A stretch of DNA of 36,158 nucleotides from Candidatus Acidiferrales bacterium (lineage in GTDB: Bacteria; Acidobacteriota; Terriglobia; Acidiferrales; UBA7541). The translations under genes were made by a program, and so were the position numbers. The notes under the pieces are model-generated. The model saw only the letters and a list, made by a program, of their open reading frames with translations, had not been told where the DNA came from and made no database searches. The stretch is from assembly GCA_030038275.1 (NCBI GenBank), contig JASHPG010000055.1, positions 1 to 36,158 on the forward strand, given 5' to 3'. Below, in pieces: positions 1-36,158 of the stretch. Positions within the stretch are counted from its first letter, which is position 1. Each line of letters starts with the position of its first letter.

Positions 1-1155
1 GCTCAGCGCCGGCTCCTCACGGTCACTCTGCAGACGCTCGCAGATGCGCGTGGCCGCTTGCTCCGCTTCCCGCTCGCCCGATTCCGGCAGTACGAGCGCG
101 AACTCATCACCGCCGTAACGCGCTGGCGTATCGATTGCGCGGCACGTGCCGCTCAGCACGTCGCCGACTCGCTTGATCGCCCGGCTACCCACCAGATGCC
201 CGTACTTGTCGTTGATTTTCTTCAACCCGTCCAGATCGAAGAGCAGCACGGAGAAGCTGCGCCCCGTCCGCCGCGACCGCTCGATTTCGCTCTCCAGCAC
301 CTCGATCATGTGACGGTGGTTCGCCAAGCCCGTCAGCGAATCCGACGCCGCCAGCCGGCTCACCTGATCGAAAAGCTGCGCGTTGTCGAGCAACGTTCCG
401 CCCAGCACCACCACGTAGCTGAGCACCATCACCGCATGCCCCATCGTGTAGCACGCGTCCAGCATGTGCTGCGACTGGCTTATCGTGACGTGACAAATCA
501 CGTTCAGGGCTGCCGCCGCAAAGAGCGACCGGTCCAGCCACGTATTCACTTTCCGCAAGCGGCGCCAGTAACCCACCGTCGCCGCGATGTAAATCGTCGC
601 CGGTAGCAGGTCCCACGGTCGCGGGATCCACGCGTGCGGCATGATTTTCGGAACGCGCGGCAGCATGAAATAGAACGCGCTCGTCAGATACGCCACCACT
701 CCCACGATCATCGTTGCCCAGGCGATCTCCTTGCCCGGCTCGCGCGACACGGGTATGCGCTTTTCAACGACGAGCGCAACCAGCAGCACCACTCCAAGCA
801 GCGTCCGCCCGGCAAACCACCCTAGGGAAATATCGTTCGCGTGAACCGCGGTTAAAGGCACGTCATGGTAGAACGCCATGCCAATCGCCGCTTCGATCAG
901 CCCCGCCAACACGAACCCAAACGCCAGAATCAACGAGATCCGGTCGTGCGTGCCGCGGAACCTGACCATCGCGTTCGCCGCAAACGTGAACGCAATCAGG
1001 CTCCCGGCCATGTCCAAATAGGTGCCTAGCAGAGGATCGGCGGAATACGACGAATCGCGCAGCGCCCACACGAGTGCGACGTACGCAAGCACTGCAACCG
1101 ATAAAATAACAATGCGATAGGGAAAGCGCCGTGCGGAACGGCCTGAAGAACTCAC
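1..1155 (-). CDS. Membrane-anchored GGDEF diguanylate cyclase, C-terminus cut by window edge
   Basis: Probable diguanylate cyclase making cyclic di-GMP from two GTP at the inner membrane. The reading frame is open from a GTG at 1153-1155, preceded by a G-rich stretch (GGGGG) and an in-frame TAA, down to base 1. About 385 residues are visible. The first ~230 residues are mostly hydrophobic and hold several membrane segments (for example RIVILSVAVLAYVALVWAL and the AATIYIAATVGYW region). They form a sensor-like membrane module I cannot assign to a named MASE family. A GGDEF domain follows: the SLTGLANHR entry motif, FDLDGLKKINDKYGH, and the intact active-site loop RYGGDEF at 102-120. The last part of the GGDEF domain, and any EAL domain after it, lie outside the window. 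Enzyme class is confident; the sensed signal is unknown. Confidence 0.9.
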   Translation of the reverse strand, partial: MSSSGRSARRFPYRIVILSVAVLAYVALVWALRDSSYSADPLLGTYLDMAGSLIAFTFAANAMVRFRGTHDRISLILAFGFVLAGLIEAAIGMAFYHDVPLTAVHANDISLGWFAGRTLLGVVLLVALVVEKRIPVSREPGKEIAWATMIVGVVAYLTSAFYFMLPRVPKIMPHAWIPRPWDLLPATIYIAATVGYWRRLRKVNTWLDRSLFAAAALNVICHVTISQSQHMLDACYTMGHAVMVLSYVVVLGGTLLDNAQLFDQVSRLAASDSLTGLANHRHMIEVLESEIERSRRTGRSFSVLLFDLDGLKKINDKYGHLVGSRAIKRVGDVLSGTCRAIDTPARYGGDEFALVLPESGEREAEQAATRICERLQSDREEPALS

Positions 1156-1357
1156 TTAGCCCCCAGAGATCACACCTGCCCCGTATTTCAACAGCAACTC
1201 CCCTGCCGATTGGACACACCCCATGCAAGCGTCTAAGTGACTTATTTTTCAGTTTGGTGGCGCCGGAATGAGGAGCGGCTAAAGCCCGCCAAGTAACCGG
1301 TTACTATTCGAGCGGTGTGGAAATGTTACCGACCGGTCGGCGTGCTACCCAGCGCGC

Positions 1358-1603
1358 CTAGGCCTTGGTTGCAGGCGTCGTAGGTACCGGAGGCAGATCG
1401 AAGGCGACAATCGTGCTCTGGAACCCGCATTTTCTGTGAGCGCCGTCGCAGAACGGCTTATTTTCCGAATGACCGCAGCGGCACAGAGCTATCCTTGTGC
1501 GCCCGTTCAGCCCAAACGCGTTTCCGTTTTGATCGACCAGCTCGAAATCGCCTTCCACCTTGATCGAACCGTCGCTGCGAATTTCTATGCGTGTCGCCGC
1601 CAT
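1358..1603 (-). CDS. CDGSH-type iron-sulfur protein
   Basis: Small 81-residue protein with a CDGSH iron-sulfur motif. Cys41, Cys43, Cys52 and His56 are the 2Fe-2S ligands in CRCGHSENKPFCDGAH, which fits the C-x-C-x2-(S/T)-x3-P-x-C-D-G-x-H signature. The family binds redox-active, pH-labile 2Fe-2S clusters through three Cys and one His. The N-terminal part, with IEIRSDGSIKVEGDFELVD, is typical of stand-alone bacterial members. The start has a strong Shine-Dalgarno (GGGGGAGG) 5-6 bases upstream. It lies 109 bp downstream of moeZ on the same strand, so it may be the last gene of the cysteine/sulfur-carrier operon. A role in that pathway is only an inference. There is no signal peptide, so it is cytoplasmic. 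Confidence 0.9.
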   Translation of the reverse strand: MAATRIEIRSDGSIKVEGDFELVDQNGNAFGLNGRTRIALCRCGHSENKPFCDGAHRKCGFQSTIVAFDLPPVPTTPATKA

Positions 1604-1712
1604 TGTTCCTCCCCCGAGTATGCGTTTCGATTTTTCCTGGCCAGCCTACGGGCAGAGGGCTAAGGGCGCCCCGCTCTCCGTCAGATCACCTTAATTTCTC
1701 GGCCGCCCACGC

Positions 1713-2900
<1,188 letters not shown>

Positions 2901-2921
2901 TGCAGCTCTCCGTCTAAACTC

Positions 2922-3209
2922 TTACTTTGCCGAAATGCCGCCCGCAATCGACGGCACGATGCTGATTGTGTCGCCCTCGCGCACCTGCGTCTGGTCCTTC
3001 TGCAGGTAACGGATATCTTCGTCGTTCACGTACACGTTGACGAAGCTCCGCAGCTTGCCTTCTTCCGTGAAAAGGTGCTTCTTCAAATCGCCAAACTTGC
3101 TCGTCAGCCCCGAAAGCGCCTCGCCCACCGTCGCCGCCTGCACTTCTACGCTCTCCTGCTTCCCCGCATATGCCCGCAGCGGCGTGGGAATGATTACCTT
3201 GACAGCCAT
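2922..3209 (-). CDS. cysO: CysO-like ubiquitin-fold sulfur carrier (MoaD/ThiS family) with a C-terminal tail beyond Gly-Gly
   Basis: Sulfur carrier of 95 residues with the MoaD/ThiS beta-grasp fold. In the family, the C-terminal Gly-Gly is adenylated and converted to a thiocarboxylate that delivers sulfide to CysM. The segment FVNVYVNDEDIRYL (residues 56-69) is close to the mycobacterial CysO signature as I remember it. The Gly90-Gly91 pair is followed by four more residues (Ile-Ser-Ala-Lys) before the TAA, so the glycine terminus is masked in the primary product. The JAMM peptidase Mec is encoded immediately upstream, which suggests it may trim this tail as well as release cysteine. An AAGGAG ribosome site lies 9 bases before the ATG. 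Gaps are 20 bp to mec and 21 bp to moeZ, consistent with one operon. Carrier identity is firm; the trimming is inferred. Confidence 0.9.
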   Translation of the reverse strand: MAVKVIIPTPLRAYAGKQESVEVQAATVGEALSGLTSKFGDLKKHLFTEEGKLRSFVNVYVNDEDIRYLQKDQTQVREGDTISIVPSIAGGISAK

Positions 3210-3229
3210 CCGCCGTTCTCCTTTTGCGC

Positions 3230-3694
3230 TTAGCGAATCCTGCCTGCTGATTCGTCCGCCTGTTCCTTCACGGTTTCAATCGCCTCGGCGTCGTACGCCT
3301 CACGATCGTCATGCAGCCGCCACGACGTCATATCCTGCGGCTCGCCCTTCTGAACGCTCACGATCACGTAGCTGTACCACGGCCACGCGTGATTGCGATC
3401 GTACTCGCTCGGACGCGCCGGCGCGTCCGGATGCGAATGATACCATCCAATCAGCTCCAGCCGCTTTTCGCGCGCCGTTTTCTCCGCCAGCCGCACGTCG
3501 TCCGGCGTCACTTCGAACCGGTTCCGCGGCGAATCATCCCGCCGGTTTGCCAGCGGCAGCAAATCCACCAATTCGCGCTCGCCATCTCCGTCGCGGCCCA
3601 GCATCGCGCCGCAACATTCGTGCGGGTACGTCTCCACCCCATGCGCGCGAATCCGCCGCGCGATTTCTTCACCCATTTTCAGCGGTGCGCTCAT
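3230..3694 (-). CDS. mec: Mec-type JAMM/MPN zinc metallopeptidase
   Basis: JAB1/MPN metallopeptidase of 154 aa, like the mycobacterial Mec protein that hydrolyses the CysO-cysteine adduct to free cysteine and regenerate CysO. The JAMM motif is complete: Glu26 in PHECCG, then HSHPDAPARPSEYD with zinc ligands His86, His88 and Asp99 and catalytic-site Ser96, fitting H-x-H-x7-S-x2-D. I chose the ATG at 3692-3694 because it overlaps the cysM stop as ATGA, which implies translational coupling. A further 20 in-frame codons upstream encode sequence inside cysM and do not look like family N-terminus. Its position between cysM and cysO supports the assignment. A second possible role is removal of the four-residue tail on CysO. 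Confidence 0.9.
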   Translation of the reverse strand: MSAPLKMGEEIARRIRAHGVETYPHECCGAMLGRDGDGERELVDLLPLANRRDDSPRNRFEVTPDDVRLAEKTAREKRLELIGWYHSHPDAPARPSEYDRNHAWPWYSYVIVSVQKGEPQDMTSWRLHDDREAYDAEAIETVKEQADESAGRIR

Positions 3695-4644
3695 TCCTCT
3701 TCGCTCCAGAACCGCTCGCTCAAGTACTTTTCCCCCGCATCCGGGAAGATGCACACGATCAGTGCCCGCTCACTTTTCGGCACGCGCCGCGCAATTTCCA
3801 TGCTTGCCTGCATCGCCCCGCCCGCGCTCACCCCAACCAGCAGCCCTTCTTCGCGCGCCAGCCGTCGCGCCATCTCCTGCGCGTCTTCCGTGTGGATGGC
3901 CAGGTCTTCGTCCGCCAGGCTCTTGTCGTAAATCGCCGGGACGATTGCCGTCTCCATGTGCTTCAGTCCTTCCAGCCCGTGAAACGGCGAATCCGGCTGA
4001 AAGCTGATGCACTTGATGTTCGGGTTCAGCTCCTTCAGCCGTCGCGTGGTGCCCACGAAAGTCCCCGACGTTCCCAATCCTGCGACGAAATGCGTGACCT
4101 TCCCGTGCGTCTGCTGAAAAATCTCTGGCGCCGTAGTCATATAATGCGCCGAAGGGTTCGCCGGATTCCCGTACTGATCGGGATAAAAATACTTCTCCGG
4201 CTCGGCCTGATAGATCTCGCGCACGCGGCGGATCGCGCCGTCCGTGCCTTCGTCTCCCGGCGTATAGACGATTTCCACCCCATACGCCTTCAAAATCTGC
4301 TTCCGCTCGGGCGATGCGCTGGTCGGCAGGCACAGCTTTACTCGGTATCCCAGCGCCGCGCCGATCATCGCGTACGCGATCCCGGTGTTTCCGCTGGTCG
4401 CGTCCAGGATCACCTTGCCCGGCTTGAGCTTGCCCTGCTTCTCGCCGTCGCGGATCATCGAGTACGCCGCGCGGTCCTTCACCGACCCGCCCGGATTCAT
4501 CCATTCGGCCTTGGCGCAGATCGTGACGTTCGGAAATTCCTTCGGAATGCGACTCAACTCCACCAGCGGTGTATTGCCGATGCTTTCAAGGATGCTGTGC
4601 CCCGCCGCGCTTGCCTTAGGTGGTGTAGTCGTTGTGGCCGTCAT
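3691..4644 (-). CDS. cysM: Sulfur-carrier-dependent cysteine synthase CysM
   Basis: PLP-dependent beta-substituting synthase of 317 aa that makes cysteine from an activated serine (O-phosphoserine in mycobacterial CysM) and sulfide carried by CysO thiocarboxylate. PLP-binding Lys56 lies in NPGGSVKDRAA. The substrate loop TSGNTG is at residues 83-88, the phosphate-binding GTSGT loop lies in GLGTSGTFVG, and SAGGA follows near the C-terminus. The context of mec, cysO and moeZ favours CysM over an O-acetylserine-using CysK. I chose the ATG at 4642-4644 (MTATTTT) because AGGGAAACC precedes it. An extension of 42 codons to 4770 is possible but is rich in Arg/Gly and not family-like. It is the first gene of the operon and its stop overlaps the mec start. 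Confidence 0.92.
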   Translation of the reverse strand: MTATTTTPPKASAAGHSILESIGNTPLVELSRIPKEFPNVTICAKAEWMNPGGSVKDRAAYSMIRDGEKQGKLKPGKVILDATSGNTGIAYAMIGAALGYRVKLCLPTSASPERKQILKAYGVEIVYTPGDEGTDGAIRRVREIYQAEPEKYFYPDQYGNPANPSAHYMTTAPEIFQQTHGKVTHFVAGLGTSGTFVGTTRRLKELNPNIKCISFQPDSPFHGLEGLKHMETAIVPAIYDKSLADEDLAIHTEDAQEMARRLAREEGLLVGVSAGGAMQASMEIARRVPKSERALIVCIFPDAGEKYLSERFWSEEE

Positions 4645-5044
4645 TGATGGTTTCCCTGTAGCCGCCACGCGCCTAGATGCCTTTCCAGACCGATTCGATT
4701 CCGCGTCGCCCGTCCGGGCGAATGTTCCGCCGGGCCTGACACTCGCCGCCCCGCACCCCGCTAATCCCATTGATTTTAGCAGATTCCGTGGGCGAACCGT
4801 TCGGCTTACGCCTGTAAACCGGACGCCGCTGAAGCCAGTTTGAATTTCCTGAGGTACTGTGAACTCTGTGGGTCGGAGGTTAGCTCCGACAGGCGTGTTG
4901 CCCGCGACAGCGCGCTTTCGAGGTTTTCGTGGTCCGCGACATAATCCAGTCCCCTTCTTAAGTACTACTTTGATGATCCGCCCGGTCCGGAAGCTCCAAA
5001 TTTTTCTTTACAGCCGCCGCTGCTGTTCCCTATCCTGTTCTCTT
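4645..5044. other. Intergenic region between divergent cysM and a hypothetical gene
   Basis: About 400 bp with no convincing gene. It must hold the promoter for the minus-strand cysM operon and for the plus-strand gene at 5045. I found no clear paired -35/-10 boxes, riboswitch-like leader or tRNA by eye. In-frame codons upstream of both chosen starts leave open the possibility that either protein begins further out. Confidence 0.5.
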
Positions 5045-5485
5045 ATGTGGTACGTGAACAAGCTCTTCGAGCAGCCTCAAATCGAGTCCTTATCGTCCAA
5101 GGGCTTCCTCGTCCGCAGTTCCGGCGGCGTGGTCCGCATCGAGAAGTACAATTGCGGCGCCGAGCTGCGTAAGATGCCCAATGGCAAGTTCCAGATGACG
5201 GTCATCCCGTCGATCATGCACCAGGGCCAGTTCACGCACCTATGGGACGCGGGCTACCAGAAATTCCTGCTCACCCACGACGGCAAAAAGGTGCCCGTGC
5301 GCGTAACGGTGCTCAGCAATCTCCGCCAATTCGACGACGAACTGCGCACCGCCCTCGGCGTGCCCACCTATTACAACCTGGCCATCGGTTCCACCTGCCA
5401 GTACAGCGTCTACGACCGCGTCAAAGGCCGCCAAGGCGACGTCCCCGACGAAACCGTTGGCGCCCTTCCCGAGACCGAGCACTAA
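5045..5485 (+). CDS. Conserved-looking hypothetical cytoplasmic protein
   Basis: I do not recognise a named family. The likely product is 146 residues beginning MWYVNKLFEQPQIESL. It is soluble, with no signal peptide or membrane segment, and has a compact alternating beta pattern (GGVVRIEKYNCGAELRK, KFQMTVIPSIMHQG, KKVPVRVTVLSNL). It contains two cysteines, one in the YNCGAEL segment. The last 15 residues are acidic and probably disordered. The frame stays open upstream to 4859, with another ATG at 4973, but that stretch reads like translated non-coding sequence. No good ribosome site marks the 5045 ATG, so the start is uncertain. It is divergent from the cysteine operon and nothing ties it functionally to its neighbours. 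Confidence 0.6.
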   Translation: MWYVNKLFEQPQIESLSSKGFLVRSSGGVVRIEKYNCGAELRKMPNGKFQMTVIPSIMHQGQFTHLWDAGYQKFLLTHDGKKVPVRVTVLSNLRQFDDELRTALGVPTYYNLAIGSTCQYSVYDRVKGRQGDVPDETVGALPETEH

Positions 5486-5560
5486 TCCCGGCAGCAGCGG
5501 CGTTTCGCCGTCCGATTCAACCTGAAAAACGAAATTTTGGCGAAAAATTGCGCGGCGGGA

Positions 5561-5640
5561 AGTGTCTCGGGTAGCGGTGTACCCGGCGCTTTGTTTTCTA
5601 TGACTTGCGAGTGTTTCTACTCGTTCAGTGTCTCGGGTAG
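5561..5640 (+). repeat. Pair of 14-bp direct repeats in a non-coding stretch
   Basis: The sequence AGTGTCTCGGGTAG occurs at 5561-5574 and again at 5627-5640, identical and in the same orientation, 66 bp apart. The pair lies in the 182-bp stretch between the hypothetical gene ending at 5485 and the decayed SBBP gene beginning at 5668. It may mark a deletion or insertion scar connected with loss of the 5' end of that gene, but no mobile-element ends are visible. Confidence 0.6.
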
Positions 5641-5667
5641 ACAATGTTGGAGCACGTCTGGATGTGA

Positions 5668-8370
5668 GGTTTTGGTCCGGCAACTTCTTTCTCATATGCG
5701 ACGTATTGGGGCGGATCGGTAGTTGACGTCCCGATAAGCCTTGCGCTCGATTGGAATGGGAACGCCTATCTTGCCGGCGAGACGTATTCCACCGACTTTC
5801 CAACGAGCACGGAAGCCTTTCAGTCGCAAGCGAAGGGCGGCGTCGATGCCTTCGTTACGAAGTTTGCCTTGAACTCGAACCCTGGAATCACAGCGTCCGC
5901 TATGCCGCCCCCAAACGCGTTCGGGTGGAACAATTCGACGGTGACCGTTTCGTTTTCCTGTATACCCGGTGCGGCGCCCATTCAGACATGCCCTTCCCCG
6001 GTGCAGGTGAGCGCCGAGGGTAGCAACCATGTTGTGTCGGGCACGGCGGTGGATACCGCGAACAACACGGCAACGGCGAGCGACACGGTGAATCTGGATT
6101 TAACCCCTCCGGTCGTGACGATCAACAGTCCGGCCAATAATTCGAGCGTGGCCACGCCGTACGTCGTTGTGACCGGGACCATGACGGACGCCCTGTCCGG
6201 CCCCGGCAGCGTCAATTGCAATGGAGTTCCTGCGACGCTCTCTGGTACGAACTTCTCATGTACGGTGCAGCTTTCCTCGGTGTCTAATTCCATTACAGCC
6301 ATGGGCAGCGATTTGGCTGGGAACACCGCGTCAGCGACCGTTACCGTTGGTGTGAGCATGGTCGCGCCGACGTCTTTGACGATCACACCGGGCCCAGCGA
6401 CGATTATGATGGGACAGACGCAATCTTTCGCGGCGGTCGATCAAAGTGGAACACGCCGCCCGGACGCCACTTGGTCGGTAAGCGATTCGAGCATCGCAAG
6501 TTTTGTGAGCGGAAGCCCCAATACGCTTCTTGGTGACACGGCGGGTCAGGTGACGCTGACGGCTACTATCGGCACCGCTTCCGCGCAGACGCAGGTGACG
6601 GTGACTGCAACCGCTCCGACAGTCGGCACGGTTCTGTGGACGGCGCCGCAGGTTCCCGGATTCACCACGTACCATGTCGCACAGGCCGTTCCAACCGCGA
6701 ACGGGCCGGACCTGTATTCCCTCTCGCGAGACTCGTCCAATGATGTCCTTATCCAGGCGCTCAAAAGCGACGGCGAGTTGCTGTGGCAGACGACCATAAA
6801 CGGATCGCAATATACGAATTGCTGCGCGGGTATTCCGGACGGCTACGGCGGACTCGTATTAGTTGCGCAGAATGTTATGTTTGATCTAGACGGCGCGACG
6901 TCTAGCCAGAAGTGGCAGTACACAGCGCAGGGTTCCTATTTTTTCAATAATGCCCTTGCGGTAGGTTTTGACGGTACGATTTGGGGCATCGAGCTGGCGT
7001 GCGTAGATAATGCGGGTACAAACACCGTGGTCGACTGCCTTGATGCTATTGATGGCACGACCGGCACGTTGAAAAGCCAGGTTCAATTGCCTGGAAGCAC
7101 TTACTACGACCAGAGTACTTGCGCGGAGAGCGAAGCGACCCGCGGCTATTACACGCCTCCGATCATCGCGCCAGATGGGTAGGCTTACATGCTCATAGAT
7201 TCGTGGAACGACGCCTGTCAAGGAACCCAAAGCGGTTTTCAAAGCGAGACATTGAGCCTCTTTAAGAATGGAGCAGCGTACGCAACAATCGAGACTCGCT
7301 CCGCCCCATTTTACGGGCAGGGTGAATTTGAGTTCACACCCACCTCCGCTATTCCGGATGGCAGCGGAGGAGTATTGGCGATTTTCCACAACGATTCGAG
7401 CGAATGCAGCGCGTACGACACAAGCTCGGGCGCCACGGCTACTCTAGCGAACACGAATTGCCCGACGTCGTCTGACAACGTCGTATTGGGAAAAAACAAT
7501 ACGGCTTTCCTCAGCTCTGGGCAACTCGTGGTTGCTTTTAATGCCGCAACACTTCAGCAGAACTGGGCGTACACGTCTGCCGGCTCCCCCACACTTGTCG
7601 CTGCCACGGACGACGATGGCGTCACGATTGACGATAGCCAGCAAGGCATAATCCAACTTGATGAGAATGGTAACGCGGGCACTCCCGTTTCGACCCTTCA
7701 GGATGCCGCACCGTTTGATATGGCGACATGGGAGCAGGTTATCAACGGGGATCTGTCCATGATTTGGAGTCCGAGCGGGTCGAACGGGGTACCAAACACA
7801 CTCGCGGACTCGCCTGCCCCGATGCTCGGTGAAAACCAATATGGCCAGCGTCGGCCCCCGCTGTGTCAGAACGCAAAGGTGATCTGTGCCCTCGCGCCGG
7901 AACAGGACAACCTCCAGGGCAGTTTTCCTCCTGGCGTCAAGGAGCGCGATATCGTATACAAAGCATTCTACTTCCATGAAGACACGAAGGAGTTGGAGCC
8001 GCTCAGCGGCCCCGCCAGGATCGCCTGGAACGAGGAACTCTTGTCCGGGGCCAGCGTTGTTTGCAGCTTTCCGACCACTGTGTGCCAAAACACTCCTGCC
8101 CAGTACAACTCGGCCCAGGCTGAGGACGTGCTGAATGCCGGAAGCTCGGGCGTTGCCACGATTAAGCAGACGTTTTTTGTGGATCGCGGCCAGGTTCGCG
8201 TTTTTTGGCCTTCGCTGCAAATCCTTCCAAGCGGATTCGAAGCAAACCAATGGACGGGGGCCTTGACACAGATCGCCACGACGTACACGAACGGCCCCCG
8301 CATCCAGCAACAGACTCCGGATAGGTTCGGGGTCATGTGTTCGGCGGATTGCGACACTACACCTCCATAA
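5668..8370 (+). pseudogene. Decayed secreted SBBP / Ig-like / beta-propeller protein gene, 5' end lost and interrupted by TAG
   Basis: One continuous reading frame of 900 codons (excluding the terminal TAA) lies between a TGA at 5665-5667 and the TAA at 8368-8370, broken only by a TAG at 7180-7182. Translated, it starts mid-protein with an SBBP-type beta-propeller repeat: FSYATYWGGS, ALDWNGNAYLAGETYSTDFP, GGVDAFVTKF, at about 5689-5868. Next come two Ig-like segments (TPPVVTINSPANNSSV; LTITPGPATIMMGQTQSF, about 6100-6620) and a PQQ-like propeller region with LLWQTTINGSQ and SQKWQYTAQG. The C-terminal part is unassigned. No ATG or GTG exists in frame before the SBBP repeat, so the 5' part is missing. 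Across the TAG the frame reads PDG-stop-AYMLIDSW, with propeller-like sequence on both sides. Intact relatives are secreted or surface proteins common in Acidobacteriota. A sequencing error at the TAG cannot explain the lost start. Confidence 0.75.
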
Positions 8371-8400
8371 TGTGAAAGAACCCGGACGGCAGCCACGCGC

Positions 8401-9156
8401 ATGAGTGCAACGACACGTTTAGTCACGATTCTCATCCGGTTCATCTACGGGGTGGCGATTCTAGTTTTGATATGCGCACTCTTAATTTCTGCAATCTGGC
8501 TGACCGACGTCCACACGAAACGGCGGGCGGAGTCGTTGCTCGGGGATGTTGGTGCTCTTCAGGTCGGAATTTCTACCATGCGCCAGGTCGAGCCGATTCT
8601 AAGGGGCTATCCCGGAGCAGAGGTTTCGGGGTCCTGGCCATGCCGTTCGGCGGACCGCTTCTACTCCGTGCGCGTGGCGAACGACACTGTAAACTGGATC
8701 GGACGCAGGTTGCCGCTTGGTCGGGGCCAGCTCGTCAGGCCCTACGGCGCAGTCGCGGTCGTCCTCCTCAGCCGTGGGACCGTTTGCTACGTGCAGTATT
8801 ATGCCGGCACGATACTGCCGGGATTTGACCAAGAATTGGACGTATCGACCACCGTCCTGGCTGCGGCGGACGCGTCCCGATTGCGAGAGGCAGACTATAT
8901 GGTCGATGCAGGAATACTGCAAGGTCGATACCATATGATCAAGGTGTATGTTGCCTCTGGCGCTTCAGGGGAAGCACGCGAACATGCGTTCACTTACAAC
9001 TTCTCTTGTTGGACTAGCTTACGCGGCTGCCACGCTCCATGCGAGATGATGCCTTCTGCGTGGCTCGATTACCAGAAGGAAGCCCGCGCGAACGGCTGGA
9101 GTTTGCCGGCAGAGGACGTGAATGACCCGCGCTGCCCCAAGCTGCAGGACAGGTGA
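8401..9156 (+). CDS. Hypothetical single-pass membrane protein
   Basis: I do not recognise a family. The product has 251 residues with one N-terminal membrane segment (about residues 8-32, LIRFIYGVAILVLICALLI). The rest is probably outside the cytoplasm. The soluble part contains seven or so cysteines, including a C-terminal group in NFSCWTSLRGCHAPCE and a Cys near the end, which suggests disulfides. The gene starts 30 bp after the decayed propeller gene and on the same strand, so it may once have been co-transcribed with it. Codon choice here and in the preceding gene is less GC-rich at third positions than in the rest of the window, hinting at shared foreign origin. The ribosome site before 8401 is weak. 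Confidence 0.6.
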   Translation: MSATTRLVTILIRFIYGVAILVLICALLISAIWLTDVHTKRRAESLLGDVGALQVGISTMRQVEPILRGYPGAEVSGSWPCRSADRFYSVRVANDTVNWIGRRLPLGRGQLVRPYGAVAVVLLSRGTVCYVQYYAGTILPGFDQELDVSTTVLAAADASRLREADYMVDAGILQGRYHMIKVYVASGASGEAREHAFTYNFSCWTSLRGCHAPCEMMPSAWLDYQKEARANGWSLPAEDVNDPRCPKLQDR

Positions 9157-9226
9157 GTAGCCCACAGAGGTACGCCGAGCTGACCTATGCTCTCTTGCTT
9201 CGAGTTTTAGTCCGCAGAGCCTCCAA

Positions 9227-9255
9227 TTGACACCTCATCCTCAGACGAATAGCAT
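9227..9255 (+). promoter_or_regulatory. Candidate sigma-70-type promoter for the carotenoid oxygenase gene
   Basis: A perfect TTGACA box at 9227-9232 is followed after 17 bp by TAGCAT at 9250-9255, a 4/6 match to TATAAT. It sits about 80 bp upstream of the chosen ATG at 9336. Spacing and position fit a housekeeping promoter. It is an eye-picked match only. Confidence 0.5.
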
Positions 9256-9335
9256 GGCCCTCAGGATTGGGCTTTTGCCCCTGCGGGGCGGATGCGTTAC
9301 GGGCGGAAGCGGCGATAACGGCAAGGGAGGTCGTC

Positions 9336-10841
9336 ATGTCCAGCATATATCTTGAGGAACTTTCGGCGGTGGGGGCGGTGCGGTTTCCCGATATTCCGCT
9401 CTACCAGGGCTTCGGAGCGCCGCTGCGGCTGGAATCGGACCTCCGCGATTGCGAAGTGACCTACGGCGAGGTGCCCAAGGATTTAAACGGCACGCTTTAC
9501 CGCTGCGGTCCGGACCGCCAGTATCCGCCGCTGATCGGCGACGACATCTTTATCGACGGCGAAGGCATGGTCAACATGTTCCGCTTCGAGAACGGACACG
9601 TCGATTACAAGAACCGCTACGTCCGCACCGCGCGCTACAAGCTGCAGGAAAAGCACCGCCGCGGGCTCTTTGGACGCTACCGCAACCGCTACACGCACGA
9701 CCCGCTGGTCGGCGACTGCAATCCGGGCACCGCGAATACCAACGTGGTGTGGCACGCGGGCAGGCTGCTGGCGCTCAAGGAAGACGATCTGCCGTACGAG
9801 CTCGATCCCGACACGCTCGAAACGCGCGGGCGCTACGACTATCAGGGCGGAATCAAGTCAGTGTGGCTTTCGGCGCATCCGCACCTCGATCAGGTGAAAA
9901 ACGAACTGCTCACGTTCGCGTATCAGGCGAAAGGTGATGGGACGACGGACGTGGTCTATTACGTGATCGGGCCGGATGGCAAAGTGAACCACGAAGTGTG
10001 GTTCAACGCGCCGTGGGCGGGGATGGTGCACGATTTCGCGATCTCGAACGACCACGTGATTTTCCCGTTTTTCCCGTTGCTGACGGACGTGGAGCTGCTG
10101 AAAAAAGGCGGTCCTTTCTACACTTGGCATGGCGACAAGGAAACGGTGGTCGCGATCGTGCCGCGCTACGGCACCGCCGATCAGATTCGCTGGTTCCGCG
10201 GGCCGACGAGCTTCGCCGGCCACATGATGAGCGGTTCGACGGAAGGATCGAAGGTGAGCGTCGATATCTGCCTCTCGCGCGGCAATTCGTTCGCGTTTTT
10301 CAAGAACGCCGATGGCTCGCCCATGAACCCCGCGGATGGCGCGCCGCATCTGACGCGGCTCACGTTCGATCTGGCCGGCAACACAGAGGAGTACAAGACC
10401 ACGCAGTTGCACGACGTGCTGTGCGAAATGCCGCGCACGGACGATCGTTACCAGGGCGCGGGGCATTATCGCCATGGCTACGTCCTTTGCCGCGATCCGA
10501 AGAGCACCATGGCGGGAAGCGGACTCGGCTCGCTCGGCCACTTCGATTTGAAGACCGGCAACGCCGATGTTTGGAATCCGGGGCCGGATTCGGGAGTGCA
10601 AGAGCCGTGCTTCGCGCCGCGGCGTCCGGATTCGCCGGATGGCGATGGATATTTGCTGGTGCTCGTCAATCGAGTGGCGGAAAATCGCTGCGATCTGGCA
10701 ATCATGGATGCGCAGAATGTGAAGGCCGGTCCCGTGGCGATTGTGAAGCTGCCGGTGCGCGTACGCATGACGTTCCACGGAATGTGGGTGCCGCAAGAGG
10801 CGCTGGAAAACCGGCGCTTCGACGTGGTGCGGCGGAATTAG
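9336..10841 (+). CDS. Carotenoid oxygenase / lignostilbene-dioxygenase family protein
   Basis: Non-heme iron(II) dioxygenase of 501 aa from the carotenoid cleavage family, which splits conjugated double bonds in carotenoids, apocarotenals or stilbenoids to give aldehydes. Candidates for the four iron-binding histidines lie in HPHLD, MVHDFAIS, AGHMMSG and the C-terminal FHGMWVP. The N-terminal landmarks are NGTLYRCGPDRQYPP and FDGEG-like FIDGEGMVNMFRF; CNPGTANTNVVWHAG follows. I chose the ATG at 9336 because AAGGGAGG lies 6 bases upstream. The in-frame codons from 9267 are not family-like. There is no signal peptide, so it is cytoplasmic or loosely membrane-associated. No carotenoid synthesis genes are nearby, so the substrate cannot be told. 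The family members closest in style act on apocarotenoids or on phenolic stilbenes. Confidence 0.9.
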   Translation: MSSIYLEELSAVGAVRFPDIPLYQGFGAPLRLESDLRDCEVTYGEVPKDLNGTLYRCGPDRQYPPLIGDDIFIDGEGMVNMFRFENGHVDYKNRYVRTARYKLQEKHRRGLFGRYRNRYTHDPLVGDCNPGTANTNVVWHAGRLLALKEDDLPYELDPDTLETRGRYDYQGGIKSVWLSAHPHLDQVKNELLTFAYQAKGDGTTDVVYYVIGPDGKVNHEVWFNAPWAGMVHDFAISNDHVIFPFFPLLTDVELLKKGGPFYTWHGDKETVVAIVPRYGTADQIRWFRGPTSFAGHMMSGSTEGSKVSVDICLSRGNSFAFFKNADGSPMNPADGAPHLTRLTFDLAGNTEEYKTTQLHDVLCEMPRTDDRYQGAGHYRHGYVLCRDPKSTMAGSGLGSLGHFDLKTGNADVWNPGPDSGVQEPCFAPRRPDSPDGDGYLLVLVNRVAENRCDLAIMDAQNVKAGPVAIVKLPVRVRMTFHGMWVPQEALENRRFDVVRRN

Positions 10842-11011
10842 CAGAAACCGCTCGATTGCCGCCGCGGCGCAACCCTAGGAGCGCCGCAAAGAATCGCGCG
10901 TTCATTGTGGTCCTGGCAAGCGCCTCGATTCAGCCGCGCTGGCGAAATTTGCGCTGCGCGGTTGCGGCGATTACTTCGCGCGTGCTAAATCCATAAAAGG
11001 AGAATCGTGGT

Positions 11012-11374
11012 ATGGCCGACGTTGTGGCCCTGGTGGACGACCTTTTCTTCCAGTCCAAGCTGCTGGAAACAGCAAGACAGGTGGGCGTGGAATTGCGCGC
11101 GTGCTCCACGGCGGACGCGCTGGCGGCGGAGATTTCCGGCGGCGCGCCGAAGCTGGTTGTAGTTGACTTGAACGCCGGCGGAAACCCGATCGAAGCGCTG
11201 CGGCGCGTGCGGTCGATCGGCCGCGAAATTCCGTTGATCGCGTATCTCTCGCACGTACAGGCGGAGTTGGCCGAAAGCGCGCGCGCCGCCGGCTGCCGCG
11301 ACGTGATGCCGCGCTCCAAATTCACCCGCGATCTGGCAACGATTCTTTCGCGCGCGAAATCCGAGCAATCATGA
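11012..11374 (+). CDS. Stand-alone receiver-like (CheY-like) protein
   Basis: Small 120-residue protein with a CheY-like receiver pattern: acidic pair Asp9-Asp10 in ALVDDLFF, candidate phospho-acceptor Asp52 in LVVVDLNA, Ser80 after IPLIAYLS in the Thr/Ser position, and Lys103 in MPRSKFT. All key positions of a receiver are therefore filled, though the sequence is divergent and the loop after Asp52 (NAGGNP) is unusual. No output domain follows. AAGGAG lies about 10 bases upstream of the ATG. Its stop codon overlaps the ATG of the next gene (ATGA at 11371-11374), implying coupled translation with the secreted pseudopilin-like protein. No histidine kinase is nearby, so its partner is unknown. 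Confidence 0.75.
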   Translation: MADVVALVDDLFFQSKLLETARQVGVELRACSTADALAAEISGGAPKLVVVDLNAGGNPIEALRRVRSIGREIPLIAYLSHVQAELAESARAAGCRDVMPRSKFTRDLATILSRAKSEQS

Positions 11375-12264
11375 CGTTACGAGCGTTCGTTCCCATCGCG
11401 ATAGCGGCGTTGCTCTTGCCGCTTTGCGGCGCGCGTGCGCTCGCGCAAGAAAACCAGCCGTCGCCGCCGAGCGCGGCGCTGATCGACGTGCTTTCGGCGG
11501 CGTGCCGAGGCGACGCGCAGGAATTCGCGAACGACCTGACGCAGGAAAGCTCGGCCGCCTTCCTGGCGCTGCCGGTGAACGAACGCTCGGCATTCATGGA
11601 GCGGTTTTCGCTCGGCGACGGGCCGGGTCATCCGCTGCTTTCCACCAGCAACGCGAATCAGCCGGTGGTGCGCTGCACCACTCCCGGAGGCACGGCGGAA
11701 TTCCGCTTCGGAGCGCCGCGCACGCACGAGAATCTTTCGTTCATTCCGGTGACCGTGGTCGATGGACAGAGCACCACTTTCGGAATGGTGCGCGAAAACG
11801 GCGGCTGGCGGCTGCTTTCGCTTGGGCTGGTGCTGCTCGATGTTCCCCAGCTTTCGAAACAATGGGCGGAGGACGCGCTGGCGCAAGGCGAAGCCGCCGC
11901 TATCTCGAACCTGCAGACTCTTGCGGAAGCCATCGACAAGTACCGGCAAGCGTACGGGAATTTGCCGGATTCGCTCGCGCAGCTTGGTCCCGCGCCGCCC
12001 GGCGAAATTTCGCCGGATCAGGCTTCGCTGTTGGATAAGCAGCTCGCGGCAGGCAGCGAACAGGGATATGAATTTCGCTATCGAGTGGTTACGGCAGCGC
12101 AAGGAAGCGAGGCTACGGCTTTTGAGATTTCCGCGGTGCCGCAGGAATACGGCAAAACAGGACGAAAATCTTTCTTACTCGATGCGAACGGAAAAATTCA
12201 CGCAGCCGACCGTCACGGAGAGATCGCGACGACGGACGATCCGGTGATCCCGGCGTCGTCGTAA
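11371..12264 (+). CDS. Secreted protein with C-terminal pseudopilin-like region
   Basis: A 297-residue protein with a clear Sec signal peptide (about residues 1-26, hydrophobic core FVPIAIAALLLPL, likely cleavage after ARALAQ). The first ~150 residues after that have no family I can name. The C-terminal part from about residue 175 reads like the globular part of a type II secretion or pilin-like protein: AISNLQTLAEAIDKYRQAYGNLPDSLAQLG, then GYEFRYRV, FEISAVPQEYGKTGRKSF and LDANGKIHAAD. Here it lacks its own prepilin leader and membrane helix, so it is not a normal pseudopilin. Its ATG overlaps the receiver gene's stop. Similar helix plus GYxFxY segments occur in secreted acidobacterial proteins, but this is my recollection only. 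Function unknown. Confidence 0.65.
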   Translation: MTLRAFVPIAIAALLLPLCGARALAQENQPSPPSAALIDVLSAACRGDAQEFANDLTQESSAAFLALPVNERSAFMERFSLGDGPGHPLLSTSNANQPVVRCTTPGGTAEFRFGAPRTHENLSFIPVTVVDGQSTTFGMVRENGGWRLLSLGLVLLDVPQLSKQWAEDALAQGEAAAISNLQTLAEAIDKYRQAYGNLPDSLAQLGPAPPGEISPDQASLLDKQLAAGSEQGYEFRYRVVTAAQGSEATAFEISAVPQEYGKTGRKSFLLDANGKIHAADRHGEIATTDDPVIPASS

Positions 12265-12270
12265 GCGGAT

Positions 12271-12293
12271 GCGATTGGAACCCAGCGAATCGC
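12271..12293. terminator. Hairpin between convergent genes, possible bidirectional terminator
   Basis: Perfect 6-bp arms GCGATT (12271-12276) and AATCGC (12288-12293) enclose an 11-base loop in the 33-bp gap between the converging genes ending at 12264 (plus) and 12298 (minus). No T-run follows on either strand, so intrinsic termination is doubtful. Confidence 0.3.
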
Positions 12294-12297
12294 GAAG

Positions 12298-13017
12298 TTA
12301 GAACAATTCTTCGATTCCGTCGCCGACCGCGGACGCAATCGCAGGCTCGTAGGTCTCCAGAAACTGCTCGCGAGTGGTCCAGAGATCGACTTGCCGGAGC
12401 GTGTGAACCTTCATCTCCGGTTTGCGTCGATTGAACGCCCAGAGAAGCGCCCACACCAAATACTTTTCGAAGTAGTCATGGACGCTCTCGAAAAGTCCCG
12501 CGTGCGGCGGAACTACCCAGAATCCGTACTGGCGGACGCGCACAGCGATTTCGTTCCTGCGGCTGCGCATGGGCAAAACGGCGTTGCCATGAACGAACCG
12601 GACGCGCTGCGCCTCCGGAGCAGTGGCCAGATATTGCGCGAGTTGCTCGAACGAATGGCGGACGAGCGCAAGCAGGCATTTCGCGCGGGCCAGCGCCGGT
12701 TTATCGGCAACGAGCCGGGCGACGTGTTCGTTCCACCAGTGGATTTCGAGGATTTCGTCGCCGGGATGGATGCTGCTGCCGTCAGGAAGTTCAATTCGTT
12801 TTGCGGCGCGGCCGATGGCGACGCGCAGCAAGCAATCATCGGCCTGGCAAAATTCGTAGATGCCCTGCCAGCGGCGCAATAGCCGATCCAATTGAAAAAT
12901 CGCGGTTTGGATGAATCCGCCTGGAGCGGCGGCTTCGGGGCATACGGGAAACCCGGACTTCGGAAGGGTTGCTTCTGGAGACAGCGCCGACAGATGGAGT
13001 CGCGGGAAAACGGGCAT
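12298..13017 (-). CDS. YkoP-like domain protein of unknown function
   Basis: Basic protein of 239 residues from the ATG at 13015-13017. A GTG at 13069-13071 would add 18 Arg-rich residues, and neither start has a strong ribosome site. The central part, with IELPDGSSIHPGDEILEIHWWNEHVARL, resembles the segment of Bacillus YkoP-like proteins in which a charged strand leads into an Asn-rich helix. The C-terminal half has VRQYGFWVVPPHAGLFESVHDYFEKYLVWAL, which could lie at the membrane surface. There is no signal peptide. YkoP-like domains occur alone or next to polysaccharide deacetylases and glycosyltransferases, but none is adjacent here. The gene is convergent with the pseudopilin-like gene and divergent from the large secreted protein at 13412. 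The family call is tentative. Confidence 0.5.
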   Translation of the reverse strand: MPVFPRLHLSALSPEATLPKSGFPVCPEAAAPGGFIQTAIFQLDRLLRRWQGIYEFCQADDCLLRVAIGRAAKRIELPDGSSIHPGDEILEIHWWNEHVARLVADKPALARAKCLLALVRHSFEQLAQYLATAPEAQRVRFVHGNAVLPMRSRRNEIAVRVRQYGFWVVPPHAGLFESVHDYFEKYLVWALLWAFNRRKPEMKVHTLRQVDLWTTREQFLETYEPAIASAVGDGIEELF

Positions 13018-13411
13018 AAAACCGCGTCTCAATCGAAAGAATCTTGATGCCGGAAACTCCGGGGACAACACAGCGGAGCTGCGGAGATCCGCATGATCTC
13101 CCGGAAATTGGACGGTACCGCACGGCTCGCGGGCGTGTCAACGCCGGATATGTAAATTTTCGGCGACTATCCGGCGAATTTCAGGCGGGGCGGCACGCGG
13201 CCGCCGGGACCGCAGTTTACATTTCGATTTGCGGAAATTCGCGAAGCGGTTTGCATGTGAAGCGGAGATGCGTATGATTGTTTCGCAGCGCTCCTTCCAG
13301 CCCGGCAGCGCGATACGGGCCTTCCGCATCTAAGTTCGGCGGGTGTTCCTGTAAAACCAGCAGTCTGCTGTACCTTGTGTTTACGCGCTTTTTGAGAATA
13401 GGGGGAGTGTT
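13018..13411. other. Intergenic region between divergent genes
   Basis: About 390 bp separating the minus-strand YkoP-like gene from the plus-strand secreted protein at 13412. It should hold both promoters. The stretch 13370-13405 becomes AT-richer before the strong GGGGGAG ribosome site at 13401-13407. I see no stable hairpin, repeat or RNA gene. Confidence 0.45.
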
Positions 13412-15874
13412 ATGTGTTGTGGCGGTTCTGCCTGGGAGATGCTGCGTCGCGGACTCATCCGCAATATTCCATGGGCTGTGTTGCTGCTACTCGCCGCCTC
13501 GTCCGCAGTCGCCGATACGGCGGCTTTCGACTTAATCGGTCCACGCGTTGAAATGACGGCCACCCACGGCGGCAAGACGCTGCCAATTTCCGAAGTGTCG
13601 AACTTGCAGGCGGGCGACCGATTGTGGATTCAAACCGACCTTCCGGCGGATGAATCCGTGCACTACCTGCTGATTGTGGGTTTCCTGCAGGGGCCGACGA
13701 ATCCTCCACCCGAGAAGTGGTTCACGGTAGCGGAAACGTGGGATAAACATTTTCGCCAGGAAGGCATGGTGGTGACGGTGCCGCGCGGCGCGCAACAGGC
13801 GCTCGCGCTGCTTGCTCCGGACACCGGCGGTGGATTTTCGGCGGTGCGATCGGCGGTGCGCAGCAAGCCGGGCGTGTTCGTGAGGGCGGCGCGGGATTTG
13901 AATAGCGCCAGCGTGGAAAGACTGCGCCTGGACACTTACTTGAACACGGTGGAGAGCACGTCGCAAAGCGATCCAAAGGACTTGAAAAAAAACTCGGCTC
14001 TCGCGGCGCGCACGCTGGGAATTAAGCTCGACCAAGACTGCTTTAACAAGCCAATCGAACAGCAAGAATCCTGCCTGGTGCAAGGAAACGAACAGCTTCT
14101 GTTGCAGGACAACAGCCAGTCGATGGTGGCTTCGCTCACGAGCGGACCCTCCGCGGATTTGATTGGCGCCGTCAGCTCGACTCCCATCGCGCACAGCGGG
14201 TACTACAGCCCCTACATCGGATCGGTGGTGGATCTGGTGCGCATCATGGGAAGCCTGCACTCGCCGAACTACGAATACATTCCAGCGCTTTCCATCCCGA
14301 GCGAAGAGAAAGTGAATTTGCGTCTGAATTCGCCCCCTTCGTTTCACAGTCCGAAGTCCGTGCTCGTGATGGGGTTGCCGCCCGTGGACACGGCACAGGC
14401 GCCGGAGATTCGCGCGCTCGATCCGAAGCAAGAGTACTGCCTGGACAAAAGCTCCCTGGTGCTGCCGGTGACCGGGGCGCCGCTGGCGTTTGCCACGCAT
14501 CAGGGACACGATTTTTTCCTACAGATCAAAGATAAATCGGGCAATGACGTGAAGCTTCCGGCGACGCCGGACGCGGAACGAGGCGGATTCGTGATCGACA
14601 CGAGTTCGCTGAAGCCGGGCGAACTCGATGCATCGGTGGAAGGCACGCTGGAAGGACAATGGGGATTCCAGAATTTCAAGGGACCTACATTTCGCTTTCA
14701 GAGCGCGCGGCTGACTACCTGGACGGTACCGGAAGCGCAGCAGGCGGCGTTGGTGGCGGGACACGATGGCACGCTGGACCTGCATTCGAGCGCAGCCGTT
14801 TGCGTCGAAAGCGTGGAGATGCAATATGCGGCGGCGAAGCCGGTGAAAGTGAAGTGGAGCGTCGATAAATCGGACGAATTGAAAATGACGCTGCCTCTGG
14901 CGGGCGAAACGCCGGGTGCGTTTAAGCTTTTGGTGACGCAGTACGGCCTGGCGGTTCCCGACGCGGTTACCCTGCGCGCGTACGTCGACGAGGCGAAGCT
15001 CGAGCGATTCCGGATTCACGCGGGAGATTCGCACGGCGAGCTTATCGGCGCCCGGCTCGACGAAGTAGCGAGCCTGGAACTGAACGGAATAAAGTTCACG
15101 CCGGAGAAAACGGCCGATTCGAACAGCGACGGTGGTTTGCTGCTCAGCACGAGCAACGCGCAGGCGGCTACCGCGCTTAAAGCGGGATCCGAGCTTACAG
15201 CGCACGTTACGTTGAAGGACGAGCGCGTGGTGGATTTGCCGACGACGATCGCACTGCCGCGGCCAAAAGTGAGTTTGATGAGCGTAAGCGTGCAAAGCGG
15301 GACGACAGCATCGTTCGTTCATCTGGGCAATTCGCAGGAATTGCCGCAGGACGGCAGCGTGGTGTTTGCGCTGAAGTCCGAGGTGCCGGCGGAGTTTCCG
15401 CGGACGGAGAAGATTGAAGTGGCCACCGCGGACGGATCGTCGGACGTGATGCTGAGCGTGGATCGCGGGAATTTGATCCTGCAGGACGCTCAGAGTTTAC
15501 TCGCGACACTGGACCCATTAAAAGCGTTTGGACCATCGGCGTTCGGAGCGCTGCGGTTCCGTCCAGTAAGCCACGACGGAAGCGAGGGAGACTGGCAGCC
15601 GCTGGCGACGCTGGTGCGGATTCCGATGCTGAAGGAAGTGCATTGTCCTCCCACGGCGAGCGATTCGTGCACTTTGACGGGCGAGAATTTGTATTTGGTG
15701 GACGCGGTGGCATCCGATCCGTCTTTCGGGCACTCGGTTTCGGTTCCTTTTGGCTTCGCGGGAACAAACCTTACGGTCCCAAGACCGGACGGAACGCTGC
15801 TGTACATCAAGCTGCGCGACGATCCGGCAACCGTGGACACGGTGGCGCTGCCGGTGCTTCCAGACGCGCAATAG
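13412..15874 (+). CDS. Large secreted protein of unknown function, beta-rich
   Basis: An 820-residue exported protein that I cannot assign. The start ATG has GGGGGAG about 4 bases upstream; another ATG at 13439 would remove nine residues. A signal peptide spans about residues 10-36 (WAVLLLLAASSAVADT, likely cut after AVA). The mature part opens with a segment like a surface-layer adhesin or macroglobulin strand (FDLIGPRVEMTATHGGKTLPISEVSNLQAGDRLWIQTDLP). It then alternates short beta-strands and loops to the end, with no catalytic motif I recognise. A repeated theme of about 100 residues (AKPVKVKWSVDKSDELKMTLPL, GELIGARLDEVASLELNGIKF) suggests several Ig-like domains. It contains few cysteines, paired late in HCPPTASDSCTLTG. 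It is a single gene with no operon partner. A role in the cell envelope is a guess. Confidence 0.65.
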   Translation: MCCGGSAWEMLRRGLIRNIPWAVLLLLAASSAVADTAAFDLIGPRVEMTATHGGKTLPISEVSNLQAGDRLWIQTDLPADESVHYLLIVGFLQGPTNPPPEKWFTVAETWDKHFRQEGMVVTVPRGAQQALALLAPDTGGGFSAVRSAVRSKPGVFVRAARDLNSASVERLRLDTYLNTVESTSQSDPKDLKKNSALAARTLGIKLDQDCFNKPIEQQESCLVQGNEQLLLQDNSQSMVASLTSGPSADLIGAVSSTPIAHSGYYSPYIGSVVDLVRIMGSLHSPNYEYIPALSIPSEEKVNLRLNSPPSFHSPKSVLVMGLPPVDTAQAPEIRALDPKQEYCLDKSSLVLPVTGAPLAFATHQGHDFFLQIKDKSGNDVKLPATPDAERGGFVIDTSSLKPGELDASVEGTLEGQWGFQNFKGPTFRFQSARLTTWTVPEAQQAALVAGHDGTLDLHSSAAVCVESVEMQYAAAKPVKVKWSVDKSDELKMTLPLAGETPGAFKLLVTQYGLAVPDAVTLRAYVDEAKLERFRIHAGDSHGELIGARLDEVASLELNGIKFTPEKTADSNSDGGLLLSTSNAQAATALKAGSELTAHVTLKDERVVDLPTTIALPRPKVSLMSVSVQSGTTASFVHLGNSQELPQDGSVVFALKSEVPAEFPRTEKIEVATADGSSDVMLSVDRGNLILQDAQSLLATLDPLKAFGPSAFGALRFRPVSHDGSEGDWQPLATLVRIPMLKEVHCPPTASDSCTLTGENLYLVDAVASDPSFGHSVSVPFGFAGTNLTVPRPDGTLLYIKLRDDPATVDTVALPVLPDAQ

Positions 15875-16199
15875 CGCGGCCACAGATCGCGCGCGGCCTT
15901 GCATTTCCGTTGGCGCGCTCTAACATGAATGGGTGAGCGTCACGGCAAACCCAATGCGAGGGCGGGCGCGGAATGCGCTTCTTCCCGGAGCGCCCTTTCG
16001 AGTAAAATCGCACGTACGCCACAAACATCAGCGAGTGACGGCATTCCGCAGTTTTAGGCGGAATTGCGCCTGACCGTGGTGCGATCCATTTGCAGCGGTG
16101 GCGCCACGCGCTTGCCGTGCGACAGTACCGGGCCCTTTGCATTTTGACTGATTGCGTCGCGAAGCTGGCGCAGTACACGCGGAACGAAAGGATTTCTCC
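15875..16199. other. Intergenic region with one strong inverted repeat
   Basis: A 325-bp gap between two plus-strand genes. It contains a perfect 7-bp inverted repeat at 16043-16064, a TAAAAT box near 16005 that could be a -10 element without a convincing -35, and the GAAAGGA ribosome site of the next gene at about 16186-16192. I see no coding potential on either strand that looks real. Confidence 0.5.
16043..16064. promoter_or_regulatory. Inverted repeat ATTCCGC / GCGGAAT
   Basis: Perfect 7-bp arms ATTCCGC (16043-16049) and GCGGAAT (16058-16064) flank an 8-base spacer AGTTTTAG, about 135 bp upstream of the hydrolase start. It could be an operator for a dimeric regulator or the stem of a transcript hairpin. 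No T-run follows, so it is not a standard terminator. Confidence 0.4.
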
Positions 16200-17696
16200 A
16201 TGACGTGGCTTGCTTTGGGGCTGTTGCTGGCTGTTGCGGCTTTGCCTTGCGCGGCGCAATTGAGCGACGTGCAAAATCCGAACCAGCAGACGCGCAGCGA
16301 CGAGACCACCAATCAAAAAGTCCCTCCTTCCGTAGCCGCCGCCCAACAAGTACTGCAAGAAATCACGAGCGGGCAATTCGACAAAGTCGAAGCGCAGTAC
16401 AACGCGAAGATGGCCACGGCAAACTCGCCGGGAAGATTGGCGCAGGCTTGGGGAAGCCTGGTGAAGCTGGAGGGCGGTTTTCAATCCATCACGAAGGTGC
16501 GAGCAGGAAAGGTGCAGAACCTGAGCGTGGTGCTGTTTACCTGCAAATTCGAGAAGTCGCTAGTGGACCTTGAGGTCGTTTACGACACGGACTCGAAGAT
16601 CGCGGGGCTACACTTCGGGCCACATCGGGAGCCACAGCCGACGTGGAATGCGCCTTCTTACGCGCAGCCGAGTTCGTTCAGCGAGCAACCGCTCAATCTG
16701 GTGAACGGCACGTTCGAGATGCCGGGAACGCTGACGACGCCTAACGGCAATGGGCCGTTCGCAGCCGTGGTGCTGCTGCAGGATTCCGGCCCACACGATG
16801 AAGACGAAACGATCGGGCCGAATAAGCTGCTGAAGGACCTAGCGTGGGGATTGGCGAACCACAGGATTGCCGTCTATCGATATATGAAGCGGACGGAAAA
16901 GTACGGGGCAAAAAGCAACGCCGATCCGGAGAAGCTCACGGTGGACGACGAGGTGATCAGCGACGCGAAAGCAGCCGTGGCTTTGGTGGCGAAGCAGCCG
17001 AAGATCGATTCCAGCCGCGTTTACGTCCTTGGGATTGGGCTGGGCGGATACCTGGCGCCGAGGATTGCGTCTAGCGATCGGCAGATCGCAGGCATCGTGA
17101 TGATGGCGGCTAACACGAGGCCGCTTGAGAAGGTATTGCTTGGCGCGGTGGAATACATCGCCAACGAAGATGCGGATCAGAAGGCAGCCGCGGCGGCTGA
17201 TAAACCGTCTCTCGCATCGAAGCAGCCCGGGGATGCGGCACCCGCACCGGCCGCACAACCCAGCGCCGACGATGAGAAGGCGGTGGCGCTGGCGGAAGAC
17301 TCCGAAAAGCAGATCGAGAACCCGGCGCTGAAGGCGGGAGAGAATGTGCAAGTGCTCGGCGGAACGATGCCTGCGTCGTATTGGCTCGACCTGCGAGACT
17401 ACAACCCGGTGCAAACGGCCGAGCAGCTGAGAATTCCAATTCTAATTTTGCAGGGTGGGCGCGATTTTCAGGTGACCGAAAAAGCGGATTTCAGCGTTTG
17501 GCAGTCGGCATTCGCGCGCCGCAGAAACGTCACGCTTAAGACCTATCCCGACCTGAATCACCTGTTTATGTTCGGCACGGGACCATCGATGCCGGCGGAA
17601 TACTCCAAACCCGGGCACGTGGACGAACAGGTGGTCACGGACGTAGCCGCATGGATTTCAGCGGGCGGCAAACAATCGGCACTGGGCCCGCAGTGA
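16200..17696 (+). CDS. Exported alpha/beta-hydrolase-fold protein, nucleophile serine missing
   Basis: A 498-residue exported protein. A signal peptide covers about residues 1-20 (WLALGLLLAVAALPCAAQ). A DUF3887-like helical region follows (about 35-150: VLQEITSGQFDKVEAQYNAKM, WGSLVKLEGGFQSI), then an alpha/beta hydrolase domain of the dienelactone/acyl-peptide hydrolase type. The strand-turn-helix that normally carries GxSxG reads GIGLGGYLAP at residues 278-287: Gly280 occupies the serine position and Ile279 the usual His before it. The acid Asp422 (GGRDFQVTE) and base His454 (PDLNHLF) remain. A long insert rich in Ala, Pro and Asp (about residues 320-375) interrupts the domain. It is probably a binding or regulatory pseudo-hydrolase, or it uses different chemistry. 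GAAAGGA lies 7 bases before the ATG. The fold call is firm; function is unknown. Confidence 0.8.
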   Translation: MTWLALGLLLAVAALPCAAQLSDVQNPNQQTRSDETTNQKVPPSVAAAQQVLQEITSGQFDKVEAQYNAKMATANSPGRLAQAWGSLVKLEGGFQSITKVRAGKVQNLSVVLFTCKFEKSLVDLEVVYDTDSKIAGLHFGPHREPQPTWNAPSYAQPSSFSEQPLNLVNGTFEMPGTLTTPNGNGPFAAVVLLQDSGPHDEDETIGPNKLLKDLAWGLANHRIAVYRYMKRTEKYGAKSNADPEKLTVDDEVISDAKAAVALVAKQPKIDSSRVYVLGIGLGGYLAPRIASSDRQIAGIVMMAANTRPLEKVLLGAVEYIANEDADQKAAAAADKPSLASKQPGDAAPAPAAQPSADDEKAVALAEDSEKQIENPALKAGENVQVLGGTMPASYWLDLRDYNPVQTAEQLRIPILILQGGRDFQVTEKADFSVWQSAFARRRNVTLKTYPDLNHLFMFGTGPSMPAEYSKPGHVDEQVVTDVAAWISAGGKQSALGPQ

Positions 17697-17765
17697 GTTA
17701 AATGGGAACCGCTTGCGAGCGGCTCGTTTGACACTCTGCGGACTGGCTGCTAAATTTTTAGGTTT

Positions 17766-18719
17766 GTGCCTGTGACTTTTCCCCAATTTAGGCGCTGGAC
17801 GATCTCTCGAATAGCGTCCCTTATTGCCGTGGCCACGCTGGCGGGCGGCTGCGCGGTGAGCCGCAAGACGGTGGTGAAGCCTTCCGGACCCGTCATCGCG
17901 CTGCAGAACGCGAGCAAGCAACAGCTTATCGAATCGTACGATCGCCAGGCGCAATCGGTCACCTCGATGAATGCGGCGGTGACCATGGTGCTGACGGCGG
18001 GATCGGCGTACACCGGAGTGATCGAGCAGTATCACGAGGTGAGCGGGTTTATTCTGGCGCAAAAGCCGGCAGATGTGCGCGTGATCGGGCAGGTTCCGGT
18101 GGTCGGGACGGATATTTTCGATATGGTGAGCAACGGGGAAACGTTTCACATCTTCATCCCGTCGAAAAATAAGTTCATCGTGGGACCTGCGCAATTGGAG
18201 CGGCCCTCTAAGAAGCCGATCGAGAATTTGCGGCCGCAACATTTGACGGGCGCGCTCTTTTGGAATGGGATACCGCCGGATGATCCAGTTCTGCTGGAGC
18301 AGGAGTCGCAAGGGGCGTCGTCGTTCTACGTGCTGACGGTGATTCACCGAGTGGGACAGGCGACGGCGACAGAAGCGGAAGCTAACTGGGAAATCGCGCA
18401 GAAGATATGGTTCGACCGCGCGACTCTGGATGTCTCGCGAATCGCGACGTATGACACTGGCGGCCAATTGGCTTCCGATGTGAGTTATTCGAACTGGGAC
18501 AATTTTGGGGCGGAACGGTATCCGCGTGAAATTTCGGTGAACCGTCCGGCGAGCGATTATAGGTTGGACATTCGCATCGTGCGTTTGACGCTCGACATGC
18601 CGATAGCGCCCGACCGGTTCGTGCTGAAGCAGCCCTCGGGAACGGAACTAGTGCGGGTAGGCGAACCGAACTCCGAGGCGCGCGTGGGAGATACGCGTGC
18701 GACTGGGGGCGCGAAGTGA
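17766..18719 (+). CDS. Lipoprotein with LolA/LolB-like (DUF4292-like) domain
   Basis: A 317-residue predicted lipoprotein beginning at a GTG (17766; a second GTG follows at 17772). The N-terminus is basic, then hydrophobic, and ends in a lipobox-like TLAGGC with Cys29 as the likely lipidated residue. After it come beta-strands and helices in the order seen in LolA/LolB-type lipid carriers, as in DUF4292 proteins: a helix with LIESYDRQAQSVTSMNAAVTM, then strands VRVIGQVPVVGTDIFDMVSNG and TFHIFIPSKNKFIVG. The last ~25 residues are probably disordered. The stop overlaps the GTG start of the permease gene (GTGA), so translation is coupled. With the permease and ATPase that follow it suggests an outer-membrane acceptor or sorting component of a Lol-like system. 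The fold call is by eye. Confidence 0.7.
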   Translation: MPVTFPQFRRWTISRIASLIAVATLAGGCAVSRKTVVKPSGPVIALQNASKQQLIESYDRQAQSVTSMNAAVTMVLTAGSAYTGVIEQYHEVSGFILAQKPADVRVIGQVPVVGTDIFDMVSNGETFHIFIPSKNKFIVGPAQLERPSKKPIENLRPQHLTGALFWNGIPPDDPVLLEQESQGASSFYVLTVIHRVGQATATEAEANWEIAQKIWFDRATLDVSRIATYDTGGQLASDVSYSNWDNFGAERYPREISVNRPASDYRLDIRIVRLTLDMPIAPDRFVLKQPSGTELVRVGEPNSEARVGDTRATGGAK

Positions 18720-19816
18720 TCGGGCACATGATCGTGCGCAATTCGCTGCACCGGCCGACGCGCACGGCAATCACCATCATTGCGGTAGCGGTGGAAGTTA
18801 CGCTCGTGATCATCGTGGTTGGGTTGACGAGCGGACTGCTGCTCGATTCCGCCAAACGCACCCAAGGGATCGGGGCGGACATCATGGTGCAGCCGCCTTC
18901 AGCATCGATTTTCATGGCATTCAGCGGCGCGCCGATGCCGATCGCGATTGCGGACAAACTGCGCGAACTGAATTACGTGCAAGCGGTGGCGCCGGTGCTG
19001 GTTCAGTTCAACTCGGTGAACGGGCTCGATCTGGTTTACGGGATCGAGCCGAAGACGTTTCGCGCGGTTTCCGGGGGCTTCGTTTTCCACGAAGGACACG
19101 GATTGACGCAGCCGAACGACATCCTGGTGGATGACGTGTACGCGCGAGGCAAACACGTGCACGCAGGCCAGACTCTTCACATATTGGGGCACGATTTCCA
19201 CGTGGCCGGGATCATCGAGCACGGCAAAGGCGCGCGGCTTTTCGTGCTTATGTCCACACTGCAGGATATGTCCGGGGCGACCGGGAAGGCGTCGGTTTTT
19301 TTTGTGAAGTGCGACCGATCCGATCACATTCCTGCGGCGATGGATGAGATCGGCCAATTGCTGCCGCGATATGAGATCCGGTCGATCAAGGACTATATGT
19401 CGTTGATGACGTCAAACAACATGCCGGGGCTGGGGGCGTTCATCAACGTGATGATCGGGATCGCTGTGTGCATCGGGTTCTTGGTGATTTTTCTTTCGAT
19501 GTACACGACGATCATCGAGCGCACGCGCGAGATCGGAGTGCTGAGGTCGCTGGGCGCATCCAAGATATACATCGTGCAGATTTTCCTGAGCGAAACGGCG
19601 TTGCTGTGCATCGGCGGCGCGGTGGCCGGAGTGGGACTGAGCTACCTGGCACGCGCAATTTTCCTCCGGATTTTTCCGTCACTTACGATCCTGATTACGC
19701 CGCGATGGATTCTGATCGCGGCTGTGATTGCGCTGATAGGAGGCCTGCTGGGAGCGTCGTATCCGGCATGGCTGGCTAGCCGTCGAGATCCGGTGGAGGC
19801 GTTGGCGTACGAATAA
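18716..19816 (+). CDS. FtsX/LolC/MacB-type ABC transporter permease
   Basis: A 366-residue inner-membrane permease. One membrane helix lies near the N-terminus (about residues 20-41, [22 protein letters not shown]). A MacB_PCD-type periplasmic domain runs from about 45 to 240 ([38 protein letters not shown]). A C-terminal FtsX domain follows with three hydrophobic segments (about 245-270, 290-315, 330-355) and the coupling sequence [19 protein letters not shown]. The single half with one FtsX domain matches LolC/LolE or MacB-like exporters, in which the ATPase extracts lipoproteins or drives efflux. It starts at a GTG overlapping the lipoprotein gene. The ATPase gene follows after about 140 bp. 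Which cargo it moves cannot be seen in the sequence. Confidence 0.88.
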
Positions 19817-19958
19817 AGTGGAGTTCGCGAAAGCGACCTCGTTAGTCCAATCGATTCCCGGGAAGCGCGCTGGGCGCTGTTGCGCCGCTCAAGGGCTTCT
19901 CGCGCAAGCTAGGCGCACAATAGAAACGCGGATACAATCGGAGCATTCCTCGGCGCGG

Positions 19959-20660
19959 ATGCCGGCGCCGGAGTCGCTTGTGGAGCCGATACTCAAGACA
20001 GAAAACCTTTGGAAGTTGTACCGCGCCGGCAAGCTGGAGGTCGCGGCACTGCGCGGCGTCAGCATGGAAATCATGCCGGGCGAATTCGTGTCGATCATGG
20101 GACCGTCCGGGTGCGGTAAATCCACGCTGCTGCACGTGATGGGAGGGCTGGCGAGCCCAACGAGCGGGCGCGTGCTGCTCGACGGCAACGACTTGAGCGA
20201 GATGAGCGACGCGGCTAGGACTCAATTGCGCCGGCACAAGGTGGGGTTCGTTTTCCAGCGTTTCAATCTGCTGCCGACGCTGGACACGTACCACAATATC
20301 GCTCTGGCGCAGCATCTACATGCGAATGGATTCGATCCGCACCGATTCGACGTGGTGGTAAAGCTGTTGGGATTGAAAGACCGCCTCAAGCATAAACCTT
20401 CGGAACTTTCCGGCGGAGAGCAGCAGCGAGTGGCGCTGGCGCGGGCGATCGTCAGCGAGCCCAAAATCGTGCTAGCCGACGAGCCAACCGGAAACCTAGA
20501 TACGCGGAATTCGGAGGCGGTGCTGGCGCTACTGCGGCAATTAAACAAAGAACTTGGACAGACGATCGTGATGATCACGCATAATCCCGACGCGGCAACG
20601 TACGGCAACAGGGTGTTGCACATGCGCGACGGCGCCGTTGTGAACGGCGTGGTGCACTGA
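19959..20660 (+). CDS. LolD/MacB-type ABC transporter ATPase
   Basis: A 233-residue cytoplasmic ATPase that powers the neighbouring permease. Walker [10 protein letters not shown] is at residues 48-56, Q-loop Gln100 in [12 protein letters not shown], the signature LSGGEQQR at 150-157, Walker [13 protein letters not shown] at 170-181, and H-loop His208 in MITHNPD. The FQxFNLLP and [10 protein letters not shown] forms are typical of the LolD/MacB/FtsE group. I chose the ATG at 19959, giving the usual family N-terminus. A GTG at 19818 would add 47 residues that are not family-like, and no strong ribosome site marks either. The gene ends two bases before the next ATG, showing tight coupling with the small membrane protein. 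Confidence 0.9.
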
Positions 20661-20661
20661 G

Positions 20662-21057
20662 ATGCGCGCGTTCTGGCGGGCGATCGGGCGCGTTTTCTTC
20701 TGGTCGTACGAGCGCATGACGTGGCAGTACGACGTGATGGTCGCGCTGATTCTGGCGTTCCTATTCCTGACGCCGCGGCACTGGTTTCATGACCGGCCAC
20801 AACCGGCTGTGAACGTACAGTTGGTAGCGCAAGACGCCGGCAGCCGAACGACTACATATCGCCTGGATGCCGGCGCTTTGCGAACGAGCCGAAGTGCGAC
20901 GCCAGTCGAGACTGCGACTCTGCAAAAGCGCGCCCACGACGTGCTGAGAGATTCGGTGAGCGGGTTGAAGGGAACACCATTTCAGGTGGTGCGCGTCGAC
21001 CCGAGACTCGCGAGCGATGGCTCGGTGGCGTACTACGACGTCACGGTTCAGCGATAG
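20662..21057 (+). CDS. Small single-pass membrane protein of unknown function
   Basis: A 131-residue protein I do not recognise. The N-terminus is basic and aromatic (RAFWRAIGRVFFWSYERMTWQYD), followed by one membrane segment (about residues 24-38, VMVALILAFLFLT) and a soluble C-terminal part ending in a strand pattern (VAYYDVTVQR). It begins one base after the ATPase stop and precedes the D-lactate dehydrogenase gene by 16 bp, so it is almost certainly in the same transcript. It may be an accessory subunit of the Lol-like transporter, but only its position says so. Confidence 0.65.
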   Translation: MRAFWRAIGRVFFWSYERMTWQYDVMVALILAFLFLTPRHWFHDRPQPAVNVQLVAQDAGSRTTTYRLDAGALRTSRSATPVETATLQKRAHDVLRDSVSGLKGTPFQVVRVDPRLASDGSVAYYDVTVQR

Positions 21058-21073
21058 ACGGATAGGTGCAATC

Positions 21074-22495
21074 ATGGCGACGACACAGATCACTACGCCA
21101 GTCCGTGAGCGAACGCAGGCTGCGATTCGCGAATTAGAGGCGCTGCTCGACCGCCGCGCCACAACGGCTGAGAGCGTGCGCGAACATCACAGCCACGGCG
21201 AGTCGTATCATGAGGCAGCGGCGCCGGATGTGGTGTGCTTTCCGCATTCGACAGAAGAGGTCAGCGAAATCCTGAAGATCAGCGCGCGGCATCAGGTGCC
21301 GGTGATACCGTTCGGCGCGGGCACGTCTATGGAAGGGCAGATCAACGCGATCCACGGCGGCATCACGATCGATATGCGCGAGATGAACAAAATCCTGCGC
21401 ATAAGCCCGGAAGATTTGCAGGCGACGGTGCAGGCAGGAGTACCGCGGAAGGAACTGCAACGCGCGCTGGCGAACACGGGCTTCACGTTTTTTATCGATC
21501 CAGGCGCGGATGCCACGATTGGAGGAATGACGTCCACGCGAGCGTCCGGCACCACCGCGGTGCGATACGGGACGATGCGCGAGAACGTGATGGCGCTGAC
21601 GGTGGTACTAGCGGACGGGCGCGTAATCCACACCGGTTCGCGAGCGCGAAAATCGGCGGCCGGATACGATCTGACTCATCTTTTCGTTGGCGCGGAGGGA
21701 ACGCTCGGCGTGATCACGGAGATCACGCTCAAACTGCACCCCTTGCCGGAAGCCGTGGGGGCCGCGTGCGCGACATTTCCTACCATCCGCGATGCGGTAG
21801 AGACGGCGATTTCCACGATTCAACTTGGAATTACCGTGGCGCGCATCGAGTTGATGGACGAAGGCCAGATTGACGCCTGCAACCGCTACTCGAAAACGAA
21901 TTATCCGGTGGCGCCGCTGCTATTCTTCGAGTTTCACGGCGATAGCGTGCGCAACGTCAACGAGCAGGCGGAAACGGTGAAGGGGCTCGCGGAGGAGCAC
22001 GGCGCGACCGGCTTTCAATCGTTCACTTCGCCGGAGGAACGAGAAACGCTGTGGAAGATGCGGCACGAGGCGTATTTCGCGACGCTTGCGATTCGCCCAG
22101 GGGCTAAGACGTTTACAACCGACATTTGCTTGCCGATATCGCGCTTGGCGGACTGCATCGTGGAGTCGAAGAAAGATGTGGAGGGCGCGGCGTTTCCGTG
22201 CGTGGTGGTCGGACACGTGGGCGACGGAAATTTCCACATGGCTTTCGTCCTCGATCCGAACAACCCCGCGGAGCACGAAGAGGCCTTGCGTCTGGAAGAA
22301 AAAATCATCCGGCGCGCGCTGGAAATGGGCGGCACGTCCACGGGTGAACACGGCATCGGATTTGGCCGCAAGAAGTATCTTCCGATCGAGCATGGCGCGG
22401 CGGTCGAAGCAATGCGCGCGATCAAACAAGCGCTCGATCCGGATAACCGGATGAACCCGGGGAAAATGGTGGAACCGCGGCCGCTGCGCGATTAG
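21074..22495 (+). CDS. FAD-linked D-lactate dehydrogenase / GlcD-type 2-hydroxyacid dehydrogenase
   Basis: FAD-dependent oxidase of 473 aa, of the vanillyl-alcohol-oxidase fold, that oxidises D-2-hydroxyacids such as D-lactate or glycolate to 2-oxoacids and passes electrons to cytochrome or quinone. FAD-binding segments are PVIPFGAGTSMEGQ, FIDPGADATIGGMTSTRASGTTAVRYG and FVGAEGTLGVITEITL. The C-terminal oxidase cap contains HVGDGNFHMAF and TSTGEHGIGFGRKK, both metal/substrate-site signatures. The pattern is closest to the LDHD/Dld1 group, so D-lactate is the likeliest substrate; glycolate is possible. No FeS partner subunit is adjacent. An AGGT ribosome site lies before the ATG at 21074. It closes the plus-strand operon and converges with the FMN hydroxyacid oxidase gene, giving paired oxidases for D- and L-type substrates. 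Confidence 0.88.
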   Translation: MATTQITTPVRERTQAAIRELEALLDRRATTAESVREHHSHGESYHEAAAPDVVCFPHSTEEVSEILKISARHQVPVIPFGAGTSMEGQINAIHGGITIDMREMNKILRISPEDLQATVQAGVPRKELQRALANTGFTFFIDPGADATIGGMTSTRASGTTAVRYGTMRENVMALTVVLADGRVIHTGSRARKSAAGYDLTHLFVGAEGTLGVITEITLKLHPLPEAVGAACATFPTIRDAVETAISTIQLGITVARIELMDEGQIDACNRYSKTNYPVAPLLFFEFHGDSVRNVNEQAETVKGLAEEHGATGFQSFTSPEERETLWKMRHEAYFATLAIRPGAKTFTTDICLPISRLADCIVESKKDVEGAAFPCVVVGHVGDGNFHMAFVLDPNNPAEHEEALRLEEKIIRRALEMGGTSTGEHGIGFGRKKYLPIEHGAAVEAMRAIKQALDPDNRMNPGKMVEPRPLRD

Positions 22496-22504
22496 CGCGA
22501 GCGA

Positions 22505-22521
22505 CGCGAAAGTTCTTCGCG
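22505..22521. terminator. Hairpin between convergent genes, possible bidirectional terminator
   Basis: Perfect 6-bp arms CGCGAA (22505-22510) and TTCGCG (22516-22521) surround a 5-base loop AGTTC, in the 34-bp gap between the converging oxidase genes ending at 22495 and 22530. Its location suits a shared terminator, though no long T-run follows. Confidence 0.4.
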
Positions 22522-22529
22522 CCAACCGC

Positions 22530-23726
22530 TTAACGGCGGAGCTTTTTCCAACTGGCCGGCACGTCCACGTAAGAGCGGCTCAACTCAGTGACAGACGCGC
22601 AACCGAGAAGTTTTAGCACGCGTTCCAAATCCGCGCGCAGGATTTGAAGAGCGCGGATGACTCCCGCTTCGCCAGCGGCGCCGAGACCGTAAGCGTAAGC
22701 GCGGCCAATCAGTACGGCGCGTGCGCCGAGGCAAAGTGCCTTGGCGATGTCGCTGCCGCGGCGCACGCCGCCATCCATCAATACCTCCGCGCGCCCGCTG
22801 ACGGCTTCCACAACTTCAGGCAGAGCGCGCAGCGAAGCTTCAACGCAATCGAGTTGCCTTCCGCCATGGTTTGAAACGACAACTCCTGCCGCGCCTTCAT
22901 CGAGCGAGCGGCGGGCATCATCGCCGGTCAAGACGCCCTTCACCACAATGGAGCCGCGCCAGGCATCGCGCAGCCAGCGCAGATCTGCCCAAGTCACTAC
23001 CGAGCGTGCGAGCGCCTCCTGAGTTTCCGCCAGCCGCATTGGCCCGCGTCCTGGAACGATTACGTTAGGAAGCGTCAGCATTCCGCCGTCCATCAGAAAT
23101 CGCAACAGCCATCCGGGCCGGTTCATCAACTGAGGCGAATGCCGGAATTTGGACAGTAATTTGCTGCCGATAAGCGCGCCTGCGTTGTTGCGCACGTCGC
23201 GCTCGCGCATGCCGAACGTGCCGGTGTCGATGGTGATGGCGAGAACGGTGAATCCTGCTTTCCACGCGCGATCGAGGGCTGCTTCGGCGGCATCGCGCCC
23301 GCCCACGAGATATAGCTGATACCATTTCGGGCCAACAGTAGCCTGCGCCACATCCTCAAGCGGCGAACCGGAAATTGTGGTGAGCGTATAGCCGACGCCC
23401 GCCTTTCCAGCCGCGCCAGCAGCGGCGACCTCTCCACGCGGCCACAGCATGCGCGAAAAACCCACGGGCGCGAGCAGCAATGGCATGGAAAGATCGCTGC
23501 CGAGAGATGAAGTGCACGTCGCGCACTTGTCTAGGAAGACGGCGTTACGCGGGCGGAAAGTGACCTCCTCGAAGGCGCGAACGTTTTCGCGTAGCGTGAC
23601 TTCGCCTTCAGCGCCGCCATCCACATATTCGAAGACGGCGCGCGGCAGACGCCGTTGCGCCACGCGGCGCAAATCCGCGATGTTTACGACTCGCGGTGAG
23701 GCCACTCGGCGCTCTGCACGCGTCAT
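22530..23726 (-). CDS. FMN-dependent alpha-hydroxyacid oxidase/dehydrogenase (LldD/GOX family)
   Basis: A 398-residue TIM-barrel flavoprotein that oxidises L-2-hydroxyacids (lactate, glycolate, mandelate and similar) to 2-oxoacids using FMN. Family landmarks in order: VFEYVDGGAEGEVTLREN, LLLAPVGFSRM, LTTISGSPLEDV, WYQLYLVGGRD with the active-site Tyr, AITIDTG, VVKGVLTGDDA with the FMN-contacting Lys, the catalytic VSNHGGRQLD with the base His and substrate Arg, and VLMDGGVRRGSDIAKAL. The substrate loop is diverged, so the exact acid is not evident. I use the ATG at 23724-23726; an in-frame ATG at 23804 would add 26 residues and cannot be excluded. It is divergent from the ThDP enzyme gene. 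Together these recall an L-mandelate dehydrogenase/benzoylformate decarboxylase pair, an analogy only. Confidence 0.9.
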   Translation of the reverse strand: MTRAERRVASPRVVNIADLRRVAQRRLPRAVFEYVDGGAEGEVTLRENVRAFEEVTFRPRNAVFLDKCATCTSSLGSDLSMPLLLAPVGFSRMLWPRGEVAAAGAAGKAGVGYTLTTISGSPLEDVAQATVGPKWYQLYLVGGRDAAEAALDRAWKAGFTVLAITIDTGTFGMRERDVRNNAGALIGSKLLSKFRHSPQLMNRPGWLLRFLMDGGMLTLPNVIVPGRGPMRLAETQEALARSVVTWADLRWLRDAWRGSIVVKGVLTGDDARRSLDEGAAGVVVSNHGGRQLDCVEASLRALPEVVEAVSGRAEVLMDGGVRRGSDIAKALCLGARAVLIGRAYAYGLGAAGEAGVIRALQILRADLERVLKLLGCASVTELSRSYVDVPASWKKLRR

Positions 23727-23906
23727 CGGCGCGAACCTTCTAACGGCGATATTTCGAAAAGCTGAGCCGCTGGAACTGGCAAGGAAATCCTTTCGCGCGC
23801 TCATTCTACCCGGTATTCTCTTGCTTTTGTTGGCGGATGCCTTGCTTTGCAATAACGGCTGCACCCCGCGCAGCAAGAGCGCGGATATATTTCGAGGAGA
23901 AGCACG

Positions 23907-25559
23907 ATGAAAGTGGGCGATGCGATCGCGGAAATTCTGAAACGAGAAGGCGTGGAGATCATTTTCGGCTATCCGGTGAATCATCTGCTCGAATCGGCGG
24001 CGGCGGCCGGGATTCGCCCGATCATCGTGCGCCAGGAACGCGTTGGCTTGCACATGGCGGACGCGCTCTCGCGGCTGACGAGCGGGCGCAAGCTGGGCGT
24101 GTTCGCGATGCAGCATGGGCCCGGCGCGGAAAACTCGTTTGGCGGCGTGGCACAGGCGTATAGCGAGTCCGTGCCCATTCTGGTGCTGCCGATGGGCTAC
24201 ACACGGCGCGCGGCGCAGATCGATCCGAATTTCAATTCCGTGAATAGCATGCGCACGGTGACGAAATCGGCGGAAGCAATCTGGTCCGCGGCGGAAATTC
24301 CCAATATTTTTCGGCGTGCGTTTTCGCGGCTGCGTAACGGACGTGGAGGCCCGGCGCTGATCGAGATGCCGATGGATATCTTCACGGAAGAATTTCCAGG
24401 CGACCTCGTTTACGAGCCGGTGGTTTCCGCGCGCTATGGGCCCGATCCCGCGGACATACAGCAAGCCGCCGCTGCGTTGGTGGAAGCAAAAACTCCCGTG
24501 ATTTATGCCGGTCAAGGAATTCATTGGTCGCGGGCATGGAATGAACTGAAGAGGCTCGCCGAGATGCTGGGGGCGCCAGTGGTCACCAGTCTTCAGGGCA
24601 AAAGCGCGTTTCCGGAAAATCATCCGCTGGCCGTGGGAGCCGGCGGCAATTCGTTTCCCGCGACTGTGCCCTATTTTCTGCAGCGCGCGGACTGGATTTT
24701 CGGCGTCGGCTGCAGCTTCACGCAGAGCACGTTCGCGGTAGCGATGCCTCCCGGCAAGAAGTTCATTCACGCTACGCTCGATCCGAATCACATAAACAAG
24801 GATGTGCGGGCGGAAATCGCGCTGGTCGGCGACGCAAAATTGACGCTCGAGACGTTGTGCGGCGAAGTGGAAAAGCTCCTGCGAACTCCAAGAACCCAGC
24901 CATGGCCAGTAGCGCGGGAAATTACGAGCGTGCGCGAGGCGTGGCTGGCCGAGTGGGCGCCGCGGGTCAACTCCGACGAAGAACCTTTTTCGCCCTATCG
25001 GGTGCTGCGCGACTTGCAGCGGACGGTTGACGTGGCGAACACGATCATCACGCACGACGCCGGCAGCCCGCGCGATCAGCTCGCGCCATTCTGGGTGAGC
25101 ACGGAGCCGCTTAGTTACATTGGGTGGGGGAAAACGACGCAACTCGGTTATGGGCTCGGACTGGCAATGGGCGCGAAACTGGCGCGTCCCGAGAAACTTT
25201 GTATCAATGTATGGGGCGATGCCGCGATTGGCTTCACGGGCATGGATTTCGAAACCGCGGTGCGCGAGCGTATCCCGATCCTTTCCATCCTGCTGAACAA
25301 TTTCAGCATGGCGATGGAGATTCCCATCATGCCGGTCTCGACGGAAAGATACCGCGCCACGGATATTTCCGGGGATTACGCGGCGATGGCGCGAGCGTTC
25401 GGCGGATATGGCGAACGCGTCACATCTACCGCGGAAATCGTACCGGCGATTCGACGCGGAATCGAGCAGACCCGGAAAGGCGTTCCGGCCCTGCTGGAGT
25501 TCATCACCCGGAAGGAAATCGCGCTATCGCGCCAATACCATTCGCCGAGCGGCCAATAG
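23907..25559 (+). CDS. ThDP-dependent enzyme of the acetolactate synthase / 2-oxoacid decarboxylase family
   Basis: A 550-residue thiamine-diphosphate enzyme with the three-domain layout of acetolactate synthase and benzoylformate decarboxylase. The N-terminal pyrimidine-binding domain carries catalytic Glu44 in VRQERVGLHMADAL. A central domain follows (about 190-330, with VIYAGQGIHWSRA). The C-terminal diphosphate-binding domain has Gly437-Asp438 and Asn464-Asn465, the expected G-D-x26-N-N metal motif. No FAD-site or regulatory-subunit gene argues for biosynthetic acetolactate synthase, and the sequence style is that of generic catabolic members. A GAGGAGA ribosome site lies about 6 bases before the ATG. 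It is divergent from the FMN oxidase gene, whose 2-oxoacid product it could decarboxylate. The substrate is unknown. Confidence 0.85.
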   Translation: MKVGDAIAEILKREGVEIIFGYPVNHLLESAAAAGIRPIIVRQERVGLHMADALSRLTSGRKLGVFAMQHGPGAENSFGGVAQAYSESVPILVLPMGYTRRAAQIDPNFNSVNSMRTVTKSAEAIWSAAEIPNIFRRAFSRLRNGRGGPALIEMPMDIFTEEFPGDLVYEPVVSARYGPDPADIQQAAAALVEAKTPVIYAGQGIHWSRAWNELKRLAEMLGAPVVTSLQGKSAFPENHPLAVGAGGNSFPATVPYFLQRADWIFGVGCSFTQSTFAVAMPPGKKFIHATLDPNHINKDVRAEIALVGDAKLTLETLCGEVEKLLRTPRTQPWPVAREITSVREAWLAEWAPRVNSDEEPFSPYRVLRDLQRTVDVANTIITHDAGSPRDQLAPFWVSTEPLSYIGWGKTTQLGYGLGLAMGAKLARPEKLCINVWGDAAIGFTGMDFETAVRERIPILSILLNNFSMAMEIPIMPVSTERYRATDISGDYAAMARAFGGYGERVTSTAEIVPAIRRGIEQTRKGVPALLEFITRKEIALSRQYHSPSGQ

Positions 25560-25655
25560 AACGCCGCTGGAATGTGGACGTGCAGGGTTACGCGGTATTG
25601 ATAATCGCCCCCGCCAAGATCATGCTGACAATGACGCATCGAATGGCGGTGGCGA

Positions 25656-27176
25656 ATGGCACGGACGGAAGAAACGCTCAAAGTTGGCAAGCGCAGCCTG
25701 ACGCTATCCAACGTTGATAAAGTTTTATATCCCACTGCCCGATTTACCAAGGGCCAGGTCATCGACTACTACATTCGCGTGGCCCGCTATATTCTTCCGC
25801 ATCTGAAAAACCGGCCGGTCACGCTGAAACGTTACCCGGACGGAGTTCGCGGAGAATTCTTCTACGAGAAAAACGCGCCGGCATTCACGCCGTCATGGGT
25901 AAAGCGGTTTTCCGTACAGCGGCAACTGCGCGGCGGCACGATCCATTACATCCTCATCAACGACCTGCCGACGCTCGTCTGGGTCGCGAACATGGCGAGC
26001 ATCGAACTGCATCCGTTTTTGCACCGCGCGCCAAAAATCAGCGTGCCGACGGAAATCGTGTTCGACCTCGATCCGGGCGAAGGAACGGACATTCTGGGTT
26101 GCGCGCGTGTGGCCACGCTCATTCGCGACGTGCTCGGTCAATTGAAACTGAAGTCGTTCGTGAAAGTATCGGGCTCGAAGGGATTGCAGGTGTACGTGCC
26201 GCTCAATCGTAATTTGACGTACGACGTGACGAAGGAATTTGCGAAGACGCTTGCTGAACTCATGCAGGAGCGGAATCCGGATTTGATTGTCGCGAAGATG
26301 GCCAAGGAGATGAGGAAACGAAAAGTATTTATCGACTGGAGCCAGAACACGGAAAGCAAAACAACGGTATGCGTTTATTCGCTGCGCGCGAAGTCCGATG
26401 TGCCGTACGTCTCGCTGCCGGTTACATGGGAGGAACTCGAGAAAGCGGTGCAGGCTAAAGATGTGCGGAGCTTGTATTTCGAGCCTGAACAGGCATTGAA
26501 GCGCTTGGAAACGGCGGGCGATCTGTTCGCGCAAATCGAGACTCTGAAGCAGGATTTACCGGGCGAAGTTTTGGCGGCGCTGAGGCAAACGGCGAAGCCG
26601 CTTGAGCAGTATCGTGAAAAGCGCGATTTTTCCTCCACTCCTGAGCCGACGCCGGTAGTCCCGGAAAGAAGCCGGCAAGGCAGCACGCGGCGGTTTGTAG
26701 TTCAAAAACACGCCGCGAGCCATTTGCATTACGACTTCCGGCTGGAAATGGAAGGAGTCCTGAAATCATGGGCGGTGCCGAAAGGACCGCCGCTGGAGTC
26801 GAACGTGAAGCGACTGGCTATGCCAGTCGAAGATCACCCCATCGCGTATCTCGACTTCGAGGGGATCATTCCCAAGGGGCAATACGGCGGCGGGACGGTG
26901 ATGGTCTGGGACATTGGCACATACAATCTGATCGAAGGAAACGTTCACAAAGGCTTCCTGAAATTTTATATGTCGGGCAAAAAGCTGAAGGGAGAATGGC
27001 TACTCACGCGAGCGCATGACGGGAATGGCGGCCGTCCAAAGTGGTTCCTGATTAAGGCAACGGCGAACGTCCTTCGGATTTCGAAGCGCAGGGCGGATCG
27101 GTCGGTGATCAGCGGAAGGACCATGGAGGAGATCGCCGCGCGCCCGGAGCACCAGTGGCAAAGCAGGGCCAGGTAA
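25656..27176 (+). CDS. LigD-like protein: NHEJ polymerase plus 3'-phosphoesterase domains, no ligase domain
   Basis: A 506-residue protein with two of the three LigD modules used in bacterial non-homologous end joining. Residues about 10-300 form the archaeo-eukaryotic-primase-type polymerase: Asp137/Asp139 in FDLDPGEG, SGSKGLQ at 172-178 (Gln178 in the place often held by His), and Asp227 in VFIDWSQN. Residues about 345-485 form the phosphoesterase: His352, His358 and Asp360 in KHAASHLHYDFRLE, and His394 in EDHPIAYLDFEG, all metal-site residues present. Between them is a Pro-rich linker. The ATP-dependent ligase module with its KxDG lysine is absent, and the protein ends soon after the phosphoesterase. 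No Ku gene is in the window. A separate ligase is therefore expected elsewhere. The ATG at 25656 follows a weak GGTGG site. Confidence 0.88.
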   Translation: MARTEETLKVGKRSLTLSNVDKVLYPTARFTKGQVIDYYIRVARYILPHLKNRPVTLKRYPDGVRGEFFYEKNAPAFTPSWVKRFSVQRQLRGGTIHYILINDLPTLVWVANMASIELHPFLHRAPKISVPTEIVFDLDPGEGTDILGCARVATLIRDVLGQLKLKSFVKVSGSKGLQVYVPLNRNLTYDVTKEFAKTLAELMQERNPDLIVAKMAKEMRKRKVFIDWSQNTESKTTVCVYSLRAKSDVPYVSLPVTWEELEKAVQAKDVRSLYFEPEQALKRLETAGDLFAQIETLKQDLPGEVLAALRQTAKPLEQYREKRDFSSTPEPTPVVPERSRQGSTRRFVVQKHAASHLHYDFRLEMEGVLKSWAVPKGPPLESNVKRLAMPVEDHPIAYLDFEGIIPKGQYGGGTVMVWDIGTYNLIEGNVHKGFLKFYMSGKKLKGEWLLTRAHDGNGGRPKWFLIKATANVLRISKRRADRSVISGRTMEEIAARPEHQWQSRAR

Positions 27177-27259
27177 AGCGGGTTGTCACAACTGGCACCG
27201 CTCGTGTCCAGCGACTCGCAGCATGGTGACGATTGACGCCCGGAATCGCCACCAAAGAC

Positions 27260-27277
27260 CCGCGCGGAGACGCGCGG
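27260..27277. terminator. GC-rich hairpin between convergent genes
   Basis: Arms CCGCGC (27260-27265) and GCGCGG (27272-27277) enclose GGAGAC, within the 162-bp gap between the LigD-like gene (plus, ends 27176) and the PQQ dehydrogenase gene (minus, ends 27339). Plausible transcription barrier, but no T-run is present. Confidence 0.35.
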
Positions 27278-27338
27278 CAGCGCCCGCGCTTGCCAGACGC
27301 AGACGCCACGTAACAACTACGATCCGCAGCAATTCCGA

Positions 27339-29411
27339 TCAGTTTTGCCCGTTTGGCTGATTCTGCTGTTCCTGTTCGGGAGCGGGCACAACGATGATTT
27401 CCCCGTATTGCCAGGGGTATTCCTTGCAATGGTAAATGTATGTCCCCGGCTTATCGAACGTGACCGTCGCGACATCCAGAGGATGCAACGCGCGCGTGGA
27501 CCAGGACCCGTCAAGAGCTTCGATCGTGTGAACCAAAGTTCCGTTGTTCTTGAAAGTGACCGGCGTACCGGCGGTCACTCGCGCGCGGTACGGGTTGAAA
27601 GCGTATTCGTCCGTCATGTAGTGTGACCCGGAGAGGCCCGAGTCCTGCCCGAGCGAAGCGGTTTGGATTGTTGAAGTGTTGGTGATGACGCCAGAAAACT
27701 CCTGTTCGGGCGGCGCGCGCGGTGCGGGCTGCTGCGGAAGCGTTCCACCGAGTTTGAAGGCCCAAACTTGGCCGCCCGCGATTGTGACGATGTATTCTTC
27801 GCCATTTTGTTCAAATGCGATCGGCGGACCGCCAGTGGCCGCGCCCGTTTGGAACTGCCAGACGAGATTCCCATTCGAGGCGTCGTACGCCCCCAGGTCG
27901 CCATTGCCCGGCGTCGCAAACACCAGACCGCCCGCCGTCGCCAGCGCGCCAGTGGGGCGATGGCCGCGAAATTCTTTTTTCCAGACGACCTTGTCCGTGC
28001 GGCTGTCAATCGCCGCCAAAACGCCAAAACTCAACCCGCTCAGACCCGGCACGTGCGCGCTGAAGCTGCCGCTAAAGTAATCCGGATCGGCGGCGCGCCG
28101 GAACCATTGCAAACCAGCGTTTCCCGACGCGTAGAAAAAGCGGGTCTGAGGATCGTATGCCATCGGATCGACGCGCATCCCGTAAACCGGCGCCAAAAGA
28201 TTTGGCCGATCAACGGAAGCGGGAGTGAAAAAGCAGCCGACGGTGAAGCCGGCGGGAAGCTTCTGAGTTCTCCAGTAGTTGCAGTCGGGCAGGACGGGCT
28301 CTGCGCCAACTGGGTACGGCTGCGTTTTCGAGGTCTTCTGAAACGCATCCTGATCGACTCGCCGATTGTCGATTTTTTCTAATGGCTGGCCAGTGGTGCG
28401 ATTGAGTATGAAGAGATAGCCGTCGGTGCGCATGGCCGCGATGGCCTTGACGGTCTGGCCGTTCACTTCCGCGTCAAACTGCACGAGCGGCTCGGCAACA
28501 TCGGCCTCCCAAATGTCGTGATGAACCACCTGGTAATGCCAGCGCAACTTCCCGCTCTTGTTATCAAGCGCGATCACCGAATCGGTGTAGAGGTTGTCGC
28601 CGGGGCGATTTTCCCCGCCATATTGCGGCACGGCGTTGCCGGTGGGATAGAAATCCAGACCCAACTGGGAATCGTAAGTCCCGTTTAACCAGATGGCGCC
28701 CCCGCCATGCTTCCACGCGTCGTTGTTTTTCGGCCAAGTGTCCGAACCTGGCTCGCCCGGCGACGGAATGATGAAAAAGCGCCAGACCTCGTGGCCAGTT
28801 TTGGCGTCAACGGCAACGATCTGTCCGCGGTATCCGAAATCGGCGTTCAAGCCGATCGATACGATGCCGTCGGCGTACAGCGGAGCGCCCGAAGAGCCGC
28901 CCACCACTTCGCCCGAAGGATTGTGCAGATCGGCCTTCCAAACAAACTCGCCGGTGTCTTCGCGGAGAGCAACGAGATAGGAATTCGAGAGGCCAACGAA
29001 CACCATGCCGTCGCCGACTGCCACGCCTCCGCGCGCCGGTTCGCCGCCGCGCTGCGCATGGTAGCGCCATGCGGTCTTGCCCGTGGCGATGTCCAGGGCA
29101 TAAACGTATGGCGGGGCGGTGAAGAGCAGCAAGCCGTGGTCCACCACCGCGCTGGCGCGAGCGGTAGGCGGCGGCACAATCTTATCCGAGACCCACGCCG
29201 CCCCCAGCTTGGAGATATTCCGCGAATCGATTTGGGTGAGCGGAGAATAGCGCGTGTTCTGCATGTCGCCGTTGACGGTGGGCCATTGCGCCCTCGCGGC
29301 CCGCGCGCCGATCGTCGAGAAGGCAATCACAATGGCCACACAAAACCCCGTACAGGCCGATCGGATTTGCCAAGCCCTACGTGTGATTCGAAGTCCCTTT
29401 CGTTCCATCAT
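27339..29411 (-). CDS. Periplasmic PQQ-dependent dehydrogenase with C-terminal cupredoxin-like domain
   Basis: Exported quinoprotein of 690 aa. The signal peptide is at about residues 12-42 (FCVAIVIAFSTIGARAARAQ). An eight-bladed PQQ propeller runs to about residue 560, with blade signatures such as NTRYSPLTQID, VYALDIATGKTAWRY and QIVAVDAKTGHEVWRF, and the WHYQVVHHDIWEAD segment typical of PQQ alcohol/sugar dehydrogenases. The last ~110 residues form a cupredoxin-like domain: His628 in LVHTIEA and Cys662 in YHCKEYPW. Tyr665 stands where a copper-binding His is expected, and no Met follows, so type 1 copper binding is doubtful. Two adjacent ATGs (29411, 29408) follow GGGAG. A promoter with a palindromic operator lies at 29451-29486, shared with the selenoprotein operon. 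Substrate unknown; likely an alcohol or aldose. Confidence 0.88.
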   Translation of the reverse strand: MMERKGLRITRRAWQIRSACTGFCVAIVIAFSTIGARAARAQWPTVNGDMQNTRYSPLTQIDSRNISKLGAAWVSDKIVPPPTARASAVVDHGLLLFTAPPYVYALDIATGKTAWRYHAQRGGEPARGGVAVGDGMVFVGLSNSYLVALREDTGEFVWKADLHNPSGEVVGGSSGAPLYADGIVSIGLNADFGYRGQIVAVDAKTGHEVWRFFIIPSPGEPGSDTWPKNNDAWKHGGGAIWLNGTYDSQLGLDFYPTGNAVPQYGGENRPGDNLYTDSVIALDNKSGKLRWHYQVVHHDIWEADVAEPLVQFDAEVNGQTVKAIAAMRTDGYLFILNRTTGQPLEKIDNRRVDQDAFQKTSKTQPYPVGAEPVLPDCNYWRTQKLPAGFTVGCFFTPASVDRPNLLAPVYGMRVDPMAYDPQTRFFYASGNAGLQWFRRAADPDYFSGSFSAHVPGLSGLSFGVLAAIDSRTDKVVWKKEFRGHRPTGALATAGGLVFATPGNGDLGAYDASNGNLVWQFQTGAATGGPPIAFEQNGEEYIVTIAGGQVWAFKLGGTLPQQPAPRAPPEQEFSGVITNTSTIQTASLGQDSGLSGSHYMTDEYAFNPYRARVTAGTPVTFKNNGTLVHTIEALDGSWSTRALHPLDVATVTFDKPGTYIYHCKEYPWQYGEIIVVPAPEQEQQNQPNGQN

Positions 29412-29450
29412 TACGTCTCCCGAAAAAATCGGCGCCTGACTCGCCGCACC

Positions 29451-29486
29451 TGTATAATTGCATCGTCGTATTGTTGTCAAGACACC
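29451..29486 (-). promoter_or_regulatory. Promoter of the PQQ dehydrogenase with palindromic operator over the -35 box
   Basis: On the minus strand, TTGACA (29480-29475) is followed after 18 bp by TATACA (29456-29451), 40 bases before the ATG. The -35 box lies inside the inverted repeat GTTGTC-AA-GACACC at 29473-29486 (5 of 6 pairs). The same element, perfect, overlaps the -35 of the selenoprotein operon at 33978-33991, and TGCCCGGC follows both. It is a likely MarR-type operator. Confidence 0.65.
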
Positions 29487-29549
29487 ATTGCCCGGCAACT
29501 CGCGCGACCGCGCGCTACGCGGCTCGATTGGGGATTATCGCATTCGAGC

Positions 29550-29579
29550 TTGGGCGCGCAAGCGGAGTTCTCTTATACT
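29550..29579 (+). promoter_or_regulatory. Candidate promoter of the marR-type gene
   Basis: TTGGGC (29550-29555, 3/6) and TATACT (29574-29579, 5/6) are separated by 18 bp and end about 26 bases before the ATG at 29606. The -10 is good, the -35 weak. The shared palindrome at 29473-29486 lies about 65 bp upstream, so autoregulation is possible but not obvious. Confidence 0.45.
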
Positions 29580-29605
29580 GAAACATCGTCTGTCCCGGAG
29601 AAAAA

Positions 29606-30187
29606 ATGGCGATGATGGCCGATGGCGCGCAGCCGATTCCGCGCCGCGCCGAACTTGAACCTGCCGCCATGCGCAAGGCAAATCCCGCAAAATCGGAGCA
29701 CCGCGAACGCGCTCCGCACATTGATACGCTGATTCAGCTCGTGTCGGTGCGCGTAGTCCGTGTTGCGGACTTGATTCTTCGAATCGGCAAAATTACCTTT
29801 GGCGGCCGCTTTGGACTGAAGCCGACGGACCTGCGGATTTTGATCATCCTCGGGGCCCATCAGCCGATCTCCGTGAACGAGGTCAGCCGCAGGACGCATA
29901 TCGATAAGGCATGGATCAGCCGGTCGCTGGGAGCTTTATTGCGAAGAAAGCTGATCAAAAAGACCGCGCATCCCGCCGATAGCAGAGCGTCGTCGCTTTC
30001 CTTGACCAAGAAAGGCGAAGCGCTGTTGCGCCAGATCGCTCCGGTTGCTGAAGAGTATCAGCGCCAGCTACTGCGCGGGCAGCAACGAAGCGAGGTAGAG
30101 CGCGTACTGGATTTGCTCGCGGAGCGGGCCGAGGAGATGTACCAGCAAACGGTTCCGCAGCGCAAAAATGCCCGCCGGCCGCGTTAG
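29606..30187 (+). CDS. MarR-family transcriptional regulator
   Basis: A 193-residue winged-helix regulator. The MarR core spans about residues 40-175: LKPTDLRILIILGAHQPISVNEVSRRTHIDKAWISRSLGALLRRKLIKK contains the wing's recognition helix (KAWISRSLGAL), then the wing HPADSRASSLSLTKKGEALL with the usual Asp-Ser-Arg-Ala pattern, then the dimerisation helices. A basic N-terminal extension of about 38 residues and a basic tail are unusual. GGAG lies 5 bases before the ATG. MarR proteins act as dimers on palindromes of roughly this size and release DNA on binding small, often aromatic, ligands. The only well-matched palindromes in this region lie at the promoters of the PQQ dehydrogenase and the selenoprotein operon, on either side of this gene. 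That makes them its likely targets. Confidence 0.88.
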   Translation: MAMMADGAQPIPRRAELEPAAMRKANPAKSEHRERAPHIDTLIQLVSVRVVRVADLILRIGKITFGGRFGLKPTDLRILIILGAHQPISVNEVSRRTHIDKAWISRSLGALLRRKLIKKTAHPADSRASSLSLTKKGEALLRQIAPVAEEYQRQLLRGQQRSEVERVLDLLAERAEEMYQQTVPQRKNARRPR

Positions 30188-30274
30188 ACGATCATTCACT
30201 CAATCGGTCAGATTCAGCACACCCCGCTGCCCTCGCTAATTTGCCCCCGAGTAGTCACCGGCTAGAGCCACAAG

Positions 30275-32053
30275 TTACGCCCATTCGTCGATGGATGTGC
30301 CACCCTCGGGCCTGAAATCGGTCGCAAACCAGACGCTGGCTGTCTTGCCGCCGGCCACAACCGTGTTGATGCCGTTGCCCGCAGCAAATGGCTTTATCAA
30401 CGTATCTCCCGGAACGGTCAACCAGTCGGCGTACGGTTTCAGTCCTTGGCGCGCCAACGGCGCCAGCATACTGGCGACGATAGAATTTCCCCAATACGAC
30501 GCCGCTGGTTTTTCGACGTTCTCGGAAAGCCACTTGCCAAGGGCTTCCTTGGAGCCGAACCCCTGAGCGCCTTTCAGCAACTCCGCGACCGAGGGATCCA
30601 TGATGATGGTCGCGCCCATCCCCGATAACGACGCCATGTAGTCGCGCATCAGCAGTTGCGGAGCGTAATGCTGCGCGGCCCAGCCGGTGCTGTTGATGAA
30701 ATTCCAGCCGGTGAATATCGTTACGATATTGTCGGAAGGTTTGTGTCCCATCTGCACGTGCAGGGGACGCCAGCCTTGCGGCAAGGACTCCTCGTTTTCC
30801 GCGAAACAAAGATTGTCGTAGCGCAGCGGATTGCTGAGCGATGCAAAGCCCGTCACGCCCTCGTTGTAACCCTGGATCGCCTTGTGAATGAGCGTCATCG
30901 ACCGGCCGATGACGGAATTCGCTTCGTTATCCGGCCCAAGCGCTCCCAGCCCGGAATTCATCCCAATCTTGTTGCGAATCGGACCGTTCACCACGATCAT
31001 CTGCGCGATCGAAGTTGTTGAGTCCATGTACGGCACTCGCGTGGAGAGCGCCAGAATCACGGGCAAATATTCGGGCTTGGCGCCGGCCATCACGGCAACG
31101 GTCGCGACTTTTTCCACGGTAAACGGGCGGCGCGCACCGAACGTTCCAGAACCGGATTTTATGATTTCATCAGGCTGGCGGCTGGTTCCCTTCAGCATGG
31201 CCGCGACTTTTTCTTCCGTGGGCAAGATCACCGGGTTGTAGTCGGTCCAGTGTCTGGCCATGAACAGGCGCTGTAAATTATCGGGCGTATCCGGCGGAAG
31301 CATGCGCGGCTCGGCAGCCGCCGCGCCAGGCGCAGGCCCGGACAATTTTTCCTCAGGGGTAAGCGGGCTGGTAAGCGCGTCCACAACGGCTTGCATGAAT
31401 GGCTTGCCGCTGACCATGTCTTTGCCTGCGACGAATTTCGCGGCTACCGCCTCGGGCTGTCCGGCGAACGGAAATGGCACGCCCACGAACCGAAGAGGCA
31501 TGCCGCTGTCGTACTTGAAGTAGGCGCCCAGGCCAAACGACACTACGTTGTCACCTGCGAGAGCGACGGTGGGGATCTGATACTTGCGCTCGATTTCTCC
31601 TGCTTCGCGGCTCACGGACGCGACGCAGCCGTGTCAACCAGCGACGCCGATAATTACAGCGTCTCCGTGGTTGTCGGCAATCTCCTTCCACAGCGCCGGA
31701 TCGTCAGTGACGAAGTTCCCGCTCTTGATCTTGTAGATCGTCTTCACACTGGGCATGTGCTGCGCGAACCAGCGTTGCATTTCGTGGAGAACGTCGCCGT
31801 TCTGCTGCATTCCTCCCCAGTCGAAGTCCACAACGTAAATTGTCTTCCCCTGTAAAGTGGCTAGCCGAGGCGCCAGCGGCACGCGATTCGCCAGCTTGGT
31901 TTCGATTCCGGGGTTCAGCACGGAGACTAAGCCTTCCGATCCGCAACCCGCGGCATCGGGCGCGGCCAGAGGAGCCGTGCGTGCAAACGCCGACGTACCA
32001 GCCGCGAGAGCCGGGCTGATTCCTAAGAGCGCCAACATTTTTCGCCGATCCAT
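30275..32053 (-). CDS. Tat-exported UGSC-family selenoprotein B (Sec140 encoded by in-frame TGA, U-H-G-C motif)
   Basis: A single 592-residue selenoprotein if the TGA at 31636-31634 is read as selenocysteine. Otherwise the frame splits into a 139-residue and a 446-codon piece. The frame is the same on both sides and reads IIGVAG-Sec-HGCVASVSREAG, giving Sec140-x-x-Cys143. The start ATG (32053) has GAGGAGG about 6 bases upstream, and the N-terminus MDRRKMLALLGISPAL is a twin-arginine signal. After the redox motif comes MPLRFVGVPFPF. A second domain follows with YNPVILPTEEKVAAMLKGTS, TVEKVATVAVMAGAKPEYLPVI and VVNGPIRNKIGMNSGLGALGP. These match the UGSC (seleno)protein family as I remember it. 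The end, SIDEWA, pairs with SINEWI of the paralog upstream, 42 bp away. A SECIS-like hairpin follows the TGA. The reaction is unknown; the motif implies thiol/selenol redox chemistry in the periplasm. Confidence 0.87.
31605..31623 (-). promoter_or_regulatory. SECIS-like hairpin in selenoprotein B mRNA
   Basis: Starting 11 bases after the TGA (31636-31634), the transcript has perfect arms UCGCG and CGCGA around the 9-base loop UCCGUGAGC. The loop's G and U fall 19 and 20 bases after the TGA, close to the GU of the E. coli fdhF SECIS loop (20-21 by my count). An alternative fold with arms CGGCU/AGCCG is possible. It was folded by eye only. Confidence 0.6.
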
Positions 32054-32095
32054 AATCGCCTCCTCGATTTCGATGCTATTCATGCCGTCGAGCCG

Positions 32096-33772
32096 TCAGA
32101 TCCATTCGTTGATCGACGCGCTCTTCACGTAATGCATCCCGCCGTAATCCCAGTACAAATTGTTCGACGATCCAGTAACCAAGATGTTGATCTGCGCCTT
32201 GCTTCGGAAATGCGGCGCGGACTCGCCCTGGCTCTGATAGAGGAAATCCGTCAGCTTATCGACGCTATCGTATCCCTCGCTCTTCATGTAGTTGGCCACG
32301 GCGGGGCTGAGTACCGCGAGAATCCCGAACAGTTGGTCCTGGTCGTTCGCGATGTTTTTAAGTTCCTGCGCGAAGTTCATGTCCTTGGACCAAACGGCGT
32401 ACTTGGAATTCTTCGCCGAAATCATTCCCCATCCCTCGAATATACTCACGGCGTTTTCATTCGGCTTGAACCCACGCCGGACGCTGAACGGCTCCCAGGG
32501 AGACTCCTTTTCGTTCTCCGCGATGATGATGTTCGCGTAATTCATGGGATTCCCGATCACGCCCATGTACGTCTGATCGACTTTGCCGCAGTTCCCGCCG
32601 TTGATTGAAAGCAGCGTGTACGCGCGCCCAATTGTTGCATTAGCATGACTGAAAGGGCCTAGCGCGCCGATATGGTAGTTCAATCCGATTTGATCGCGGA
32701 TCGGACCATTGATCACCACTGCTTCGGTAAACGAATTGTCGGAGCTCGATATCGATTCCTTGCCAATCGAGGCGATTGCCAAAATCACCGGAAAGTATTT
32801 CGGATCGGCGCCTGCCATCACCGCGTTCACGGCCACCTGCCTGACGGTATAGGACCAATATTCATATACCCCAGGCGTCGGCGACATCTTGCCAACCACA
32901 TCATCGGGCTTGCGGCTTGTCCCCTTGAGCATCGCGTCCACCCGCTCTTTCGTGGGCAAAACAACCGGCAGATAATCGGTCATTCTCTGCTTCATCAGCA
33001 GGCGCTGCAGGCTTTCCGCGGTTTCGGGCCCGTACGTCTCCGGCCCGGCGGACTGCGGGATCGTCCGGGTAGCCGTGTCTTCGCCGCTGATCGGTGTGGT
33101 CAGCTCTGCGACGATCTCCTGCATTACGGGCTTTCCCGTAATTGGATCGTTTCCGTCGATCACGTCGTGGCGTAGTTGTTCCGCCGTCTTCCCCCAAACG
33201 GGCGATTTGACGTACGTAAACCGCAGGTGCGGCATGCCCTTCTTGGCTGCGTTTTCTTCAACCAACTGCTGGAAGTATTGCGTGATGATGGAAACGGTCG
33301 GCTTGTGAAATTCGGATTCGAAGGAGATGTCGTGGCCAACGACCGCTGGCGAGCAGTAGCTTCAATGCCCCACTCCCATCACTACGGCATCGCCTTTGGC
33401 CTTGATCTCCGCCCACAGTGCCGGATCCACCTGAGGAAATCCGCCGGATTTGAGCCTGTAAACCGCCGTGACGCCGGGAACGTTCTGGTTGAACCATGCG
33501 ACCATTTCTTTCATCAGGACGTCCGTCCCGGGAAAGCCGTCGTCCACGAAATACACGGTCTTGCCATCGAGAGATTTCGGCCGCGGCGCCATTCCCAACA
33601 GCTGGATCGCTGGCGGCGTCCCCAACGGGCTTAGGATCGTAAGCTTTGGGTCGAAGTCGCCCCTGGCGCTTGTGGAGGCCATTGGTTCAGCGGCCCTCGC
33701 GGCATAGGAAGGCGCGGCGGCTGCCAGCGCCGGTGTGATTCCGAGCAACGACAACATCTTTCGTCGATCCAT
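32096..33772 (-). CDS. Tat-exported UGSC-family selenoprotein A (Sec137 encoded by in-frame TGA, U-S-Y-C motif)
   Basis: A 558-residue selenoprotein if the TGA at 33364-33362 is decoded as Sec. The frame continues without shift through VVMGVGH-Sec-SYCSPAVVGHD, so the redox motif is Sec137-x-x-Cys140. The 32 codons between the TGA and the next possible start read as good protein (FESEFHKPTVSIITQYFQQL), which argues against two separate genes. MDRRKMLSLLGITPALAAAAPSYAARA is a Tat signal peptide. MPHLRFTYVKSPVWGK, MTDYLPVVLPTKERVDAMLKGTS, QVAVNAVMAGADPKYFPVI and VVINGPIRDQIGLNYHIGALGP follow, colinear with selenoprotein B. GGAGGT lies 7 bases before the ATG. It is the first gene of the two-gene operon, driven by the operator-bearing promoter at 33957-33991. 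The physiological substrate is unknown. Sec synthesis genes must lie elsewhere. Confidence 0.87.
33335..33350 (-). promoter_or_regulatory. SECIS-like hairpin in selenoprotein A mRNA
   Basis: Arms GCCAG and UUGGC (one G-U pair) enclose the 6-base loop CGGUCG, 12-27 bases after the TGA (33364-33362). Two further pairs can form outside a three-base bulge. The GGUC in the loop matches the AGGUCU loop of the E. coli fdhF SECIS as I recall it, at nearly the same distance from the stop. It was folded by eye only. Confidence 0.65.
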
Positions 33773-34188
33773 CAGCGCACCTCCAATTTGTCTCGATCGT
33801 CGGCAAGCCCGCTTTCGCCTGGAGAGCGGAGAAGAAGAGAGGTGAAGATTTCTCAGCGGCCCGCATGTTGTTCGAACCTTCCGTTTGCGCCGTCAACATC
33901 TTCAGGCTAATGCTCAGGACCGATTGCTCCCGCCGGCTGATCGTTGCGGCGGGCCAAGTACAACAAACTCGATTGTAGTTGTCAAGACAACAAAATGCCC
34001 GGCGTGCCCGCGAATTTCTTGACAAACATGCTGCTTCCGGTATCTATTTCGGTGGTTCTTCCGGCATCCGCCGGCATTGGCGCGCGGCCAGACTGAGCCG
34101 GTGCTTTTGAAGTCGCTGCGTACCTCCGTGGGTGAAGGCGCATAATATATATAGGGCTCGTGGGGCAGGCGCGTAACGCAGGTGGCCT
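33773..34188. other. Divergent control region between selenoprotein operon and dikinase genes
   Basis: A 416-bp gap with no believable gene. It contains the selenoprotein promoter/operator at 33957-33991. On the plus strand a TTGACA at 34019-34024 has a poor TATCTA 16 bp further on, and an AT-rich run CATAATATATATA lies at 34141-34153. Either could serve the dikinase gene at 34189. The long leader of selenoprotein A (33773 to about 33950) shows no clear riboswitch fold by eye. Confidence 0.5.
33957..33991 (-). promoter_or_regulatory. Promoter of the selenoprotein operon with perfect palindromic operator
   Basis: On the minus strand, TTGACA (33985-33980) is followed after 17 bp by TGTACT (33962-33957). 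The perfect inverted repeat GTTGTC-AA-GACAAC spans 33978-33991 and contains the -35 box. It implies a leader of roughly 175 bases before the ATG at 33772. It is the twin of the site at 29473-29486. Confidence 0.7.
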
Positions 34189-36027
34189 ATGGGAAAAACG
34201 AACATGAATTCGACTGCAACGGCAAAGGGTTTTCCGGTTCCAAGTTCGCTAAAGATCGTTCCGGGCACGGAGCGCGCGCAGGCCGCGTATCCCTATTACA
34301 TGCAGTTCACGAAGGAAGACGACCAGCGGTTCTGGTTTTACAACTCCATGCATTTCCCCGAGCCGATGTGCGTTTTCGATATGGTGACGGCCGAGGCCGC
34401 CTACGCCGCGCTAGGCTCGGCCAATACGCGAGTGCATTCCCTGCCGACCACCCTTGGCATCGACTACCGCATCATCAATGGGCGCGTTTATATCGGCGGG
34501 AACGGTGTAACCGATCCCAAGGAGATCGAGCGGCGCACCAGGGAATTTCAGCAGCGCGCGTTCTACTACTACGCCAATTGGGAGCGGCTCTTCGCGCAAT
34601 GGAAGCAGAAGATGCTCGCGCTAATCCGCGAGGCCGAAGCCCTGCCGAAACTCGAGCTGCCGGAGTTCGAGCCTCTGCAATACGTCCACGCCGGCCGCGG
34701 CATCGCATCGAACCACTACCTTCTCGAAACCTACCAGAAAACTCTCGAAGGCTACTACCGGATGTGGCATCACCACTTCGAATTTCTTCTGCTCGGCTAC
34801 GGCGCTTATCTGACGTTCTTCGATTTTTGCAAAAAGGCCTTTCCTGAAATCAGCGATCAGACGGTGGCGCGAATGGTCGCCGGTCTCGAAGCCGAGATTT
34901 TCCGGCCAGACGATGAGCTGCGCCGCCTGGCCAAATGCGCGATTGATCTCGGGGTTGACGATCAGTTCCGGACGGGCCGGCCGCCCGACGAAATCATCCA
35001 ATCGCTGAAGCAAACGGGCGAGCGCGGTGACGCATGGCTCAAGGAGCTTAACGTCTCGCGCGATCCTTGGTTCAACATCAACGTCGGCGATGGCTTTTAT
35101 CATTATCACCGTTCCTGGAACGATGATCTGTCGATGCCTTTCGCCGCGCTCCCCGGCTATATCGCCAACGCGAAACGGGGAGAACGGCTTGAGAGGCAAA
35201 CAGACCGCCTGATGGACGAGCGCAAGAAGCTCATCGCCGACTATCGCGAACTTCTCGAAACCGAGGACGATCGCGCCGTCTACGATCAGATGATCGCGCT
35301 CGCGCATCGCGTGTTCCCGTACGTCGAAGGGCATAAGTTCTATTGCGAGCACTGGTACACGAATCTGTTCTTCAACAAAATCAGGGAATTCGGCGCGCTG
35401 CTGGCGCGGAATGGGTTCTTTCCTGACAGTGAAGACGTGTTTCAGTTGAGCCATTACGAAGTCGAGGCCGCCGTCGTGGACCTCATGACCGCGTGGTCCA
35501 ACGGCTCGGAACCGCGCGGTCCGGCCGTCTGGCCCGCTATCGTCAAGGAGCGCAAAGCGGCTATCTTGGAGTGGTCCAAGCATGACACCGCGCCGGCGCT
35601 TGGTCCGGTTCCGGATATCATCGACGATCCCGCCATCGTCATGCTCTGGGGCATCACGCGCGAAAATCTGGATGCCTGGCTTTCGGCCGGCGAGCAGCCG
35701 GATTCCAACGAGATCAAGGGGTTCGCCGCTTCGCATGGCGTTGTGGAGGGTGTTGCGCGCGTGGTGAAATCCGTCGATGACATCAACCGCTTAAAACACG
35801 GCGATATTCTCGTCTGCCAGGTTACAAATCCTAGCTGGGCGCCCGTTTTCCAGAATATTGCTGCCGCCGTCTCGGACATCGGAGGCTCTATGAGCCACGC
35901 CGCCATCGTCGCCCGCGAATACGGTCTCCCGGCCGTCGTCGGCACGGGCACGGCCACTCAGAAGATCAAGGACGGCCAGCGCATTCGCGTTGATGGTGGG
36001 CGTGGAATCGTTACGATCCTCGAATAG
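34189..36027 (+). CDS. Phosphohistidine (swivel) subunit of a split PEP-synthase-like dikinase, phenylphosphate-synthase-like
   Basis: A 612-residue cytoplasmic protein. The C-terminal ~90 residues are a PEP-utilising mobile domain: FAASHGVVEGVARVVKS, GDILVCQVTNPSWAPVF, and the swivel loop GGSMSHAAIVAREYGLPAVVGTG with His570 as the phospho-acceptor. The N-terminal ~500 residues are helical and aromatic-rich (FWFYNSMHFPEPMCVFD, YYRMWHHHFEFLLLGYG) and probably form the substrate domain. The arrangement of a ~70-kDa His subunit followed by a separate ATP-binding subunit matches phenylphosphate synthase of Thauera, whose catalytic His, from memory, is His569. Substrates of such enzymes include phenols, and pyruvate or rifampin in relatives. 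The ATG at 34189 has AGGTGG close by; an ATG five codons later is an alternative. It is divergent from the selenoproteins. The substrate is inferred only as an alcohol or phenol. Confidence 0.83.
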   Translation: MGKTNMNSTATAKGFPVPSSLKIVPGTERAQAAYPYYMQFTKEDDQRFWFYNSMHFPEPMCVFDMVTAEAAYAALGSANTRVHSLPTTLGIDYRIINGRVYIGGNGVTDPKEIERRTREFQQRAFYYYANWERLFAQWKQKMLALIREAEALPKLELPEFEPLQYVHAGRGIASNHYLLETYQKTLEGYYRMWHHHFEFLLLGYGAYLTFFDFCKKAFPEISDQTVARMVAGLEAEIFRPDDELRRLAKCAIDLGVDDQFRTGRPPDEIIQSLKQTGERGDAWLKELNVSRDPWFNINVGDGFYHYHRSWNDDLSMPFAALPGYIANAKRGERLERQTDRLMDERKKLIADYRELLETEDDRAVYDQMIALAHRVFPYVEGHKFYCEHWYTNLFFNKIREFGALLARNGFFPDSEDVFQLSHYEVEAAVVDLMTAWSNGSEPRGPAVWPAIVKERKAAILEWSKHDTAPALGPVPDIIDDPAIVMLWGITRENLDAWLSAGEQPDSNEIKGFAASHGVVEGVARVVKSVDDINRLKHGDILVCQVTNPSWAPVFQNIAAAVSDIGGSMSHAAIVAREYGLPAVVGTGTATQKIKDGQRIRVDGGRGIVTILE

Positions 36028-36044
36028 CAAATAGGTGATATTAC

Positions 36045-36158
36045 GTGCCGTCTTCAGAAATCATTGGCTGGTTTGCCGACGTTGGCTTGCCTGACCGCTC
36101 AACTGTCGGAGGCAAAGGCGGTTCCCTGGGCGAGTTGACGCGCGCCGGGATTCCCGTC
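36045..36158 (+). CDS. ATP-binding subunit of the split dikinase, N-terminal fragment cut by window end
   Basis: Only the first 38 codons are present. From a GTG at 36045 (AGGTGA lies 10 bases upstream) the frame reads EIIGWFADVGLPDR, then VGGKGGSLGELTRAGIPV. The latter is the glycine-rich N-terminal signature of the PEP synthase/pyruvate phosphate dikinase ATP-binding domain, which transfers the beta-phosphate of ATP to the swivel histidine. It starts 17 bp after the His subunit, so the two are co-transcribed, in the same order as subunits 1 and 2 of phenylphosphate synthase. Length and the rest of the active site lie beyond the window. Confidence 0.82.
   Translation, partial: MPSSEIIGWFADVGLPDRSTVGGKGGSLGELTRAGIPV

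Follow-up and report, generated by a model that had tools for sequence, protein, structure and literature searches.

We show that genes A and B, two neighbours in a Candidatus Acidiferrales genome, are almost certainly intact and that the internal stop codon of each is read as selenocysteine (Sec). They lie in the stretch of 36,158 nucleotides that was analysed (the window; Table 1). From the comparison of sequences, Sec decoding of both in-frame TGAs seems to us very close to assured. A mechanical listing of open reading frames cuts the pair into four, all on the minus strand (33362..33772, 32096..33265, 31634..32083 and 30275..31615). When the TGA is read as a residue, each gene becomes a single frame running from MDRRKML to its end, with a GGAGG 7 (gene B) or 5 (gene A) bases upstream of the ATG; gene B is terminated by a second TGA, which acts as a stop. 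An earlier, sequence-only reading of this DNA had proposed such a tandem pair hidden as four truncated frames, with a TGA at matching places (codons 137 and 140) and a cysteine three codons on. All four frames were found, and the alignment bears out the rest: the two TGAs align with each other and with the Sec/Cys site of the UGSC family.

That reading had staked its case on selB and tRNA-Sec. Even in a fragmented draft genome (240 contigs, 88% complete, ~4 Mb), all four genes in question are present: selA (567 bits), selB (382 bits), selC as a tRNA-Sec of 64 bits that ARAGORN also calls tRNA-SeC, and selD (363 bits), which carries one TGA of its own. The homologous sites agree. Among 69 of them, which are not a random sample, 47 have TGA, 3, from distant homologs, have Cys and 19 another residue. 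Sec or Cys was expected at the positions aligned with codons 137 and 140 and is found in 50 of the 69 rows, the 19 exceptions being divergent paralogs from three genomes of another family, their loci having been fetched partly for lacking TGA. The cysteine three codons downstream is present in all 50 Sec/Cys rows and missing in 18 of the 19 others. With selB and tRNA-Sec, this supports two adjacent Sec-containing proteins of the UGSC family.

Table 1. Features of the window, with positions counted from its first nucleotide.
Feature	Position	Strand	Remarks
Gene B, UGSC-CTD fusion selenoprotein	32096..33772	-	558 aa, one in-frame TGA
TGA (Sec), codon 137, gene B	33362..33364	-	context GVGH-U-SYC, motif GHUSYC
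Tat-like signal peptide region, gene B	33689..33772	-	MDRRKMLSLLGITPALAAAAPSYAA; end approximate, by eye
UGSC domain (PF24696), gene B	33161..33637	-	Pfam match
C-terminal domain (CTD), gene B	32099..33055	-	AlphaFold2 mean pLDDT 87.4; no Pfam or NCBIfam family
Putative bacterial SECIS hairpin, gene B	33335..33350	-	6 pairs, loop GGUC, 14 bases after T of TGA
Gene A, UGSC-CTD fusion selenoprotein	30275..32053	-	592 aa, one in-frame TGA, terminator TAA
TGA (Sec), codon 140, gene A	31634..31636	-	counted from MDRRKML start at 32053; context GVAG-U-HGC, motif AGUHGC
Tat-like signal peptide region, gene A	31970..32053	-	MDRRKMLALLGISPALAAG; end approximate, by eye
UGSC domain (PF24696), gene A	31436..31921	-	Pfam match
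Putative bacterial SECIS hairpin, gene A	31600..31628	-	predicted fold
Palindrome, candidate operator	33978..33991	.	GTTGTCAAGACAAC (also written GTTGTCTTGACAAC); upstream of gene B, conserved in orthologs, overlaps TTGACA
MarR-family regulator	29606..30187	+	adjoins the pair also in L021, L022, L024; not found in L023
PQQ-type quinoprotein dehydrogenase-like protein	27339..29498	-	cupredoxin-like C-terminus (its match slightly below the Pfam cut-off); oriented divergently to MarR
PEP-utilising mobile-domain protein (PRK08296-like)	34189..36027	+	oriented divergently to gene B; also conserved in L022 and, as a partial gene, in L026

Family membership and copy number

The proteins had been called UGSC-type. 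This holds at the level of the family, since both match PF24696 (41.8 and 85.5 bits, gathering cut-off 25), but the literal UGSC motif occurs in neither, and among the genome's own copies only in L071. Instead, Sec is followed by xxC in UHGC (gene A) and USYC (gene B), which fits UxxC. The NCBIfam equivalog for UGSC, NF041046, gives 22.4 and 54.8 bits against a cut-off of 125, and the two genes are therefore not filed under it.

The window pair represents two of at least 14 UGSC genes in this draft genome, each with one TGA. In a sample of 61 genomes from the order, 8 of the 10 genomes of the window's genus hold 8-14 copies and the 51 others none, and 84 of the 88 UGSC matches in these eight genomes bear a TGA. 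The lack of UGSC genes in the other genomes of the order is not explained by missing Sec machinery: selA turned up in 58 of the 61. Two genomes of another family carry 20 and 16 TGA-bearing copies. The tree places A and B in separate supported clades, each also holding relatives from another family, and we thus reject a recent tandem duplication. In that family, too, genes of the two clades lie next to one another. On these sequence counts, the UGSC copies belong to a radiation at the level of the genus. For a ~4 Mb genome to carry fourteen Sec-bearing paralogs from the same family, a pattern seen in a single genus of the order sample, a strong selective reason is needed.

Domain architecture and chemistry

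Each protein fuses the UGSC domain to a CTD of about 310 residues, for which we found neither a Pfam or NCBIfam family nor, by profile and fold searches, a convincing relative in the PDB; its best Foldseek matches were fumarate hydratases, with TM-scores of 0.16-0.24 and rmsd above 16. The polar core of the CTD (D266, T274, G356, N378, R383, E419) is kept in all 45 Sec/Cys rows in which it was compared, and is almost invariant. Sec-free paralogs also keep this core, so the selenol is not required for every function of the family. In the structure model (mean pLDDT 89.8), Sec137 lies between strand 129-135 and helix 140-153. The thioredoxin-like fold has its own characteristic order of strands; the modelled order, b-a-b-a-b-[Sec]-a-b-a-b, is instead parallel and flavodoxin-like, and several of the weak PDB matches of the model are flavodoxin-like.

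We propose that A and B are probably exported Sec-Cys oxidoreductases that diversified for periplasmic substrates. An N-terminal leader would export the proteins, and an RNA hairpin following the UGA would recruit SelB. Once the protein is mature, Sec and the cysteine three residues on, at the start of a helix, would form a selenol/selenenyl-sulfide redox pair acting on a small molecule that the CTD binds, and many copies would mean many substrates. Thiol/selenol redox chemistry itself we favour by a modest measure. Sec might instead be a nucleophile that cleaves the substrate or transfers part of it, as it is in glycine reductase and D-proline reductase. The polar CTD core does resemble a substrate site, the modelled fold differs from a plain thioredoxin fold, and in some other organisms the unit is surrounded by genes for uptake and catabolism (TRAP or tripartite tricarboxylate substrate-binding proteins, CoA transferases, TPP enzymes, ABC solute-binding proteins). 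Yet the invariable second cysteine of the Sec/Cys rows fits a redox pair, and at E 0.001 no Pfam family of glycine or proline reductases matches the window proteins. Kinship with these reductases is unsupported, the one Gly_reductase match (L053, E 0.022) being sub-threshold, and we regard nucleophilic chemistry as unlikely.

The UGSC domain and the CTD also form one unit elsewhere, as neighbouring genes; they are encoded separately in a haloarchaeon and in further acidobacteria. In L041 and L053 the CTD is fused to an AhpC-TSA/Redoxin domain, and the contig concerned also carries a UGSC match. That the two parts can be separate genes could be taken to mean that the UGA-terminated N-terminal part and an internally started CTD are separate proteins here, readthrough being a selenium-dependent switch. 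But termination at the UGA would cut the UGSC domain midway, ahead of the second cysteine, which leaves little room for this alternative next to that of a single fused Sec-Cys protein.

Selection around the TGA

Among named records, gene B has six close relatives at 74-89% identity. The TGA is found in all five that cover the site; the sixth (L024) starts downstream of it. In ortholog comparisons, dN/dS is 0.05-0.135 after the TGA (six of six) and 0.14-0.18 before it (five of six, the sixth not computable). Purifying selection acts on both sides of the TGA, with values below 0.2 on both in five of the six comparisons. Four truncated frames in a fragmented draft might suggest pseudogenes, or sequencing or assembly errors, with the TGAs as nonsense mutations. 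We reject this, as vanishingly improbable, because the identical TGA recurs in independent relatives and in 84 of the 88 genus matches, dN/dS is low wherever computable and the Sec machinery is complete; the earlier reading had likewise judged independent nonsense mutations at one site improbable. That the frames stay open through the TGA might also mean that this organism assigns it a standard amino acid, for instance Trp, a reading with next to no chance given that TGA terminates gene B as well as 4 of 12 further window genes checked, that Trp occurs in none of the 22 non-TGA rows, where the residue is Cys or another, and that selA, selB, selD and tRNA-Sec are all there.

RNA element after the UGA

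Codon usage just downstream of the TGA is constrained in some of the genes. For 10 of the 14 own genes the probability of finding the same codon is 0.94 there, compared with 0.50 elsewhere; in the A clade it is 0.95, compared with 0.42 (p=0.0002 in each case). The B clade shows no such synonymous constraint (p=0.21). A hairpin with covariation is seen in 11 chosen B-type rows, and G22-U23 after the UGA is invariant in 24 aligned rows. In an interval picked post hoc, 21-27 bases counted from the first base of the TGA, GU is present in 47 of 47 TGA rows versus 6 of 22 others. At exactly 22-23 it is found in just 27 of the 47, including 3 of the 14 own ones; in the own-clade rows of the RNAalifold alignment a GU sits three bases later. 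RNAalifold gave no structure when run on 45 distinct TGA sites aligned without gaps, nor is the region in the 14 own genes stabilised relative to synonymous recodings (for its inner 27 bases, Stouffer Z is -1.5). For bases 9-36, the energy test gave a Stouffer Z of -6.4 over 32 related, non-independent sequences, against -1.5 for own and -1.1 for non-TGA ones; for bases 3-48 the values were -2.5 (32 related sequences), +0.3 and -1.1. Only outside the window's own genome do these tests speak for a hairpin.

Export and neighbourhood

Both proteins had been given Tat signal peptides. An n-region with RR followed by a hydrophobic stretch opens 12 of the 14 own copies, and tatC is present in the genome. 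However, the window proteins have no Pfam Tat-signal match at E 0.001, and relatives from the other family have leader-like N-termini without RR. Export through an N-terminal leader is, on the whole, quite likely; the Tat route, judged from these motifs, is plausible.

The earlier claim of a MarR-linked operator stands in so far as a MarR protein lies beside the pair and a palindrome conserved in orthologs lies at the promoter; that this MarR binds the palindrome we infer. A scan for promoters detected no sigma-70 site, the likely reason being that the TTGACA at the palindrome lacks a TATAAT-like element downstream. Beyond MarR lies a quinoprotein that is 63-67% identical in L021 and L024 and did not turn up in those portions of L022 and L023 that were fetched. 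It matches the models for PQQ-type alcohol dehydrogenases (TIGR03075, 301.6 bits) and for the acido-empty-quinoprotein group (TIGR04528, 325.5 bits), in both cases short of the curated cut-off (480.05 and 650). A quinoprotein lies within 1 kb of 3 of the 13 own UGSC loci, in one case with a cytochrome c gene between, and of none of the other 10, four of which are at contig ends. None was found next to the other family's loci, where neighbours include DNA ligase, GTPases and a sensor kinase, so the association holds only for the window's genus and genomes closely related to it. That some copies have quinoprotein and cytochrome c neighbours points to a role in periplasmic oxidation of organic compounds.

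Comparison with known systems

The standard listing of reading frames cuts genes of this kind in two, which makes the UGSC-CTD system easy to overlook. We tentatively suggest that it might be a new class of exported selenoenzymes, in which a CTD of undescribed fold would bind diverse small substrates, the UGSC domain would be a Sec-Cys redox centre, A and B would form an old obligate pair, and the radiation of 8-14 mostly TGA-bearing paralogs per genome would perhaps be the largest single-family expansion of selenoproteins in prokaryotes. The UGSC selenoproteins are long known and uncharacterised. Ready-made controls that could help find their function are the CTD's exchange of partners (UGSC or a thioredoxin-like domain) and those paralogs in which Sec and Cys were lost together.

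The sequence-only reading had called the pair an undescribed system. This is true in part. The UGSC family and a UGSC fusion are in print (PMC2398784), so the kind is already known, whereas neither the multi-copy radiation nor the A/B pair was found in the literature searched, as far as the available portions of those papers go. A and B share with the family the PF24696 match, Sec at the UxxC site and the existence of Cys homologs; they differ in their UHGC and USYC motifs, long fused CTD, leader peptide and low NF041046 scores. The UGSC/Unknown_1 fusion of the Global Ocean Sampling survey likewise joins a UGSC domain to a conserved domain of unknown function, Unknown_1 and our CTD being likened by description only; the accessible text of that survey calls the fold likely thioredoxin-like, in contrast with the flavodoxin-like order of our model (PMC2398784). 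Most genomes encode few selenoproteins. Table 3 of a 2016 survey lists 33 UGSC selenoproteins in 26 organisms, against 14 in this genome alone, and the part of it available to us classes organisms carrying six or more selenoprotein genes as selenoprotein-rich (PMC5029168). According to the available sections of a 2026 review, selenoproteins are rarely retained in aerobic bacteria (PMC13188914). These sections also describe operons with several selenoprotein genes side by side, as in our pair: grdA-grdB, prdB-prdC, and the SAO and Tso systems. The operons named there mix different families (PMC13188914), whereas A and B are paralogs within a single family, which has more copies at other places in the genome.

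Two genes, each almost certainly read through one in-frame TGA

The sequence-only reading held that two adjacent genes, here B and A, belong to the UGSC family and contain one in-frame TGA each, and this stands. A standard ORF listing splits them into four ORFs, which become one frame each once TGA is taken as a residue (table). Each has a hit to Pfam's UGSC family (6e-24 and 1.7e-10), and neither reaches the NCBIfam UGSC equivalog cut-off. Their closest named relatives come from Acidobacteria or Candidatus Acidiferrales MAGs, which served to place the window taxonomically. We set the start of A by a GGAGG located 5 bases ahead of MDRRKML; A could also start further upstream, at the ATG at 32083.

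Coordinates of the UGSC gene pair and associated features
Feature	Position	Strand	Remarks
Gene B	33772..32096	minus	558 residues with TGA read as a residue
Gene A	start 32053, end 30275	minus	592 residues with TGA read as a residue
In-frame TGA of B	33362-33364	minus	codon 137, GVGH-U-SYC
In-frame TGA of A	31634-31636	minus	codon 140, GVAG-U-HGC
Candidate operator-like palindrome	33978-33991		conserved in orthologous loci

Selenocysteine decoding

An altered genetic code is ruled out, since TGA also ends gene B and 4 of the 12 other window genes. The machinery for selenocysteine (Sec) is present in the genome (240 contigs, 88% complete), where we found selA, selB, the tRNA-Sec expected of selC (64 bits; tRNA-SeC by ARAGORN) and selD, which itself contains an in-frame TGA. 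Comparing each window gene with three orthologs, dN/dS was 0.14-0.18 upstream of the TGA (five of the six values were computable) and 0.05-0.135 downstream.

The expectation that homologs carry Sec or Cys at this site was borne out in 50 of the 69 genes in which we located it: 47 have TGA and three, from Neorhizobium, Variovorax and Halorientalis, have Cys. Some loci of this set were fetched because they lacked TGA, and in the rows that diverge most the exact site is placed with less certainty. The 19 exceptions (Ser, Thr, Ala, Gly, Leu, Asn or Ile) are all divergent paralogs from three genomes of a second family of the phylum (G037, G113, G274). All 50 Sec/Cys rows have Cys three positions downstream, and 18 of the other 19 rows lack it: Sec/Cys and this Cys are lost together. 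Such joint loss supports a two-residue redox centre and also shows that some paralogs manage without it. Several of the second family's paralogs with both a UGSC and a C-terminal domain (L103-L109, L113, L114, L117) have mostly Ser or Thr at the site and retain the C-terminal core; they look like natural redox-dead relatives. Another UGSC paralog (L112, G113:C289, around 4352) may hold two Sec residues side by side, encoded by consecutive in-frame TGAs (GGUUGC).

A putative SECIS element was sought in the bases after the TGA. In the clade holding 10 of the 14 UGSC genes of the genome, the same-codon probability just after the TGA was 0.94 vs 0.50 for the rest of the genes; the A clade gave 0.95 vs 0.42 (both p=0.0002, degeneracy-matched permutation). 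The same test found no codon freezing in the B clade (0.50 vs 0.46, p=0.21), nor at the equivalent place in the non-TGA clade (p=0.11). Eleven chosen B-type rows, with five B-clade rows in another register excluded, share a six-pair hairpin starting 14 bases after the T of TGA. Two of its six pairs show changes on both sides, one position varying between A-U, G-C and G-U, and its covariation score is 0.224 vs 0.122 for shuffled alignments (9 of 500 shuffles as high). GU occurs within bases 21-27, a range picked after inspection, in 47/47 TGA rows vs 6/22 others, and exactly at bases 22-23 in 27/47 TGA rows, including only 3 of the 14 from the genome itself. In E. coli fdhF, SelB recognises a GU placed in a loop at roughly such a distance from the UGA. 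Speaking against the element, the post-TGA region of the genome's 14 genes has no excess stability, and RNAalifold over all clades gave no consensus structure.

Export

That the proteins carry Tat signal peptides, as first read, is plausible within the genome: starts combining an RR n-region with a hydrophobic stretch were recognised by eye in 12 of the 14 proteins (L057 and L069 have neither), and tatC was found. It does not extend to B-type relatives in the second family, whose starts, also judged by eye, are leader-like but without RR (e.g. MKWHKSAVLIALLCLGLFC). Hence, export seems to be kept, by a route that may differ. The sequence evidence reaches to Sec decoding and, less firmly, to export.

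An expanded family with old types

The two genes belong to a wider radiation: the genome has 14 UGSC genes, each with one TGA. Among 61 sampled genomes of the order, the family is found in 8 of the 10 from the window's genus (8, 9, 10, 11, 12, 12, 12 and 14 matches) and in none of the other 51, even though selA was found in 58 of the 61. Of the 88 matches in the genus, 84 have one TGA and four have none, one of these being partial. In one genus member with nine matches (G436), the selA match is split into several pieces on contigs C104 and C113, probably by frameshifts or assembly errors. The family occurs in 39 of 396 genomes of the phylum sample, with at most 8 candidates scored per genome. 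Four genomes of the second family, searched whole, have 27, 25, 11 and 10 matches, with 20 and 16 TGA-bearing copies in the first two (row count). All such counts could come out too high or too low where assemblies are draft or mixed.

In a tree of 64 rows, A and B fall into separate supported clades, both of which also include second-family genes. Three genomes of that family (L089, L110, L111) likewise have an A-type gene beside B-type genes, though in convergent rather than co-directional arrangement. Both observations suggest that the two types are old and have stayed, or travelled, together for long. In closer relatives (L022, L023, L024) a third type, X, lies between B and A, and L023 has a fourth gene. 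The sole copy in the genome with a literal UGSC motif (L071, G000:C7) belongs to a distant clade; lacking a leader peptide, its product is probably cytoplasmic.

Domain architecture

Both proteins join a UGSC domain to a C-terminal domain (CTD) of about 310 residues. The predicted models (mean pLDDT 89.8 for the whole protein, 87.4 for the CTD) give the UGSC domain a parallel strand-helix order and place Sec137 in the loop that joins strand 129-135 to helix 140-153. Pfam and NCBIfam searches at E 0.1 assigned the CTD to no family, profile comparison gave no solved relative below E 0.8 and, despite confident models, no PDB fold was convincing. The core of the CTD (D266, T274, G356, N378, R383, E419) is retained by 45/45 Sec/Cys rows and by 18-19 of the 19 other rows. 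In Halorientalis and, by comparison of match positions, in several acidobacteria, the CTD is encoded by a gene of its own beside a small UGSC gene. In six loci (L040, L041, L043, L053, L097, L098) a segment bearing a CPTC- or CATC-type motif precedes the CTD; in two of them, L041 and L053, the separate CTD gene has a Pfam AhpC-TSA/Redoxin domain in front, a hint that the CTD might work with a thiol or selenol redox partner.

Genomic neighbourhood

Orthologous loci L021, L022 and L024 keep the order B-(X)-A followed by a convergent MarR gene. A PQQ-type quinoprotein gene divergent from MarR is conserved in L021 (63%) and L024 (67%) and did not turn up in the part of L022 that was fetched, and L023 showed neither gene. 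A PEP-utilising protein is encoded divergently from B in L022 and L026. The perfect palindrome GTTGTCTTGACAAC, which covers a TTGACA, precedes B by about 90-220 bases in the window and in L021, L022 and L026; in L023 it stands ahead of the middle gene. Two operator-like palindromic repeats, GTTGTCAAAACAAC and GTTGTCTTGACAAC, occur at 5858-5922 of L022.

Counting the pair as one locus, 3 of the genome's 13 UGSC loci have a quinoprotein gene within 1 kb, at one of them with a cytochrome c gene in between; by a hand estimate from 23 quinoprotein loci (row count) in 4.07 Mb, about 0.15 such loci are expected by chance. The remaining neighbours have no common theme (pirin, glyoxalase, AMP-binding enzyme, formate/nitrite transporter, others). 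At L079 (G000:C193) about 5 kb separate selD from a UGSC gene, which has a quinoprotein gene directly upstream. Elsewhere the UGSC/CTD unit adjoins catabolic genes and TRAP, tripartite tricarboxylate or ABC solute-binding proteins and, in the second family, also DNA ligase, a sensor kinase and GTPases that we call HflX-like (Pfam GTP-bdg set).

Proposed working and known selenoproteins

Most likely, A- and B-type proteins are exported Sec-Cys oxidoreductases whose CTD selects a small substrate, which the UGSC domain would reduce, oxidise or isomerise; this chemistry we infer. Many copies might then cover many substrates, and at some loci the quinoprotein might act on the same compounds.

Among the matches listed, the open-licence literature describes neither an expansion of UGSC genes nor UGSC genes paired in tandem, and no UGSC proteins from acidobacteria. 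A 2016 survey lists, in its Table 3, 33 UGSC selenoproteins from 26 organisms (PMC5029168). A 2026 review reports 57 and 63 genes, counted across all families, for the largest bacterial selenoproteomes, and the 63-gene one may include a larger UGSC set than the one described here (PMC13188914).
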